The translations under genes and the position numbers were made by a program. A model generated the notes under the pieces. That model worked only from the letters and a program-made list of their open reading frames with translations. It did not search any database and had not been told where the DNA came from. This document shows, in pieces, positions 1 through 64,000 of a stretch of 64,000 bases of DNA (the first letter of the stretch is position 1; every line of letters starts with the position of its first letter). This DNA comes from Thomasclavelia ramosa DSM 1402 (lineage in GTDB: Bacteria; Bacillota_I; Bacilli_A; Erysipelotrichales; Coprobacillaceae): NCBI RefSeq assembly GCF_014131695.1, contig NZ_CP036346.1, positions 806,001 to 870,000 of the forward strand, read 5' to 3'.

Positions 1-761
1 TTGAGATCGTTTCGAGTTAATAAATACGTTTTTAATTCACTTCGGCTATTAAATTTTGTCACCTGATAAGGATAAAAACAACCGTATTTTTCAATAAAAT
101 ATAAACCGTCATTGCTATCAATTAAAACACCACAGTGGCTAACAAAGCGACGGTTATCTGCGGAAGAGTGAAGCCACAAGGTAATCAATGATGCTTTTTG
201 GTTTTGTTTTACGCTAAAGTCACGATCACTAAATGTTTTTTCAATTTGATTGATATGAGAAATTTCATTATTTTTTATGCCGGTAACAGAAATGCTGTTA
301 AAAGTAGTAATGAATTTTAAACGATCTTCTTGGCTCATTGAATACTGATCAATAGTATCAATTAAATTTAAATTAAACATAATATATGAGTCATCTGCGT
401 GACCGCTATTATTAGTATAAATTAGGTTTTTTATTAAGATAAATGAAGGAATTAGTGAATTAGAATCGTTTTGATCACTTATTTCAACTGGGCTATTATA
501 TTTAAAATATTGGTAATCTGGTTGTTCTCTTTCTAAAGTTTCAAAATCACCAATTAAGGGTGTAGCGTGCTGATTAAAGGTATTAACATAGGAAAAGAAT
601 TGTTTAATATTCTCTTTGGGGAGGTCAGCTTCATTTAAAATATTAGTAAGTTTATTTTGACTGGCTTGATTACCAAGATTGCTATATAAAATTGGCTTGT
701 CTTTAGAGCATCCTGTTATCATAAGCAGGCATAGTAAAATTATTGATAGTTTTTTACACAT
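1..761 (-). CDS. DUF4300-family lipoprotein (3' end outside window)
   Basis: The reading frame is open from an ATG at 761 to the left edge, about 253 codons, with no stop seen. A good ribosome site (GGAGGG) lies 6 bases before the ATG. The N-terminus is a lipoprotein signal peptide: K3-K4, a hydrophobic stretch, then a lipobox MITGC with the lipidated Cys at residue 18, so the protein should be anchored outside the membrane. The C-terminal part visible here (motifs VSHCGVLIDSNDGLYFIEKY and PYQVTKF) and the early ILYSNLGNQASQNKL resemble DUF4300 lipoproteins of streptococci and related Firmicutes as I know them. Their function is unknown. It is transcribed divergently from the nitroreductase gene. 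I am fairly sure of the family and can say nothing of the role. Confidence 0.8.
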   Translation of the reverse strand, partial: MCKKLSIILLCLLMITGCSKDKPILYSNLGNQASQNKLTNILNEADLPKENIKQFFSYVNTFNQHATPLIGDFETLEREQPDYQYFKYNSPVEISDQNDSNSLIPSFILIKNLIYTNNSGHADDSYIMFNLNLIDTIDQYSMSQEDRLKFITTFNSISVTGIKNNEISHINQIEKTFSDRDFSVKQNQKASLITLWLHSSADNRRFVSHCGVLIDSNDGLYFIEKYGCFYPYQVTKFNSRSELKTYLLTRNDL

Positions 762-783
762 AAACAGCCCTCCTTTTATCTAA

Positions 784-812
784 ATTATATAGAGTATTTT
801 TCTTAAAAACAA
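784..812 (-). promoter_or_regulatory. SigA promoter of the DUF4300 lipoprotein
   Basis: On the minus strand, -35 TTGTTT (807-812) and -10 TATAAT (784-789) are separated by 17 bases, 22 bases before the lipoprotein ATG. A near-consensus housekeeping promoter seen directly. Confidence 0.75.
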
Positions 813-842
813 TTATCTATATCTTAATATTCATTAAGTCTG

Positions 843-851
843 TGATATAAT
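843..851 (+). promoter_or_regulatory. Extended -10 promoter of the nitroreductase
   Basis: TGATATAAT contains a TGn extension and a perfect TATAAT (846-851), 26 bases before the ATG. No convincing -35 is visible, which is normal for extended -10 promoters. It diverges from the lipoprotein promoter. Confidence 0.65.
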
Positions 852-877
852 ATCCTTATAAAAAGGGGGATAGTATA

Positions 878-1396
878 ATGAATGAAACAATCAATAATTT
901 AATTACACGTCGAAGTGTTCGAAGCTTCCAAAAAGAGCAAATTAGCGAAGAACAATTGAATGAAATTTTGACGGCTGGAACATATGCAGCCTCAGGAATG
1001 GGACGTCAATCTGCAATTATGGTAGTTATTCAAAATCCTGAGATAATTAAGCGGCTATCAAAATTGAATGCGGCAATAATGGATAGTGAAAACGATCCTT
1101 TTTATGGAGCACCAACAGTGGTAGTCGTTTTAGGGGATTCAACGATTGGAACATATTTAGAAGATGGTGCGTTAGTAATGGGGAATCTTTTAAATGCAGC
1201 CAATGCAGTTGGCGTAGATTCTTGTTGGATTCATCGTGCCAAAGAAGTTTTTATGAGTACTGAGGGAAAAGAATTGTTAAAGCAGTGGGGCATTGATGAA
1301 AAGTATGTAGGAATCGGTAATTGTATTTTAGGTTATGGTAAAGAACCGAAACCAGAAGCTAAACCGCGAAAAGATAATTATATTTATCATGTCTAG
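878..1396 (+). CDS. Nitroreductase-family FMN oxidoreductase
   Basis: A 172-residue protein, the usual length of a short nitroreductase. The N-terminal ITRRSVRSFQKEQIS matches the family FMN-phosphate binding motif (RRSVR.F), and the C-terminal GIGNCILGYGKEP matches the family G.ILGYP-like strand. These enzymes are cytoplasmic homodimeric flavoproteins that use NAD(P)H to reduce nitro groups, quinones or enones; the substrate cannot be read from sequence. The start is supported by GGGGGA 7 bases upstream. The gene has its own promoter, and its stop codon lies within its terminator, so it is monocistronic. Confidence 0.88.
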   Translation: MNETINNLITRRSVRSFQKEQISEEQLNEILTAGTYAASGMGRQSAIMVVIQNPEIIKRLSKLNAAIMDSENDPFYGAPTVVVVLGDSTIGTYLEDGALVMGNLLNAANAVGVDSCWIHRAKEVFMSTEGKELLKQWGIDEKYVGIGNCILGYGKEPKPEAKPRKDNYIYHV

Positions 1397-1419
1397 GAAT
1401 CGCAAAGATTCCTTTTTTT
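1395..1419 (+). terminator. Terminator of the nitroreductase
   Basis: Arms AGGAATC (1395-1401) and GATTCCT (1407-1413) close a 5-base loop and are followed by a T tract. The stem starts inside the TAG stop codon. Confidence 0.85.
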
Positions 1420-1436
1420 AAAAGAGAGTGAATGCA

Positions 1437-1683
1437 ATGAAGTATGTATTAACTCATGCAACTGTTTTTGATGGTTATCATGATTATGTGTTGAAACATG
1501 ATCTTAATATCTATCTTGATGAATCATCAATAAAAGCTTTTAGTGTCATCAGGCTAGTTTAATTTGCACTTTATTACCAGCGGTGTTACTCGCTAATTTT
1601 TCGCTAGAACAGATGTTTGTGGTAAGATGATAGATCATCCAAAAATAAAAAACGTGGGAGAGCAATTAGATACTTTGCTATAA
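1437..1683 (+). pseudogene. Decayed amidohydrolase remnant
   Basis: A short frame from ATG 1437 to TAA 1560 begins MKYVLTHATVFDGYHDY, typical of the N-terminal beta-sandwich of metal-dependent amidohydrolases. A separate frame ending at TAA 1681 reads GKMIDHPKIKNVGEQLDTLL, typical of the C-terminal end of the same family (K..NPK.K....EKQLD.LL). Between them only about 60 bases remain, in mixed frames, instead of roughly 1.1 kb. The gene has lost almost all its catalytic core by internal deletion and frame decay. The ends look like family matches; the identification is by memory of the family and unverified. Confidence 0.6.
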
Positions 1684-1689
1684 AGATAT

Positions 1690-1714
1690 AAGAGTTAATC
1701 GACTCTTTTATTTT
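1690..1714 (+). terminator. Terminator after the amidohydrolase remnant
   Basis: AAGAGT (1690-1695) pairs with ACTCTT (1702-1707), with a T-rich tail TTATTTT. It is probably the original terminator of the decayed gene and it isolates priA from upstream transcription. Confidence 0.7.
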
Positions 1715-1726
1715 ATCTTGTAGATG

Positions 1727-1735
1727 TGGTAGAAT
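1727..1735 (+). promoter_or_regulatory. Extended -10 promoter of the priA operon
   Basis: TGGTAGAAT combines a TGn extension with TAGAAT (1730-1735). It lies about 20 bases before the priA start, so the leader would be very short. No clear -35. Confidence 0.5.
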
Positions 1736-1756
1736 AGAAACAAATTGGAGATGATG

Positions 1757-3955
1757 ATGGTGTATATTGTACAAGTATTAGTAGAACATCCAACCCATGC
1801 TCTTGACACTACTTTTGATTATTTAGCAAATACTGAAATTGCTAGTGGGGTTAGAGTGACAATTGCGTTTGGATATCAACGAATAATCGGATATGTAACG
1901 GGATGTCGTTATAGCAATTCAACAAAAGAGGAATTAGAAGCAGCAGCAGGATTTAAATATCGCTATATTAGTGAAGTTATTGATGAGCGCCCCTTATTAA
2001 ATCAAGAATTACAAGAGCTGTCTTTGACATTAGCAAAATTAACTTTGTCACCACGAATTAGCTGTCTTCAAGCAATGTTGCCACCTCAATTAAAACCAAG
2101 TACAAATAAAAGTGTTGGAATTAAGTATCAAAAAGTAATTAAAGTTATTAATGAAGATGCTACTCTTAAAACTGTTAAACAACAAGAAGCGTATCAATAT
2201 TTAAAAACACATCCCGACACGCCACTAAAAGCATTTCCTTATAGCCGTGGACTGCTTGACAAGCTAATTGAACAGAGGGTAACGGTAATAATCGAACAGG
2301 AATTATATCGTGACCCTTATTTAGATGATCAAAAAGAGGAACATGAGTTTTCTTTAACTGTTGATCAACAAAAAGTAGTCAATGGAATCATGAGCAAAAT
2401 TGATACTTATCATACTGCTTTAATTCATGGTGTGACTGGTTCTGGAAAAACCGAAGTGTATCTACATTTATCTAAATATGTGATTAGAAATAATAAAACT
2501 GTCTTAATGTTAGTACCGGAGATTTCTTTAACACCGATGATGGTCAATGCTTTTAAACACAAATTTGGGAAAGAGGTAGCAATTTTACATTCAAAATTAT
2601 CTGCTGGTGAGCGTTATGATGAGTATCGGCGAATTTTGAATAGTGAAGTTAAGATTGTTGTTGGTGCTCGAAGTGCGGTATTTGCGCCTTTGGAAAAAAT
2701 AGGATTGATTATTTTAGATGAAGAACATGATCCTAGTTATAAACAGGAAAGCAAGCCACGGTATCAAACGACTCAGATTGCTCGAATTCGGGGGCAATAC
2801 CATAACTGTCCCGTTATTCTTGGTAGTGCTACACCGTCACTAGAATCTTATAGTCGAGGACAAAAAGGAATTTATGATCTATACGAGCTACCAAAGCGGA
2901 TCAATCAGTTTCCCTTACCAAAGATTGAATTGATCGATATGGCTGATGAAATTAGAAATAAAAATTATTCACTTTTTTCAAAAGCGATGAAGGAACAAAT
3001 TCAAACCTGCCTGGATCATGATGAACAAGTAATTCTTCTATTAAATAAACGTGGTTATGCAACATATGTTCGTTGCCTTGATTGTGGTGAAGTAATTAAA
3101 TGTCCTCATTGTGATGTAACCTTAACATATCATAAGGCGGATCACAAATTACGTTGTCATTATTGTGAACATCAAATTGAAATGCCGCGTCTTTGTCCAC
3201 ATTGTTCAAGTGAACGATTAAAATTAGTTGGAGCAGGAACACAAAAAGTAGAGGAACAGCTGGAGACTATATTTGATGGTGCAAAAGTGATTCGTTATGA
3301 CGTTGATACAACTAAACAAAAGGATGGGCATCAAAAATTATTAGATAAGTTTGCTCGCAAAGAGGGTAATATTCTATTAGGAACACAGATGATAGCAAAA
3401 GGATTAGATTTTGAAAATGTTACTTTTGTTGGTGTTTTAAATGCTGATATAAGTTTAAATATCCCTGATTTTCGTGCTAATGAGCGAACTTTTCAACTGC
3501 TTGAACAGGTTTCAGGACGAAGTGGACGTGGTCAAAAAGAAGGTACAGTAATGATTCAGACATACAATCCTGAGCATTTTGTGTTACAATGTGTCAAGAA
3601 TCACGACTATCTTCGTTTTTATCAGGAAGAAATGAAAACACGAAAATTAGCAGCTTACCCTCCATATGTTCATTTAGTGAGCATTTTAATACAAGGAAAA
3701 GATGAAGAAGTTGTTAATCAAAGTGCGGTGCAAATAAAAGAGTATTTACAAAAACAACTTGATAAAATGGCAATTCTTGGTCCGGCAAATAGTTTGATCT
3801 ATCGGATGCAGGATATTTATCGTAAACGTATTATGATTAAATTTACAAATAGTAAACAATTATATCCAGTATTAGAAAAGATGAGTGATTTTTATAATAA
3901 AAAAGGAAATAAAGTTCATGTGGTTTGTGACTTTAATCCATATAATCAAATATAG
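1757..3955 (+). CDS. priA: Primosomal protein N' (replication restart helicase PriA)
   Basis: Superfamily 2 DNA helicase that reloads the replisome at stalled forks. Visible features: an N-terminal 3'-end-binding domain (VQVLVEHPTHALDTTFDY), Walker A GVTGSGKTE about residue 225, the DEEH Walker B box about 320, and a zinc-binding insert with paired CxxC motifs (CLDCGE, CPHC, CHYCEH, CPHC) about 440-485. Later helicase motifs (GTQMIAKGLDFENV, QVSGRSGRG) are intact. About 732 residues, normal for PriA. The frame opens at a TTG at 1745, but GGAG at 1747-1750 places initiation at the third of three tandem ATGs, 1757 (GTG 1760 is an alternative). It heads the housekeeping operon that runs to thiN. 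Confidence 0.96.
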   Translation: MVYIVQVLVEHPTHALDTTFDYLANTEIASGVRVTIAFGYQRIIGYVTGCRYSNSTKEELEAAAGFKYRYISEVIDERPLLNQELQELSLTLAKLTLSPRISCLQAMLPPQLKPSTNKSVGIKYQKVIKVINEDATLKTVKQQEAYQYLKTHPDTPLKAFPYSRGLLDKLIEQRVTVIIEQELYRDPYLDDQKEEHEFSLTVDQQKVVNGIMSKIDTYHTALIHGVTGSGKTEVYLHLSKYVIRNNKTVLMLVPEISLTPMMVNAFKHKFGKEVAILHSKLSAGERYDEYRRILNSEVKIVVGARSAVFAPLEKIGLIILDEEHDPSYKQESKPRYQTTQIARIRGQYHNCPVILGSATPSLESYSRGQKGIYDLYELPKRINQFPLPKIELIDMADEIRNKNYSLFSKAMKEQIQTCLDHDEQVILLLNKRGYATYVRCLDCGEVIKCPHCDVTLTYHKADHKLRCHYCEHQIEMPRLCPHCSSERLKLVGAGTQKVEEQLETIFDGAKVIRYDVDTTKQKDGHQKLLDKFARKEGNILLGTQMIAKGLDFENVTFVGVLNADISLNIPDFRANERTFQLLEQVSGRSGRGQKEGTVMIQTYNPEHFVLQCVKNHDYLRFYQEEMKTRKLAAYPPYVHLVSILIQGKDEEVVNQSAVQIKEYLQKQLDKMAILGPANSLIYRMQDIYRKRIMIKFTNSKQLYPVLEKMSDFYNKKGNKVHVVCDFNPYNQI

Positions 3956-3967
3956 GAAGGACTATTT

Positions 3968-5221
3968 ATGGCAAGAACGACTGCATTAGATGTATTAATA
4001 AAATACCAAAATGAGCAAAGTTATTTAAATATTACTTTAAATGACTATTTAGAAAAAAGCTTATTATCTAGAAATGATAAAGATTTGGCTACACGAATTG
4101 TATATGGAACGATTCAAAATAAGTTATATCTTGAATATCAATTGGCGCCATATATTCAAGGGAAAAAAATTAAAAATCGTGAGAAAATGATTTTATTGAT
4201 GTCATTGTATCAATTAATTTTCTTAGATAAGGTTCCGGATTATGCTGTAATTGATGAAGCTGTCCGTTTAGCAAAGAAACGTGATAATTTTGCGGGGAAA
4301 TTTGTTAATGCTATTTTAAGAAATTTTTTACGTAATGGAAAATGTGAGATTGATGAGAAGGATGAATTGAAAAGAATTTCTATTGAAACAAGCCATCCCT
4401 TATGGATAGTTAAGATGTTAAGTAAACAGTATGATTTAAATATAGCCAAAAAGATTTGTCAGCATGATAATACACCACCAACCAGAGCAGCGAGGGTCAA
4501 TATTTTAAAGACTACAAAGGCTCAATTATTAACTGATGAAAATTTTGAAGCAGGGAATCTTTCTCCCGATGGACTCTTGTACAGAGCAGGAAATATTGCT
4601 AACACTGATTATTTTAAAAACGGGTTAGTCACTATTCAAGACGAGTCAAGTCAGTTGATTGCTCCGTTGCTGGATCCTCAGCCAACGGATCTCGTTCTTG
4701 ATATGTGTTGTGCTCCAGGAAGTAAAACTACACATTTAGCAGCTATTATGAATAATCAGGGTAAAATAATTGCATATGATTTATTTGAACATAAAATCAA
4801 GCTAGTTGAAGCTAATCTAAAACGCTTAGGTGTTAATAATGTAGAACTGCATGTTGGGGATGCCACTTTGTTGAAAGAAAAATATTCAGAAGAATCATTT
4901 GATAAAATTTTGCTTGATGCACCTTGCAGCGGTTTAGGAGTAATGAAACGTAAACCGGAGATTAAATATCATGATTCTGGTGCAATGGATACAATCATTC
5001 CTTTACAAGCAAAATTGTTAGACAATGCCTACTATTTATTGAAGAAAAATGGTAAAATGGTCTATAGTACGTGTACAATCAATAAAAAAGAAAATGAACA
5101 AATGATAAAACAATTTCTTGATAAATATCCAGATATGAAGATAATTGAAGAAAAGAAGATTTTACCGTATGTTTATGACAGTGATGGATTTTATATGTGT
5201 AAATTAGAAAAAGGAAAATAA
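3968..5221 (+). CDS. rsmB: 16S rRNA (cytosine-C5)-methyltransferase RsmB
   Basis: Methylates C967 (E. coli numbering) of 16S rRNA with S-adenosylmethionine. 417 residues, typical. Residues 1 to about 140 form the NusB-like RNA-binding domain. The Rossmann methyltransferase follows: SAM motif VLDMCCAPGSKTTHLA about 244, DAPCSGLGVMKRKPEIK about 316 (the Cys that releases product) and YSTCTI about 366 (the catalytic Cys). The start has an AGGAAGG site 12 bases after the priA stop. In many Firmicutes def and fmt lie between priA and rsmB; here the two genes are adjacent. Confidence 0.95.
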   Translation: MARTTALDVLIKYQNEQSYLNITLNDYLEKSLLSRNDKDLATRIVYGTIQNKLYLEYQLAPYIQGKKIKNREKMILLMSLYQLIFLDKVPDYAVIDEAVRLAKKRDNFAGKFVNAILRNFLRNGKCEIDEKDELKRISIETSHPLWIVKMLSKQYDLNIAKKICQHDNTPPTRAARVNILKTTKAQLLTDENFEAGNLSPDGLLYRAGNIANTDYFKNGLVTIQDESSQLIAPLLDPQPTDLVLDMCCAPGSKTTHLAAIMNNQGKIIAYDLFEHKIKLVEANLKRLGVNNVELHVGDATLLKEKYSEESFDKILLDAPCSGLGVMKRKPEIKYHDSGAMDTIIPLQAKLLDNAYYLLKKNGKMVYSTCTINKKENEQMIKQFLDKYPDMKIIEEKKILPYVYDSDGFYMCKLEKGK

Positions 5222-5222
5222 G

Positions 5223-6251
5223 ATGAAAAATATTTATGATTACTCACTAGAACAACTAACTGAATATTTTGCTTCAATCAAACAAAAGCCATTCCGTGCT
5301 AAACAAGTTTTTAGCTGGCTTTACCAGAAAGATGCTCGTAGTTTTGATGATATGTCGGATTTATCAAAAGATCTACGAAATCAATTGAAAGTAGAATTTT
5401 CTTTAGATGTTTTAAAAATTAAAGAAAAACAAGTATCAAGAGATGGGACAATTAAATATCTGTTCGAATTATTAGATGGAAGTTTGATTGAATCTGTCTT
5501 AATGATTCATGACTATGGTAAGTCACTATGTGTAACTAGCCAAATTGGCTGCAACATGAAATGTACATTTTGTGCTAGTGGTTTATTACGCAAACAACGT
5601 GATTTAACACCAGGTGAAATTGTTGCACAAATTATTAAAGTACAACAAGATATTGATCAACGAGTTAGTCATGTAGTCGTAATGGGGACGGGTGAACCAT
5701 TTGATAATTATGATAATGTGATGGAATTTGTACGGATCATTAACCATCCACATGGTCTAGCTATCGGCGCTCGGCACATCACTATTTCAACTTGTGGATT
5801 GATCAAAGGGATCAAGCGATATAGTGAAGAAGGAATTCAAACTAATTTGGCGATTTCGTTACATGCTGCTAATGATGAAATTCGCGATGAATTGATGCCG
5901 ATCAATAAGGTGCATCCAATGGATGATTTACGTGAAGCTATCAGTGAATATATTGATAAAACAAATCGGCGTGTTACTTTTGAATATATCATGTTAAAAG
6001 GTGTTAATGATGATATTGTTTACGCTCGTCAATTGGCACACTATCTACGTGGATTAAATGCATATGTTAATTTAATACCATATAATAGTGTTGATGAGCA
6101 TGGTTATCAACCTAGTGATAAAGAAACAGTAGAAATATTTAAAAATGAGCTATTAAGATTACATATTAATGTAACTTTAAGAAAAGAACATGGGCGCGAT
6201 ATTGATGGTGCTTGTGGACAATTAAGGGCTAAAAGAAGTGGGGTGAAATAA
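5223..6251 (+). CDS. rlmN: 23S rRNA / tRNA (adenine-C2)-methyltransferase RlmN
   Basis: Radical-SAM enzyme that methylates A2503 of 23S rRNA and A37 of tRNAs; it acts in the cytoplasm on naked RNA. The CxxxCxxC iron-sulfur motif is C110-C114-C117 (CNMKCTFC). The glycine-rich GTGEP motif follows, and the C-terminal GACGQL holds the second catalytic Cys that forms the protein-RNA adduct. 342 residues, normal length. It starts one base after the rsmB stop and its own TAA shares a base with the stp ATG, so translation is tightly coupled. Confidence 0.96.
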   Translation: MKNIYDYSLEQLTEYFASIKQKPFRAKQVFSWLYQKDARSFDDMSDLSKDLRNQLKVEFSLDVLKIKEKQVSRDGTIKYLFELLDGSLIESVLMIHDYGKSLCVTSQIGCNMKCTFCASGLLRKQRDLTPGEIVAQIIKVQQDIDQRVSHVVVMGTGEPFDNYDNVMEFVRIINHPHGLAIGARHITISTCGLIKGIKRYSEEGIQTNLAISLHAANDEIRDELMPINKVHPMDDLREAISEYIDKTNRRVTFEYIMLKGVNDDIVYARQLAHYLRGLNAYVNLIPYNSVDEHGYQPSDKETVEIFKNELLRLHINVTLRKEHGRDIDGACGQLRAKRSGVK

Positions 6252-6988
6252 TGAACTATTATGCATTGACTGATATCGGTAAAGTACGAAATAAAAATCA
6301 GGATCAGGCTACTGTTATTGCAAATGTAAAAGATCAAGTTATTGCAATTGTCTGTGATGGTATGGGTGGTCATCGTGCTGGTGAAATTGCTTCTCGGGTG
6401 GTGATGGATCAATTTGTTAATTGTTTTGACAGTATCCCCCCATTTGATAATGTTGATGAGTTGAAAAAATGGGTAAATGAAACAATTTATGAAGCTGATG
6501 CGATTGTAAAAAGAATGGCTAAGCAAAATGTTGAGCATCATGGTATGGGTACGACAATTGTCGTGGCAATTTTAATGGATAATGTGATATATATTTCTCA
6601 TGTCGGTGATAGCCGTGCTTATGTTTTGAAAAATGATCAATTAATGCAATTGACTAAAGATCATACTTTAGTTAATGCTTTAGTTGATCGTGGAGCAATC
6701 AGTGAAGAAGAAGCTGTTAATCATAGCCAAAAAAATGTTTTGACTCAGGCAATTGGTGCAGATACTGAATTAACCCCATCTTTTATCGAATTAGAATTTG
6801 CAGATAGTTTATTGTTGCTTTGCAGTGATGGATTATATAATTGCTTAAATGATGAAATAATTAAAGAAATTTTAAAAAAGAATATAAAAGTATCTCAAAA
6901 AGTTACTGAATTAATTGATCGAGCTAATGAAAATGGTGGACGTGATAATATCGGAGTAGCTATCATTGATAATCGGGAGGAAAAATAG
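6251..6988 (+). CDS. stp: PP2C-type serine/threonine phosphatase (Stp/PrpC)
   Basis: Metal-dependent protein phosphatase that reverses phosphorylation by the neighbouring PASTA kinase. The 245 residues carry the PP2C motifs in order: DIGKVRNKNQD at the N-terminus, CDGMGGHRAGE, GTTIVVAI, SHVGDSRAYVL, LLCSDGLYNCL and the C-terminal GGRDNIGVAI. The Asp residues in these motifs bind Mn/Mg. The protein is soluble. The ATG overlaps the rlmN stop by one base, and the stop lies one base before the kinase ATG. The phosphatase-kinase pair is conserved in Firmicutes and controls cell-wall growth and division. Confidence 0.95.
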   Translation: MNYYALTDIGKVRNKNQDQATVIANVKDQVIAIVCDGMGGHRAGEIASRVVMDQFVNCFDSIPPFDNVDELKKWVNETIYEADAIVKRMAKQNVEHHGMGTTIVVAILMDNVIYISHVGDSRAYVLKNDQLMQLTKDHTLVNALVDRGAISEEEAVNHSQKNVLTQAIGADTELTPSFIELEFADSLLLLCSDGLYNCLNDEIIKEILKKNIKVSQKVTELIDRANENGGRDNIGVAIIDNREEK

Positions 6989-6989
6989 G

Positions 6990-8936
6990 ATGGCAAAAAT
7001 AATTGCAGAACGTTATGAATTGTTAGAACTAATTGGTCAAGGCGGAATGGCAGATGTTTATTTAGCTCAAGATATTATCTTAAATCGTACTATTGCGATT
7101 AAGATTCTTCGAACTAGCCTTGCTAAAGATCCAATATATGTAACTAGATTTCAACGTGAAGCTAGTGCAGCAGCTGCACTTTCTCATAAAAATATTGTTG
7201 AAATATATGATGTTGGTGAGGATGAAGATAAATATTATATTGTCATGGAATATGTGCCGGGTATGACGTTAAAAGAGTTGATTTTAAAGCGTGGTGCTGT
7301 TCATGTAGTTGAAGCAATTGATATTATGAAACAAGTAATTAGTGGAATTTCTAAAGCTCATCAGCTAGGGATTATCCATCGTGATTTAAAACCGCAAAAT
7401 ATTTTGGTTACTGATAGTGGAGTGGCTAAAATTGCCGATTTTGGAATTGCTTCAATGCAATCTCTAGCGCAGGTAACCCAGACAGATGTTATTATGGGCT
7501 CATTGCATTATTTAGCTCCAGAATTAGCACGTGGTGAAAAAGCGACTGCCCAAAGTGACGTATATGCTTTAGGAATTGTTTTTTATGAGTTGTTACGGGG
7601 AGAAGTACCATTTAATGGTGAATCACCAGTTAATATTGCATTAAAGCATATGCAGGAAGATCTACCATCATTGTTGGAGTTTAATCCTTCAATTCCCCAG
7701 TCTGTTGAGAATATTGTAATTAAAGCTACTGCTAAAAATCTTAATGATCGTTATAAAAGTGCAACAGAAATGTTGGATGATATAAAGACTTGTATGGAGC
7801 GTCAGGATGAAGAAAAATTAGTTTTTTCACATGACCAAGATACTGATCCAACAATTGTTATTGATCCTCGTTCCGCATTTACTAGTGGCAATACTGCACC
7901 AATCGTAGATCCAGTTGAAGAAAAAGAAGTGGCAGCCCCTAAAAAAGAAGGTTTTTTCAGTAAATTAGTTAATAAATTTAAAGGTTTAGATACAAAAGCT
8001 AAGGTGGGAGTTGGTGTGGTTACTGCTTTAGTTATCGCGGGAATTGCTTTTGCGATTTATCTTGGAGTGAAGCCAGATACTAGTCTAATGCCTGATTTAA
8101 CAGAAAAAACAGTTGAACAAGCAAAAGAAATTTTAAAAGAATATAATGTTACTATTAGCGATGATATTACTGAAGAACTATCTGATGAATATGAAAAAGG
8201 TGAAATCATTGCAACAGACCCTAAAAAAGGAACGACGATCAAAGAAGGTGATGTCGTTAAAGTAACAGTATCGAAAGGCAAATATATTGTTCTTGAAGAT
8301 TACACTGGAAAAAAAGAAGATGTTGCTAAAAAGGCATTAGAAAAATTGAAATTTGAAGTAGAGATTGAATATGAGATATCTTCTAAAACTAAAGGAACTG
8401 TAATTGATCAAAGTATTGAAAAAGGAACTAAAGTAGATCCAACTGAAAAAGATCGTAAAATTATTTTAACAGTATCAAAAGGTGATTATGTAGTTCTTGG
8501 TAATTATGTAGGAATGGATCAAAATAAGGCCAAAGAAGCACTGACAAAACTTGGGTTTGATGTTACGATCAAAGAAACTAGTTCAGAACAAGCAGTTGGA
8601 ACAGTTGTTGAACAGAGTTTAAAAGAAGGGCATAAGGTTGATCCTGATGAAAAAGATCGGACAATTACATTGACTGTTTCTTCGGGAATTAAAATTGAAG
8701 TACCAAATGTTAAAGGAATGGATATTGATGCTGCTGCGACCTTACTAACAAATAAAGGTTTTTCAGTTAAACGGGAAACATTGCCAACACCTACAGATCC
8801 AAATGAAATTGAAAAGATTACTGTAAATCAAGTAGTCCGTCAAAGTTTAGATGCCTTTACTACGGTAACTAAGAAGAATGAATCTATTACACTTTATTAT
8901 TATAATTATAAACCTGAAATACCTACAGATGATTAG
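6990..8936 (+). CDS. prkC: PASTA-domain Ser/Thr protein kinase (PrkC/StkP type)
   Basis: Membrane receptor kinase that senses peptidoglycan fragments or lipid II. Residues 1-270 form a Hanks-type kinase: glycine loop GQGGMADVY, catalytic Lys in IKIL, HRDLKPQN near residue 131, DFGIA and an APE-like LAPELA. A juxtamembrane linker follows, then one transmembrane helix about 338-360 and four extracellular PASTA repeats to residue 648. The last PASTA ends in a Tyr-rich tail (LYYYNY). The frame extends upstream to a TTG at 6966, but GGGAGG at 6975-6980 and spacing favour ATG 6990, one base after the stp stop. Confidence 0.95.
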   Translation: MAKIIAERYELLELIGQGGMADVYLAQDIILNRTIAIKILRTSLAKDPIYVTRFQREASAAAALSHKNIVEIYDVGEDEDKYYIVMEYVPGMTLKELILKRGAVHVVEAIDIMKQVISGISKAHQLGIIHRDLKPQNILVTDSGVAKIADFGIASMQSLAQVTQTDVIMGSLHYLAPELARGEKATAQSDVYALGIVFYELLRGEVPFNGESPVNIALKHMQEDLPSLLEFNPSIPQSVENIVIKATAKNLNDRYKSATEMLDDIKTCMERQDEEKLVFSHDQDTDPTIVIDPRSAFTSGNTAPIVDPVEEKEVAAPKKEGFFSKLVNKFKGLDTKAKVGVGVVTALVIAGIAFAIYLGVKPDTSLMPDLTEKTVEQAKEILKEYNVTISDDITEELSDEYEKGEIIATDPKKGTTIKEGDVVKVTVSKGKYIVLEDYTGKKEDVAKKALEKLKFEVEIEYEISSKTKGTVIDQSIEKGTKVDPTEKDRKIILTVSKGDYVVLGNYVGMDQNKAKEALTKLGFDVTIKETSSEQAVGTVVEQSLKEGHKVDPDEKDRTITLTVSSGIKIEVPNVKGMDIDAAATLLTNKGFSVKRETLPTPTDPNEIEKITVNQVVRQSLDAFTTVTKKNESITLYYYNYKPEIPTDD

Positions 8937-8945
8937 GAGGTAGAG

Positions 8946-9821
8946 ATGTCACAAGGAAGAATTATTAAAGCATTAGCAGGGTTTTATTATGTCGAAGATG
9001 ATCATCAAATAATTCAATGTCGTGCTAGGGGGAAATTTCGTAAGGATGAGATTAAGCCCCTGGTTGGTGACTTTGTTGAATATGAAGTCGAAGGTGATAA
9101 TGATGGCTATGTAATGAATGTATTGCCTCGTCATAATTGTTTAGTTCGACCACCTATTTGTAATGTTGATCAAGCTCTGATTGTTAGTTCTTGTAAGGAA
9201 CCTGATTTTTCATCAATATTATTAGATAAATTTCTTTTAGTAATTGAGCATTTAGGAATTGAACCAATTATTATTATTTCTAAAATGGATTTAGATGAAG
9301 ATGAAAGCGTTAAACAATATGTTAAAGATTATCGTCAGGCTGGATATCGGGTATATGAAATAAGCTCAAAAGATAATCATGGGCTTGAGGAATTAAAAAC
9401 AGTCTTTAAAGATAAAGTATCAGTGATTACTGGACAAAGTGGGGTAGGCAAAAGTAGTTTTTTGAATGCCTTAGATATTAATTTAAAATTGGAAACAAAT
9501 GAGATATCAAAATCTCTTGGGCGAGGAAAACATACAACTCGTCATGTTGAACTGCTCAAGATGTATGGTGGATATCTTGGAGATACACCTGGTTTTTCTT
9601 CATTAGAATTGGAAATGACACCGGAAGAACTAGCTGTAGCCTATCATGATTTTGCTCAATTTAGTCATGAATGCAAGTTTAGAGGATGTTTACACGATAG
9701 TGAACCTAATTGTGGGGTAAAAAAAGCCGTTGAAGATGGAAAAATATCTAAAGAACGCTATGAGCATTATTTAATGAATTTACAAGATGTAAAAAAGAAA
9801 GAGGAACGGAAGTATGGTTAA
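8946..9821 (+). CDS. rsgA: Ribosome small-subunit-dependent GTPase RsgA
   Basis: Circularly permuted GTPase that checks late 30S ribosome assembly. Order seen: N-terminal OB fold, then G4-like ISKMDLD, G1 P-loop GQSGVGKSS about residue 162, G2 GRGKHTT, G3 DTPGF, and a C-terminal zinc knuckle (C, then C..H......C around 242-255: FRGCLHDSEPNCGV). 291 residues, as usual. An AGGAGGT site lies just before the ATG. It shares 8 bases with rpe at its 3' end. Confidence 0.95.
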   Translation: MSQGRIIKALAGFYYVEDDHQIIQCRARGKFRKDEIKPLVGDFVEYEVEGDNDGYVMNVLPRHNCLVRPPICNVDQALIVSSCKEPDFSSILLDKFLLVIEHLGIEPIIIISKMDLDEDESVKQYVKDYRQAGYRVYEISSKDNHGLEELKTVFKDKVSVITGQSGVGKSSFLNALDINLKLETNEISKSLGRGKHTTRHVELLKMYGGYLGDTPGFSSLELEMTPEELAVAYHDFAQFSHECKFRGCLHDSEPNCGVKKAVEDGKISKERYEHYLMNLQDVKKKEERKYG

Positions 9822-10455
9822 AGTAGCACCTTCATTATTATCAGCTAATTTTGCTTATTTGAAAGAAGAGATTAACGCAATCAAAGCGGCAGATTGGATT
9901 CATTATGATGTAATGGATGGACATTTTGTTCCAAACATATCATTTGGATATAGTATTTTAAAAGATGTTAGTAAAGTAACGGATATGTATCTTGATGTAC
10001 ATTTAATGATTACTGATCCAGCTAAATATGTGGATAATTTTATTAATAGTAATGCGTCATTAATTGTTTTTCATTATGAAGCAGTTGCTGAAGATAAGAT
10101 TAATGAATTAATCGCTCATATTAAGGAGCATGATGTGGAGGTCGGGCTATCAATTAAGCCGGATACACCAGTAGAAGTACTAAAACCATTTTTGAATGAG
10201 TTAGATGTTGTTTTAGTAATGTCAGTTGAGCCCGGTTTTGGTGGGCAAAAATTTAATTCGGCAGCTGTTGATAAAATTGCACAGCTGGCAACACTCAGAA
10301 AAGAAAATAATTATCATTATTTAATTGAAGTAGATGGAGGAATCAATGAATCGACTTCCAAGTTATGTAATGATGCTGGAGTTGACGTTTTAGTGGCCGG
10401 CAGCTATGTTTTTGGTAGTGATGATTATACGAAAGCAATAGAGTCACTAAAATGA
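9814..10455 (+). CDS. rpe: Ribulose-phosphate 3-epimerase
   Basis: Interconverts ribulose-5-phosphate and xylulose-5-phosphate in the non-oxidative pentose phosphate pathway; soluble TIM barrel. N-terminal VAPSLLSANFAYLKEEI, the metal-binding HYDVMDGHFVPNISFG, HLMI, SVEPGFGGQKF and C-terminal EVDGGI are all hallmark motifs. 213 residues. The ATG overlaps rsgA, with a GAGGAACGGAAG site inside the rsgA end, and the stop overlaps thiN by 4 bases (ATGA). Confidence 0.96.
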   Translation: MVKVAPSLLSANFAYLKEEINAIKAADWIHYDVMDGHFVPNISFGYSILKDVSKVTDMYLDVHLMITDPAKYVDNFINSNASLIVFHYEAVAEDKINELIAHIKEHDVEVGLSIKPDTPVEVLKPFLNELDVVLVMSVEPGFGGQKFNSAAVDKIAQLATLRKENNYHYLIEVDGGINESTSKLCNDAGVDVLVAGSYVFGSDDYTKAIESLK

Positions 10456-11042
10456 AGATAGGTATTTGTAGTGCACTGGCTTGTAAACTCGATGACAGTT
10501 TAAAATATATTGGTGTTGATCATGGTGTTGAAATATTACTTAAACAGGGGATTAAGCCTGTCTTTGCAATTGGTGATTTTGATTCGATTGAAAACGAGAA
10601 TGTTTTAAGTGAGTTAGATATAGAAAGATTGCCAACTCGTAAAGATGTGACCGATACACATGCAGCTTTAGAATATGCTTTGGAGAATGGTTATGATGAA
10701 GTAGATATTTATGGTGTGACGGGCGGTCGCTTAGATCATTTTCTTAGCGTTATGTGTCTTTTGGAAAAATATGCAGATAAAAAAATTAGAATTATTGATC
10801 AGCAAAATGTTATTCAATTATTATTGCCGGGAACACATAAGGTGTATCAAGATGAATATAAGTATTTTTCATTATATGCACTAGATGATGCTTATATTGA
10901 TATTGATGGTGCTGAGTACCCATTGAATCAGTATTTTTTACAACGACAGGATCCATTATGTGTATCCAATCAAGTAAGTTGTGAAATTGCAACTATCACA
11001 AATAGTAAACCAATCCTTCTGGTTAAATCAAAAGATGCTTGA
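10452..11042 (+). CDS. thiN: Thiamine pyrophosphokinase
   Basis: Transfers pyrophosphate from ATP to thiamine to make the cofactor thiamine diphosphate. Family motifs present: AIGDFDSI, the TDTHAALEYAL segment and YGVTGGRLDHFLS, then a C-terminal beta-domain. 196 residues, slightly short but complete. It is the last gene of the priA operon; rpe-thiN with rsgA is a conserved neighbourhood. No strong terminator follows; the next promoter begins 27 bases downstream. Confidence 0.93.
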   Translation: MKIGICSALACKLDDSLKYIGVDHGVEILLKQGIKPVFAIGDFDSIENENVLSELDIERLPTRKDVTDTHAALEYALENGYDEVDIYGVTGGRLDHFLSVMCLLEKYADKKIRIIDQQNVIQLLLPGTHKVYQDEYKYFSLYALDDAYIDIDGAEYPLNQYFLQRQDPLCVSNQVSCEIATITNSKPILLVKSKDA

Positions 11043-11055
11043 TAAATCCATTTTT

Positions 11056-11069
11056 TGTAATCGCTTTCT
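11056..11069 (+). promoter_or_regulatory. cre box (CcpA operator) of the first GH84 gene
   Basis: TGTAATCGCTTTCT matches 13 of 14 positions of the cre consensus TGWAANCGNTNWCA as I recall it, and it ends on the first base of the -35. A bound CcpA would block RNA polymerase, which implies glucose repression of the glycosidase. Confidence 0.7.
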
Positions 11070-11097
11070 TGACAGGGGATAATTGTCATGATATACT
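11069..11097 (+). promoter_or_regulatory. SigA promoter of the first GH84 gene
   Basis: Perfect -35 TTGACA (11069-11074), 17-base spacer, -10 TATACT (11092-11097). Transcription would start near 11104 and run straight into the RAT and terminator. Confidence 0.85.
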
Positions 11098-11109
11098 CGT
11101 GAAGTAAAT

Positions 11110-11138
11110 GGATTGTTACTATTAGATTAGGCAAGACC
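11110..11138 (+). promoter_or_regulatory. RAT: ribonucleic antiterminator site for a BglG/LicT-type protein
   Basis: GGATTGTTACT, a variable loop, then AGGCAAGACC gives the 29-base RAT layout recognised by LicT/SacY/BglG proteins. Its last six bases (AAGACC) are the first six of the terminator stem, so the two RNA folds exclude each other. The likely binding protein is the antiterminator encoded at 18927-19757. Confidence 0.88.
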
Positions 11139-11178
11139 GATGTACAGATTATTTTCTGTATATCGGTCTTTTATTTTT
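11133..11178 (+). terminator. Conditional leader terminator before the first GH84 gene
   Basis: AAGACCGAT (11133-11141) pairs with ATCGGTCTT (11162-11170), extended inside by TACAGA/TCTGTA, followed by TTATTTTT. It would stop transcription unless the overlapping RAT is bound. Confidence 0.9.
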
Positions 11179-11213
11179 CTAATCCATTTGACTAAATCTT
11201 AGGGAGGAAAAAG

Positions 11214-14200
11214 ATGGCAAGATTTTGGGACAAAGCTTTAAAATCTTCATTAGCAATGTTGGTTGTATTTAGTACACTATTTTTTATGTCACCAAATATA
11301 AAAGTAGAAGCTAAAGAAACAAATTATGAAATTTATCCAACACCACATGAAATTACTTATCAAGATAAGGATTATGTTATTCGTTCACAAGTTAATGTGG
11401 TATATGAAGATGGAATTGATGCTGCTACTAAAAAGAGAATGACTGAAGTATTAGAGTCAAAAAATAAACAAATTAGCACATCTAAGCAGAAAGTAGACGG
11501 AAAAACAAATATTTTAGTTGGTACATATAAATCTGGAGGGTATGTTGATGGCTATGTTAAATCCAACTATAGCGTTGAAGAGAGTCTATTTAGTAAATTT
11601 GGGGCGCATTTTGTTGCTTCAAATAATGGTGAAATTGTTATTTTAGGAAAAGATACTGATGGGGCATTTTATGGAATTACCTCATTAAAACATATTTTTA
11701 ATCAAATGGATGGATCAACAATCCGTAACTTTGTAATTAAAGATTATGCTGATACCGATATTCGTGGTTTTATCGAAGGGTACTATGGGATTCCTTGGTC
11801 AAATGAAGATAGAATGTCATTAATGAAATTCGGTGGTGATTTCAAAATGACTTCTTATGTATTTGCACCTAAAGATGATCCATATCATAAAAATTTATGG
11901 CGTGAATTATATCCTGAAGAGGAACTCGCAGCCATTAAGGAAATGGTTCAAGTAGGAAATGATTCTAAATGTAGATTTGTATGGACAGCCCATCCATTTA
12001 TGGGTGGTTTCAATGCATCTAAAGTAGATGAAGAAATTGCTTCATTACTTAAAAAGTTTGATCAATTGTACGATGCTGGGGTACGCCAATTTGGTGTTCT
12101 TGGTGATGATGTTGGTAGCCTAGACCGTAGTGTTGTAATTAAAATGATGAATAGTGTATCAGCTTGGGCAAAAGAAAAAGGAGATGTTTATGATTCTGTT
12201 TTCTGTCCAGCAGGATATAATCATTCATGGCAAGGGGATTATTCTGAATTAAGTGATTATGATGCTGGATTCCCTGAAGATGTGAAAATTTTCTGGACTG
12301 GTGAAGCAGTGTGTCAACCAGTTGAACAAAAAACATTAGATCATTTTAAAAGAAACAGATTACCAGAAGGGGCTGACGAAAGAAGAAGTCCACTGTTCTG
12401 GTTGAACTGGCCTGTCAATGATATTAACGGTTCACGTTTAATGATGGGGAAAGGAAGTTTATTACACACTGATATTAATATTGATGATTTAAGTGGGGTA
12501 GTAACTAATCCAATGCAAGAAGCTGAAGCTTCTAAAGTGGCTATTTTTGCGGTAGCTGATTATGCATGGAATGTTAAAAGCTTTAATGATGATCAAAGTT
12601 GGGCTGATTCATTTAAATATATTGATCAAGAGGCAAGTGAGGAATTACATACATTAGCTAAGCATATGTCTAATCCTCAACCTAATGGTCATGGCTTAGT
12701 TTTAGCTGAATCTGAAGAATTACAACCATTAATTAATGAGTTTAAAACTAAGTTAGCTAATGGTGATTCAATTATTGAAAGTGGAAAACAATTAATTGCA
12801 GAAATGAATGTGATTATTGATGCTTGTGATGGTTTCCATGCAAATAGTAAAAATGAAAACCTGAAAAAAGAATTATTATCTTTTACCGGTTCTTTAAAAG
12901 ATTTAACGACAGCAATTAAACATTTTACAGAATCAGCAATTGCAATTGAAGAAAATGATATGGTTACAGCTTTTAATCAATTCTCAAATGCATCATCAGA
13001 ATTAATTAATAGTCAAAATCATATCCGTAAATTATTAAATGGAACAGCTAAAGTTAGTCCTGGATCAACACATTTGATTCCTTTGGCAAAAGCTTTACAA
13101 GATAAACTTTCAGGACCAATTAATGACTATATTGCTAGTGGAGAAACAGAACAACCATTAGAAATTAGTGCTTCATCAAGCTTTACTACTTGGCATTCAG
13201 GTAAAATAGCTGATATTGTTGATGGTAATAATGATACTGCAGCATGGCATAATGGATATGAAAAAGCTGGTCAATATTTCCAAGTGGATCTAAGTAAACC
13301 AACGACTATTTATGGTGTTCATATTTTAAATGGTGCTAATAATAGTGATAAAAAAGAAGATACTTTTGGTTATGCAAAATTACAATATTCTACTGATGGA
13401 ACAACTTTTAAAGATTTAAATAAAGAAGTATATGGTGAATATGCATCACAAGTAGATGTTACTAATATTGAAATTGAAGATGTTGTTGCCGTACGTTATG
13501 TATGTAGCGAAGTTGGTGGCGGAAACAAATGGCCGGCAATGCGTGAATTTACTGTTGTTACACAACCGGCAGAAGAGGAACAATTTACTAAAGAAGTGAT
13601 CCGTACTACGGATGGATGGAGTATTTATGGTGGTAGTGATGCTAATCTTATTGATGGTGATTTAACTACTAAAGTACATTATAATGTTAGACAAAAAGGG
13701 GAACCTGCAAATACAACTATTCCAGGTGATTATGTAGGGGTTAAATTATCTAAACCAATTACTTTAGGTAAGATTAATATTCTTCAAGGTAACACTGATA
13801 GCGATGGTGATTATTTTAAAGATGCTGATTTACAATATTCATTAGATGGTAAAACTTGGACAACAGTTGAAACATATAAAAATACAATTAATATTGTGAC
13901 TGATTTGTCAGATCAAAATATTACTGCTCAATATGTCCGATTGGTTAATAAGGTTAATCAAAACACTTGGATTGCTATGCGTGAATTTGATGTAGCAGCT
14001 AAGGTATATCATAATGGTAAAGTATTTACTAATGTTAGTGAATATAAGAGTTTAACTGCTGATTATTTAGATGAAAGTGCTAAAATCACGCCAGCTAAAG
14101 GGATTACTTTAGCTAATGGTGATTATGTAGGTTTAAAACTAGATCGAATTCATGAATTAAAAGATATTGTTAGTGAATTAACAAATGATAGTTTGACCAT

Positions 14201-16370
14201 TCAAGTTTCTAAAAATAGTTATGAGTGGCAAAACGTAAATGCTGGTAATGTAAGTGCTGATGCTCGTTATGTTCGTATTATTAATAATAATGAGGCTGAA
14301 GTAACTTTTGATCTTAATAAATTTATTGTAAATACAGTTGAGATTAAAGAGAAATCAATTACAAGTAGTAATTTTTCAATCGATAAACCATTGAATGTAT
14401 TTGATGGTGATCTTACTACGGCTACTGCTTATCAGGGATCACAAAATGTTGGCAAGTATTTCACATATGATTTAGGTCAAGAAATAACTTTAAATTCATT
14501 TAAAGCTATATGTACTGATAGCGAATGGGATTATCCACGTCATGGAAAGTTCTCAGTTTCTACTGATGGTGAAACTTGGACAGAAATCATGCTTTTAGGT
14601 AATCAAAATGAAAATAACCCAGGTGAAGCTGAAAATACTGATGAAATTGGTTTTGTTTTACCAAGTCATGAAATTTCATATAATGCAAAAAAAGTAGATG
14701 GTTTAAATCTGCAAGCTCGTTATTTAAAATTTGAAATTACTAGAACTAAAGTTGGAGCTGATAAATGGGTTAGATTCCAAGAATTAGAAATAAATAATGG
14801 GGAATTTATACCTTCACAAAACAATCCAACCTTCACATCTAGTAGTCAAGAAACAAGAGATGGATTATTTAGTTATATGGTTGATGGGGATATTTCAACA
14901 ATGTTTATTCCTAAAGATGCTAATGGTTATGTGAACTATAGTTTATCATCTAATAACCAAGTAAACACAATTAAAATTATTCAAAATAGTGCTGTAATTT
15001 CTAATGCAGTTGTTAAAGCAAGATTATTTACAAATGCAAGTGCAGAACAATGGGTAACTTTAGGAACATTATCACAAGCAATTAATGAATTTGTTTTACC
15101 TGAAAATACAATCTTATTAGATATTAAGGTTGAGTGGGGTGATGTGATTCCTAATATTACAGAATTATCAACATACAAATCTGAGGTCACTACACTTAAT
15201 GTTGATGCGCTTAAAGCTTTAATTGATAACAAGGAAGATTTATCTTCATGGACAGCTGCAGCAGCTGCAACATATGGAGATGCTTATAATGCAGGTAAGC
15301 AAGTACTTGAAAGTGAGTATGCTTCACAAACAACTGTTGATAATGCCGTTAGAGCAATTAACAAGGCAATTGAAAATAAAGTATTAAAAGGTGATTTAAG
15401 TAAATTGGAAATAATTATCGCTAATGCACATACTGATCAAAATAATTACACTGCGCCTTCATGGTTAGCATATAGTAAAGCTATTGAGGCAATTAATAAG
15501 TCAATTGCTAATGGTGATAATACTTCAGTTGCAGATGTTGATAAATTAATTGCTAATTATGATCTAGCAAATACTAATTTAGTATTTAATCCTTCAAATC
15601 AAGAAGAAGCAATTATTACAATTGAAGGAGAAAATGATTTTGTAGCTTCGGTTACAAATCCAGAAAAACTTTACACAATCAACTCATGGAAAATGTATCT
15701 AGAAGCTAAGGCAAAAGTTGAACAGTTGATTATAGATAATCAAAGCACTCCTGTACACCCTGATGAATTTGCGAAAGCTATTAGTGAATTAGCTGCTGCT
15801 AAAGAAAAATTAGTAGTTGTTGGTGATCTAAAAGATATTTTAGATACAGCTAATAAAGTTAATCAAGAATTATATACAACTAGCAGTTACAAAGGATTAG
15901 CTGATGCAATTGCTGAAGCAACTGCAAGATTAGAAAATGGAACTGCTGAAGAAATTGATGCTAGTATCAAAGCACTTGATAATGCACTTAAAGCTCTTGT
16001 AGTTCGTGCTAAAGCTGATGAAGTAAAAGAATATATTAACAGTATTACATTAGTGGATTTAAGCAAATACACTGAAAGTTCTGCTAAAATATATCAAGAG
16101 GCATATAATGTTTTAAAAGCTATGCTTGATAACTTAAGTGATATTTCTGCTAAAGAATTTATTGAGGCTAAAAACAATTTTGAAACAGCGGTTGCTAAAT
16201 TAGAAGAAAAAGCAACAGTAGCCCCAATACCAACACCGACTCCAAACGAACTTCCTGCTAGTGATTCTGCGAAAACAGGTGATGATGTAAATATTTTTGC
16301 CTATGTAACAGGATTAGGCGTTGTTGCTATTGTTGGTATATACTGGCTGTTAAGAAAAAAAGAGGAATAA
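11214..16370 (+). CDS. Cell-wall-anchored GH84 beta-N-acetylglucosaminidase (NagH/hyaluronidase-like)
   Basis: Giant secreted glycosidase, 1718 residues. Order: signal peptide about 1-33; GH20b-like domain about 39-175; GH84 catalytic barrel about 180-480 with RGFIEGYYGIPWS and the catalytic Asp pair D298-D299 (GVLGDDVG); a helical segment; several F5/8-type C (CBM32-like) sugar-binding modules from about 660 to 1320 (repeated VDGDLTT-type turns and MREF endings); about five FIVAR-like helical repeats; then a C-terminal sorting signal with DSAKTGDD, a hydrophobic helix and RKKEE. GH84 enzymes use substrate-assisted catalysis to release GlcNAc from glycans such as mucin or hyaluronan. GGGAGG precedes the ATG. 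Expression depends on the cre box, promoter, RAT and terminator just upstream. Confidence 0.9.
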   Translation: MARFWDKALKSSLAMLVVFSTLFFMSPNIKVEAKETNYEIYPTPHEITYQDKDYVIRSQVNVVYEDGIDAATKKRMTEVLESKNKQISTSKQKVDGKTNILVGTYKSGGYVDGYVKSNYSVEESLFSKFGAHFVASNNGEIVILGKDTDGAFYGITSLKHIFNQMDGSTIRNFVIKDYADTDIRGFIEGYYGIPWSNEDRMSLMKFGGDFKMTSYVFAPKDDPYHKNLWRELYPEEELAAIKEMVQVGNDSKCRFVWTAHPFMGGFNASKVDEEIASLLKKFDQLYDAGVRQFGVLGDDVGSLDRSVVIKMMNSVSAWAKEKGDVYDSVFCPAGYNHSWQGDYSELSDYDAGFPEDVKIFWTGEAVCQPVEQKTLDHFKRNRLPEGADERRSPLFWLNWPVNDINGSRLMMGKGSLLHTDINIDDLSGVVTNPMQEAEASKVAIFAVADYAWNVKSFNDDQSWADSFKYIDQEASEELHTLAKHMSNPQPNGHGLVLAESEELQPLINEFKTKLANGDSIIESGKQLIAEMNVIIDACDGFHANSKNENLKKELLSFTGSLKDLTTAIKHFTESAIAIEENDMVTAFNQFSNASSELINSQNHIRKLLNGTAKVSPGSTHLIPLAKALQDKLSGPINDYIASGETEQPLEISASSSFTTWHSGKIADIVDGNNDTAAWHNGYEKAGQYFQVDLSKPTTIYGVHILNGANNSDKKEDTFGYAKLQYSTDGTTFKDLNKEVYGEYASQVDVTNIEIEDVVAVRYVCSEVGGGNKWPAMREFTVVTQPAEEEQFTKEVIRTTDGWSIYGGSDANLIDGDLTTKVHYNVRQKGEPANTTIPGDYVGVKLSKPITLGKINILQGNTDSDGDYFKDADLQYSLDGKTWTTVETYKNTINIVTDLSDQNITAQYVRLVNKVNQNTWIAMREFDVAAKVYHNGKVFTNVSEYKSLTADYLDESAKITPAKGITLANGDYVGLKLDRIHELKDIVSELTNDSLTIQVSKNSYEWQNVNAGNVSADARYVRIINNNEAEVTFDLNKFIVNTVEIKEKSITSSNFSIDKPLNVFDGDLTTATAYQGSQNVGKYFTYDLGQEITLNSFKAICTDSEWDYPRHGKFSVSTDGETWTEIMLLGNQNENNPGEAENTDEIGFVLPSHEISYNAKKVDGLNLQARYLKFEITRTKVGADKWVRFQELEINNGEFIPSQNNPTFTSSSQETRDGLFSYMVDGDISTMFIPKDANGYVNYSLSSNNQVNTIKIIQNSAVISNAVVKARLFTNASAEQWVTLGTLSQAINEFVLPENTILLDIKVEWGDVIPNITELSTYKSEVTTLNVDALKALIDNKEDLSSWTAAAAATYGDAYNAGKQVLESEYASQTTVDNAVRAINKAIENKVLKGDLSKLEIIIANAHTDQNNYTAPSWLAYSKAIEAINKSIANGDNTSVADVDKLIANYDLANTNLVFNPSNQEEAIITIEGENDFVASVTNPEKLYTINSWKMYLEAKAKVEQLIIDNQSTPVHPDEFAKAISELAAAKEKLVVVGDLKDILDTANKVNQELYTTSSYKGLADAIAEATARLENGTAEEIDASIKALDNALKALVVRAKADEVKEYINSITLVDLSKYTESSAKIYQEAYNVLKAMLDNLSDISAKEFIEAKNNFETAVAKLEEKATVAPIPTPTPNELPASDSAKTGDDVNIFAYVTGLGVVAIVGIYWLLRKKEE

Positions 16371-16383
16371 TTTAATAGATGTT

Positions 16384-16411
16384 AAAAAGCGAAATTTAAA
16401 TTTCGCTTTTT
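16384..16411 (+). terminator. Terminator of the first GH84 gene
   Basis: Perfect 14-base dyad: AAAAAGCGAAATTT immediately followed by its complement, ending in TTTTT. It can act in both directions. Confidence 0.85.
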
Positions 16412-16444
16412 ATACTGTAAATAAAAAAACGAGCCTAATTTTTG

Positions 16445-16487
16445 AAATGAGGCCCCTTATTTGGTTATCCAAATAAGGGGCTTCATT
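16445..16487 (-). terminator. Long hairpin between GH84 and the convergent EIIA gene
   Basis: GCCCCTTATTTGG (16452-16464) pairs with CCAAATAAGGGGC (16469-16481) around TTAT, extended outward by AAATGA/TCATTT. It is placed to terminate EIIA transcription, but the T tract on that strand is displaced, so function is less sure than structure. Confidence 0.65.
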
Positions 16488-16501
16488 TAATTTAGACTCA
16501 A

Positions 16502-16984
16502 TCATTTATAAGTAAAAATGGTTTTACCAGTTTCAACAGATGAAGCAGTAGTAAATGTTTTAATAGGGTGAGATTCATAGTTGCAAACAATAATAGGGGT
16601 AATAACCTTATTATTTAGGACTTTTAATAAATTATCGCTTAGTGTAACAATATCTGCTCCTAAAGAAACATAGTCACCGGCTTTTACATGATACTGAAAA
16701 TTATTAGCATCTGGCTTTGCTCTATTGATACCAATATGTACTAGTAAATGAAGACCATTAGGAAGGGTCATAACAAATGCGTGTTTAGTATTAGCAATAA
16801 CACTAATTATTCCCTCACATGGTGCAACAAGTTTATTATCGGTAATTTCAATTGCAAGACCATCACCGACCATTTTGTTAGCAAATGCTTTGTCGGGGAT
16901 ATTTTCCAGACGAATAACTTTGCCACAGGCAGGAGCACATACTGTATTTTTTTTATTTTTTAATAGTCTAGTAAAAAAATTCAT
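16502..16984 (-). CDS. PTS glucose-family EIIA component (Crr-like)
   Basis: 160-residue phosphocarrier that passes phosphate from HPr to the EIIB domain of its permease. Family motifs: VCAPACGKVIRLENIPD at the N-terminus, KHAFVM with H68, and LLVHIGI with H83, the expected phosphorylated His. Standalone EIIA proteins serve NagE/PtsG-type permeases that lack an A domain, as the neighbouring EIICB does. The gene is convergent with the first GH84 gene and divergent from the permease gene. AAAGGAGA precedes the ATG. Its leader carries a promoter, a RAT-like element and a terminator, so it should be induced with the glycosidases. Confidence 0.92.
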   Translation of the reverse strand: MNFFTRLLKNKKNTVCAPACGKVIRLENIPDKAFANKMVGDGLAIEITDNKLVAPCEGIISVIANTKHAFVMTLPNGLHLLVHIGINRAKPDANNFQYHVKAGDYVSLGADIVTLSDNLLKVLNNKVITPIIVCNYESHPIKTFTTASSVETGKTIFTYK

Positions 16985-17011
16985 TCATTATCTCCTTTTA
17001 AATATAGAAAA

Positions 17012-17048
17012 AGGCATTAGTGATATCAAAAAATAATCACTAATGCCT
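17012..17048 (-). terminator. Conditional leader terminator of the EIIA gene
   Basis: AGGCATTAGTGAT and its exact complement (17012-17024 and 17036-17048) close an 11-base loop and, read on the minus strand, end in TTTTTC. It lies between promoter and gene and overlaps a RAT-like site. Confidence 0.8.
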
Positions 17049-17066
17049 AATTTAATAGTAACATCG
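17038..17066 (-). promoter_or_regulatory. RAT-like antiterminator site of the EIIA gene
   Basis: Read on the minus strand, GTTACTATTAAATTAGGCA matches the middle of the 11110 RAT at 18 of 19 positions. The 5' end has CGAT where the other has GGATT, one base shorter, and the 3' end differs because it belongs to a different terminator stem. Position and overlap with the terminator are as in the other RATs. Binding strength is uncertain. Confidence 0.62.
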
Positions 17067-17074
17067 TTATATTT

Positions 17075-17103
17075 ATAATATCGACTAAATAATTATATGT
17101 CAA
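17075..17103 (-). promoter_or_regulatory. SigA promoter of the EIIA gene
   Basis: On the minus strand, TTGACA (17098-17103), 17-base spacer, TATTAT (17075-17080). Near perfect, just upstream of the RAT-like site. Confidence 0.82.
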
Positions 17104-17196
17104 GAATATCTTTAAATATTCTTATATTATACCAATTATTTTATAAAATGATAATATGTAGTTATGATTTAATGTATATAGCCACAGATATATCTA

Positions 17197-17226
17197 TTGA
17201 CATGATTTGATAATAAAAGGTATAAT
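17197..17226 (+). promoter_or_regulatory. Distal promoter of the EIICB gene
   Basis: TTGACA (17197-17202), 18-base spacer, TATAAT (17221-17226). Its transcript would start near 17233 with a leader of about 210 bases that contains small hairpins: CGAAC/GTTCG followed by a T run (17240-17265), ACGAAAA/TTTTCGT, and AACACATT/AATGTGTT. I see no RAT in this leader, unlike the EIIA and GH84 leaders. Confidence 0.75.
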
Positions 17227-17272
17227 TTCTTACATAGTGCGAACTTAGTTCGTTGTATTTTTTTTAACACAA

Positions 17273-17295
17273 AGTAAGCGCTTTAGTGATACAAT
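17273..17295 (+). promoter_or_regulatory. cre-like box and proximal extended -10 of the EIICB gene
   Basis: AGTAAGCGCTTTAG (17273-17286) holds the palindromic AAGCGCTT core of a cre box with weaker ends. It is followed by TGATACAAT, an extended -10 (17287-17295). CcpA bound here would repress both this promoter and read-through from the distal one. Confidence 0.5.
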
Positions 17296-17446
17296 AGGTT
17301 TGGATATATTATTCTGCACGAAAAATAGTACATTTTCGTTCGGACAAAAAAAACACATTAATTTACTAATAATCAATGTGTTTAGAAACATAAATATATT
17401 GAATGGAAAGGTACAGTTAAATCCTATATTGATTGGGGGGATGGGA

Positions 17447-18907
17447 ATGATGAAATACATGCAAAGATTGGGAAAATCATTGATGTTGCCTGTATCAGTG
17501 ATGCCAATTGCTGCATTATTAAAGGGAATTGGTTATTGGATCGACCCAACAGGATGGGGAAGTAATAATGCTATTGCTGCTTTTTTGATTGAATCTGGGG
17601 GAGCGATTATTGATAATTTACCAATTTTATTTGCTGTAGGAATTGCTATTGGAATGTCTCAGGAACGAGAGTTAACGGTAGCTCTAAGTGCGGTTGTTTC
17701 TTATATGATTGTTTCTAGGCTGCTTTCACCACCGGCTGTAGCATTGATAAAAGGAATTCCCGAAGCAGAAGTTTCTGCTGCTTTTGAAAATTCTGCAAAT
17801 GCATTTGTTGGAATAATTTCAGGTCTTGTAGTGGCATATAATTATAAAAAGTTTTCGAAAGTAAAGTTACCTGATGCGTTATCTTTTTTTGGTGGAAAGC
17901 GTTTTGTCCCAATAATATCGACTGCTTCAATGCTAGTTATTTCTTTATTATTACTAATTGTTTGGCCGTTTTTTTATGAATGTTTTGTATCATTTGGAGA
18001 AATGATTTCGAAATTAGGACCAGTTGGAGCTGGATTATATGGATTTTTTAATCGATTATTAATTCCTACTGGATTACATCATGCACTCAATTCTGTCTTT
18101 TGGTTTGATGTGGCAGGAATTAATGATATTGGCAAATTTTGGGGAACAGTGTCTGGAGGCATTAAAGGAGTAACTGGTATGTATCAGGCTGGTTTTTTTC
18201 CAGTAATGATGTTTGGATTACCAGCAGCTGCAATCGCTATTTACCAAAGTGCTAGACCTGAACGAAAAAAACAAGTTGGAACGATTTTATTGTCTGCTGC
18301 TTTTGCTTCATTTGTTACTGGGGTTACAGAACCATTGGAGTTCTCTTTTATGTTTGTTGCACCAGTATTATATTTTATTCATGCTCTATTAACAGGAATA
18401 ATGCTATTTGTGGCTGCGGTATTTAAATGGCTTGCGGGCTTTGGCTTTTCGGCAGGATTGATTGATTATATTTTGAGTATTAAAGCCCCGTTCTCTAACG
18501 ATATATTTATGCTGATTCCACTTGGATTGATTTGTGCTTTTATATATTATTGCATTTTTAGATTTATGATAGTTCGTTATAATTTAATGACACCTGGTCG
18601 GGAGACTGATGAAGATATAATTGAAATTGAGGAAGAGGAATACAATATTACATTAGAAAATCAAGACTATGATGAGATTGCAATTGTTTTGATAGAAGCT
18701 TTGGGGGGGCGAAATAATGTGCAGTTTGCAGATAGCTGTATTACACGATTACGTGTGGAATTAGGTAATCCTGATTTAGTTGATGAACAAGCTATATTAG
18801 CTACTGGAGCAACAGGAATTATAAAAATTGGAAAAAATAATTTACAAATTATCATAGGCACCGAAGTACAATTTATTGTCGATGCCATGAATGACATATT
18901 AATGTAA
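17447..18907 (+). CDS. nagE: N-acetylglucosamine-type PTS permease EIICB (NagE-like)
   Basis: Integral membrane transporter that imports and phosphorylates the sugar. Residues 1 to about 385 form the EIIC domain with multiple membrane helices. The motif NRLLIPTGLHHALNSVFWFD is characteristic of GlcNAc and related members of the glucose family. A linker precedes the EIIB domain, with the phosphorylated Cys at residue 431 (DSCITRLRV). No EIIA domain is fused; it is encoded divergently at 16502-16984. The frame opens upstream at a TTG (17300), but homology starts at MKYMQRLGKSLMLPV and GGGGGG lies 6 bases before ATG 17447. Substrate GlcNAc is inferred from motif plus the flanking GlcNAc-releasing enzymes. 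Confidence 0.88.
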   Translation: MMKYMQRLGKSLMLPVSVMPIAALLKGIGYWIDPTGWGSNNAIAAFLIESGGAIIDNLPILFAVGIAIGMSQERELTVALSAVVSYMIVSRLLSPPAVALIKGIPEAEVSAAFENSANAFVGIISGLVVAYNYKKFSKVKLPDALSFFGGKRFVPIISTASMLVISLLLLIVWPFFYECFVSFGEMISKLGPVGAGLYGFFNRLLIPTGLHHALNSVFWFDVAGINDIGKFWGTVSGGIKGVTGMYQAGFFPVMMFGLPAAAIAIYQSARPERKKQVGTILLSAAFASFVTGVTEPLEFSFMFVAPVLYFIHALLTGIMLFVAAVFKWLAGFGFSAGLIDYILSIKAPFSNDIFMLIPLGLICAFIYYCIFRFMIVRYNLMTPGRETDEDIIEIEEEEYNITLENQDYDEIAIVLIEALGGRNNVQFADSCITRLRVELGNPDLVDEQAILATGATGIIKIGKNNLQIIIGTEVQFIVDAMNDILM

Positions 18908-18926
18908 ATGGATGGAGGCAATAACA

Positions 18927-19757
18927 TTGAAGATACTCAAGGTTTTTAATAATAATAGTGTTGCAGCAATATCAGATGAGTTAGGTGATATAATTTTAAC
19001 TGGTTCGGGGATCGGTTTTCAAAAGAGAATTGGTGATGAAGTTGACGAAAGCAGGATTGAAAAGACATATTTTTTTAAAGATGATCAGCAGAAACGATTT
19101 GAGCAATCGATTGAAACAGTACCTGCTATATATTTTGAAATAACTAATAAAATTGTTAATCAAGCTAATAAGGAATTAGATACAGATTTTAGTGGTGAAA
19201 TATTTTTAGCGATAAGTGATCATATTTCATTTGCAGTAAAAAGAAAAAAGGAAGAGATTTATCTTCCTAATGTTGTTTTGAGTGAAACAAAAGTATTATA
19301 TAAAAAAGAATATAAAGTTGGTTTATGGGCACTTGATTATATAGAAGAAAAAACGGGGATACGGTTAGATGACGACGAAGCAGGTTATATTGCTTTACAT
19401 TTAGTAAACTTTTCACTCGATAATAAGGCAAATAATGCAACGAAAATTGTTACTTTGACAAAAGAAGTACTAAATGTGATTAAATTATCAATGAAAGTTG
19501 ACTTAGAGGAGGATTCTCTAGGTTATGCGCGAATTTCAACTCATTTAAAGTATTTAGCGGAAAGAATTTTTAGGGATGAAATTGATGAATTGCAAGATAC
19601 TACAGCGGATATCCGGGAAATGTTGAAAGAAGATTTACGATTGTCTCTGTGTATTAATCGGATTGTTAAATTAATTCGTGATCGTTATGATTATGAATTA
19701 TCACCAGACGAGCAAACTTATTTATGTATACATATAAAAAAGAACGCAAAATTATAA
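18927..19757 (+). CDS. BglG/LicT-family transcription antiterminator
   Basis: RNA-binding regulator with two PTS regulation domains. The N-terminal KILKVFNNNSVAAI is the CAT RNA-binding domain (about 1-58). PRD1 carries H99 (SDHISF) and H158 (LHLVN); PRD2 carries H206 (STHLK) and H269 (CIHIK), all four conserved. Phosphorylation by the PTS switches dimer formation and binding to RAT RNA. An ATG exists at 18912, but GGAGG at 18914-18918 sits 8 bases before a TTG at 18927, and family proteins begin at that point, so a TTG start is likely. It follows the permease gene directly and is the obvious protein to bind the RATs at 11110, 17038 (minus), 19810 and 30084. Confidence 0.92.
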   Translation: MKILKVFNNNSVAAISDELGDIILTGSGIGFQKRIGDEVDESRIEKTYFFKDDQQKRFEQSIETVPAIYFEITNKIVNQANKELDTDFSGEIFLAISDHISFAVKRKKEEIYLPNVVLSETKVLYKKEYKVGLWALDYIEEKTGIRLDDDEAGYIALHLVNFSLDNKANNATKIVTLTKEVLNVIKLSMKVDLEEDSLGYARISTHLKYLAERIFRDEIDELQDTTADIREMLKEDLRLSLCINRIVKLIRDRYDYELSPDEQTYLCIHIKKNAKL

Positions 19758-19795
19758 TGGAAGCGCTTGACGTTTACTAAATATTTTGCTAATAT
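19758..19795 (+). promoter_or_regulatory. cre-like box and promoter of the second GH84 gene
   Basis: TGGAAGCGCTTGAC (19758-19771) has the AAGCGCTT core of cre and merges into -35 TTGACG (19767-19772). A 17-base spacer leads to -10 TAATAT (19790-19795). The arrangement copies that before the first GH84 gene, with cre overlapping the -35. Confidence 0.72.
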
Positions 19796-19809
19796 TTACT
19801 TGTAAATAC

Positions 19810-19836
19810 GGATTGTTACTCTAAGCAGGCAAGACC
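19810..19836 (+). promoter_or_regulatory. RAT of the second GH84 gene
   Basis: GGATTGTTACT-CTAA-GCAGGCAAGACC is a 27-base RAT very close to LicT/BglG targets. Its AAGACC end is shared with the following terminator stem. Confidence 0.9.
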
Positions 19837-19884
19837 AAATATGTATTATGTTTTTTAGCATAATTATATTTGGTCTTTATTTTT
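19831..19884 (+). terminator. Conditional leader terminator before the second GH84 gene
   Basis: AAGACCAAATAT and the complementary ATATTTGGTCTT (ending 19877), with inner TATTATG/CATAAT pairing, then TTATTTTTG. Mutually exclusive with the RAT fold. Confidence 0.9.
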
Positions 19885-19986
19885 GTTTAAAATCTGTATT
19901 GATTTATTTATATAATGTATAACTAATATTGATAATTTTTGGGAATGGGACTCGATATTAACTATACGGGAAAGGAAAAGGAGATA

Positions 19987-22900
19987 ATGAGAAAAATTAA
20001 AAAAAATACTCATAAACTGATGTCTATGTTTTTGGCAGTACTAATGGTTTTCGGTTGTTTTAGTGCATGGCCAACACAAGTTAGTGCTGCTGAGTCAGAT
20101 TATGAAATTTATCCTAAACCACATTTGATGGAATATCAAAGTGGTGATTACGTTATTCATCAAAATATTAATATTGTATATGAAGATGGTATTGATGAAT
20201 ATACTAAAGCTAGAATGAATGAGGTATTGGCAATCAAGAAGATAAATGCTACTATCTCAAATGAAATTAAAGAAGATCAAACTAATATCTTAGTAGGTAT
20301 TAAAGGATCAGATGGATACGTTGATAAACATGTATCTAAAAATTACACATTAAAAACAAGTGGATTATATGATAAATTAGATTCATATTTATTAGCCTCA
20401 GATAATGGGACAATTACTGTATTAGGTAAAGATACTGATGCTGCATTTTATGGAATCACTAGTTTATATCATATCTTTAACCAGATGGATAGTTATTCAA
20501 TCCGTAACTTTGTAATGGAAGATTACGCTGATGTAGCTAGTCGAGGATTCATTGAAGGATATTATGGAAACCCTTGGTCAACAGAAGATCGCTCTGAATT
20601 GATGAAATGGGGAGGATATTATAAATTAAATTCATATTTTTATGCTCCAAAAGATGACCCTAAACATAATTCTAAATGGCGTGAATTATACAGTGATGAA
20701 GAAATTGAAACAAAAATAAAACCGTTAGCACAAGCTGGTAATGAATCAAAATGTCGTTTTGTTTTTGCATTGCATCCGTATATGAATAATGCAATTAGAT
20801 ATAACAGTGAAGAAAATTATCAAGCTGATTTAAAAGTAATGCAGGCTAAATTTGCTCAAGTAATTGAAGCAGGTGTTCGTCAAATTGCAATTCTTGCTGA
20901 TGATGCTGGAAATGTTGGTGGAGATAACTACATTAAAACTTTGAAAGATATGACTGCATGGATCAAGGAAATGCAAAAAACATATCCAGATTTAAAATTA
21001 ACATTACCATTTTGTACTCAAGAATATATGGGTAATGGCCAAGGTTACTATACGAATTTCCCAGAAAACGTTCAAATTGTTATGACTGGTGGACGTGTTT
21101 GGGGTGAAGTTTCAAATAATTTTACAACAACTTTTACTAATAATGTAGGTCGTGGACCATATATGTGGATCAATTGGCCTTGTACTGATAATTCTAAAAA
21201 GCACTTGATTATGGGTGGATATAGTACATTCTTACATCCGGGGGTTGATCCAAATAAGATCCAAGGTATTGTTCTAAATCCAATGCAACAATCTGAACCA
21301 AGTAAAGTGGCAATTTTTGGAAATGCATGTTATTCATGGAATATTTGGGAAACTAGTGAAGAAGCAGATGAAATTTGGGAAGATTCATTTAAATATGTTG
21401 ATCATAATAGCGCAGAAGTAACAGCTGCTTCGGATGCCTTAAAAGAACTATCAAAACATATGATAAATCAAAATATGGATAGTCGTGTAACGCCATTACA
21501 AGAGTCAGTAGAATTAAAAGATCGTTTGAATCAATTTAAAACTGCTTTAAATAGTGGTAATACAATCAGTGATGATTTATTTACCGATTTAATTAACGAG
21601 TTCACAAAATTACAAACAGCTGCAAAAACTTATCGTAATGAAGCAGGTGACACTCGTATAAAAGATCAAATAATTTATTGGTTAGATTGCTGGGATGATA
21701 CTACTGAGGCAGCGATTGCTTTAATTAATGGTGTCAAAGCAGTGCAAGATGGTGCTGAAAATGACCAAATTTGGGACTTGTATGCTCAAGGTCAAGCTGC
21801 TTTTGAAAGATCAAAAACACATAATTTCCATTATGTTGATCATGATGAATATGCGGAAGTAGGGGTACAACATATTGTACCGTTTATAAAAACAATGGAA
21901 CAATACTTATCTGATGTTGCATCATCAATTATTGATCCATCAAAACAGGTAACAAAATTTATTACAAATCGTGATGATACACCTACTGGAGCTATTTCAA
22001 ATGTTTTTGATAATAAAGCCAATACGGAAATTGTTTATAAAAATCCAAATTCTATAAATGAAGGTACATATGTTGGTGTTAGTTACACAAAAGCTATTGA
22101 TGTAGATAAAGTGATATTTAGATTAGGTACAAATAGTAATTCTAAAGATACTTTTGCAAAATCTAAAGTGCAATTTACTAATGATGGCAAAGAATGGAAA
22201 GATTTGGATGGAACTATTTATAATCTACCAAATGAAGTTGTTTTAGAAGATTTAGAATTACAAAATGTAAAAGGAATTAGAATGATTGCCACAGAAGCGA
22301 AATCTAATACTTGGTTAGGAATTCGTGATATTGTTGTAAATCCAACAGATGAACCTATTGTAGATAATGATATGGGAACATTATCTATAGATAAATTGTC
22401 ATTACAAGGCGGTACTCTTGCAAAAGTAACAGATGGAGATAACTCTACATTTGCTCACTTTGCTGAAGATCCGTATAAAGGTGGCACAATTAAAGATTAT
22501 ATACCTATTGATGCCTCATTGATTTTAACATTCAAAAATCCTAAAAAATTAGGAACAATTAATTTTGTTCAAGATAGTAAAACTGATAAAATTACAAAAT
22601 ATGCGCTTGAATATACAATTGATGGTAAAAATTGGCAAGAAATTGCAAAATATGATGGTCAAGCAGCAGTTAATGAGGATGTTTCAGCATTAAACTTAAC
22701 GGTTAAAGCAGTTAGAATTAGAAATTTAGAATTAAATTTACAAAATGATAGTGCTGGTTTTTGGTGGAAAGTTTATGATTTTAGTGTAAGCAATCCTGCA
22801 GCTATAGAAAAGACATTTATGTATACTGATACATGGGAAGTCTACAAAGGAACAGAGTCAAATCTAACGGATGGAGATAACACTACAGCTTTAGATTTTA

Positions 22901-25626
22901 ATACTAAGCCTGGTGATACTAGCCGCGTTGGTGATTTTATTGGTTGGGATTTTGGAAAAACAATTCAGATAGGAAAAGTTCATGCTGTTATTGGTGGAGA
23001 TCGTAATGCGGGTGACAAGTGGCTTAAATACAGTTTACAATACTCTACTGATGGTCAAGATTGGACAACATATAAATCATATGAAGGTGTTACTAACGGC
23101 AAAGATGTTATTGATGAGAATTTACGTGGAGTAGAGGCAAGATATGTTCGTTTAGTAAATAATGAACAGAAAAATTCTTGGGTAATTTTCTCAGAATTTG
23201 ATGTTGCTCAATTTGATCCTATTAAAGATTATGATGATACAAATGTATACACAAATACAGAATATAGATTGATAACAGAAAGTAAAGAAGATTTAACTAA
23301 ATTGATGTATGATGAGGTAATCACATTAACTCAAGGTCAATATATTGGTGTTGATTTATTAAGAATTAAAGATATTAGTGAAATTGTTGTTGATATGAAT
23401 AAAGATAATTTGACTATAGAAACATCTAAAAATGCACTTGAGTGGACTACTGTAAAAACTAAAACTAGTGAATTACCTGATGCTCGTTATGTAAGAATAA
23501 TTAATAATACTGATTCTGCCATTACTTTTGATCTTAATAGATTTGAAGTACATTCAAATGAATTATACGCTCCTTCATTATATGAAACAACAATGGGAAT
23601 TAATAGTTCATGGGGAGTAGCAGAAGATAGTCGTAATAATGGTGCGGCTTTTGATGGTAATATTGATACAACAACAGAATTTGCAGATCTGCCACAAAAA
23701 GGACAATACATTATTTATGATTTAGGACAAGAAAGAAATATTTCTAAAATTCAAATGTTCTGCCAAGATTCTGCAGTAAATTATATTCGGGATGCTGATA
23801 TTCTTATTTCTAATGATTTAGAAAATTGGACAAAGGTTATAACAATTGGTGATGGAGTAGAAAATAAAAATGATGCCTCTGTTACTTGTATAAATTCTGA
23901 TGCAGGTTATAAAGCATCAAGTACTTATCCTAATAAGGTATTGGTTGAAGGGACTGCTGATAATGTTAAGGCTCGTTATTTAAAAATTTTAATGACAGCA
24001 ACAAATAATAATCGTGCAGTTTTATTCAATGAAATTGTAATTAATGATGGTGAGTATGTTCCGGTATCAAATGATCCTACTTTTGAATCAAATGCAGTGG
24101 AAGTACAAGGATTTGTACCACAAAATATGTTTGACGGTGATTTAACTACAGCATATAAACCAAATACTACTGATGCAGGGTATATTACATATACACTTTC
24201 TGATAATTTAGATGTTAAGAAAATAAATATCGTTCAAAAAGGGACAGTAAGTAATGCTAAGGTAATGGCTTTAGTAATGGTTGGTGAAGAAAAACAGTGG
24301 GTACAAGTAGGCACTTTAAGCAAATCACTAAATGAGATATATTTACCATTTGATATGACTTATGAATTGAAGATTGTATGGGAAGCAAATAATATCCCAA
24401 CAATTTCTGAAATTGTAAGATTAAATGATGATGAATTTTTACCAGAATTAGAAGCATTACAAAAATATGTTAACTCATTAAATGTTGATGAAAATAATTA
24501 TACTGCGTCTTCTTATGCTAAGTATGTTAGCAAATTGAATCAGGCAAATGAAGTTTTATCAACTGCTTCAGGAGATAAGAAATTAATAATCAAAGCATAT
24601 AGTGAATTACAAATTGCTTATACTAATTTAGTTACTCGTGGTAATGTCCAATTAATTAAAGATGAATTAAATAAAATTGGTGCATTAGTTGCTGATGATT
24701 ATACTGATTCAACATGGGAGGCATTACAAGATAAAGTTAATGAGGCTAATACTTTATTAGCTAAAGGTGAAGAAGAATTGAGCGTTAAAGAAGTTGCTGA
24801 TATGGTCAACATATTACAAGTAGCTAAATCAAACTTAATTACAAAAGTTTCAGTGAGTAAAGAAGTATTACAAAATTATATAGATACAAATGAGTTGGAT
24901 AATTTAGATACTAGTAAATATCTAACATCTACTGCAACACCATTTGTAGATGCATTAAAGGTGGCACATGACCTAATTGCCAGTGATGATGCGACAGTTA
25001 AACAATTGGAAGATGCTTTAACAGCATTACAAGAAACACGTGCGGCATTGGTTTTAAAAGCAACTGCTGATGAAATTAATGCTATAAATGGATTAATTGA
25101 TAGTTATAAAGAAAATAATTATACTGCTTCTACATGGAAAGAATTTGTTAAAGTACTAACAGAAGTTAAAGATGCTTTAAATGATGAAAACAGCAGTGAA
25201 GATATAGCTGAATTAACAAAAACTTTGAAAGCTGCTGCTGAAAAACTTGTAGAACGAGGAGATTTAACAGATCTTAATATTTTATTAGAAACTGCTGAAG
25301 CACTTGATGCTAATAGATATACTGAAGAATCTTATAATAAATTATTGGATATTATTAAAACTATCAAAGTAGAGTTAAAAGATAGTTCAGAAATGCTACA
25401 AACTGATGTAGATAAACTACAGGCTAAGTTGCAAGCAGCAATTGATGCATTAGAAATAAAACCATCAGTTACCCCTAATGAAGATGGTATAATTAATGGA
25501 AACACTGCATCAGATACAACAACTAGTTCAAAAACTGGTGACGATGTAGTTATTGGATCATTCTTAGTATTAGGAATGTTAAGTATTGCTGGATTATGGC
25601 TATACCGTAAAAAAGAAAATTGTTAA
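19987..25626 (+). CDS. Cell-wall-anchored GH84 beta-N-acetylglucosaminidase, second paralogue
   Basis: 1879-residue paralogue of the 11214 enzyme with the same plan. Signal peptide about 1-36 (LMSMFLAVLMVFGCFSAWP); GH20b-like domain; GH84 barrel with RGFIEGYYGNPWS and catalytic Asp pair D305-D306 (ILADDAG); CBM32-like modules (repeated DGDNTT/DGDLTT turns) about 640-1480; five FIVAR-like repeats (YTASSY, YTDSTW, YTASTW, YTEESY motifs); C-terminal SSKTGDDV, a hydrophobic helix and YRKKEN. The two catalytic domains clearly differ (GIPWS versus GNPWS, different loop lengths), so linkage or substrate may differ. The frame opens at a TTG (19939), but AAGGAG before ATG 19987 and the signal peptide favour the latter. 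Same cre/promoter/RAT control as its partner. Confidence 0.9.
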   Translation: MRKIKKNTHKLMSMFLAVLMVFGCFSAWPTQVSAAESDYEIYPKPHLMEYQSGDYVIHQNINIVYEDGIDEYTKARMNEVLAIKKINATISNEIKEDQTNILVGIKGSDGYVDKHVSKNYTLKTSGLYDKLDSYLLASDNGTITVLGKDTDAAFYGITSLYHIFNQMDSYSIRNFVMEDYADVASRGFIEGYYGNPWSTEDRSELMKWGGYYKLNSYFYAPKDDPKHNSKWRELYSDEEIETKIKPLAQAGNESKCRFVFALHPYMNNAIRYNSEENYQADLKVMQAKFAQVIEAGVRQIAILADDAGNVGGDNYIKTLKDMTAWIKEMQKTYPDLKLTLPFCTQEYMGNGQGYYTNFPENVQIVMTGGRVWGEVSNNFTTTFTNNVGRGPYMWINWPCTDNSKKHLIMGGYSTFLHPGVDPNKIQGIVLNPMQQSEPSKVAIFGNACYSWNIWETSEEADEIWEDSFKYVDHNSAEVTAASDALKELSKHMINQNMDSRVTPLQESVELKDRLNQFKTALNSGNTISDDLFTDLINEFTKLQTAAKTYRNEAGDTRIKDQIIYWLDCWDDTTEAAIALINGVKAVQDGAENDQIWDLYAQGQAAFERSKTHNFHYVDHDEYAEVGVQHIVPFIKTMEQYLSDVASSIIDPSKQVTKFITNRDDTPTGAISNVFDNKANTEIVYKNPNSINEGTYVGVSYTKAIDVDKVIFRLGTNSNSKDTFAKSKVQFTNDGKEWKDLDGTIYNLPNEVVLEDLELQNVKGIRMIATEAKSNTWLGIRDIVVNPTDEPIVDNDMGTLSIDKLSLQGGTLAKVTDGDNSTFAHFAEDPYKGGTIKDYIPIDASLILTFKNPKKLGTINFVQDSKTDKITKYALEYTIDGKNWQEIAKYDGQAAVNEDVSALNLTVKAVRIRNLELNLQNDSAGFWWKVYDFSVSNPAAIEKTFMYTDTWEVYKGTESNLTDGDNTTALDFNTKPGDTSRVGDFIGWDFGKTIQIGKVHAVIGGDRNAGDKWLKYSLQYSTDGQDWTTYKSYEGVTNGKDVIDENLRGVEARYVRLVNNEQKNSWVIFSEFDVAQFDPIKDYDDTNVYTNTEYRLITESKEDLTKLMYDEVITLTQGQYIGVDLLRIKDISEIVVDMNKDNLTIETSKNALEWTTVKTKTSELPDARYVRIINNTDSAITFDLNRFEVHSNELYAPSLYETTMGINSSWGVAEDSRNNGAAFDGNIDTTTEFADLPQKGQYIIYDLGQERNISKIQMFCQDSAVNYIRDADILISNDLENWTKVITIGDGVENKNDASVTCINSDAGYKASSTYPNKVLVEGTADNVKARYLKILMTATNNNRAVLFNEIVINDGEYVPVSNDPTFESNAVEVQGFVPQNMFDGDLTTAYKPNTTDAGYITYTLSDNLDVKKINIVQKGTVSNAKVMALVMVGEEKQWVQVGTLSKSLNEIYLPFDMTYELKIVWEANNIPTISEIVRLNDDEFLPELEALQKYVNSLNVDENNYTASSYAKYVSKLNQANEVLSTASGDKKLIIKAYSELQIAYTNLVTRGNVQLIKDELNKIGALVADDYTDSTWEALQDKVNEANTLLAKGEEELSVKEVADMVNILQVAKSNLITKVSVSKEVLQNYIDTNELDNLDTSKYLTSTATPFVDALKVAHDLIASDDATVKQLEDALTALQETRAALVLKATADEINAINGLIDSYKENNYTASTWKEFVKVLTEVKDALNDENSSEDIAELTKTLKAAAEKLVERGDLTDLNILLETAEALDANRYTEESYNKLLDIIKTIKVELKDSSEMLQTDVDKLQAKLQAAIDALEIKPSVTPNEDGIINGNTASDTTTSSKTGDDVVIGSFLVLGMLSIAGLWLYRKKENC

Positions 25627-25657
25627 TAGCGATATATTTCTCTCTCTCTTTTAGAAG

Positions 25658-25685
25658 AAGGCTGAATAAAAATTCAGCTTTTTTT
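25658..25685 (+). terminator. Terminator of the second GH84 gene
   Basis: GGCTGAAT and ATTCAGCT around AAAA, followed by seven T. Confidence 0.88.
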
Positions 25686-25706
25686 CTATTTAGGTGAGTA
25701 TATATA

Positions 25707-25734
25707 TTGACAAAAAATTAAAATATGATATATT
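25707..25734 (+). promoter_or_regulatory. Promoter of the rubrerythrin gene
   Basis: TTGACA (25707-25712), 16-base spacer, TATATT (25729-25734) preceded by TGA. A palindromic operator follows 5 bases later. Confidence 0.65.
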
Positions 25735-25739
25735 AATAT

Positions 25740-25754
25740 CAGTAATCATTACTG
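25740..25754. promoter_or_regulatory. Fur/PerR-type palindromic operator
   Basis: CAGTAATCATTACTG is a perfect 7-1-7 inverted repeat with the TAAT-N-ATTA core of Fur-family boxes. Lying right after the -10, it is well placed for repression. In Firmicutes rubrerythrins are commonly PerR-controlled, so peroxide derepression is inferred. Confidence 0.6.
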
Positions 25755-25804
25755 TTAATTATAGGTGATGATGAAATAAATAATATAAAAAGGAGATAAT
25801 TATA

Positions 25805-26350
25805 ATGGCTAAATTTGTATGTTCTGTATGTGGATATGTTTATGAAGGAGATGCAGCTCCAGAACAATGTCCAGTATGTAAAGTTGGGGCTGACAAGTTC
25901 GTTGAACAAACAGGTGAAATGACTTGGGCAGCAGAACACGTTGTAGGTGTTGCTAAAGACGTAGATGAAGAGATCAAAAAAGAATTAAGAGCAAACTTTG
26001 AAGGAGAATGCTCAGAAGTAGGAATGTATTTAGCAATGGCAAGAGTTGCACATCGTGAAGGATATCCAGAAATTGGATTATATTGGGAAAAAGCAGCTTA
26101 TGAAGAAGCTGAACATGCAGCAAAATTTGCAGAATTATTAGGAGAAGTAGTAACTGATTCAACAAAAAAGAACCTAGAGATGCGTGTTGAAGCTGAAAAT
26201 GGAGCAACTATGGGTAAAACAGAATTAGCTAAGAAAGCTAAAGCATTAAACTTAGATGCAATTCATGATACAGTGCATGAAATGGCACGTGATGAAGCAC
26301 GTCATGGAAAAGCGTTTGAAGGATTGTTAAACAGATATTTTGGTAAATAA
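25805..26350 (+). CDS. Reverse rubrerythrin (rubredoxin domain first)
   Basis: Non-haem iron protein that reduces hydrogen peroxide, and oxygen in some anaerobes, to water. Residues 1-35 are a rubredoxin domain with C6, C9, C22 and C25 (CSVCG, CPVCK). Residues 50-181 are the four-helix di-iron domain with EGECSE, EEAEHA, E.R.E and DEARHG iron-ligand motifs. In classical rubrerythrin the rubredoxin domain is C-terminal; the N-terminal order marks the reverse type known from clostridia. A strong AGGAGA site precedes the ATG. Monocistronic, with its own promoter, operator and terminator. Confidence 0.93.
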
Positions 26351-26367
26351 TAATTGGATATTAGATT

Positions 26368-26395
26368 AAACTAGGGTGACAAACCCTAGTTTTTT
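26368..26395 (+). terminator. Terminator of the rubrerythrin gene
   Basis: AAACTAGGG and CCCTAGTTT close a 7-base loop, followed by a T run. Confidence 0.88.
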
Positions 26396-26438
26396 ACATC
26401 TAGACAGAAGTAGATTTAAAAATAAATATTTTAATTTT

Positions 26439-26465
26439 TTAGCACTTTAACCTTGACAGTGCTAA
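26439..26465 (+). promoter_or_regulatory. CIRCE element 1 (HrcA operator), overlapping the clpB -35
   Basis: TTAGCACTT, nine bases, CAGTGCTAA: two outer mismatches from the CIRCE consensus. The -35 TTGACA (26453-26458) lies in its loop and right arm; -10 TATAAT is 26475-26480, spacer 16. A bound HrcA would block polymerase. Confidence 0.82.
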
Positions 26466-26484
26466 AAAGAGATGTATAATATAA

Positions 26485-26511
26485 TTAGCACTTAGGGATA
26501 TAGAGTGCTAA
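26485..26511 (+). promoter_or_regulatory. CIRCE element 2 (HrcA operator) in the clpB leader
   Basis: TTAGCACTT, nine bases, GAGTGCTAA: one mismatch from consensus. It sits between the -10 and the ribosome site AAGGAG of clpB, so both operators flank the transcription start. Confidence 0.9.
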
Positions 26512-26524
26512 AGGAGTGATAGAC

Positions 26525-29092
26525 ATGAATATTGAAAAATGGACTGCCAAGATGCAAGAAGCAATTCAAAAAGCAATAACAATGGCTAGTGAAATGGGTC
26601 ATCAAGTAGTTGATGTAGAGCATTTTCTATTAGCTTTGCTGGAAGACAATGCAGGTATATTATATCGAGTCTTAAGTAAGGCAAATGTCAATATTGCCGA
26701 TCTACAAAATAAATTGAACGTAAGGTTGCAAGGTAAGCCGATTGTAAGTAATGTGGATATAAATAGTATTCGAATCTCATATGATTTGAATCAACTGCTT
26801 AGTTTAGCGGATAAGCAAATGCATAATTTTAAAGATGAATATCTAAGTGTAGAACATTTAATTATGGCATTATTTGAATTAAATAGTAGCTGGTTAAAAG
26901 AAATATTAAATGGTTATAATTTAAATAAGAAAAACGTAAAGAAAATTATTGATGAAATGCGAGGTGGAAATATGGTCGATAATCAAAATCCTGAAAACCA
27001 ATACGAAGTATTGGAAAAATATGGACGTGATTTAACAAAAGATGTTGCCGATGGAAAACTTGATCCAGTTATTGGGCGAGATGAAGAAATTCGTCGTGTG
27101 ATTCAGATCTTATCACGAAAAACAAAAAATAACCCAATTTTAATTGGTGAACCTGGTGTGGGTAAAACAGCAATAGTTGAAGGATTAGCTTGGCGTATCT
27201 TTAAAAATGACGTGCCAGTTTCTCTGCAAAATAAAACACTATATGAATTAGATCTAGGAGCACTAGTTGCAGGAGCTAAATATCGTGGTGAATTTGAAGA
27301 AAGATTGAAAGCCGTTTTAAATGAAATTAAGAAGGCTGAAGGAGATATTATCTTATTTATCGATGAAATCCACCAATTAGTTGGTGCTGGTAAAACTGAT
27401 GGGGCAATGGATGCTGCAAACTTATTAAAGCCAATGTTGGCTCGTGGTGAGTTGCATTGTATTGGAGCAACAACATTAGATGAATATCGGATGTATATTG
27501 AAAAAGATGCTGCCCTTGAAAGACGTTTCCAAAAAGTTCAAGTTGATGAACCAGATCAAGATGATACAATTGCCATTCTTCGTGGTTTGAAAGATTCATT
27601 TGAATCACATCATGGAGTACAAATTACTGATAGTGCAATTATTGGTGCTGTTAATATGTCACAACGATATATAACTGACCGTTTCTTACCTGATAAAGCA
27701 ATTGATCTAATCGATGAAGCTTGTGCTTCTATTCGTATGGAAATAGATTCATTACCAGAAGAGTTAGATGTTATAACACGTGAGAAAAATCGATTAGAAA
27801 TGGAACGAATTTCAATTGAAAAAGAAGACAAAAATGAAGATAATGAAAAACGTTTAAATGAGATTAAAAGTCGGATTGCTTCTTTAGACGAACAAGTAAA
27901 AGGTTTAACTGACAAATGGCAAGAAGAAAAGAAATCATTGGATCATATTAAAGAATTAAAAGACCAAAAAGTAAGATTAGAAGCTTTAACGGATAAATAT
28001 CAGACAGAGGGTAATTTGGAAGAAGCATCAAGAATCAAATATCAAACATTACCACAAATCGAAAAAGAAATTAAAGAATTTGAAGCTTCTAAAAAAGAAG
28101 ATGACTTATTACAAGAAAAGGTCACTGTAGATACAGTTAGCGAAGTAATTGCTCGCTGGACAGGAATTCCAATGAATAAATTAATGGAATCTGAACGTGA
28201 AAAATTATTAAAGTTAGATACTGCGTTAAAGGTACGGGTAATCGGTCAAGATGAAGCAATTGAAAAAGTTAGTGATGCAATTTTAAGATCAAGAGCAGGA
28301 ATCAATGATGAAAATCGTCCAATTGGAAGTTTCCTATTCTTAGGTCCAACTGGAGTTGGTAAAACAGAAGTAGCTAAGTCATTAGCTGAGCAATTATTTG
28401 ATACAGAGCGAAATATAGTTAGAATTGATATGTCAGAATACATGGAAAAATTCAGTGTTTCTCGTTTAGTCGGAGCGCCACCAGGATATGTTGGATATGA
28501 AGAAGGTGGACAATTAACAGAAGCTGTGCGTCGTCATCCTTATAGTATTGTTTTATTGGATGAAATTGAAAAAGCACATCCCGAAGTATTTAATATCTTG
28601 TTGCAAGTGTTAGATGATGGTCGAATTACTGACTCTAAAGGAAATCTAGTCAGCTTTAAAAATACGATTATCATTATGACTTCAAATATCGGTTCAAATT
28701 ACTTATTAGAAGGTAATAATAGTGATACAAGAGCAGCGGTTGATAATGAATTGAAAGCACATTTCAAACCAGAATTCTTAAATCGTATTGATGAGATTGT
28801 TTATTTTAACTCATTAGATCAAGCGGTTGTTAATAAAATTATTGATAAATTTATTAAACAACTATCTGATCGTTTAAGTGATAAAAAGATCACTATTACA
28901 GTAAGTGATAGAGCTAAAGCTGTAATTAGTGAACAAGGTTATGATGTAACATTTGGTGCACGACCACTAAAACGTTTTATTCAGTCACGAATCGAAACAT
29001 TGGTTGCTCGTGAAATGATTAAAGGTGATATTAAAAATGGAAGTCATGTATTAGTTGACTTTGATGATGATTTTAAATTAGCGATTCAATAA
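26525..29092 (+). CDS. clpB: ATP-dependent disaggregase ClpB
   Basis: Hsp100 chaperone that, with DnaK, extracts proteins from aggregates; cytoplasmic hexamer. Residues 1-145 are the double Clp N domain. NBD1 has Walker A GEPGVGKT about 208. A long coiled-coil middle domain spans about 395-525 and distinguishes ClpB from ClpC/ClpA. NBD2 has Walker [10 protein letters not shown] about 606 and ends in the C-terminal ClpB domain. 855 residues. The frame starts at GTG 26516, inside the ribosome site; ATG 26525, 8 bases after GGAG, is the better start. Control is by two CIRCE boxes, so heat-inducible through HrcA. Confidence 0.96.
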
Positions 29093-29130
29093 GTTAAAGG
29101 TGTTCTTTGAACACCTTTAACTATTTTTTT
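29093..29130 (+). terminator. Terminator of clpB
   Basis: GTTAAAGGTGTTC and its exact complement around TTT, then a T-rich tail. Confidence 0.92.
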
Positions 29131-29143
29131 GTATGCATTTTTG

Positions 29144-29152
29144 TGATATAGT
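29144..29152 (+). promoter_or_regulatory. Extended -10 promoter of the YihY-like gene
   Basis: TGATATAGT, a TGn extension with TATAGT (29147-29152), 25 bases before ATG 29178. This supports the internal start, since the upstream ATG at 29133 would precede the transcript. Confidence 0.5.
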
Positions 29153-29177
29153 TAACAATAAAGAGGGATGGTGGATT

Positions 29178-29993
29178 ATGGAAAGATTTCAAAGAGTTGT
29201 AATGAAATTTATTTCGCCCCAGGGAAACTTGTTTCGTTATTCGTTAAGTTTTTGTGTTTTGTTAGCTTTATTGCCGGCACTGATTATTTTTTTAAAGGTT
29301 TTTCAAACGGATATTTTAAGTGCGCCTAATTTAATTAATTTACTATATGATTATGTTCCTGAAACAATTTTAGCACCTTTTGTTGAGTATGTAATGTCAC
29401 AAGAATATACAACATTTGTATCATTGATTATTTCAATGGGATTTTCTATTTATTTAGCGAGTAATGCCTTTTATTCTTTTATGTTGATTTCAATGACTGA
29501 TGAAGGTTTTGATACTTATGCGATTTTAGTGCGAATTAAAGCTATCGTAGTTTTTGTTTTGTTAGTAATTGGTTTAGTAGGATTAACATTATTTAATTAT
29601 TTAGTACCAATTAACAGCACAATTGTTATGTTGGCTGGTTTATTTATTGTATTTTACTGTTTTTATCGATATTTATCATTTGAAAAAAAACCATTATCAT
29701 ATGGCTTGATTGGAGCTGCTTTTACTAGTGCATGCATTGTTTTAATTGGAGTATTCTTTTTCTATATTGTCAATCATTATACACGATATAATGCTTTGTA
29801 TGGGCCGCTTGCCAGCTTAGTAATCATGCTGATTTCAATTTATTTAATTTCTAGTGTAATATATTTTGGTTATTGTTTAAATCATGAGTATGGTAAGTCT
29901 TTTTCTAAAAGAACTTACAAACATCAAAAGTTTTATGATTATGGAAATAATTTTTTGGATAAAATCGTAGAAAAATTTGGAAAATTAATTTGA
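29178..29993 (+). CDS. YihY/BrkB-family integral membrane protein
   Basis: 271-residue protein with about six hydrophobic helices (for example SLSFCVLLALLPALIIFL and LVIGLVGLTLFNYLV). The early aromatic and FISPQG segment, the SNAFYSFM region and the YGPLASLVI..I..YLISSVIYFGYCLN segment fit YihY/UPF0761 (formerly called ribonuclease BN in error). The molecular function is not established. The frame extends to ATG 29133, but GAGGGATGG before ATG 29178 and the promoter position favour 29178. No obvious operon partner; no good terminator follows. Confidence 0.8.
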   Translation: MERFQRVVMKFISPQGNLFRYSLSFCVLLALLPALIIFLKVFQTDILSAPNLINLLYDYVPETILAPFVEYVMSQEYTTFVSLIISMGFSIYLASNAFYSFMLISMTDEGFDTYAILVRIKAIVVFVLLVIGLVGLTLFNYLVPINSTIVMLAGLFIVFYCFYRYLSFEKKPLSYGLIGAAFTSACIVLIGVFFFYIVNHYTRYNALYGPLASLVIMLISIYLISSVIYFGYCLNHEYGKSFSKRTYKHQKFYDYGNNFLDKIVEKFGKLI

Positions 29994-30043
29994 AATTTTA
30001 CTGAAATTGGATTATATTTTTATTAATGGTTTCACTAAAAATA

Positions 30044-30071
30044 TTGATAATATTCATTTCCGTGTTATATT
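30044..30071 (+). promoter_or_regulatory. Promoter of an orphan RAT leader
   Basis: TTGATA (30044-30049), 16-base spacer, TATATT (30066-30071) preceded by TGT. Weaker than the GH84 promoters but laid out the same way before a RAT. Confidence 0.5.
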
Positions 30072-30083
30072 TATACCATAGAA

Positions 30084-30110
30084 GGATTGTTGCTTTGAGG
30101 AGGTAAGACC
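30084..30110 (+). promoter_or_regulatory. Orphan RAT site
   Basis: 27 bases, identical to the second GH84 RAT at 22 positions, with GGATTGTT and AAGACC ends kept. The middle reads GCTTTGAGGAGGT, so the stem may be weakened. No intact gene follows. Confidence 0.72.
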
Positions 30111-30158
30111 AGATATATTTTTGTGTTTTTAGGCAAAATTATATTTGGTTTTTTTATT
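30105..30158 (+). terminator. Terminator overlapping the orphan RAT
   Basis: AAGACCAGATATATTTTTG and CAAAATTATATTTGGTTTT form a 19-base stem with one T-T mismatch and two G-U pairs, then T run. Same design as the two GH84 leaders. Confidence 0.82.
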
Positions 30159-30440
30159 GGGAGGGAGTGATAAGAGAGCTGTGATATCATTAGATGGCAA
30201 AGGGTAACTCCACACTCAGACAGTTAAATTATTATCTAAAGTAACGAATGAAACAGTAGGTCATCATTTATGACGGAAAAGAATGCAATGATAAAAATTT
30301 CTGCTAAAGAAACAGAAATAACTGGTAAAAATGCCAAACCACAAATAATTCCAGAGTTACGTGAATAGGTAGCGAGTGACTATCGAGTTTTAACAAGTTG
30401 TGAAATTGTAATAGGGGACAATAATAATTTAAAAAAGGTG
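30159..30440 (+). pseudogene. Gene debris downstream of the orphan RAT leader
   Basis: After the leader a ribosome site (GGGAGGGA) remains at 30160-30167, but every frame is broken. The longest open piece starts at ATG 30270, reads MTEKNAMIKISAKETEITGK and onward, and stops at 30366; the same frame continues to a second stop near 30456. I cannot assign these pieces to a family. The context suggests a lost member of the amino-sugar regulon, such as a third glycosidase or transport gene. That is inference from the leader only. Confidence 0.45.
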
Positions 30441-30445
30441 ATATT

Positions 30446-30492
30446 TGTAGTGAACTGAATAAGTTGTGGTCCAACTTATTCAGTTCACTACA
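30446..30492. repeat. Perfect 21-bp inverted repeat (hairpin)
   Basis: Arms 30446-30466 (TGTAGTGAACTGAATAAGTT then G) and 30472-30492 are exact complements around TGGTC, followed by TTTT on the plus strand. It could be a bidirectional terminator or the end of a mobile or MITE-like element. The absence of any mismatch inside decayed surroundings is striking. Confidence 0.8.
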
Positions 30493-30628
30493 TTTTGCTT
30501 ATGGAAATCAACTTTTTAATTTACTAAATTAATACTGATAAAAATAGAAGAAAAAAGTAAAAAAAGTGATGTCGTTTATTGCTTTTCTCTGTCGATAATT
30601 CGTGTTAGAATGTTAGCGGAGGTCTATT

Positions 30629-31366
30629 ATGCAACGATATTTTATAAATGAAGATTTAACAAGTAAACAACAACTAATTTTACCGGATGATGATTTGCAT
30701 CATGTTAAAAAGGTAATGCGAAATATAAATGGTGATGAAATTATCTGTATAGATAATGCTGGACAAGTATATTATGGCGTAATTGAAGATATTGAGATAG
30801 GTTTAGTTAAAATTGATAAGCGGCTTGAAGAAAATAATGAATTAGATGTCGAGATAACTTTAGTTTATGCTCTACCCAAAGGGGATAAATTTGAATTAGT
30901 ATTACAAAAAGCTACAGAACTTGGTGTCAAGCGTATTGTTCCAATTCAAACAAAGCGTTGTGTAGTAAAGATGGATGAGCAAAAGTTTGCTAAAAAAATC
31001 ACTCGTTATCGAAAAATATTAAAAGAGGCTGCAGAACAGTCATGGCGTAATTTTATTCCAGAAATTACTAATGTAATCAAACTAGAACAGCTTGATCAAT
31101 ATTTAGGTGATCATAATCTAGTAGCTTTTGAAGAACTTGCTAAACAAGGTGAACATATGGTGCTAAAACAAACATTAGACCAATTATCTTCAGGTGATAA
31201 AATTACTATTGTAGTTGGAAGTGAAGGCGGCTTTGAACTTGATGAAATTGAGATGATGAATAAATTAGGAATTAAAGCTTGTTCACTAGGAAAAAGAATT
31301 TTGAGAAGTGAAACAGCTCCATTATATTTTTTAAGTGTAATTGGTTATGCTAGGGAGATTGGATAA
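30629..31366 (+). CDS. rsmE: 16S rRNA (uracil-N3)-methyltransferase RsmE
   Basis: SPOUT-class enzyme that methylates U1498 (E. coli numbering) of 16S rRNA. 245 residues: N-terminal PUA-like RNA-binding domain (HHVKKVMRNINGDEI), then the trefoil-knot catalytic domain with LPKGDKFELVLQKATELGV, IVVGSEGGFELDEI and LGKRILRSETAPL, the SAM-binding knot. GCGGAGG precedes the ATG. An extended -10 TGTTAGAAT at 30603-30611 can drive it. In many Firmicutes rsmE follows prmA and precedes mtaB; here prmA is absent and one unknown gene intervenes. Confidence 0.95.
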   Translation: MQRYFINEDLTSKQQLILPDDDLHHVKKVMRNINGDEIICIDNAGQVYYGVIEDIEIGLVKIDKRLEENNELDVEITLVYALPKGDKFELVLQKATELGVKRIVPIQTKRCVVKMDEQKFAKKITRYRKILKEAAEQSWRNFIPEITNVIKLEQLDQYLGDHNLVAFEELAKQGEHMVLKQTLDQLSSGDKITIVVGSEGGFELDEIEMMNKLGIKACSLGKRILRSETAPLYFLSVIGYAREIG

Positions 31367-32151
31367 TGAGTATATTGGATTTATTAAATAAATATCGTTA
31401 TGAAATAAAATTAAATAAGACAGGATTATATAATTTTGTGACTGGTGGTAATAAAGAGCTGGCAGGAGAAGGCTTTAATTATAAACTAAAGACACCGGAA
31501 GATTTATTTACATATGAAGTTATTTTAAATGGAATTAGGACAAAAATAGCGATTGATGAGTGTTATAATAAATTTATGGCAGCTAATTATGATATTTTTG
31601 AATATGTGAATTATGAAGAAAAAAGAAAAATGTTTAATCATGATGAAGAAAAGATAATTAATAATTTCCCAAGTTTTCAAGATCATCAAAGTGGAGAAAT
31701 AATTTATATTCCTTATTTAGAACCGTTTATAAACAGATATTATGCTAATGATTATCAATTAGTAACACTAAAACAACATCAAGTTTATTTAAATAGTTAT
31801 GCTAAAACAATAGATAAAGTTATTGAATTATATGGAATACAACCATACAATTCACAATTTTCATCGTTGCAGCTGGTTGGTCAAGATGATGAAAGTTATT
31901 ATTTTTATCATGATGATTTTAAAACGGTATATCAATTTAATGGACAAAATTATCGTATTGCAAATGAAATTAATTTAATTGATCGATATACAAAAGAATA
32001 TCCTAATCTTAATTTGATTAAGGAAGCAATGGTTAAATTAGCTAATAGTCAGGATGATGAAGAAATATTAGAGTTTTTATATGAGAATAAATTTGTTGGT
32101 GATAAGACCTACAAAAAATTAATAAAGAAATTAAAAAAGGTGAGTAAATGA
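31366..32151 (+). CDS. Uncharacterised protein between rsmE and mtaB
   Basis: 261 residues with no signal peptide, membrane helix or motif that I recognise. The composition is rich in Tyr, Asn, Asp and Lys. The first half has a polar mixed alpha/beta look (YNFVTGGNKELAGEGFNYKL), and the C-terminus is a basic helix ending KLIKKLKKVSK. The TAA of rsmE shares a base with its ATG, and its stop overlaps mtaB by 4 bases, so it is surely translated as part of this operon. Coupling to two RNA-modification genes hints at a role near RNA, but nothing in the sequence proves it. Confidence 0.85.
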   Translation: MSILDLLNKYRYEIKLNKTGLYNFVTGGNKELAGEGFNYKLKTPEDLFTYEVILNGIRTKIAIDECYNKFMAANYDIFEYVNYEEKRKMFNHDEEKIINNFPSFQDHQSGEIIYIPYLEPFINRYYANDYQLVTLKQHQVYLNSYAKTIDKVIELYGIQPYNSQFSSLQLVGQDDESYYFYHDDFKTVYQFNGQNYRIANEINLIDRYTKEYPNLNLIKEAMVKLANSQDDEEILEFLYENKFVGDKTYKKLIKKLKKVSK

Positions 32152-33434
32152 AGACAGTAGCATTTCATACATTAGGATGTAAAGTAAATACATATGAATC
32201 CAACGCAATGTTGAAGATTTTTAATGAAGCAGGATATCAAGAAGTTGACTTTAAACAAGTTGCTGATGTTTATGTTATCAATACTTGTACAGTTACAAAT
32301 ACGGGTGATAGTAAATCACGTCAAATGATTCGCAAGGCAATTCGTAAGAACCCTAAAGCGACTATTTGTGTAGTTGGGTGTTATAGTCAGACAGCCCCGG
32401 AGGAAATTGAAAAAATCGAAGGTGTTGGTGTTGTTCTTGGAACTCAATACCGTAGTGATATAGTCAAATATGTTGATGAGCATTTGGGAACTGGAGAAAT
32501 GGTCATTAAAGTTGATAATGTAATGAATCTAAGGAAGTTTGAAGATCTAAATATTGATCGATTTAAAAATACACGGGCATTTTTAAAAATTCAAGATGGA
32601 TGTAATAATTTTTGTACTTATTGTATTATTCCTTATGCTAGAGGAAGAGTGCGTTCAAGACAAAAAGAAAGTGTGTTAAACCAAGCCCAAAAGCTAGTTG
32701 ACAATGGATATGTTGAAATTGTCTTAACTGGAATTCATACAGCTGGTTATGGTGAGGATCTAGATGACTATAGTTTTTATGAACTGCTAGTAGATTTAGT
32801 GAAGATCAAAGGCTTAAAGCGATTAAGAATCTCATCGATTGAAACAAGTCAAATTAGTGATGAAATTATTGATTTAATCGGCTCAAATGAGATTATCGTA
32901 GATCATTTACATGTTCCTTTACAAGCTGGAAGTGATGCTACTTTGAAGCGGATGAATCGTAAATATACAACAGCTGAATATTTAGAAAAAATTAATAAGA
33001 TTCGCAGTTATTTACCAAATATTGCTTTTACGACAGATGTAATAGTTGGTTTTCCTGGAGAAACGGACGAGGAGTTTGAAGAAACATATAACTTTATTAA
33101 ACAAGTTAATTATAGTGAATTACATGTTTTTCCATATTCACCACGAAAAAATACGCCAGCAGCTAAAATGAAAGATCAGGTAAATGATCAAATTAAGCAT
33201 GAACGAGCTAATCGTTTATTGCAGTTATCGAAAGAGCTAAATCATGAGTTTGCTTTAAAACAGATTGGAAAAACTTTAAAAGTTTTATTTGAAAAAAGAG
33301 ATGGAGAATATTTAATTGGTCATGCTGGTGATTATTTAAAAGTTAAAGTTAAAACAGCTGATAATTTAATTGGTGAGATCGTAACGATCAAAATTGATAA
33401 ATATGATGAAATTTTGGAAGGAAGGGTTGTTTAA
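32148..33434 (+). CDS. mtaB: tRNA (t6A37) methylthiotransferase MtaB
   Basis: Radical-SAM enzyme that converts t6A37 to ms2t6A37 in ANN-decoding tRNAs. 428 residues. N-terminal MTTase domain holds the auxiliary iron-sulfur cysteines C11 (HTLGCKVN), C47 (NTCTVTN) and C78 (VVGCYSQ). The radical-SAM motif is C152-C156-C159 (CNNFCTYC) followed by IIPYARGRVRSR. A C-terminal TRAM-like RNA-binding domain ends at DEILEGRVV. HTLGCKVN and C..FCTYCIIPYARG distinguish MtaB from MiaB. It overlaps both neighbours by 4 and 1 bases. Confidence 0.95.
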   Translation: MKTVAFHTLGCKVNTYESNAMLKIFNEAGYQEVDFKQVADVYVINTCTVTNTGDSKSRQMIRKAIRKNPKATICVVGCYSQTAPEEIEKIEGVGVVLGTQYRSDIVKYVDEHLGTGEMVIKVDNVMNLRKFEDLNIDRFKNTRAFLKIQDGCNNFCTYCIIPYARGRVRSRQKESVLNQAQKLVDNGYVEIVLTGIHTAGYGEDLDDYSFYELLVDLVKIKGLKRLRISSIETSQISDEIIDLIGSNEIIVDHLHVPLQAGSDATLKRMNRKYTTAEYLEKINKIRSYLPNIAFTTDVIVGFPGETDEEFEETYNFIKQVNYSELHVFPYSPRKNTPAAKMKDQVNDQIKHERANRLLQLSKELNHEFALKQIGKTLKVLFEKRDGEYLIGHAGDYLKVKVKTADNLIGEIVTIKIDKYDEILEGRVV

Positions 33435-34900
33435 TGAAACGCTTAAATGAATTGTTTGATACTGACAACGATATGAAAATCTATTCAATTCATAGTGATT
33501 CAAGATATGTAAAACCTTATTCGATTTTCTTTTGCATTGAAGGTTTAAGTGTTGATGGACATCGTTATGTTGAAGATGCTGTTTTTCAGGGTGCAAAAGT
33601 AATCGTTCATTCCAAAGATCTTAATTATTACCATGATAAGATTATTTATTTTCGGGTTGAGAATACTTTAGTAGAACTTAATCGTGTTTCAAATCTTTTT
33701 TATGATTGTCCAAGTAATAAAATGAAAATTATCGGAGTTACTGGCAGCAGTGGTAAGACGGTAGTTGCTTCAATGATTAAAGATGCTATGGCAAAATATT
33801 GTAGTAGTGGATATATAGGAACGATTTCATTAGAATATAATGGCCGTAAAGAGGAATGTCCTTATACCACTCCAGAAGCTCTGTATTTGCAACGAAAATT
33901 GTTTGAAATGAATAGAGCTGGGGTCAAAGTTGTTGCAATGGAGGCATCAAGTCATGGTTTGGCTTTAGGACGTGTTGACGGGATTAATTTTAATATTGCT
34001 GTAATGACTAATATTGGGGCTGAACATTTAGATTTCCATGGAACAAAGGAACAATATGTTTTAGCTAAACAAAAATTATTTGAAATGATTAAACCGACGG
34101 GATGGGCGATTTTAAATAGTGATGATTTAAATTTTATGACTTTAAAAAATAATACCCAAGGACGCATTTTGACTTACGGAATTGAAATTGAAAGTGATAT
34201 TATGGCTAAAAATATTCAATTACATTTAGATCATAGTGAGTTTGATATTTCATTTAAAGGAAATACTTTTCATGTTAATTCCCCAGTAATCGCAATGTTC
34301 AATATTTATAATGTCTTGGCTTTAACCGGTGTGTTGATTGCTATGGGATGTGATGATAAGATGGTCATTGATGCAGTTGAAAATGTAAAACCGATCGAAG
34401 GGCGAATGGAACTGATTCAAACAGAACAACAGTTTGCAGTTATTATTGATTATTGTCAACACATTAGTAATTATGAAGCTATTTTTGAATATGTTGATGG
34501 AGTTCGACAAGGGCATGGGCGAATTATTGCGGTTTTAGGGGCTCCTGGGAAGCGTAATTACAAATTACGTAAGGAACTTGGGCAATTAGCGAATCGATAC
34601 TTAGATCATGTTATTTTGACACAATTGGATGATCGTGGTGAAGATGTTTATGAAATTTGTAAAACGATTCAAAAAGAAATTGTCGATATTAATAGTGTAA
34701 TTATCGAGTCACGTCAAATTGCAATTGAACAGGCAATCGAGATAGCTTGTAAAGATGACATCATTTTGATTCTTGGTAAGGGACATGAAAAGTTCATTTC
34801 ACTCGATGTAGGACAAGTAGATTATCCTGGTGATAGCCAAATTGTTAAAGAGGCACTTGAAAGAATATATTATAAAGGAGAAGATGAAGATGAATTATAA
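33434..34900 (+). CDS. Divergent MurE-like Mur ligase
   Basis: 488-residue ATP-dependent ligase of the MurE class (UDP-MurNAc-tripeptide synthetase), three domains. Seen: N-terminal [18 protein letters not shown]-loop GVTGSSGKT at 101-109, [29 protein letters not shown] and the carbamoylated-Lys position K212 (LAKQKLF). Oddities: the P-loop is GSSGKT instead of the usual GTNGKT; the conserved DYAHTP motif is DYCQH at 339-343; the substrate-binding DNPR-type motif appears as LDDRGED. It may be a second, specialised MurE rather than the essential one. It follows mtaB with a 1-base overlap and overlaps deoC by 11 bases, an unusual setting for a wall-synthesis gene. Confidence 0.82.
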
Positions 34901-35540
34901 TAAAATGATTGACCACACTGTATTAAAAGCTGATGCAACTAAAGCAATGGTTGCTAAAATTATTGATGAAGCAAAAGAGTATAACTTTGCTTCAGTATGT
35001 GTTAATCCAACCTGGGTAGCTTATTGCGCTCAAGCTCTAGCTGATAGTGATGTTAAAGTATGTACTGTGATTGGATTTCCTTTAGGAGCTAATACAAGTG
35101 CCGTTAAAGCGTTTGAAACAAAGGATGCTATTGCTAATGGTGCTGATGAAATTGATATGGTTATTAACATTGGAGCACTAAAAGATGGGAATACCGATCT
35201 AGTCTTTAATGACATTAAGGCAGTTGTTGATGCTGCTGCGGGTAAATGTGTAAAAGTGATTATTGAAACCTGTCTTCTTACCGATGAAGAAATTGTTACA
35301 GTATGTAAATTAGCTAAGGAAGCTCAAGCAACATTTGTTAAAACATCGACTGGTTTTTCAACAAGAGGGGCTACACCTGAAGCTGTTTCTTTGATGAAAC
35401 AAACTGTTGGAGATGATTTAGAAGTAAAGGCATCTGGTGGAGTGCGGACAATTGAAGACATGGAAAAAGTTGTAGCTGCAGGAGCTACAAGAATTGGAAC
35501 TAGTGCGGGATGTAAATTGGTTAAAAATAATAATTCATAA
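34890..35540 (+). CDS. deoC: Deoxyribose-phosphate aldolase
   Basis: Splits 2-deoxyribose-5-phosphate into glyceraldehyde-3-phosphate and acetaldehyde, for deoxynucleoside salvage. 216 residues, class I aldolase barrel: [36 protein letters not shown], and the Schiff-base Lys in [14 protein letters not shown], then KASGGVRT for phosphate. The open frame reaches back to 34830; AAGGAG at 34875-34880 with 9-base spacing selects ATG 34890, inside the end of the MurE-like gene. Last gene of the rsmE operon. Confidence 0.94.
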
Positions 35541-35574
35541 CACGAATAAGTGAGTTGGTTATTTTAAATAAATA

Positions 35575-35642
35575 AAAAATATCTTCATTTATTACTGTTT
35601 AGTTAGAAAACTGACTAAGCACAACGAAATGAAGATATTTTT
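35575..35642. terminator. Bidirectional terminator between deoC and the PRD gene
   Basis: AAAAATATCTTCATTT and its exact complement AAATGAAGATATTTTT enclose a second small stem TTAGTTAG/CTGACTAA. The A-rich and T-rich flanks serve both convergent genes. Confidence 0.85.
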
Positions 35643-35657
35643 ATTTAGATATTTATT

Positions 35658-36338
35658 TTATTCATCGATGCGATTATTAGCAACAACAAAATGTAATGCG
35701 ATAAAAGCTAATTCATCATCATCGAATGATAGATTTAAATCATGTCTAACAACATCATTTAAAATCTTACTATAATTAAATTCCTCTTGATGACGTTCGA
35801 TTATTTTTTCTTTTAAAGGATTTTCAACAAGTTGACCATTTGCAAGACGTTCTAAAGCTGGTTCTAAATGTAAACCGATAGCAACGAATAATTTATCATC
35901 ATTTCTAAAGTCTTTATGATAGTCTTGATAAATTGTATACATTGTTTCTCTTAAAATCTTAAAAACTTGATCGTCAAGTAAATCAAAACCAGAATTTATT
36001 TCTAAATCTAATTTTTGATTTTTTGATAGATACATGGAAACCAATGAAATCTCAGCTTCAGGAAAATCAATTTCAAATTCACGTGCTAAACGGTCGCATA
36101 ACATTTTTGCATATGGATAACTATGATCTTGTTTATATGAAGCGATTTGACTGTTACTCATGGGAATATAATTATTTGATTTGATCCGGATAATTGCAAT
36201 GGTTAAATGTACTGAGAGATTATTGATTGAATTTTCTGAAAGAAATAAATCATAGTCATCAGCAGTATTTTTAATGATATTAGTAATTAGTACTTTTGTT
36301 TGATCAAAATCAGTATTGGTGTTGAATGTTAAATCCAT
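35658..36338 (-). CDS. Orphan double-PRD regulatory protein
   Basis: 226 residues made only of two PTS regulation domains: PRD1 with H44 (SVHLTIAI) and PRD2 with H157 (GLHLEPAL) and H216 (ALHFVVANN). The fourth expected His is Y103 (SMYLSKN). There is no CAT RNA-binding domain, no DNA-binding domain and no EIIA/EIIB module, unlike LicT or LevR/MtlR-type regulators. It might act by protein-protein contact, for example as a phosphorylation sensor dimerising with another PRD protein. The frame could extend 6 codons upstream, but AGGAGGG sits 6 bases before ATG 36338. It stands alone, convergent with deoC and divergent from pflB. Confidence 0.8.
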   Translation of the reverse strand: MDLTFNTNTDFDQTKVLITNIIKNTADDYDLFLSENSINNLSVHLTIAIIRIKSNNYIPMSNSQIASYKQDHSYPYAKMLCDRLAREFEIDFPEAEISLVSMYLSKNQKLDLEINSGFDLLDDQVFKILRETMYTIYQDYHKDFRNDDKLFVAIGLHLEPALERLANGQLVENPLKEKIIERHQEEFNYSKILNDVVRHDLNLSFDDDELAFIALHFVVANNRIDE

Positions 36339-36528
36339 TTTGTACCCTCCTAACAACTAGATATTACTATATAATAAATTGAAAAAAAAATCTACTATTT
36401 AATAGATTTAATTTTTAATGTAAAAATATTTTTATTTTATTAAATAGATAATAAAATCGTGGTAATATAATATATTCGTTTATTTTAAATTTATTAATAA
36501 AAATCTTTAAAAGTTAAAAAAAAGTATT

Positions 36529-36542
36529 TGTAAGCGCTAACA
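36529..36542 (+). promoter_or_regulatory. cre box upstream of pflB
   Basis: TGTAAGCGCTAACA matches all 14 positions of the recalled cre consensus. It lies about 76 bases before the pflB -35, a position typical of CcpA activation rather than roadblock repression. The rest of the 36339-36844 gap is AT-rich; apart from this box, the promoter, the leader hairpin and the PRD-gene ribosome site I see nothing in it. Confidence 0.82.
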
Positions 36543-36617
36543 AAACAACTGTTTCATTATATCTTAAAAAATGATTAAAATTTGTTGAAAATAATTTGTT
36601 TTTTTGGTGCAAATGAC

Positions 36618-36647
36618 TTGAATTATAAAAACAATTTATAATATAAT
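36618..36647 (+). promoter_or_regulatory. Promoter of pflB
   Basis: TTGAAT (36618-36623), 18-base spacer, TATAAT (36642-36647). The leader is about 190 bases and carries a 9-base-pair hairpin GGAAAATAA/TTATTTTCC at 36666-36685, possibly an mRNA-stabilising 5' structure. Confidence 0.65.
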
Positions 36648-36844
36648 GCAGTCGTGGATAACAAAGGAAAATAAAGTTATTTTCCAAAATATAGTGTGTG
36701 TTATTCTTATTATGTAAGTGCATTACGATAGTAGTAGAATATTAGTCTTGATGACATCCCTTGCAAATCCATCAGATTATTATTTAAAACTTAAGTAAGA
36801 AACTTAACTAACAGTTATTAAATTTCAAGGAGGAAGAAAGAAAC

Positions 36845-39097
36845 ATGTTAGAAAAAGATCAATGGAATGGCTTTAAAGGTAGACTTTGGAAAGAGGAAGT
36901 GAACGTACGTGACTTCATCCAAAATAACTACAAGCCATATGATGGTGATGAATCATTCTTGGCTGGACCTACTGAAGCTACAGATAAATTATGGGGTAAA
37001 TTACAAGAACTTCAAAAAGAAGAACGCGCTAAAGGTGGAGTATTAGATATGGAAACTCATGTGGTTTCTGGATTAACTGCTTATGGTGCTGGATATATTG
37101 ACGAAGAACTTAAAGATTTAGAAGCAGTTGTAGGGTTACAAACTGATAAACCTTTAAAAAGAGCATTTATGCCTTATGGTGGTATCAAGATGGCACAACA
37201 AGCTTGTGAAACTTATGGATATACACCAGATCCTGAATTAGGAAGAATCTTTACAGAATATCATAAAACTCATAACCAAGGGGTTTTCGATGTATATACA
37301 CCAGAAATCAGATTAGCTCGTCGTAATAAAATCATCACAGGTTTACCAGATACTTATGGACGTGGACGTATCGTTGGTGATTATCGTCGTGTTGCTTTAT
37401 ATGGTATTGATTTCTTAATTGAAGAAAAACAAAATGATTTAGCACATTGCGGAAGTGGATCAATGAGAGATGATACTATCCGTCAACGTGAAGAATTAGC
37501 TGAACAAATTAAAGCATTAAATGGTATGAAGAAAATGGCTGAAGCTTATGGTTTCGATATTTCTGAACCAGCTAAAAATGCTAAAGAAGCAGTTCAATGG
37601 TTATATTTCGGATATTTAGCTGCTATCAAAACTCAAAATGGTGCTGCTATGTCAGTTGGACGTGTATCAACATTCTTAGACATCTATCTTGAAAGAGATT
37701 TAGAAGCTGGAATTATCACAGAAGCTGAAGCTCAAGAATTAATTGATCATTTAGTAATGAAATGTAGAATGGTTAAATTCGCTCGTATTCCTTCTTACAA
37801 CCAATTATTCTCTGGTGACCCAGTATGGGCTACACTAGAAGTTGCAGGACTTGGAACTGACGGACGTTCTATGGTTACTAAAAATGATTTCCGTTTCTTA
37901 CACACATTAGAAAACATGGGGCCTTCACCAGAACCAAACTTAACAGTATTATATACTGCTGCATTACCAGAAAATTTCAAAAAATATGCAGCTAAGATTT
38001 CAATTGATACTAGCTCAGTACAATATGAAAATGATGATGTAATGCGTCCTGTATGGGGTGATGATTATTCAATTTGCTGTTGTGTATCTGCAACTCAAAC
38101 TGGTAAAGAAATGCAATTCTTCGGAGCTCGTGCTAACTTAGCTAAATGTTTATTATACGCTATCAATGGTGGTATCGATGAAAAAACAAAAACTCAAGTA
38201 GCTCCAAAATATCGTCCAATCACTTCTGAATATTTAGATTACGAAGAAGTAATGGAAAGATATGACCAAATGATGGAATGGTTAGCTGATATTTATGTAA
38301 ATACACTTAACTTAATCCAATATATGCATGATAAATATTATTATGAAGCAGCTGAAATGGCTTTAATTGATACAGATGTAAGACGTACATTTGCAACTGG
38401 TATTGCTGGATTCTCTCATGTAGTAGATTCATTAAGTGCAATTAAATATGCGAAAGTTAAAACAGTTCGTGATGAAGATGGTATTGCAATTGATTACGAA
38501 ATTGAAGGAGACTTCCCTCGTTATGGTAACGATGATGATCGTGCTGATGATATTGCAGTATGGTTATTAAAAGAATTCTTAAATAAACTTAAAAAACATC
38601 ACACTTACCGTGATTCAGAACCAACTACTTCTATCTTAACAATTACTTCTAATGTTGTTTATGGTAAAGCTACTGGTTCATTACCTGATGGACGTAAAGC
38701 TGGTGAACCATTATCACCAGGTGCTAACCCTTCTTACGGTGCAGAACAATCTGGTTTATTAGCTTCATTAAATTCTGTTGCTAAATTACCATACGAATGG
38801 GCATTAGATGGTATTTCTAATACTCAAACAATCAGCCCTGATACTTTAGGTCATGATGAAGAAGAACGTAAAACTAATTTAGTTCAAGTAATGGATGGAT
38901 ACTTTGCACAAGGTGCTCATCACTTAAATGTAAACGTATTTGGAACTGAAAAATTAATTGATGCTATGGAACATCCAGAAAAAGAAGAATATGCAAACTT
39001 CACAATCCGTGTATCTGGATATGCAGTTAAATTCATTGATTTAACTCGTGAACAACAAATGGATGTTATTTCAAGAACTTGCCATAAATCTATGTAA
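36845..39097 (+). CDS. pflB: Formate C-acetyltransferase (pyruvate formate-lyase)
   Basis: Glycyl-radical enzyme that converts pyruvate and CoA to acetyl-CoA and formate, the anaerobic branch of fermentation; cytoplasmic. 750 residues. The catalytic Cys pair is in [13 protein letters not shown] near residue 412, next to [13 protein letters not shown]-type sequence (here [14 protein letters not shown]). The radical Gly is in RVSGYAVKF near residue 725, followed by the conserved [10 protein letters not shown] tail. Codon use is noticeably uniform, as expected of a highly expressed gene. AGGAGGAAG precedes the ATG. The activase follows after an attenuating hairpin. Oxygen destroys the radical, so this marks an anaerobic life. 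Confidence 0.97.
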
Positions 39098-39121
39098 TAG
39101 TTATTGAAAAATAAGCATAAC

Positions 39122-39151
39122 AACAGCCTCTTAATTAAAAGAGGCTGTTTT
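39122..39151 (+). terminator. Attenuating hairpin between pflB and pflA
   Basis: AACAGCCTCTT (39122-39132) pairs with AAGAGGCTGTT (39139-39149), then only TTTT. A short T run suggests partial read-through, giving far more PflB than activase. Confidence 0.75.
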
Positions 39152-39170
39152 AATGAAAAAGGAGATTAAC

Positions 39171-39920
39171 ATGGAAACAGCAATCAAGGGTTTTGTACAT
39201 TCTATTGAAAGTTTCGGTTCAGTTGATGGTCCGGGAATACGCTATATAATCTTTCTACATGGATGCCCGTTACGCTGTAAATTCTGTCATAATCCAGATA
39301 CTTGGGCTAATGCTAAGTCGACAATGGAAATGACACCTCAAGAAGCAATTGCTAAAGCACTTAAATACAAGAGCTATTGGGGAAATGATGGTGGAATTAC
39401 AGTTAGTGGTGGTGAACCATTATTACAAATTGATTTTTTAATTGAATTATTTAAATTAGCGAAAAAAGAAGGAATCAATACTTGTATTGATACTAGTGGT
39501 GGTAATTTTACTAGAGAAGAACCGTTTTTTTCTAAATTTAATGAATTAATGAAATATACAGATTTATTATTAGTAGACCTTAAACATATTGATAGTACAC
39601 AGCATCAAGAGTTAACAGGAAAAGGTAATGATAATATTTTAGATATGGCAAAATATTTAAGTACGATAAATAAACCTGTTTGGATTCGTCATGTTTTAGT
39701 ACCGGGTATCAGTGATAAAGATGAATATTTAACAGAATTAGATAAATTTATTAGTACTTTGAATAATGTTAAGAAAGTGGAAGTTTTACCTTATCATACA
39801 CTAGGAGTATTTAAATGGGAAGAACTAGGGATTCCTTATCAATTAGACGGAATTAACCCACCAAATCAAGAGCGTATTGATAACGCTAATAAATTATTAC
39901 ATACGGATAAATATAGATAG
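39171..39920 (+). CDS. pflA: Pyruvate formate-lyase activating enzyme
   Basis: Radical-SAM enzyme that abstracts hydrogen from the PFL glycine to make the active radical. 249 residues. C32-C36-C39 form the 4Fe-4S site (CPLRCKFCHNPDTW), followed by GGITVSGGEPLLQ and DTSGG, as in PflA. The frame opens at ATG 39153, within the ribosome site region; GGAG at 39161-39164 points to ATG 39171, which gives the usual N-terminus GFVHSIESFGSVDGPGIR. Its only apparent source of transcript is read-through from pflB. Confidence 0.95.
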   Translation: METAIKGFVHSIESFGSVDGPGIRYIIFLHGCPLRCKFCHNPDTWANAKSTMEMTPQEAIAKALKYKSYWGNDGGITVSGGEPLLQIDFLIELFKLAKKEGINTCIDTSGGNFTREEPFFSKFNELMKYTDLLLVDLKHIDSTQHQELTGKGNDNILDMAKYLSTINKPVWIRHVLVPGISDKDEYLTELDKFISTLNNVKKVEVLPYHTLGVFKWEELGIPYQLDGINPPNQERIDNANKLLHTDKYR

Positions 39921-39943
39921 TTTAATACTATCTATATTTTTTT
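39912..39943 (+). terminator. Terminator of pflBA
   Basis: TATAGATAG and CTATCTATA close a 7-base loop, followed by eight T. The stem includes the pflA stop codon. Confidence 0.87.
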
Positions 39944-40053
39944 AGATGAAACGTAGTTTCATGAATTTGATGATTTTACGAAAACTTATGAAACATCTTG
40001 TCAAAAGTTTCTGTTTTTGCACTTAAACTATTCATTTGTATAGTAAATTAAGC

Positions 40054-40059
40054 TATAAT
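40054..40059 (+). promoter_or_regulatory. -10 box of the fructokinase gene
   Basis: TATAAT 30 bases before the ATG; the -35 region 17 bases upstream is a poor TTCATT. A small dyad ATGAAAC/GTTTCAT lies further upstream near 39946-39963. Confidence 0.45.
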
Positions 40060-40088
40060 GGAAATGTAAAAATGAGGAGGAAGAATAG

Positions 40089-40967
40089 ATGAAATTAGGT
40101 GCAATTGAAGCTGGAGGAACTAAATTCGTAGTTTGTATTGGTGATGAATTTGGAAATGTAATAGAAAGAGATTCTTTCCCAACTGAAACTCCAGAAGAAA
40201 CAATGGCGAATATTTTTAAATTTTTTGATGGAAAAGATATTGAGGCACTTGGAGTCGGATGTTTTGGACCAATCGATCCAGATTTAAACAGTCCAACTTA
40301 TGGATATATTACAACAACACCAAAACCAGGATGGGGTAACTTTAATATCATGGGTGCTTTAAAGGAACGTTATGATATTCCTATGGGATTCGATACTGAT
40401 GTTAATGGTGCTGCTTTAGGTGAAGCTTATTTTGGTGCAGCCAAAGGTTTAGACAGTGCTTTGTATATGACAATTGGTACAGGAATTGGATGTGGTGCTA
40501 TTGTTGAAGGAAATTTAGTTCATGGGTTATTACATCCAGAAATGGGACACATGAATATGATTGTTCGTGAAGACGATACTTATGCAGGTAAATGTCCTTT
40601 CCACGGTACGTGTTTTGAAGGTTTAGCAGCAGGACCGGCAATTGAAGCACGTTGGGGTAAAAAAGGTTTTGAATTACCGGCTGACCATCCTGCTTGGGAT
40701 TTAGAAGCTTACTATATCGGTCAGGCTCTAGCAACTTATGTTTTAGTTATTTCACCAAAGAAAATCATCTTAGGTGGTGGGGTCTCAAAACAAAAACAAA
40801 TGTTCCCATTAATTCATAAATATTTAAGAGAATTCTTAAATGGATATATTCAAAAAGATGAAATTTTAACGGATAAGATTGATGATTATATTGTATCACC
40901 TGCTTTAGGTGATAATGCTGGTGTGTGTGGTGCTCTAGCATTAGCAAAACAGGCATTAGAAAAATAA
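40089..40967 (+). CDS. scrK: ROK-family fructokinase
   Basis: 292-residue sugar kinase that phosphorylates fructose with ATP. N-terminal ATP-binding GAIEAGGTKFVVCIGDE, the catalytic Asp in DTDVNGAALGEA, GTGIGCGAIV, and a zinc-binding cluster in HPEMGHM...CPFHGTCFEGLAAGP. The C..H..C spacing and EGLAAGPAIEARWG fit the ScrK/GmuE fructokinase subgroup rather than glucokinase. It is alone between terminators. A sucrose-6-phosphate hydrolase gene, whose product is fructose, lies 4.7 kb away on the other strand, which supports the assignment. Confidence 0.9.
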   Translation: MKLGAIEAGGTKFVVCIGDEFGNVIERDSFPTETPEETMANIFKFFDGKDIEALGVGCFGPIDPDLNSPTYGYITTTPKPGWGNFNIMGALKERYDIPMGFDTDVNGAALGEAYFGAAKGLDSALYMTIGTGIGCGAIVEGNLVHGLLHPEMGHMNMIVREDDTYAGKCPFHGTCFEGLAAGPAIEARWGKKGFELPADHPAWDLEAYYIGQALATYVLVISPKKIILGGGVSKQKQMFPLIHKYLREFLNGYIQKDEILTDKIDDYIVSPALGDNAGVCGALALAKQALEK

Positions 40968-40995
40968 ATAAAAAGAGCTTAGGCTCTTTTTATTT
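40966..40995 (+). terminator. Terminator of scrK
   Basis: AAATAAAAAGAGC and its complement GCTCTTTTTATTT around TTAG. Confidence 0.88.
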
Positions 40996-41057
40996 AAATT
41001 AATTAGTATATTAAATATGATAAATATCTATACATAGATTAAAAAATGACTATTGGG

Positions 41058-42698
41058 TTATTGAAACCAATAGTCATTATAATCATATTTAAAGACACGA
41101 TAAACGAATTTGCCCCCGGTTGTTGTGAATTTTTTGATCAAAGTACCAAATTGATCATATTCGCCCCATGACATTGCCATTCCGCTATCAATAATAATAT
41201 TGTTATCAAGTTCTTGGACACTGCTTACATAACCAGAGTAATCAACGGGGATTGTATTAACCAAAGAAACAGTACGGTTATTTTCATCAATTAAATATTT
41301 ATAATAATAAGAAATACCGTTTTTAGTATCGTAAGAAACATTTTGATAATTATTATCTTCTTTCCAATTATAATCGCTGCGAGTTGTACTGACTGCTAGA
41401 TTATTATTATATAGATATAAATAATATTGTCCGCTGGCAAGAGTGGCATCTTCAACATAGGTAACACAGTGCTGTCCTGCCTGCAATGAAAAGTCACTTG
41501 TCTTAGTCAAAAGTAAATCATCGTAACCACTTTCTTGCCAGAAATTATTAGAACCGATCATATAGTCAACTGTTGGATTACTATAAATATTATCTAACTT
41601 CATAATTGTTGAAGTTTCTCGTGAACTAATGATCAAACTATCTTTTCCAACTAGTTCAAGTGAGTTGATATGCATCCAATCTAAATCATTTGCAGAATCT
41701 GGCTTGGCGGTAGTTTTATAGTAATCTGGAAAGAGTTCAATTAAATCAACAAGTTCTGTGATAGCTTTAGTATTATGATCAATCATAATGATTTTATCTT
41801 CACTAGTTACCGCATTCTTTTTACTGGCTAAAACAATTAAGTTATTTTGACTGTCGAAAATATAGTCATGATGCAATTTGTAATCACCAGTAGAATAAAT
41901 TGTCGAAACATAACCAGTTTGATCAACTCCTACGATCTTTGTGCTTGAAACACTTAAATACATAGTATTATCTTCGAATAAAATTCGATGACTGCGGTAT
42001 GAAATGATAGGAATTTCACTTCTAATCACGCCATCGTTATCATATAATCGCATATAGGTCTGTTCATCATTTTCTTCGGTTACATCATTACCTAAAACGG
42101 TGTATAAACCGTTGCTTAGCGCTGATGTAGTATCATAACTTTCAGTTGCAACGCTGAGATATTGATCACCGCCTGATAATTTAGGTGCTTGATAGCTCCA
42201 CGTAATAGAATCAACTTGTTTGCCATTGGTATCCGTTAATGTAACAGTAATAGTGTTTTTAGCATCGGGAATAGATCCGATTAGCAAATATTCATGTTCT
42301 TTAGAAAAGCCGCTTAAACTATTAGTATTAAGTGTTCTGGTGAAGTCTTCGTATCCTTCGCAACTGATGGTATATGTCGCAACGCATTGATAATCAGTTG
42401 TAAAATACATATAGATTCCTGTGGTGTTTGTTCCATAAGGATTTTCAATTAACAAGGGATTGTTAAAAGTGTAATTATTTATTTGTTTAATCTTTTTAAT
42501 TTGCTGATAAATATTTTTTTGATATTTATCACTGTAAATAGTTTCCGGATCACTAGTGGTATTTTTTAATTGTGTATAGGGACGACTATTTTCATCATCA
42601 CTAGAGGCCTCGGTAACTAAGGGACCGTTAAAGATAAAGCATAACGCAATAATGCTAAATACTAATAGTCCAATCAATATATTTTTAACCTTCTTCAT
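41058..42698 (-). CDS. Arylsulfate sulfotransferase-like secreted protein (AssT family)
   Basis: 546 residues: an N-terminal membrane anchor or signal (ILIGLLVFSIIALCFIFNG), an N-terminal beta-sandwich (about 70-170), then a beta-propeller. DWMHINSLEL with H343, ISSRETSTIMKLD and AGQHCVTYVED with H410 correspond to the conserved HDWFH.NS, SSR and GQH motifs of aryl-sulfate sulfotransferases as I recall them. Such enzymes move sulfate from one phenol to another without PAPS, on the outer face of the membrane in this case. Start: AAGGAGGTAA just before the ATG. It is alone on its strand and convergent with scrK. No partner disulfide-bond gene is seen beside it. Confidence 0.8.
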   Translation of the reverse strand: MKKVKNILIGLLVFSIIALCFIFNGPLVTEASSDDENSRPYTQLKNTTSDPETIYSDKYQKNIYQQIKKIKQINNYTFNNPLLIENPYGTNTTGIYMYFTTDYQCVATYTISCEGYEDFTRTLNTNSLSGFSKEHEYLLIGSIPDAKNTITVTLTDTNGKQVDSITWSYQAPKLSGGDQYLSVATESYDTTSALSNGLYTVLGNDVTEENDEQTYMRLYDNDGVIRSEIPIISYRSHRILFEDNTMYLSVSSTKIVGVDQTGYVSTIYSTGDYKLHHDYIFDSQNNLIVLASKKNAVTSEDKIIMIDHNTKAITELVDLIELFPDYYKTTAKPDSANDLDWMHINSLELVGKDSLIISSRETSTIMKLDNIYSNPTVDYMIGSNNFWQESGYDDLLLTKTSDFSLQAGQHCVTYVEDATLASGQYYLYLYNNNLAVSTTRSDYNWKEDNNYQNVSYDTKNGISYYYKYLIDENNRTVSLVNTIPVDYSGYVSSVQELDNNIIIDSGMAMSWGEYDQFGTLIKKFTTTGGKFVYRVFKYDYNDYWFQ

Positions 42699-43125
42699 TA
42701 TTACCTCCTTGAAAATATTATTAAAAATGAATATGTGAAAAATATCTTAAAAAAAACAATAATTAACAAAGTGATAAAATTTTATTTATGTTAATAGCCT
42801 ATGGGAAAACGTTGATGAAAATTGCAATGTCATAATTTTAAAATTTGATGATTGTAAATCATGAAAAGGAATTATTCAGTTACGATGAAATACATCTTAT
42901 TTTAAATAAGCGGAATATTATCAGATGGGCAGTGAAATTAAATTTTGAGAATGGATAAGATATTAGTGCTTTTATTTGTTATAATCTAAAATTCTCCAGA
43001 ATTTTCAAATGGCTTCATATACAAGCAGCTTAATTATAGTAATCGCTTGGGATGTGATAAATATTGGATAGCGTTATTAAAAGTTTGGGCAATTGAGAAT
43101 CAATGCGATGTTTTGGAGGTGAATC
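42699..43125. other. Non-coding stretch upstream of assT and the small ORF
   Basis: About 430 AT-rich bases without a credible gene. It holds the assT ribosome site, a weak cre-like sequence (42804-42817), and an 8-base-pair hairpin AAAATTCT/AGAATTTT at 42988-43005 next to TATAAT (42980-42985). Short broken frames suggest old gene decay. Nothing else can be supported. Confidence 0.5.
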
Positions 43126-43254
43126 GTGTTGGTTATAGCGTTTTATTTGAGCTATGAGACATTTAGAACAATGAAATTACTGATAGAGGAAAAATTATTT
43201 ATACATATATTGGATATGTATGTTAGAAATAACAAAAACTTTAAAGAAATTTAA
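43126..43254 (+). CDS. Possible 42-residue small protein or gene remnant
   Basis: A GTG codon follows GGAGGT by 5 bases, and the frame MLVIAFYLSYETFRTMKLLI continues to TAA at 43252 for 42 residues: a hydrophobic start, then a charged tail (YVRNNKNFKEI). A terminator follows 27 bases later. The ribosome site is good, but no homologue comes to mind and no clear promoter is seen, so it may be the tail of a decayed gene. Confidence 0.3.
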   Translation: MLVIAFYLSYETFRTMKLLIEEKLFIHILDMYVRNNKNFKEI

Positions 43255-43281
43255 GGAAGGAGTACATACCTGTAACTAATG

Positions 43282-43309
43282 AGAAACATCAAATGATGTT
43301 TCTTTTTTT
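43282..43309 (+). terminator. Terminator upstream of the PadR operon
   Basis: AGAAACATC and GATGTTTCT around AAAT, with a run of seven T. It insulates the PadR operon from upstream reads. Confidence 0.85.
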
Positions 43310-43317
43310 ATAATATA

Positions 43318-43336
43318 TAATAATTATATATTATTA
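43318..43336. promoter_or_regulatory. Palindrome, candidate PadR operator
   Basis: TAATAAT-TATAT-ATTATTA is a perfect 7-5-7 dyad ending just before the -35 of the padR operon. Such AT-rich dyads are typical of PadR autoregulation, but the region is AT-rich in general, so the call is tentative. Confidence 0.4.
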
Positions 43337-43337
43337 G

Positions 43338-43366
43338 TTGACAGATAATACTATATAGAATATAAT
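43338..43366 (+). promoter_or_regulatory. SigA promoter of the PadR-HAAS-DUF4097-PspC operon
   Basis: Consensus TTGACA (43338-43343), 17-base spacer, consensus TATAAT (43361-43366). Confidence 0.88.
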
Positions 43367-43401
43367 ATTATTGAAAGATAAATATGAAAGGAGCTGGGCT
43401 T

Positions 43402-43719
43402 ATGATATTTAATACAGGAGCTGCATTGCTAGATGCAATTGTTCTTTCAGTAGTTTCCAAGGAGGCCGAGGGAACTTATGGTTACAAAATTACACAAGAT
43501 GTTAGAATTGCTCTTGATGTTTCAGAATCGACCTTGTATCCTGTTTTAAGAAGATTATTAAAGGATAATTGTTTAGAAACATATGATCAAGAGTATGGTG
43601 GGAGAAATCGACGTTATTATAAAATAACGTCACAAGGACAAGCTCAACTTGAGATGTATAAAGGGGAATGGCATGAGTATGTGCGTAAGATCAATAAAAT
43701 TATTGAAGGGGGGAAATAA
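43402..43719 (+). CDS. PadR-family transcriptional regulator
   Basis: 105-residue winged-helix repressor of the short PadR class (PadR-s2, like LmrR): helix-turn-helix with YGYKITQDVRIALDVSESTLYPVLRRL, then a basic wing GGRNRRYYKIT and a C-terminal dimerising helix. The frame can start at ATG 43384, but GGAG at 43390-43393 with 8-base spacing selects ATG 43402. It begins a four-gene operon and probably represses it; ligands of related proteins are often membrane-active drugs. Confidence 0.9.
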   Translation: MIFNTGAALLDAIVLSVVSKEAEGTYGYKITQDVRIALDVSESTLYPVLRRLLKDNCLETYDQEYGGRNRRYYKITSQGQAQLEMYKGEWHEYVRKINKIIEGGK

Positions 43720-43721
43720 TT

Positions 43722-44453
43722 ATGAATCGTAAAAAGTTTATTGAAGAACTAGCATTTTTACTTCAAGATATTGAAGATGCTGAACGAGAAGAAGCTATGC
43801 AATATTATGAAGATTATTTTGATGAAGCTGGTCCAGAAAATGAACAGCAGGTTATAAATGATTTAGGCTCTCCTGAACGGGTTGCAGCGATCATTAAAGC
43901 TGGTTTAGATAATCAGTTTGATCAGGATATTGAGTATAGTGAAAAAGGGATGGATAATTCAAATTATAAACAATCTCGTGAAATTATTGATGCTAAAATT
44001 ATTAGTGAAGAGGAGACAGCTGCTGATGATAATAATGATTATCAAAATAATAAACGTCACAAGAATAATTTTAGAGGAAATTCCGACCGAAATCGAATCT
44101 TATTAATATTTATCATTATTGGGGCTGTTTTTCTAGCTTTACCAGTAGGTGGTGGGATTCTTGGTTTAGGATTAGGTTTTTTTGGAGCTGTATTTGGCCT
44201 TGGAGTTGGTATTTTGTGTGGTGGAGCCGCTTGTTTGATTGGTGCGATAGTCTGCTTTGTCAAAGCATTTATGATTATTGCAGCGTATCCAGGCGCAGGA
44301 TTGATTACCATGGCGGCAGGATGTGCTTTAATTGCTTTAGCATTCGTCTTTTTCTGGTTAGCTAAAGGTTTGATTAAAATAATCCCTGCTGTTATTAGAG
44401 GAATCGTTGATTTTTGTCAAAATATATTTAATAGGGTAGGTGATCGGCGATGA
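43722..44453 (+). CDS. HAAS/DUF1700-domain membrane protein
   Basis: 243 residues. The first 65 form the HAAS-type helical domain (FIEELAFLLQDIEDAEREEAMQYYEDYFDEAG...NDLGSPERVAAII) that normally partners with a PadR regulator. An acidic, Asn-rich linker leads to several glycine-rich hydrophobic helices between about 125 and 235. GGGG precedes the ATG, two bases after the padR stop, and the end overlaps the next gene by ATGA. In known pairs the HAAS protein passes a membrane signal to PadR; that is family knowledge, not proven here. Confidence 0.88.
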   Translation: MNRKKFIEELAFLLQDIEDAEREEAMQYYEDYFDEAGPENEQQVINDLGSPERVAAIIKAGLDNQFDQDIEYSEKGMDNSNYKQSREIIDAKIISEEETAADDNNDYQNNKRHKNNFRGNSDRNRILLIFIIIGAVFLALPVGGGILGLGLGFFGAVFGLGVGILCGGAACLIGAIVCFVKAFMIIAAYPGAGLITMAAGCALIALAFVFFWLAKGLIKIIPAVIRGIVDFCQNIFNRVGDRR

Positions 44454-45235
44454 AAAAAATAGGGTATGTGGCATTAGGAGCGTTGTTGCTTGCAATTGTA
44501 TTGTTCATCAGCGGTACGATGATTGGTGGTTTTTCAGAACTGGAAACTCTTTATGATAAGGGTGATTTTACAATCAGTCTACCTATTACTAAAACGATGG
44601 ATGTAACAAAAGAATTTACAGACATTAAAAATTTGGAAATTCAAGCAGAAGCTGGAACTGTTGAATTAATTGAATATGAAGGTAGTACAATTAAAGTTGA
44701 AGCAAAAAATGTGAGCAAAAAAATTAAATTATATCAAGAACAAAACACTTTGATTGTAAAGGATAGTTTTAGATTTTGGCATCTTATAAATGTTACCGAT
44801 ATAACAACTAGAATTAAAATTTATATACCGAATAGCTATGAATTTAATAAAGTTGAATTAGAAGTAGATGCTGGAGAATTGATTGTTCCTAATTTGAAGG
44901 CTAATGATGTTGAAATTGATGTGGATGCTGGAAGTTTTAAGGCCGAAAATATTATTGCATCATATACTAAAGTAGACGTTGATGCCGGGGATGCACGGAT
45001 TAACTTGTTGAATAGTTATCGAAGTGAATTTAACTGCGATGCTGGAGATATTGATGCAACAATGGTAGGTAGTGAATCAGATTACAGTTATGAAGTCGAT
45101 AGTGATGTTGGTGATATTAGTATTGGAAGTTATCGAAGTGACGGACTGAGTGATGAATATAGTCATAGTGGCGGTCAACGTAAAATAGAAGCTGATTGTA
45201 ATGTTGGAAGTATTAGAATTAAGATGGAGGTGTAA
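44450..45235 (+). CDS. DUF4097-family cell-surface protein
   Basis: 261 residues: one N-terminal membrane helix (ALGALLLAIVLFISGTMIGG), then a beta-helix-like outer domain with repeated strands NLEIQAEAGTVELIE, VELEVDAGELIV, EIDVDAGSFKAE, KVDVDAGDARIN, FNCDAGDIDAT. The recurring DAG/DVG turn is the signature of DUF4097 (putative adhesin). It probably lies outside the membrane. Coupled to the HAAS gene by a 4-base overlap, it fits the conserved PadR-HAAS-DUF4097 module linked with envelope stress. Biochemical role unknown. Confidence 0.87.
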   Translation: MKKIGYVALGALLLAIVLFISGTMIGGFSELETLYDKGDFTISLPITKTMDVTKEFTDIKNLEIQAEAGTVELIEYEGSTIKVEAKNVSKKIKLYQEQNTLIVKDSFRFWHLINVTDITTRIKIYIPNSYEFNKVELEVDAGELIVPNLKANDVEIDVDAGSFKAENIIASYTKVDVDAGDARINLLNSYRSEFNCDAGDIDATMVGSESDYSYEVDSDVGDISIGSYRSDGLSDEYSHSGGQRKIEADCNVGSIRIKMEV

Positions 45236-45238
45236 GAA

Positions 45239-45418
45239 ATGAAAAGAATTTATCGATCACGACAAGATCGGATGGTTTGTGGAGTATGTGGTGGAATTGC
45301 AGAATACTTTGATCTTGATCCTTCATTGGTAAGATTAGGTTGGATTATTTTCTCTGCTATGGGAGGCAGTGGCTTTATTGCTTATATTATTGCCGCAATA
45401 GTAATTCCCAGCAGATAA
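45239..45418 (+). CDS. Small PspC-domain protein
   Basis: 59 residues, complete: basic N-terminus MKRIYRSRQDRMVCGVCGGI, then AEYFDLDPSLVRLGWIIF and one membrane helix, the whole being a single PspC domain. PspC proteins sit in the cytoplasmic membrane and take part in envelope-stress responses. GGAGGT, inside the end of the DUF4097 gene, precedes the ATG. Last gene of the operon, followed by a terminator. Confidence 0.9.
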   Translation: MKRIYRSRQDRMVCGVCGGIAEYFDLDPSLVRLGWIIFSAMGGSGFIAYIIAAIVIPSR

Positions 45419-45422
45419 AGGC

Positions 45423-45456
45423 AAAAGCGAGTTCTCAAGAGAATTCGCTTTTATTA
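45423..45456 (+). terminator. Terminator of the PadR operon
   Basis: AAAAGCGAGTTCTC pairs with GAGAATTCGCTTTT (one G-U) around AA, then TTATTA. Confidence 0.85.
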
Positions 45457-45655
45457 TTTTGGTAAAAAGAATAATTTTTTAATCAAAGTTGTCTTCATAA
45501 AATATTGAAATGATTATAATAATATACCTACCTTAAATGACTGATTTTGTTGAATTTGAGGAGTTTTTCTGAAAATTTAATAAATTGGGGTCACAGAAGT
45601 ATAAAACGGTTTTAAATCAGCAATATTTGCCATAATAAGTTATTTTTAAACTAAA

Positions 45656-45678
45656 AGAACCTGTTTAAAACAAGTTCT
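45656..45678 (-). terminator. Terminator of scrB
   Basis: On the minus strand AGAACTTGT pairs with ACAGGTTCT (one wobble) around TTTAA, then TTTTAG. The first stem bases lie in the stop codon. Confidence 0.75.
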
Positions 45679-46975
45679 AGTCAGTAAAGATTTCAAAACC
45701 AGTATTACTCTTAATCGTATCTGCCATTTCATAGACGATATTTGATAAAACATATTGACCATTATTAATATAAATTTCAATAATATCCTGGTCATAGTAG
45801 ATGTTTAAATTACAGTGATCGATTTTTGGTGAACGTAGCTCTTTTAATGCCGTATCAGATTTAAACACATTAGAACGATCGATACAAAGACAATCGTCAT
45901 ACTTGATAAGATAACCTCCAATATTTATGAAATCACCTGTTTTTAAATTAGTCACGATCTTGCATGCCTGCGTAGCTTTAAACTCAGTTGCAGGCTTTTT
46001 AAAGAGACTATCGACAGATGGATGAATATTCGTAAATATAGCATCATTTTGATATGTGATTACACGTGGATAAGTAATTAATCCAATCCAGTTAGCTTCA
46101 TCGGCAACAGGCATACGCATCCAGCCTACATAAATTCTTCGTCCGGCTTCGTCAATCGTTGTTTGGGGAGCATAAATATCTAAACCATAGTCAAGATAAT
46201 TTAGTTCACCAGTAATCTCTAATTGACAGTTTTGATGATCAAAATTAGCTGTTGTAATACGTGCGTGAGATGGATAGCCGCTATCATTAGTCCGTTCTGG
46301 AGACATGATCAATATATCCTGATGGGCAACTGTAAAAATATCTGGGCATTCCCACATATCACCGCATTTAATGCCGCGATAATTATTAGCATAATGCCAT
46401 TCAGTTGCATTTTTAGAAGTATAAAATAATAATTGACCATTATAATCATTGTTATCATCTAAATACTTACTTGCTAAAACCATATAGTAAGTATCTTGGA
46501 ATTTCCATACTTTTGGATCACGTGTATGAACAGGATGACCGACTTCGCCATCTTTAAATACTGGAATGATCAATTGTTTTTGATTAAGATTATCGAAGTT
46601 AAATCCATCATCGCTTATAATCATACTTTGGCTAGAATAAAAATCATAACCTGGGGCAGTTTTATGAATATTTTCGGGATTGACTTTTTGATAAACAACA
46701 GACGTATAATATAGATACATTTTTTTATCAACTTCTAATGCTGAACCAGAAAAACAACCATTTGCATCAAAGTCTTTACTAGGGTATAATGCAATTCCCT
46801 GGTCAACCCAGTTTACTAGGTCTTTACTAGTAGCATGACCCCAGTGCATTGTTCCCCACTTATTTTCATAAGGAAAATGCTGATAAAATAAATGATAATT
46901 ATTTTGGTAATAAATAAACCCGATAGGATCATTGATCCAATGTTTAGGGGCTGTTAAATGATATTTTGGGTGCAT
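45677..46975 (-). CDS. scrB: GH32 sucrose-6-phosphate hydrolase (invertase)
   Basis: Hydrolyses sucrose-6-phosphate, or related fructosides, to glucose-6-phosphate and fructose; cytoplasmic since no signal peptide is present. 432 residues. Five-bladed propeller motifs: nucleophile Asp in HWINDPIGF (usually WMNDPNG, here Ile replaces Asn), HTRDPKVW with the transition-state Asp, and the acid/base Glu in WECPD. A shortened C-terminal beta-sandwich ends the protein. AAGGAGG precedes the ATG. The scrK fructokinase would process its fructose. No sucrose PTS gene is in view. Confidence 0.9.
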   Translation of the reverse strand: MHPKYHLTAPKHWINDPIGFIYYQNNYHLFYQHFPYENKWGTMHWGHATSKDLVNWVDQGIALYPSKDFDANGCFSGSALEVDKKMYLYYTSVVYQKVNPENIHKTAPGYDFYSSQSMIISDDGFNFDNLNQKQLIIPVFKDGEVGHPVHTRDPKVWKFQDTYYMVLASKYLDDNNDYNGQLLFYTSKNATEWHYANNYRGIKCGDMWECPDIFTVAHQDILIMSPERTNDSGYPSHARITTANFDHQNCQLEITGELNYLDYGLDIYAPQTTIDEAGRRIYVGWMRMPVADEANWIGLITYPRVITYQNDAIFTNIHPSVDSLFKKPATEFKATQACKIVTNLKTGDFINIGGYLIKYDDCLCIDRSNVFKSDTALKELRSPKIDHCNLNIYYDQDIIEIYINNGQYVLSNIVYEMADTIKSNTGFEIFTD

Positions 46976-47002
46976 GTAATTTCCTCCTTGATGTACAGAT
47001 AG

Positions 47003-47031
47003 ATTATAATATAAATTAAATAATCAAACAA
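47003..47031 (-). promoter_or_regulatory. SigA promoter of scrB
   Basis: On the minus strand TTGTTT (47026-47031), 17-base spacer, TATAAT (47003-47008). No operator dyad is seen. Confidence 0.75.
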
Positions 47032-47037
47032 TAAAAA

Positions 47038-47060
47038 AGGAGTCTGTTTAACAAACTCCT
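47038..47060 (-). terminator. Terminator of pepT-dgk
   Basis: On the minus strand AGGAGTTTGT pairs with ACAGACTCCT around TAA, then TTTTTTATT. It overlaps the dgk stop codon. Confidence 0.85.
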
Positions 47061-47955
47061 ATGGTACTAAAATATTGATAGCTTGGCTTATTGCTTCAAT
47101 TGTCACTGGCAATGGTGACCCCTCTTCACCATCAATATCAATTACAACTTTTTGTTGGCTGTAAATCTCAATTTTTTTTGCTTGAACATAAGAAATAAAT
47201 GGGCTATTAGCATGTTTTTTCAACAAATAATCTTTTGATAGAGCAACTAAATCAGTAACAGAACATTTTTTTATTACGATTAAATCAAGCATTCCATCTT
47301 GAATATCTGCATAAGGGATAATATTTTCAAATCCGCCAACACGATTTGTATTTGTAACCATAAACATTTTTGCTTCTGTTTCTAAAATATTAGCATCATC
47401 TAAAACAATTTTTAAATTAATATTAGTATTTAATTGACTAGGAAGATTAGCAATACCGTTTAGATAGTAAGCTAAGGGACCTAATCTTTTTTTATCAGCT
47501 TTGCTAACGGTGAATGATACATCACTGAACATTCCCCCGGCAGCCACATTCATAAAATAGCGTTCGTTGATTTTACCTACATCGCAACAGACAGTCTTAA
47601 AATTATTGATTAAATTACAAACTCCTTCGATATTGCTAGGTAGGTTCAAATAATTTGCGAAGTCATTGACAGTTCCCGCTGCCAGTATACATAGTGGAAT
47701 TTTTTTATCGCTGGCAACCATCCCGCTAACTACTTCATTGATCGTTCCATCACCGCCAACTACTGTAATGAAATCATAGTCTTGTTCGTCAGCATTTAGT
47801 GCTTTAAAATAAGCATCATCTTTTTTTAAGGTGTAGAAAACATCAATATGATTAATTAATTGACGCAAAGTAAGCTGCCCAATTAATTTATCTAAAGTGT
47901 TTTGAATAGTCCGTTGTCCCGAAGACGGATTAATAATGAATAAACAGCGTTTCAT
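47059..47955 (-). CDS. Diacylglycerol kinase-family lipid kinase (DgkB/YegS type)
   Basis: 298-residue soluble lipid kinase. N-terminal FIINPSSGQRTIQNTLDKL, the nucleotide motif VVGGDGTINEVVSG and LAAGTVNDFANYL are hallmarks of the DAGK catalytic domain; the C-terminal half has EDGMLDL-like QDGMLDLIVIK. Such enzymes recycle diacylglycerol released during lipoteichoic acid synthesis or phosphorylate related lipids. It starts 4 bases after the pepT stop and shares its transcript. Confidence 0.9.
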   Translation of the reverse strand: MKRCLFIINPSSGQRTIQNTLDKLIGQLTLRQLINHIDVFYTLKKDDAYFKALNADEQDYDFITVVGGDGTINEVVSGMVASDKKIPLCILAAGTVNDFANYLNLPSNIEGVCNLINNFKTVCCDVGKINERYFMNVAAGGMFSDVSFTVSKADKKRLGPLAYYLNGIANLPSQLNTNINLKIVLDDANILETEAKMFMVTNTNRVGGFENIIPYADIQDGMLDLIVIKKCSVTDLVALSKDYLLKKHANSPFISYVQAKKIEIYSQQKVVIDIDGEEGSPLPVTIEAISQAINILVP

Positions 47956-47959
47956 AAAA

Positions 47960-49168
47960 CTACTCTTTAATCAGCTCTTTTAAAATTTCAACTGATTGTT
48001 TCATCATCGTGAGTGAAACAAATTCAAATGGACCATGGAAATTATCACCGCCGGTGCCGATGTTTGGGCAAGGAAGCCCCATAAATGTTAAGCGAGCACC
48101 ATCGGTACCACCACGGATAGGACTAGCAAAACCTTGGATTCCAACACTATTCATTGCTTTTTCTAATCTTTCAATTATATAATAATTTTCTTTGATAACT
48201 TCTGCCATATTTAAATATGATTCTTTAATATCTAGTTTGATCAATTCATATCCATATTTTTCATCTAAATATTTTTTAATACGTTTAAAATCATTGATTT
48301 GTTTTTTGGCTAATGTAAGATCGTGATTTCTAATGATGTATTCTAAAGTAGCTTTTTCACAACCACCTTCTAAATGGTGAAGATGATTGAAACCATCATA
48401 ACCATCAGTAAAATATGCTTTTTGCTGAGCTGGCAGCATGTTTTCAAATTCAATTGCAACATTGATTGCACTAACCATTTTATCTTTGGCATTTCCTGGG
48501 TGGATTGATTTTCCGGTTATTTCAACTTGAGCACTATATGCATTAAAGTTTTCATAATTATATTCTTCAATATCCCCACCATCTAAAGTATAGGCATATT
48601 TGGCTCCAAATTTATTAACATCGAAATTATCAGCTCCACGCCCGACTTCTTCATCAGGAGTAAAAGCAATTTTAATATCATTATGTTTGACTTCAGGATG
48701 TTCATACAAATAATTTGCTAAATCCATAATGATAGCAACACCAGCTTTATCATCAGCTCCTAATAAAGTAGTACCGTCAGTAGTGATTAAATCATGACCA
48801 ACCATTTTCTTTAGACTAACAAATTCTTCAGGGTCTAAAGAAAGTCCTAATTCTTTATTGATTTCGATGATAGAACCATCATAATTATTGATTTTTTGAG
48901 GTTTAATATTAGTTCCGCTAGCATCTGGAGAAGTATCCATATGAGCAATAAAGCCGATGATATCCCCGGTACCACCATTCCCTTTAATTGTTCCATAAAC
49001 AATACCGTATTCATCCAAATGTGCATCTGTGATTCCTAATTCCAACATTTCTTTAACTAATTCTTTTCCTAAATCTAGTTGTTTCAGCGTTGAAGGGGTA
49101 GTATCTGAGTATTCATCTGATTGTGTATCAATGCTTACATATTTTAAAAATCTTTCTTCAATATCCAT
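47960..49168 (-). CDS. pepT: Peptidase T (tripeptide aminopeptidase)
   Basis: M20B zinc peptidase that removes the N-terminal residue of tripeptides in the cytoplasm. 402 residues. Metal and catalytic motifs: AHMDTSPD, LLGADDKAGVAII, the catalytic Glu in TPDEEVGRGAD, the LDGGD segment, HPGNAKDKMVSAIN in the dimer lid, and IRGGTDGARLTFMG. AAAGGAGA precedes the ATG. Forms an operon with dgk. It complements the Opp transporter encoded downstream. Confidence 0.95.
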   Translation of the reverse strand: MDIEERFLKYVSIDTQSDEYSDTTPSTLKQLDLGKELVKEMLELGITDAHLDEYGIVYGTIKGNGGTGDIIGFIAHMDTSPDASGTNIKPQKINNYDGSIIEINKELGLSLDPEEFVSLKKMVGHDLITTDGTTLLGADDKAGVAIIMDLANYLYEHPEVKHNDIKIAFTPDEEVGRGADNFDVNKFGAKYAYTLDGGDIEEYNYENFNAYSAQVEITGKSIHPGNAKDKMVSAINVAIEFENMLPAQQKAYFTDGYDGFNHLHHLEGGCEKATLEYIIRNHDLTLAKKQINDFKRIKKYLDEKYGYELIKLDIKESYLNMAEVIKENYYIIERLEKAMNSVGIQGFASPIRGGTDGARLTFMGLPCPNIGTGGDNFHGPFEFVSLTMMKQSVEILKELIKE

Positions 49169-49196
49169 ATTATTTCTCCTTTAACCTAATACATTA

Positions 49197-49224
49197 ATTA
49201 TACTCATTATTGATAAATAGACAA
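49197..49224 (-). promoter_or_regulatory. Promoter of pepT-dgk
   Basis: On the minus strand TTGTCT (49219-49224), 16-base spacer, TATAAT (49197-49202). Confidence 0.65.
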
Positions 49225-49334
49225 CTGTTGAGGGCTAAGGAAATTAATTTTTCTTACTTTAGTACCCTTTAAGTTTCTTTACTAAATAGAATTTCTAGTT
49301 TAAAATCATTTTATCAATTATTAAAGGAGAAGTT

Positions 49335-49922
49335 ATGGCTAAATATTATGCAGTAAAAAATGGTCGCAAACCAGGAATTTATTCATCTTGGGATGAATGT
49401 AAGAAACAAGTTGAGAAATTTAAAGGAGCAATATATAAATCATTTACTTCATTAGAGGATGCAAAAGTATTTATTAAAGAAGAAAAGATAGAATTTGATG
49501 GGGGTTTAATTGCTTATGTTGATGGCAGCTACAATATTAAGACACATGAATATGGTTTTGGATGTGTGATTATTGAGGAACAAAAAGTAATCAAAGAAAT
49601 GTATGGTAAAGGTGCTGATGAAAATTATGCTTCGATGCGTAATGTTGCGGGTGAAATTTTAGGCAGTATTTGTGCAATGGAATTTGCTAAAAACAATGGT
49701 TATAAACAAATTTGTATTTATTTTGATTACGAGGGAATTGAAAAATGGGCAAATGGTATGTGGAAAGCAAACAAACCAGGAACACAAGAATATCAGCGTA
49801 AAGTAAAAGAGTATCGTCAAGATTTAAAAATTGCATTTGTCAAAGTATTAGCCCATAGTGGTGATTTTTATAATGAAAGAGCTGATGTATTAGCGAAAAA
49901 GGCGGTTGGAATTAATGGCTAA
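49335..49922 (+). CDS. rnhA: Ribonuclease H1-like protein with N-terminal hybrid-binding domain
   Basis: 195 residues. The first 48 (KYYAVKNGRKPGIYSSWDE...YKSFTSLEDAKVFI) are the small RNA:DNA hybrid-binding domain of RNase H1 (viroplasmin fold). The catalytic domain has Asp in AYVDGSYN, Glu in NVAGEILG, Asp in YFDYEGIEKW and the terminal Asp in NERADVLAK. It degrades RNA in RNA:DNA hybrids. AAAGGAGA precedes the ATG. The nuclease gene overlaps its last 8 bases. Confidence 0.93.
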   Translation: MAKYYAVKNGRKPGIYSSWDECKKQVEKFKGAIYKSFTSLEDAKVFIKEEKIEFDGGLIAYVDGSYNIKTHEYGFGCVIIEEQKVIKEMYGKGADENYASMRNVAGEILGSICAMEFAKNNGYKQICIYFDYEGIEKWANGMWKANKPGTQEYQRKVKEYRQDLKIAFVKVLAHSGDFYNERADVLAKKAVGING

Positions 49923-50448
49923 GAAGATTAAACTAACAAAAACACAACAAAAGAAATTATTAAGATCATGGCTTGGAATCATAGTTATCTTGGCGGTAAT
50001 TGGTTACAATTTTTATCAGCAGAACAAATCAATTCCCACAGGCGAACGATTTGAAGTAACTTTAGATAGATGTGTTGATGGTGACACAGCATGGTTCAAT
50101 GTAGATGGTGAGAGTACAAAAGTTCGTTTTTTATATATTGATACACCTGAATCAACTAAAGAGATAGAGCCGTATGGTAAAGAAGCGAGCGATTATACAA
50201 AAACACAATTGACGAATGCTGCGAAAATCGAATTGGAATTAAATGTAGATGGTGATAGTAAAGATAAGTATGGGCGTTTATTAGCATGGGTCTTTGTAGA
50301 TGGTGAATTACTTCAAGAACAAATTGCTCGTGAAGGTTTAGTTGAAAAGTTCTATGATTACGGATATGACTACACTTATAAAAATGAAATTATTGAGGCA
50401 GCAAATAGTGCTAAAAGTATGAGAAAAGGGATTTATTCTGAAAATTAA
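49915..50448 (+). CDS. Membrane-anchored thermonuclease-like nuclease (SNase family)
   Basis: 177 residues: a basic N-terminus and one membrane helix (WLGIIVILAVIGYNFY), then a staphylococcal-nuclease OB fold. Catalytic equivalents are visible: CVDGDTAWF, the first Arg in VRFLYIDTPES with the following Glu, and the second Arg in YGRLLAWVFVDG. Calcium-dependent cleavage of DNA and RNA outside the cell is the family activity; a tether would keep it at the surface. ATG 49915 lies inside the rnhA end; a TTG at 49906 is the other option. Confidence 0.88.
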   Translation: MAKKIKLTKTQQKKLLRSWLGIIVILAVIGYNFYQQNKSIPTGERFEVTLDRCVDGDTAWFNVDGESTKVRFLYIDTPESTKEIEPYGKEASDYTKTQLTNAAKIELELNVDGDSKDKYGRLLAWVFVDGELLQEQIAREGLVEKFYDYGYDYTYKNEIIEAANSAKSMRKGIYSEN

Positions 50449-50483
50449 ATTGTATGCGCTTTAATACAAAATTAAATAAATTA

Positions 50484-50512
50484 TTGACTTGATAATAAAT
50501 TATTGGTATAAT
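50484..50512 (+). promoter_or_regulatory. SigA promoter of the opp operon
   Basis: TTGACT (50484-50489), 17-base spacer containing a TGG extension, TATAAT (50507-50512). Transcript start near 50519 gives a leader of about 190 bases. Confidence 0.8.
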
Positions 50513-50564
50513 TATCGCAGAAATCAATTAAAGTATGGTATTTATAAAAAAATTTTAATACCAA

Positions 50565-50600
50565 CAAATTGTGTATAATCGTATACAATTTGCGGTTTTT
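50565..50600 (+). promoter_or_regulatory. Leader hairpin of the opp operon, candidate attenuator
   Basis: CAAATTGT and ACAATTTG close a hairpin whose loop holds GTATAATCGTAT, followed by CGGTTTTT. A smaller hairpin TGGTATT/AATACCA precedes it (50536-50562). After it comes a short GC-rich run with CCCTAGGGG (50607-50635). The layout suggests conditional termination before oppB, but I cannot assign it to a known riboswitch; no leader peptide is evident. Confidence 0.45.
50571..50588. repeat. Shared 18-base near-palindromic motif, copy 1
   Basis: GTGTATAATCGTATACAA recurs at 60221-60238 with one change (T for C). Its right part is close to the palindrome TTGTATACAA. Both copies stand in intergenic leader regions. 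Confidence 0.55.
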
Positions 50601-50707
50601 GGGCGGAATCCCTAGGGGCTCATGGGGTTAGCGTGTAAAAAAATGTTTGAAATTTGATACATATTAAGGTATCCTAGTAGATATATAGTAAAGGAATAGG
50701 TGATTAA

Positions 50708-51625
50708 ATGTTTAGGTATGTTTTAAAGCGGGTGCTCATTGGTATCGTAACACTGTTCTTACTTTCATCAGCAACATTCTTTTTGATGAAGGCAACACCA
50801 GGGTCGCCAATTAGTGGTGAAAAATATAAAAATGAAGCGGCACGCGAAATTGCGATTAAAAAGTACAATTTAGATAAGCCAGTATTTGAGCAATATACTC
50901 TATACATGAATGATTTGATTCATGGTGATTTAGGGGAAAGTATTGTTCGTCCTGGACGTGATGTAGGTACAACAATCTCACAAAGTTTCCCAGTTACAGC
51001 GAGACTAGGTGCAATTGCTTTTGCCTCAGCACTAGTGATTGGAGTTGCACTAGGTACTGCAGCTGCATTATCAAAACGTAAATGGCTTAACAATCTTTGT
51101 ATGTTTATTGCAACAATCGGGGTATCTGTACCATCATTTTTGATCGGGGTACTTTTAATGATTGTTCTGGGGGTTAAATTGAAGCTGTTCCCATTTGTGG
51201 GGCTGACTTCACCGGCTCATTATGTTTTACCAGCCTTGTCATTGGCGTTTTATCCAATTGCCATGGTATGTCGTTTAACTAGAAGTAGTATGCTTGAAGT
51301 TATGCGTCAAGATTATATTATCTTAGCGCGGTCAAAAGGAACACCTTATAAAAAGGTCGTTATTAAGCATGCGTTAAAAAATGCATTGATTCCAGTTATT
51401 ACATATGCAGGTCCTGCGTTTGCCTACATGTTAACAGGAAGTTTCGTTATTGAAACTCTATTCTCAGTACCAGGAATTGGACGAGAAATGGTTTCAAGTA
51501 TTCAAACTCGTGATTATTCAATGATTATGGGATTAACAATATTCTTAGGATTCTTGGTAATTTCATTTAATATTATTACTGATTTACTATCAGCAGTAGT
51601 AGATCCACGAATCAAATTAAAATAG
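50708..51625 (+). CDS. oppB: Oligopeptide ABC transporter permease, OppB type
   Basis: 305-residue inner-membrane permease, about six helices. Family start FRYVLKRVLIGIVTLFLLSS, the periplasmic-loop segment with GDLGESIV, and the EAA coupling motif around ILARSKGTPYKKVVIKHALKNALIPV that contacts the ATPases. First gene of oppBCDFA, which imports peptides. The start follows AGG-AATAGGTG. Confidence 0.94.
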   Translation: MFRYVLKRVLIGIVTLFLLSSATFFLMKATPGSPISGEKYKNEAAREIAIKKYNLDKPVFEQYTLYMNDLIHGDLGESIVRPGRDVGTTISQSFPVTARLGAIAFASALVIGVALGTAAALSKRKWLNNLCMFIATIGVSVPSFLIGVLLMIVLGVKLKLFPFVGLTSPAHYVLPALSLAFYPIAMVCRLTRSSMLEVMRQDYIILARSKGTPYKKVVIKHALKNALIPVITYAGPAFAYMLTGSFVIETLFSVPGIGREMVSSIQTRDYSMIMGLTIFLGFLVISFNIITDLLSAVVDPRIKLK

Positions 51626-51636
51626 GAGGAAGCAAG

Positions 51637-52572
51637 ATGGAAGAAAATAAGGTAATGAACATCGAACTTACTCCAGAAATGTTTGAGAAGTTAGATGATT
51701 CGAAAAAGAATAGCGAAAAAATCGCTTACGAAAGTAAAACATATATTGCAGATGCTTGGAATCGTTTCAAGAAAAATAAATTAGCATTGATTGGGTTATG
51801 CTTTTTATTGGTAATGGCAATTGGATGTATCTTTGTGCCAATTTTCTCATCATACACTTATGATGGACAAAATATGGCTAATACTTTCGCTGGTCCATCA
51901 ATGGATCATATCTTTGGTACTGACCGCTTTGGTCGTGATGTACTGGTTAGGATTATGTACGGTGGGCGGATCTCACTTGCAGTTGGATTCTCAGCCGCAA
52001 TTATTTCTTTATGTGTTGGGGTTACTTATGGGGCTATCGCTGGATATGCTGGCGGAAAAGTCGATATGATTATGATGCGTATCGTTGATGCCTTATATTC
52101 TATCCCAGATATGTTATACTTAATTATGATTACAGTTGTATTGGGTTCAAATTTCCAGTCGATCATAATTGGGATCTGTATTTCCTCATGGATGGGGATG
52201 GCTCGACAAGTACGGGCTCAAGTAATGACTTTAAAAGAACAAGAATTCTCATTAGCAGCCTTTGTTTTAGGAGCTAGCAAAAAAAGAATTTTATTAAAAC
52301 ACTTGATTATAAATAGTATGGGACCAATTATTGTTTCATTTACAATGTTAGTTCCAAGTGCAATTTTCTATGAAGCAACATTAGGATTCTTAGGTATCGG
52401 TTTATCAGCTCCACAAGCCAGCTGGGGGACTTTAGCTAATGATGCACGGGCGATGATCAGTTCACAGCCATTACAGGTTGTATGGCCAATTTTAGCAATC
52501 TGTTTAACTATGTTAGCTTTAAACTTTATTGGTGATGGTTTAGGGGATGCCCTTGACCCTAAGAAGAAGTAG
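51637..52572 (+). CDS. oppC: Oligopeptide ABC transporter permease, OppC type
   Basis: 311-residue second permease. An N-terminal cytoplasmic extension of about 45 residues precedes WNRFKKNKLALIGLCFLLVM. HIFGTDRFGRDVLVRIMYG and the EAA motif (SLAAFVLGASKKRILLKHLIINSMGPI) are typical of OppC/DppC. AGGAGG precedes the ATG, 11 bases after oppB. Confidence 0.95.
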   Translation: MEENKVMNIELTPEMFEKLDDSKKNSEKIAYESKTYIADAWNRFKKNKLALIGLCFLLVMAIGCIFVPIFSSYTYDGQNMANTFAGPSMDHIFGTDRFGRDVLVRIMYGGRISLAVGFSAAIISLCVGVTYGAIAGYAGGKVDMIMMRIVDALYSIPDMLYLIMITVVLGSNFQSIIIGICISSWMGMARQVRAQVMTLKEQEFSLAAFVLGASKKRILLKHLIINSMGPIIVSFTMLVPSAIFYEATLGFLGIGLSAPQASWGTLANDARAMISSQPLQVVWPILAICLTMLALNFIGDGLGDALDPKKK

Positions 52573-52587
52573 GAGGGGAATTATAGA

Positions 52588-53598
52588 ATGAAGATGTTAG
52601 AAGTAAATGACCTTACTACTGAATTTAGTACCGAAAATGGAACAGTTAAAGCTGTTCGTGATGTATCATTTTATGTAGATAAGGGCGAAGTGTTAGGTGT
52701 TGTTGGTGAATCTGGTTCAGGTAAATCACAAACAATGTTCTCAATTATGGGATTACTAGCTGGAAATGGTAGTGTAACTAATGGGTCAATTAAAATTGAT
52801 GGTGAAGAAATAGCACCGACTCATTTTGATAGTCGTAAAAAATATGAAGAAACAATGGATCGAATTCGTGGTAATGATATGGCAATGATCTTCCAAGATC
52901 CAATGACTTTCTTAAATCCGACATTAAGAATTGAGACTCAATTAATTGAACCGATTATTAATCATAATCCAAAAATTTCAAAAAAAGAAGCACGTGATAA
53001 AGCGATTGATTTAATGCGTAAAGTAGGAATTCCTTCACCAGAAGATCGAATTCGTCAATATCCTCATCAATTCTCTGGTGGGATGCGTCAAAGAATCATC
53101 ATTGCAATCGCTTTAGCGTGTGATCCAAAAGTAATCATTGCTGATGAACCTACAACAGCGTTAGATGTTACAATCCAGGCGCAAGTATTAGATTTGATTG
53201 GAAGTTTAAAAGATGAAATCGATTCAAGTATTATCATGATTACTCATGATTTAGGAGTAGTTGCTAGTATTTGTGATCGTATTGCTATTATGTATGGTGG
53301 TAAAATTGTAGAAACTGGAACTACTGATGAAATTTTCTATAATCCACAACATCCATATACAAAAGGATTACTTTCATGTATTGCCAATCCTGAAGATTTA
53401 GAGAAAAAAGAATTACATCCGATCCCTGGATCACCACCTGATTTATTAAATATTTCAGAAGGATGTCCATTCCTTGATCGTTGTGAAAACGCAATGAATA
53501 TTTGTGTTGATCACATGGATGAGTATCGTAATTTTTCAAGTACTCACTGCAGCTCATGCTGGTTAAATAATCCATATTTGAAAAGGAAAGGGGAATAG
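52588..53598 (+). CDS. oppD: Oligopeptide ABC transporter ATPase, OppD type
   Basis: 336-residue ATPase. Walker A GESGSGKS, Q-loop FQDPMTFLNP, signature FSGGMRQR, Walker B VIIADEPTTALD and H-loop ITHDLG. The C-terminal oligopeptide-transporter extension has Cys residues (GCPFLDRCENAMNIC, THCSSCW) that may bind an iron-sulfur cluster as in some Dpp ATPases. AGGAGGGG precedes the ATG. Confidence 0.95.
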   Translation: MKMLEVNDLTTEFSTENGTVKAVRDVSFYVDKGEVLGVVGESGSGKSQTMFSIMGLLAGNGSVTNGSIKIDGEEIAPTHFDSRKKYEETMDRIRGNDMAMIFQDPMTFLNPTLRIETQLIEPIINHNPKISKKEARDKAIDLMRKVGIPSPEDRIRQYPHQFSGGMRQRIIIAIALACDPKVIIADEPTTALDVTIQAQVLDLIGSLKDEIDSSIIMITHDLGVVASICDRIAIMYGGKIVETGTTDEIFYNPQHPYTKGLLSCIANPEDLEKKELHPIPGSPPDLLNISEGCPFLDRCENAMNICVDHMDEYRNFSSTHCSSCWLNNPYLKRKGE

Positions 53599-53601
53599 AC
53601 A

Positions 53602-54576
53602 ATGAGTGAACCAATTTTAAAAGTAAAAGGACTTAAAGTTCATTTCCCAGTATCTGGTGGATTCTTAGCTAAAAAACAAGTTGTAAAAGCAGTTGATGGA
53701 GTGGATTTTGAGATTGCTCCTGGTGAAACTTTTGGCTTAGTTGGAGAATCTGGATGTGGTAAAAGTACTACTGGACGTGCTTTGGTTAAAATTTATGATC
53801 CAACAGAAGGGCAAGTCATTTTTGAAGGTGAAGATATTACAAAAATTAAAGGAGCTAAATTAAAAGAGTTCCGTCGTGATATGCAGATGATTTTTCAAGA
53901 TCCATATGCAAGTTTAAATCCACGAATGACTGTTGGGGAAATTATTCGTGAACCAATGGATATTCATGGGGTTTATGATACAAAAGAAGAACGCGAAAAA
54001 AGAGTTCGTGAATTATTAGAGATCGTTGGTTTGAAACCAGATCACATTCGTCGTTATCCTCATGAGTTCTCAGGAGGACAAAGACAAAGAATTGGAATTG
54101 CGAGAACCCTTGCATTAAATCCAAAGTTTATTGTATGTGATGAACCGATTTCAGCTTTGGATGTTTCGATTCAAGCACAGGTTATCAATTTACTTGAAAA
54201 GATTCAAAATGAAATGGGAATTGCATATTTATTTATCGCCCACGATTTAAGTATGGTTAAACATATTTCTGATCGTATTGGGGTAATGTATTTGGGAAAT
54301 ATGGTTGAAATTGGGGATGCTGATGATATTTATCATGAGCCACTTCATCCATATACTCAAGCGCTGTTATCTTCGGTACCTATTCCGGATCCTAAGGTAG
54401 CACGCAACAAAAAACGTATCGTATTGGAAGGTGAGCTTCCAAGTCCGATAAATCCGCCTAGTGGATGCGTCTTCAGGACACGCTGTCCAAAGGCAACTGA
54501 GAGATGTGCACAAGAGAAACCAGCTTTAAAAACAGTTGGAAATCGTCAAGTGGCATGTTTCTTATATGAGAAATAG
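53602..54576 (+). CDS. oppF: Oligopeptide ABC transporter ATPase, OppF type
   Basis: 324-residue second ATPase. Walker [11 protein letters not shown]-loop [12 protein letters not shown], signature FSGGQRQR, Walker [15 protein letters not shown], and the C-terminal [14 protein letters not shown] motif. It starts 3 bases after the oppD stop with AAAGGGG upstream. OppD and OppF form a heterodimer in the usual model. Confidence 0.95.
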
Positions 54577-54593
54577 TTGAAAGGGGAAAAAAC

Positions 54594-56252
54594 ATGAAAA
54601 AACTATTAGCTTATGGTCTTAGCTTCTTAATGGCTCTAACTTGTTTAACAGGTTGTGGTGGCGGAAGTGAAGCCGATTTACGAGTTGCAGTAGGAAAAGA
54701 CACTGCTGACTTAGATCCTGCAATCGTTGATGATTCAGTAACTGCTAACATTTTAGCGCAAGTTTATCAAGGTTTATATACACTTGATACTGATGGTAAT
54801 GTAATTACTAATTTAGCAACTGATATGCCTGAAATCAGTGAAGATGGTCTTACTTACACAATTAAGATTTCTGGGGATACTAAATGGAGCGATGGAGAAA
54901 AAGTAAAAGCTTCTGACTTCGTATATGCTTGGAAACGTGCGGTAACTACTGGTGGTTACTACACACAATTTATTTGGCAATATATTGATGGTACTTCTCA
55001 TATGGTAAAGGATAAGAAAACAGGTAAAGAAACTGACACTCCTTATACTACTATGGATGAATTAAAAGACTTTGGAGCAACTGCTTTAGATGATACAACT
55101 ATTCAAATTAAGTTAAAATCTAAATGTGCTTACTTTACTTCTTTATTAACTAACACTGTATTCTATCCAGTTAGAGAAGATTATTTGAAAGAAAATGCTG
55201 AAGATATTACAAAATCTTCTTGGGGTAACAATTCTGATGTTCCTTACAATGGAGCATTCAAAGTAACTTCTGTAAACACTAAAGATGAAGTGTTATTAGA
55301 AAAAAATGATGAATATTATGATGCTAAAAATGTTACTTTAAATTCTATTTCTTTTAAAGTAATGTCAGATATGGATGCACAAACTAGTGCGTTTGAAAAA
55401 GGTGATTTAGATTTCGCTACTTCTTGTAACATTGATACTATCAATAGCAAGGATGAATTAAAGAAACAATCTTGGAAAATCGATCCTTTTGTATGTAACT
55501 ACTACGTATTAATCAATGCTGGTGATGAAAATACAAGAGAAGAATTAAAAGATGCTGATATCCGTAATGCAATCGGATTATCAATTAACCGTGCTAATGT
55601 TTTAAAAGCATTAGGATATGGTGACAATGCTTATGAATTAAATGGATTAATTCCAAAAGGTATTCCTGGAGCAACTGGTGACTTCCGTGAAGAACAAGAT
55701 GCTGTAGAAAAATTAGCTACTTATAACTTAGATGAAGCAAAAGCTATCATGACTTCTAAAGGTTATAGTGAAAGTAATATGTTAAAATTAACATATACTT
55801 ACAATGATAACACTATGCATAAAAACGTTGCTCAAGCAATGCAAGCATCTATGAAAGAAGCTTATATTGATCTTACTTTAAGTGCAACTGAAGGTGAAGC
55901 ATTCTTTGATGCTCGTGACAAAGGTGATTTCGAAATCTGTCGTCATGCCATGACTGCTGACTTCATCGATCCAATGGCTTATTTATCAATGTATGTTGGT
56001 TCAACTACTCCAGGTAACACAGTAGATGATGCTAAATACGAAGAATTAGTAGCTGCTGCTAATGCAATTGATGATAAAACTGAACGTATGAATGCTTTAC
56101 ATGCTGCAGAAAACTATTTAGTTGGTGAACAACATTATGTAATTCCATTATTTGGATATGCTGAACCATACTTAATGTCTTCTAAAGTAACAGGTGTAAC
56201 TCATTCACCAGAAGGACATTATCAATTAGCTTATGCTAAAGTTGAAAAATAA
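54594..56252 (+). CDS. oppA: Peptide-binding lipoprotein OppA
   Basis: 552-residue substrate-binding protein. Signal peptide with lipobox LTGC, lipidated Cys at residue 21, so it is tethered on the outer face of the membrane. Then the SBP_bac_5 fold: LRVAVGKDTADLDPAIVDD, GLYTLDTDGNV, the YTIKISGDTKWSDGEKVKASDFVYAWKRA region in pieces, and a YLSMYVGSTTPGN-type late motif. It fits OppA/DppA better than sugar or nickel binders. It closes the transporter operon and has strong, even codon use, as expected for an abundant protein. AAAGGGG precedes the ATG. Confidence 0.93.
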   Translation: MKKLLAYGLSFLMALTCLTGCGGGSEADLRVAVGKDTADLDPAIVDDSVTANILAQVYQGLYTLDTDGNVITNLATDMPEISEDGLTYTIKISGDTKWSDGEKVKASDFVYAWKRAVTTGGYYTQFIWQYIDGTSHMVKDKKTGKETDTPYTTMDELKDFGATALDDTTIQIKLKSKCAYFTSLLTNTVFYPVREDYLKENAEDITKSSWGNNSDVPYNGAFKVTSVNTKDEVLLEKNDEYYDAKNVTLNSISFKVMSDMDAQTSAFEKGDLDFATSCNIDTINSKDELKKQSWKIDPFVCNYYVLINAGDENTREELKDADIRNAIGLSINRANVLKALGYGDNAYELNGLIPKGIPGATGDFREEQDAVEKLATYNLDEAKAIMTSKGYSESNMLKLTYTYNDNTMHKNVAQAMQASMKEAYIDLTLSATEGEAFFDARDKGDFEICRHAMTADFIDPMAYLSMYVGSTTPGNTVDDAKYEELVAAANAIDDKTERMNALHAAENYLVGEQHYVIPLFGYAEPYLMSSKVTGVTHSPEGHYQLAYAKVEK

Positions 56253-56258
56253 GAAATA

Positions 56259-56289
56259 AAATAGGGTACACTTTGTGTACCTTATTTTT
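56259..56289 (+). terminator. Hairpin after oppA
   Basis: AAATAGGGTACAC and GTGTACCTTATTT (one G-U) around TTT, then a short T tail. It may partly terminate, lowering expression of the downstream peptidase and aminotransferase. Confidence 0.7.
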
Positions 56290-56302
56290 CTAGGAGGAAA
56301 CT

Positions 56303-57535
56303 ATGAAAGAGATTAGATCAGTAAAAGAACAATATCAAATTAAAGATGCTTGTTTGAAAGAACGATTAGAACTTATTTTACCTAAAGTAATGAAAAAATA
56401 TGATGTTGATATGTGGATCAGTGCTTCTAAAGAATATAATGAAGATCCATTATTTCATGCAATTACACCAGCTAATTATCCAACTGCACGAAGAATTTCA
56501 TTGTTTGCTTTTGTTAAAGAGGGGGATAATATACATCGTTTTTCTCTCTGTATGCCAAGTGAGGAATTAGCGCCATATTATACAAGTTATTGGACTGATT
56601 TTAATAATGAAGATCAAATGGCTTGTTTAAATCGTTTATGCAAAGAATATGATCCACAAACAATTGCAGTCAATGTTTCAAATAATTTTGCTTTTAGTGA
56701 TGGATTGACACAGGGGTTATATGAAATGATTACAGCAAAAATGGCTCCAGAATATGCTGAACGAATCGTACGTAATGATATGTTGGCAATTAAGCTGATG
56801 GAGTTGCGTACTCCATTAGAATTAGAATTACATCCAGAAGTTATGGAGGTTGCTTTTTCTGTGATTGAAGAAGCTTTTAGTTCAAAAAGTATTATTCCAG
56901 GGGTTACTACTTGTGAGGACTTACAATGGTTGATGATGCAGCGTGTTAAAGATCTAGGATTAGATTATTGGTTTGAACCAACTGTTGATTTACAACGACC
57001 TGGTTTAGATAATCCCCGATATTTTGGTGTAATTGAAAAAGGTGATTTATTACATTGTGATTTTGGAATTAAATATTTGAATATTTGTACGGATACTCAA
57101 AGATTGGCTTATATTGCTAAAGATGATGAAGAGAGTATTCCACAGGAATTGCTTGATGGAATGAAGGTTAATGATCGTTTTCAAGACATTGTGGCTGAAA
57201 ACATGGCTGATGGTAAAAGTGGTAATGATGTTTTGATAGATTCTTTGAAACAAGGTAAAGATGAAGGAATTGAAGCTGTATTATATTCTCATCCATGTAA
57301 TATTTATGGTCATGGGCCAGGGACAACGATTGGTTTATGGAATAATCAAAAAGCAATTCCTGTTAAAGGTGATGTGTTAATGTCATATGATACAACATAT
57401 GCACTTGAATTAAATACAAAGAGCAAAGCTTTTGGCCAAGATTATTATTTCTATACTGAAGAAACAGTAGCATTTACTCGAGATGGATTAATTTATTTAC
57501 ATCCGGGACGTAAAAATATTTATTTTATTAAGTAG
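56303..57535 (+). CDS. M24-family metallopeptidase (Xaa-Pro aminopeptidase-like)
   Basis: 410 residues. N-terminal creatinase-like domain about 1-170, then the pita-bread metallopeptidase fold. The five metal ligands are visible: Asp in LHCDFGIKY, Asp in CTDTQR, His in YGHGPG, Glu in ALELNTK and Glu in YTEETVAF. Such enzymes cleave N-terminal residues before Pro in small peptides. AGGAGG precedes the ATG. The location straight after oppA suggests it trims imported peptides. A non-Xaa-Pro substrate is possible. Confidence 0.85.
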   Translation: MKEIRSVKEQYQIKDACLKERLELILPKVMKKYDVDMWISASKEYNEDPLFHAITPANYPTARRISLFAFVKEGDNIHRFSLCMPSEELAPYYTSYWTDFNNEDQMACLNRLCKEYDPQTIAVNVSNNFAFSDGLTQGLYEMITAKMAPEYAERIVRNDMLAIKLMELRTPLELELHPEVMEVAFSVIEEAFSSKSIIPGVTTCEDLQWLMMQRVKDLGLDYWFEPTVDLQRPGLDNPRYFGVIEKGDLLHCDFGIKYLNICTDTQRLAYIAKDDEESIPQELLDGMKVNDRFQDIVAENMADGKSGNDVLIDSLKQGKDEGIEAVLYSHPCNIYGHGPGTTIGLWNNQKAIPVKGDVLMSYDTTYALELNTKSKAFGQDYYFYTEETVAFTRDGLIYLHPGRKNIYFIK

Positions 57536-57543
57536 GTACTAAG

Positions 57544-58758
57544 ATGAAAAATAGAATGAAAAAAGAGTTTTTAGGGTTTGAAGGCGGGCTATTCAGCGAG
57601 GTAGAAAAAGCGGATGTTGGTGATAGTTTTGCTAAATTAGCTGAAAATGGAGTAGCATTAATGGGATGGGCCGATCCTTTTATGCCTGACTTTTCAATTC
57701 CTGAGCATATTATGGAAAAAACACTTGAAGCAATAAAATCTCCTGTAGCAGCGCATTACACTGCTCCAACGGGAAATATGGAGCTTAGGGCAATGATTTG
57801 TCAAAAAGCCAAGAAAATGTATGGGGTAGATTTAAATCCGGCTAGAAACGTAATTATTACGCCTGGAAGTGATAGTGCTTTATTCTTTGCAATGTATCCT
57901 TTCTTGGAAAAGGGTGATGAAGTAATCATTCCTTGTCCAAGTTATCCTAATAATATGCAAAATATTACAATGATGCAGGCTACGCCGGTAGTTCTTGAAT
58001 TAAATGAAGCTGAAGATTATCAAATTAATCAACAAGCATTAGAATCACTAGTTAGTAACAAGACTAAGATGATTGTTTTAACTCATCCTAATAATCCGAC
58101 TACAACAGTCTATAATCATGAAAGTCTTATGGCAATTAGGGAAGTGGTTTTAAAACATGATTTAGTACTTGTTTGTGATCAGGCTTTTGAAGATTTTACA
58201 TTTGAAAATGAGTTTATTGCACCGATGGCTTTAGATGGTATGTTTGAACATACAGTTACCGTTTGTTCAATTTCTAAAGGGATGGGATTAAGCGGTTATC
58301 GAGTTGGCTATATTATGGCAAGTGATGTAATTATGGATGTGATGTATGGTTGTGCGGTAAGTGTGATTGGGGCAACTAATACTGTTAGTCAAATTGCTGC
58401 AATTGAAGCTTTTAAGCATCCTGAATTTATGGATGAATTCAACCGTGCTTACGATATTCGTCGTCATCAAGCTTACAATATTTTAAATACAGTACCTGGG
58501 GTTTCAATGGAATTGCCAGCCTCTGGTTTCTTAGCCTGGGTTGATGTTAGCGCTTTAGGCGATAGTAGTGCGATTTGTAAGCGTCTTATTAGTGAAGCTA
58601 AAGTGGCGGTTAATGATGGAATTAATTATGGACCCGGTGGAGCAGGACATCTACGTATTGTATTAGGTGTTTATCGTGATGATCAACAAGTTATCGAAGC
58701 ATTAACTCGGATGGCAGCAACATTAGATGCAATTGCTAAAGAAAAAGGTATAAAATAA
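57544..58758 (+). CDS. PLP-dependent class I/II aminotransferase
   Basis: 404 residues, fold type I. Visible: AAHYTAPTGNMELR at the N-terminal substrate loop, TPGSDSALFF, the PLP-stacking PSYPNN, HPNNPTTTV (Asn contacting PLP), CDQAFEDF (Asp contacting pyridine N) and the Schiff-base Lys in SISKGMGLSGYRVGY; C-terminal Arg in HLRIVLGVY. Likely an aspartate/aromatic-type aminotransferase; the exact amino acid cannot be read. It begins 8 bases after the peptidase stop, so both are one unit of peptide catabolism. Confidence 0.9.
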   Translation: MKNRMKKEFLGFEGGLFSEVEKADVGDSFAKLAENGVALMGWADPFMPDFSIPEHIMEKTLEAIKSPVAAHYTAPTGNMELRAMICQKAKKMYGVDLNPARNVIITPGSDSALFFAMYPFLEKGDEVIIPCPSYPNNMQNITMMQATPVVLELNEAEDYQINQQALESLVSNKTKMIVLTHPNNPTTTVYNHESLMAIREVVLKHDLVLVCDQAFEDFTFENEFIAPMALDGMFEHTVTVCSISKGMGLSGYRVGYIMASDVIMDVMYGCAVSVIGATNTVSQIAAIEAFKHPEFMDEFNRAYDIRRHQAYNILNTVPGVSMELPASGFLAWVDVSALGDSSAICKRLISEAKVAVNDGINYGPGGAGHLRIVLGVYRDDQQVIEALTRMAATLDAIAKEKGIK

Positions 58759-58784
58759 AAACATGAATTTGAATTCATGTTTTT
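58757..58784. terminator. Bidirectional terminator
   Basis: AAAAACATGAATT and AATTCATGTTTTT around TG, shared by the convergent aminotransferase gene and the small membrane protein gene. Confidence 0.87.
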
Positions 58785-59073
58785 ATTTTGCTGCTTTTTT
58801 TGATTTTTTATTACAGATGTACGCAACTGCAATAGTAATTACAGCAACGATAGGTAGGATCCATAAGAAATTACTATTAATGTATTTATAATCTCCTGAC
58901 CATACCGAAGTCCATTCACCGATTTTTTTAATTAGAATAGCAATAGCATAAGAAGTTGTAACAACTTGTACTGCACCAACTAATAATTTAGTCCATTTAG
59001 GAAAGACTTCAGTGAATAAAATTAAAGAAATAATACATACTGCACTAATAAAACAATTTATTACGAAATACAT
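58783..59073 (-). CDS. Small integral membrane protein, unknown
   Basis: 96 residues with three hydrophobic segments (about 2-24, 30-48, 68-88) and a Lys-rich C-terminal tail ICNKKSKKAAK that should face the cytoplasm. No family recognised. AAAGGAGA precedes the ATG and a plausible promoter lies 30 bases upstream, so it is a real, independently transcribed gene. Confidence 0.75.
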   Translation of the reverse strand: MYFVINCFISAVCIISLILFTEVFPKWTKLLVGAVQVVTTSYAIAILIKKIGEWTSVWSGDYKYINSNFLWILPIVAVITIAVAYICNKKSKKAAK

Positions 59074-59102
59074 AGCAATTCTCCTTTAACGTATACTTAA
59101 AT

Positions 59103-59131
59103 AAAATACCATAAAATCGTCCCAAATGCAA
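59103..59131 (-). promoter_or_regulatory. Promoter of the small membrane protein
   Basis: On the minus strand TTGCAT (59126-59131), 17-base spacer ending TGG, TATTTT (59103-59108). Confidence 0.5.
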
Positions 59132-59195
59132 TATCAACTATATATTATGCCATAAATATGCTAAGATATAACTAAGAATATAAATGGAGGCTATT

Positions 59196-60188
59196 ATGAA
59201 GTTATTAACTATCTGTATTCCTTGTTACAACGCAATCGAGTATATGCACAAAGCATTGGGTTCCTGTTTATTATTAAAAGATGAACTAGAAGTTATTATT
59301 ATTGATAAAAATTCAACTGATGAAACTTATGAAGTAGCAATGGAATATCAAAATGAATACCCTGATACTTTTAAAGTTATTAAAAATACTGAAAATATCG
59401 ATGATATTAAATGTGCTTATCAGTATACCACCGGATTATATTTTAAACTCTTGAATAGTTATGACTGGTTTGATCAGGCATCTTTAGTACGGGTCATTGA
59501 AACATTAAAAGATATTATTCGAGTACAAGCAAATCTGGATGTTTTAGTAACCGATTATTTTTGTTGTTATGGAAAAAGACCACGCAAAGTAAGCTATCGT
59601 TCGCTTTTGCCAAGTGATAAAATTTTTGGCTGGCATGAAATAAAACATTTTAAAAAACAGCAATATTTATTAACACCGGCATTAATTATAAAAACTAAGA
59701 TTATTAAAGAAGTGATTGATAATTTTCCTCTAAATGCAACTTTTTATATGGAGATGTTTGCCTACGCTCCTCTTCCATATATTAGATCATTTTGCTATAT
59801 CGACATGCCTTTATACTGTTTTGGCCGTAATCCATTTGAAAATGTTATTAATAACGATATTTTTATTCCTGCATTATTAGATACAGCACGTGAATATATT
59901 GATTATTATGATATTTATACACTGCGCTCTCGTAAGCAACGTCATTATATGATCAAGTATCTATCAATGATTACTTTGATAACTTGTGCTCTTTTATCTC
60001 ATGATGGTTCACCTGAGAGTATTCAAGATAAAGATGATTTGTGGAGTTATTTAAAATATACCAAGCCTAAATTATACAAGGAACTTCGAAAAACTACATA
60101 TGGACGCTTATTCTCGATTGAAGGTCGTTTATCTAAAAATATTATTGATAAAGCTTATAATGTTATTTTAAAACTATATGGAATTTAA
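59196..60188 (+). CDS. Family 2 glycosyltransferase
   Basis: 330 residues. GT-A fold start LLTICIPCYNAIEYMHKALGS and EVIIIDKNSTDET are typical of GT2 enzymes that move sugars from nucleotide donors to surface polymers. Where homologues usually have a DSDDW-type metal-binding motif, this protein reads LLNSYDWFD, so the first Asp is Asn; activity may be altered. No membrane helix is evident. The frame reaches ATG 59184, but GGAGG at 59186-59190 supports ATG 59196. It stands alone, followed by a terminator. Confidence 0.85.
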   Translation: MKLLTICIPCYNAIEYMHKALGSCLLLKDELEVIIIDKNSTDETYEVAMEYQNEYPDTFKVIKNTENIDDIKCAYQYTTGLYFKLLNSYDWFDQASLVRVIETLKDIIRVQANLDVLVTDYFCCYGKRPRKVSYRSLLPSDKIFGWHEIKHFKKQQYLLTPALIIKTKIIKEVIDNFPLNATFYMEMFAYAPLPYIRSFCYIDMPLYCFGRNPFENVINNDIFIPALLDTAREYIDYYDIYTLRSRKQRHYMIKYLSMITLITCALLSHDGSPESIQDKDDLWSYLKYTKPKLYKELRKTTYGRLFSIEGRLSKNIIDKAYNVILKLYGI

Positions 60189-60216
60189 AAACTGCTTAAT
60201 AGCAGTTTTTTATTTG
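60187..60216 (+). terminator. Terminator of the glycosyltransferase gene
   Basis: AAAAACTGCT and AGCAGTTTTT around TAAT, then TATTT. Confidence 0.88.
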
Positions 60217-60220
60217 AATA

Positions 60221-60238
60221 GTGTATAATTGTATACAA
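60221..60238. repeat. Shared 18-base near-palindromic motif, copy 2
   Basis: GTGTATAATTGTATACAA, one mismatch from 50571-50588. It contains the perfect palindrome TTGTATACAA beside a TGTATAAT that looks like a -10. It may be an operator. Confidence 0.55.
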
Positions 60239-60313
60239 ATTTATGATTTTCACTTTATAGTTTATGAATATACTAAAAAATAATAAAAAAATTAGATTTT
60301 TTCAATATTTATA

Positions 60314-60341
60314 TTGACATTTTTCTTATAGAAGCTATAAT
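60314..60341 (+). promoter_or_regulatory. SigA promoter upstream of cysE
   Basis: TTGACA (60314-60319), 16-base spacer, TATAAT (60336-60341). Start predicted near 60348, nearly 200 bases before cysE. Confidence 0.8.
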
Positions 60342-60347
60342 CTATTT

Positions 60348-60451
60348 ATAAATCAATTAATGATTTATGTAGGGGAAGAAAGATACACACTATAATAGTA
60401 TCTAATAACGTTTAAACAGAACTCATGGGGGATGAGTTCTGTTTAATTTTT
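60348..60451 (+). ncRNA. Structured leader or small RNA ending in a strong terminator
   Basis: About 100 bases from a consensus promoter to an intrinsic terminator. Three stems: AAATCA/TGATTT near the 5' end, AGATAC/GTATCT in the middle (about 60380-60402), and the terminator AAACAGAACTCAT/ATGAGTTCTGTTT around GGGGG (60414-60444) with AATTTTT. No coding frame of note. It is either a free-standing small RNA or a riboswitch/attenuator for cysE. I see no T-box or SAM-riboswitch signature. Confidence 0.5.
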
Positions 60452-60544
60452 GCCTAGAAAAAAAATAAAAAATTTCATAAATATAATATATATTAGTTGC
60501 ATTATTGATGATTTATCGATATATTAACTAGAAGGAGTGAGAGT

Positions 60545-61087
60545 ATGGAAAATAGGAGTTTAATAAAAAAAGTACTAGAGACGGATCCGGCTGCGAGATA
60601 TGCCTTAAATGTGATTATTAATTATCCTGGGGTACATGCAATGTTTTGTTATCGGATCAATAGTTTTTTGTGGAAGAAATTACATTTAAAATTTTTAGCA
60701 CGGATGTTTAGCCAAATTGCAAGATTTTTTACGGGAATCGAAATTCATCCTGGGGCAACTATTGGAAAGCGTTTATTTATTGATCATGGTATGGGGGTAG
60801 TTATTGGTGAAACAACGATCATAGGTGATGATTGTGTTTTATATCAAGGTGTTACTTTAGGTGGAGTTGGAACTGGTGAACACAAAGTAAAGCGCCATCC
60901 AACGTTATTGAATAATGTCATGGTTTCAGCAGGAGCAAAGGTTATTGGTGATGTTACGATTGGTAATAATAGTATTATTGGAGCTCAAACAGTTGTGTTA
61001 AAGGATGTCCCTGATAATTGTACAGTTGTTGGGGTACCAGCATTTATAGTTAAAGAAAATGGCGTTAAAGTTAAAAAAGAATTATAA
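60545..61087 (+). CDS. cysE: Serine O-acetyltransferase
   Basis: Makes O-acetylserine from serine and acetyl-CoA, the first step of cysteine synthesis. 180 residues, short CysE type. An N-terminal helical part is followed by a left-handed beta-helix of hexapeptide repeats: [38 protein letters not shown] and [11 protein letters not shown]. The catalytic His-Asp pair lies in FIDHGMG. AAGGAG precedes the ATG. The 3' end overlaps the PAP2 gene by 29 bases. Confidence 0.94.
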
Positions 61088-61661
61088 ACAGTGGTTTTTT
61101 TTAATCCCATTAGCTTTGTTTATCCTTGATTATTTTCTAATTATGACTGGAATAATTAAACCAATCGATAATTTTGTTTATCAATTGCTGCAAATACTGA
61201 TTAATGAAAGAGTAACACCAATTGTAATTATGGTAACTCATCTAGGAAGTTTTATCGGGATTATTGGAGCAATCTGTGTTTCATTTATAATCAGTAAAAG
61301 AATTGCTCTAGTTTGCTTAGCAGCGTCATTTATCCAGCAGCTGCTTAATCGAATTATAAAGTTTATTGTTAAGCGGCCTCGACCAAGTGTTGTGCATTTA
61401 GTCAACGAAACTAATTATAGTTTTCCTAGTGGACATGCAATGGCAATAACTTGTCTATATGGATTATTTATTTATTATTTGTATCATAGTAAGTTGAAAT
61501 ATCGCAAGTTGTTGATCAGCGGATGTATAATAATTATATTATTTGTGACATTAAGTCGTATATATTTGGGAGTCCATTATTTTAGTGATGTATTTGGCGG
61601 TGTAATGCTTTCTTTAAGTTTGATCATGTATATGAGTAATATTCCCTCTTTTAATGCATAA
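61059..61661 (+). CDS. PAP2-family membrane phosphatase
   Basis: 200 residues, about six membrane helices. Signature triad intact: KFIVKRPRP (KxxxxxxRP), [11 protein letters not shown] (PSGH) and [13 protein letters not shown] (SRxxxxxHxxxD). These enzymes dephosphorylate undecaprenyl pyrophosphate or phosphatidylglycerol phosphate at the outer membrane face; substrate not readable. The start lies within cysE in another frame, without a strong ribosome site, so coupling to cysE translation is likely. Confidence 0.9.
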
Positions 61662-61684
61662 ACTGCATTGAGGAGGGTTTTATT

Positions 61685-61870
61685 TTGGAAAAATTAAGTG
61701 AATACGGTCTAACTTTAGTTGTTATTAATGATGATTTCCATTTATATGATCTAGTTAGTAAAGAGGTTTATGAAGTAATGACGTTGTCGCATATAGAGCA
61801 ACTTTTGGATAAGTGGAATAAAAAGGGGAAATGCCTGCATAATTATGGTATAATTAGGATAACTATCTAA
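61685..61870 (+). CDS. Small protein of unknown function (TTG start)
   Basis: 61 residues, soluble, acidic in the middle (INDDFHLYDLVSKEVYEV) with a basic C-terminal half (LLDKWNKKGKC). No family recognised. GAGGAGGG at 61670-61677 lies 7 bases before TTG 61685, which makes translation credible. It sits between the PAP2 and AI-2E exporter genes in the same direction. A hairpin AATGCA/TGCATT at the PAP2 stop precedes its ribosome site. Confidence 0.65.
   Translation: MEKLSEYGLTLVVINDDFHLYDLVSKEVYEVMTLSHIEQLLDKWNKKGKCLHNYGIIRITI
61846..61854 (+). promoter_or_regulatory. Extended -10 promoter of the AI-2E-type exporter gene
   Basis: TGGTATAAT (TATAAT at 61849-61854), inside the 3' end of the 61-residue gene, 29 bases before ATG 61883. 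Confidence 0.55.
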
Positions 61871-61882
61871 GGAGAATTATAA

Positions 61883-62980
61883 ATGCAAAAAGATAAATTA
61901 AAACAATATAGTGGACTGTTAATAATCGGAATTTTGTTAATAGTTGTTTATAAGGTATTTGAACCATCATGGTTTTCGGTATTATTAAATGCGTGCTTCC
62001 CGATTATTATAGGTGGGGTACTAGCCTATTTTTTAGAGCCGTTAGTACAGATGGTGACTAAACTGTTTGAAAACTGTCAAAGCTCATTTTTGAAAAAGCA
62101 TAGACGTGTATTAAGTGTTTTATTAGTGAGCTTGGCAGTAATTTTAATGATTATTTTGTTATTGACCTGGTTAATTCCTATGGTTATGGATTATGCAGTA
62201 GAATTTGCTAAAAATATTGATACATATGTTAAGAGTTTTGAAGCATCGATAAATAGTTCTTTTGAAGATCCTAATTTAGCTGGAACGATTATCCAGGTGG
62301 AGCAGACTTTTGTTGATTCTATCAAAAGTCTTAGCGCAAATGATTTTATGGAAGTAATTGCTTTTGCAGGTAAAACGGGGAGTACGTTATTAACTATTTT
62401 GATGGGCTTGATCTTTTGTCCATATATTTTGATTGAAGCAGAAAAACTTGCACGTATTTTTGATCGTTTTATGCTTTGTTTTATTAGTCAAGAAAATTTG
62501 GATTTAATTCATGGTTATGCGATTAAATCACATCGTATTTTTGGTAATTTTATTTATGGGAAATTCATTGATTCAGTCATTATTGGATTGATTGCACTAG
62601 TCGGATTTGGACTGATGGGCTTACCGTTTTTCCCATTATTAGCTTTTGTTGTTTTTATTACCAACATGATTCCTTATTTTGGACCATTCATAGGTGGGGT
62701 GCCTGTAGTTTTTATCGTATTATTAACAAATGGGATAATGCCAGCAATCTGGACTGCTCTTTTCATTTTTGCGTTACAGCAGTTTGATGGCTTAATTTTA
62801 GGACCGCGCATTTTAGGCGATAGTGTAGGAATATCACCATTTTGGATTATTTGCTCGATTACCATATTTGGGAGTCTCTTTGGATTCTTGGGAATGTTTT
62901 TAGGAGTTCCGTTAATTTGTGTAATTCGGATGTTCTTTAATGATTTCCTAGAATATCGAAAAAATCGTATTAAAGATTAA
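61883..62980 (+). CDS. AI-2E family transporter (PerM/YdiK type)
   Basis: 365-residue membrane protein with about eight hydrophobic segments. The family pattern is present: an early helix pair with PIIIGGVLAYFLEPLV, a long extracytoplasmic helical region about 105-160, FGNFIYGKFIDSVIIGLIALVGF, NMIPYFGPFIGGVPVV and ILGDSVGISPFWII. Members export AI-2 or indole-like metabolites or act as ion antiporters; the substrate here is unknown. AAGGAGA precedes the ATG and a terminator follows. Confidence 0.9.
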   Translation: MQKDKLKQYSGLLIIGILLIVVYKVFEPSWFSVLLNACFPIIIGGVLAYFLEPLVQMVTKLFENCQSSFLKKHRRVLSVLLVSLAVILMIILLLTWLIPMVMDYAVEFAKNIDTYVKSFEASINSSFEDPNLAGTIIQVEQTFVDSIKSLSANDFMEVIAFAGKTGSTLLTILMGLIFCPYILIEAEKLARIFDRFMLCFISQENLDLIHGYAIKSHRIFGNFIYGKFIDSVIIGLIALVGFGLMGLPFFPLLAFVVFITNMIPYFGPFIGGVPVVFIVLLTNGIMPAIWTALFIFALQQFDGLILGPRILGDSVGISPFWIICSITIFGSLFGFLGMFLGVPLICVIRMFFNDFLEYRKNRIKD

Positions 62981-63005
62981 TGAGCAGAATCATTAATCTT
63001 TTTTT
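62972..63005 (+). terminator. Terminator of the AI-2E-type exporter gene
   Basis: AAAGATTAATGA and TCATTAATCTTT around GCAGAA, then TTTT. Confidence 0.88.
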
Positions 63006-63085
63006 GTGCCAGTAAATCTCAATACGTGCCATAAGTATATCATTTTAATAATAATTAGATAAAATAAAATTAGGAGGAGATGGAC

Positions 63086-63688
63086 GTGAAAAAATATGTA
63101 ATCGGAAAACCGCGAAGGATTTTAGCTATTGTCAATATGTTGATATGGGTACCATTTGCGACAATGTTGATTGTATTTGAAGTTCAATACCATGCTTCAA
63201 TCGTCAATGGAATTTTTTTAGGCCTTGTTATTTTAATTATTAATTTTTTTATTGCTGGTCCAATAATTTATAGCTCTGGAATGTGGTGGAGTATCGATGA
63301 AGAGGTATTTAAATATAGTTCGTTTAGAAAATTTACAGCTAGAATCAAAGCTTTTTATCTTCCTAAACAGCAAAATAGCTATTTCCTCGCTTTAAAAGTT
63401 CAACAGATGGATAGGATTGATTTAGGTTGGCATGATGTTCCAATATTTCCTTTTGGTTTAATTGGGCATCCTATAACTTTTACAATTACAATGAAAGATG
63501 GTACTACTGTAGAACTAGAAGCACTTTATACAAGAGAATCACAAAAGTTTGTAATGGCTTGTAAACATATTGAGTCTCTTGGAATAACGCTTAATGATCC
63601 ATATAATTTATTAGAAGTTATTGCTAATCCTAAACGTATGGTATCTCAATATATCGATGAAATTGAAAGCGGGGTTCATCATGATTAG
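63086..63688 (+). CDS. Membrane protein with two N-terminal helices, unknown
   Basis: 200 residues. Two adjacent membrane helices (about 12-32 and 41-63), then a beta-rich cytoplasmic domain (LALKVQQMDRIDLGW, HPITFTITMKDGTTVELEAL) reminiscent of bacterial PH-like folds, and a helical tail. No firm family. An ATG lies at 63080, but GGAGG at 63073-63077 is only 2 bases away from it and 8 from GTG 63086, so a GTG start is likely. It overlaps the next gene by 8 bases, suggesting a functional pair. Confidence 0.75.
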   Translation: MKKYVIGKPRRILAIVNMLIWVPFATMLIVFEVQYHASIVNGIFLGLVILIINFFIAGPIIYSSGMWWSIDEEVFKYSSFRKFTARIKAFYLPKQQNSYFLALKVQQMDRIDLGWHDVPIFPFGLIGHPITFTITMKDGTTVELEALYTRESQKFVMACKHIESLGITLNDPYNLLEVIANPKRMVSQYIDEIESGVHHD

Positions 63689-64000
63689 GATCGCAATGGC
63701 AATAAAAAATCAAGATATCAAAAATATCTTAAAAATAGAACTGCTTAAGTTATGTGATGATCTACAAATCATGGATTACCAAGAAGCAGTTAATTATGAT
63801 GTTTATATGATGGAAATTAAAAATATTGCTGAAATTGAAAATTTAAAGAGGATTCGTTTAGAGGATTATCAGCAAATCATCGTATTGATTGGTTTAGAAG
63901 ATTTAGAGCTAATAAAAAAAGGTTATGAGTTAGAAGCCTTTAATTATATTCGAACCAATAAATTTATAGAAGATATTGATAATCTCATGAGTCAGCTTGG
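63681..64000 (+). CDS. Degenerate receiver-like protein, N-terminal part (runs off the window)
   Basis: Open from ATG 63681 to the edge, 106 codons. The segment MIRIAMAIKNQDIKNILKIE, then YDVYMMEIKN, QIIVLIGLED and EAFNYIRTNKFIEDID follows the strand-helix order of a response-regulator receiver of the LytTR (AgrA/LytR) class. The acidic pocket and phospho-Asp are missing: the usual DD pair reads KN, and the D of LDI is E in MMEI. A LytTR DNA-binding domain may follow beyond the window. Assignment is tentative. Confidence 0.55.
   Translation, partial: MIRIAMAIKNQDIKNILKIELLKLCDDLQIMDYQEAVNYDVYMMEIKNIAEIENLKRIRLEDYQQIIVLIGLEDLELIKKGYELEAFNYIRTNKFIEDIDNLMSQL

Follow-up and report, generated by a model that had tools for sequence, protein, structure and literature searches.

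The gap between a BrkB-like membrane protein gene and rsmE in Thomasclavelia ramosa DSM 1402 very probably holds the remnant of a secreted GH20-type beta-N-acetylhexosaminidase gene. This gene would have been controlled by a ribonucleic antiterminator (RAT) as a target of a LicT/NagY-type antiterminator, and both the gene and its leader have decayed. Rather than a new regulatory RNA, the site is a defunct member of a sugar-responsive regulon whose type is already known. The coordinates given here, unless preceded by a genome and contig, are those of the window, that is, the whole stretch of 64,000 nucleotides that was analysed. The features of the site are as follows.

29994 to 30567, forward strand: inserted DNA that separates the BrkB-like gene from rsmE and is missing in eight congeners
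30044 to 30071, forward strand: promoter-like hexamers TTGATA and TATATT with a 16-nt spacer, 12 nt before the RAT
30084 to 30110, forward strand: orphan RAT with the substitutions A9G and C21T (covariance model, position comparison)
30105 to 30152, forward strand: intrinsic terminator stem-loop overlapping the RAT 3' end, then a T run (folding)
30163 to 30422, forward strand: degraded internal portion of a GH20-type hexosaminidase gene, comprising the linker before Glyco_hydro_20b and the start of that domain (tblastn, HMM, frameshift-aware alignment)
30205 to 30207, forward strand: in-frame stop TAA in the fragment (frameshift-aware alignment)
30250 to 30251, forward strand: frameshift in the fragment, position approximate (frameshift-aware alignment)
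30366 to 30368, forward strand: in-frame stop TAG where the homologues have an invariant tryptophan (alignment, conserved residues)
30446 to 30492, forward strand: perfect 20-21-bp hairpin, present as a single copy in the genome

The original prediction, made from the sequence of the site, was that a promoter, a RAT with 22 of 27 identities to that of the second GH84 gene and a 19-base-pair terminator are kept 10 kb from the GH84 locus with no open frame behind them, and each of these elements was recovered. The hexamers match 10 of 12 consensus positions, with a TG before the -10, although promoter-like matches overall are near chance (five found versus 3.4 expected). The spacing from the -10 to the RAT (12-14 nt) matches that of the GH84 leaders. 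The orphan RAT, GGATTGTTGCTTTGAGGAGGTAAGACC, is identical to the second GH84 RAT (19810-19836) at 22 of 27 positions and lies 10.3 kb from it. Its 3' end overlaps an intrinsic terminator whose stem has 13+6(+1) pairs (19-20 bp; -19.2 kcal/mol, z -6.7). The first GGTC pairing of this stem is changed to GGTT and the stem is retained. There is no open reading frame (ORF) of at least 100 aa between 29993 and 30629, and the longest within 450 nt of the RAT has 32 aa.

Twelve RAT sequences from the genus and family, the orphan not among them, were used to build a covariance model. It found the orphan RAT with 29.4 bits (E-values, which are rough, of 1e-9 in the window and 5.1e-8 in the closed 3.25-Mb genome), and all seven RAT stem pairs are formed. 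A strict RAT pattern gave 34 matches in nine genomes and none in a reversed control. Across 23 distinct sequences, the RAT stem is paired in 100% of cells; three of its pairs vary on both sides among the variants, and sliding the partners destroys the pairing. The model match, the pattern control and the stem covariation together indicate that the orphan RAT is real. Rfam gave no match at the gathering threshold, weak matches to miRNA hairpins being rejected as a likeness in shape to the palindrome at 30446-30492, and a search of plasmid DNA returned short AT-rich matches only.

In the loci examined, 60 distinct RAT sites were read, and 55 of them have an ORF of at least 100 aa within 450 nt, most of these ORFs starting with an apparent signal peptide (judged by eye). 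Without exception, these 55 gene-bearing RATs have A at position 9 and C at position 21. The orphan has G and T at these positions, and is thus a degenerate RAT rather than a working one. Folding of isolated RATs separates the orphan poorly from working ones, since intact RATs fold weakly too, and was given no weight in the conclusions.

Other RATs that appeared to lack a gene were rejected as such: one lies at a contig end (L149), one has a gene further downstream (L165), and at another (L183, in G030) a coding start is present. The last is a RAT-led secreted enzyme gene adjoining an antiterminator, with an apparent early frameshift, and is a possible decaying member of the regulon. A second orphan RAT, GGATTGTTGATATTAAATTAGACAAGACC, was found in the same genome at G000:C1:679062-679090 (L156, L175). 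With three changes and a weak terminator it is more degraded, and no gene follows it; the opposite strand carries a pair of transporter-like frames that resemble each other. The presence of two degraded orphan RATs in one genome fits leaders decaying after their genes.

The DNA behind the orphan terminator was identified through its relatives. Searches of the debris against Pfam and NCBIfam gave nothing significant (an AMIN-like match with E 0.03 was rejected), and the PDB gave nothing. In a tblastn search of the joined debris frames against 60 relatives, a run of weak matches was obtained (best E 8e-5), mainly to open frames of 1,500-2,200 residues in the same genus. The four homologues examined all carry a GH20 catalytic domain, Glyco_hydro_20b and FIVAR, and three also carry F5/8 C; each time, the debris matches just before and at the start of Glyco_hydro_20b. 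Loci selected by their GH20 domain alone served to build an independent HMM of the pre-GH20 region, with which all six frames of the window were searched. Its best match was the debris (E 6.6e-5, the next being 0.24). Of the named species, T. saccharogumia and T. cocleata are the closest to this genome. A frameshift-aware alignment to the Thomasclavelia saccharogumia homologue (L063) covers 30163-30365 with a score of 76 versus 27.4 +/- 4.7 for shuffled DNA, and the alignment to the T. cocleata homologue (L065) reaches 30419. Intact homologues of the debris, in this genome and in its congeners, have a RAT leader of their own; five such loci are L062, L068, L069, L070 and L071.

The debris therefore aligns as GH20 beta-N-acetylhexosaminidases with F5/8 C and FIVAR domains do around the start of Glyco_hydro_20b. 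Unlike the intact enzymes, it has only about 87 residues left and no catalytic domain, and so shows family homology but no intact frame with a signal peptide and catalytic domain. Homology to the enzyme sets in about 10 nt or less after the T run of the terminator and corresponds there to codon 376 or so of an intact homologue. The N-terminal part with the signal peptide, the catalytic part and the C-terminal part are accordingly missing, which amounts to about 375 N-terminal codons and more than 1,000 C-terminal codons. A set of 14 residues is conserved in 85% or more of the homologues, and about half of these are altered in the debris. The exact subfamily is uncertain, as the fragment is short and diverged from the relatives compared.

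The RAT has been changed at two of 21 positions versus about half of the 14 conserved codons of the debris. Some selection might have been retained on the leader, but this better keeping is not significant (binomial p about 0.12, with a rough per-base rate). The hairpin at 30446-30492 is intact amid otherwise decayed DNA. It was rejected as a mobile repeat, the genome holding no second copy of high identity; it is probably a terminator, belonging either to the lost gene or to the BrkB gene, and may now end transcription of the latter.

The site is bounded by the BrkB-like gene (29133-29993) upstream and by rsmE (at 30629) downstream. The gap between the two is 635 bp here versus 81-288 bp in eight congeners, in which neither a GH20 remnant nor a gene was found between BrkB and rsmE. 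The insertion therefore appears to be lineage-specific. It had been proposed that relatives would reveal the intact gene: they did reveal, through tblastn, that the debris is of GH20 type, but none of the eight congeners has a gene at this site. The simplest reading of these comparisons is an insertion in the Thomasclavelia lineage of this genome followed by decay, the alternative being many independent losses elsewhere.

The regulon to which the lost gene would have belonged is extensive. Nine intact RATs in the genome precede two GH84 genes, four GH20 genes, one GH2 gene, one GH16 gene and one DUF4082/lectin-like gene. The members and associated genes that lie in the window are as follows.

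11110 to 11138, forward strand: RAT of the first GH84 gene (11214-16370) (covariance model)
16502 to 16984, reverse strand: PTS EIIA gene, with a RAT-like leader at 17063-17044 (covariance model)
17300 to 18907, forward strand: N-acetylglucosamine-type PTS EIIBC gene (TIGR01998)
18912 to 19757, forward strand: LicT/NagY-like antiterminator gene, CAT_RBD and two PRD domains (domain search, orthologue co-occurrence)
19810 to 19836, forward strand: RAT of the second GH84 gene (19939-25626) (covariance model)

A cognate antiterminator is thus found in this genome: the protein encoded at 18912-19757 is probably the regulator of the RATs, to which it would bind. The EIIBC encoded beside it scores 608 bits against TIGR01998 (cut-off 553). 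The EIIA leader on the reverse strand has a RAT-like core and a terminator, and the same element occurs in six genomes of the genus, which suggests that the PTS itself may be part of the regulon. Among the 60 relatives, all 14 with an orthologue of the antiterminator (broken by stops in one of them, G004) have RATs, versus only two of the 46 without it, both of these RATs lying beside another antiterminator (Fisher p 7e-12, kinship ignored). This co-occurrence, together with the RAT leaders of the intact homologues, supports the view that the orphan site is a lost member of the regulon.

Several further observations concern the regulatory elements. Sequences resembling catabolite response elements, TGTAATCGCTTTCT and TGGAAGCGCTTGAC (11060-11090 and 19770-19785), overlap or adjoin the -35 of both GH84 promoters, and none is evident at the orphan promoter. 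At G000:C1:732519-732547 (L174), a RAT-like sequence precedes a shortened antiterminator (a 216-aa frame), and a PTS-like gene with a further RAT-like site comes next. In a congener, the antiterminator orthologue (G004:C195:20480-21306, L191) is broken by stops and a frameshift while seven RATs remain; this represents either a sequencing error or a regulon without its regulator.

On this evidence, a GH20 gene would have landed between the BrkB-like gene and rsmE together with a promoter, RAT and terminator of its own. There it would have responded to the LicT/NagY-type antiterminator whose gene lies 10 kb upstream beside the N-acetylglucosamine PTS. When activated, presumably by a sugar signal, the antiterminator would bind the RAT and block the overlapping terminator, thus allowing transcription into the enzyme gene. 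Deletions would then have removed some 375 codons from the 5' end of the gene and over 1,000 from its 3' end, and a frameshift and stops would have been added. The leader would be decaying alongside, with two invariant RAT positions changed and one terminator pair weakened, and the site presumably has no present function.

The original prediction offered either a recently lost regulon member or a short RAT transcript that acts as a decoy. The first proposal stands in so far as the debris is a GH20-type fragment whose intact homologues carry the same RAT, but the loss does not look recent. An intact gene in most strains, lost lately by this isolate alone, would account for the still recognisable RAT leader. 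It is nevertheless improbable, since the gene is at this site in no congener and the debris bears two large deletions, a frameshift and two in-frame stops, besides the alteration of about half of its conserved residues; such a load of lesions argues against a recent single-step loss. A closer competitor, although still unlikely, is a variant in which only the order of events differs: the leader and GH20 fragment would have arrived already truncated by recombination. Homology that sets in near codon 376, almost directly behind the T run (about 10 nt at most), and the absence of a gene at the site in congeners fit such an arrival, but a later 5' deletion would look identical, and the leader is placed and spaced as in working genes.

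Under the decoy proposal, the short transcript of the leader would serve as a sponge and draw the antiterminator away from its real targets. The promoter-like hexamers, the RAT and the terminator are all recognisable, and the RAT is slightly, if not significantly, better kept than the debris. However, the orphan RAT is not a conserved, intact binding site kept without its gene: it has lost both A9 and C21, which all 55 gene-bearing RATs share, and the site is missing from eight congeners. The second, more degraded orphan RAT at 679062 fits simple turnover, and RAT decoys were found in no paper of the literature searched. This proposal is accordingly given very little credence. It is just as improbable that the leader is still transcribed as an RNA of about 75-80 nt which, with the second orphan RAT, lowers the free antiterminator pool; if this were true, dying targets would briefly act as sponges, resetting the threshold of the glycosidase regulon. 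That the site is a chance match without a real RAT can practically be dismissed. The hexamers are indeed near chance level, but the RAT model gives an E-value of 5e-8 per genome, the terminator (z -6.7) is fused to it in the family register, and GH20 debris lies directly behind. A decayed RAT-controlled GH20 gene is thus the reading retained.

The closest described system is NagY-NagE-HylA of Enterococcus faecalis, in which the antiterminator NagY is encoded beside the N-acetylglucosamine transporter NagE and also acts, by way of a RAT-terminator, on hylA, a dispersed hyaluronidase gene of which many strains have only a partial copy (PMC9981650). RATs were found only before nagY and hylA in that first study (PMC9981650), and the NagY targets were later extended to 26, with a putative RAT in 23 (PMC12502629). 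As far as can be read from the sequence, the Thomasclavelia system would work alike. Both have a BglG/SacY-family antiterminator adjoining an N-acetylglucosamine PTS, RATs that overlap terminators, dispersed secreted glycosaminoglycan-degrading enzymes with FIVAR domains as targets, and target genes that are partial in many strains. In contrast to the enterococcal system, nine intact RATs precede GH84, GH20, GH2, GH16 and DUF4082 genes here, and the orphan site is a dead target. Similar to LicT/BglG/SacY antitermination in general, the RATs are 27-29 nt long with a paired stem and loops, the terminator shares the RAT 3' arm, and the regulator has a CAT_RBD-PRD-PRD architecture. The differences are that the antiterminator in the window scores 264.6 on the LicT equivalog model, below its cut-off of 300, and that it is secreted hexosaminidases, and not a beta-glucoside operon, that are targeted. 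A description of this dispersed glycosidase regulon was not found in the literature searched.

The orphan site itself represents ordinary gene decay and is of low interest; it is useful as a marker, since it shows that a RAT leader can persist after its gene is gone. Its regulon is of moderate interest. Tracing the orphan RAT leads to an antitermination regulon that is sizeable and dispersed in this gut genus; it comprises secreted glycosidases that release N-acetylglucosamine, and related ones. Scanning for RATs can list the members of such a regulon, living and dead, directly.
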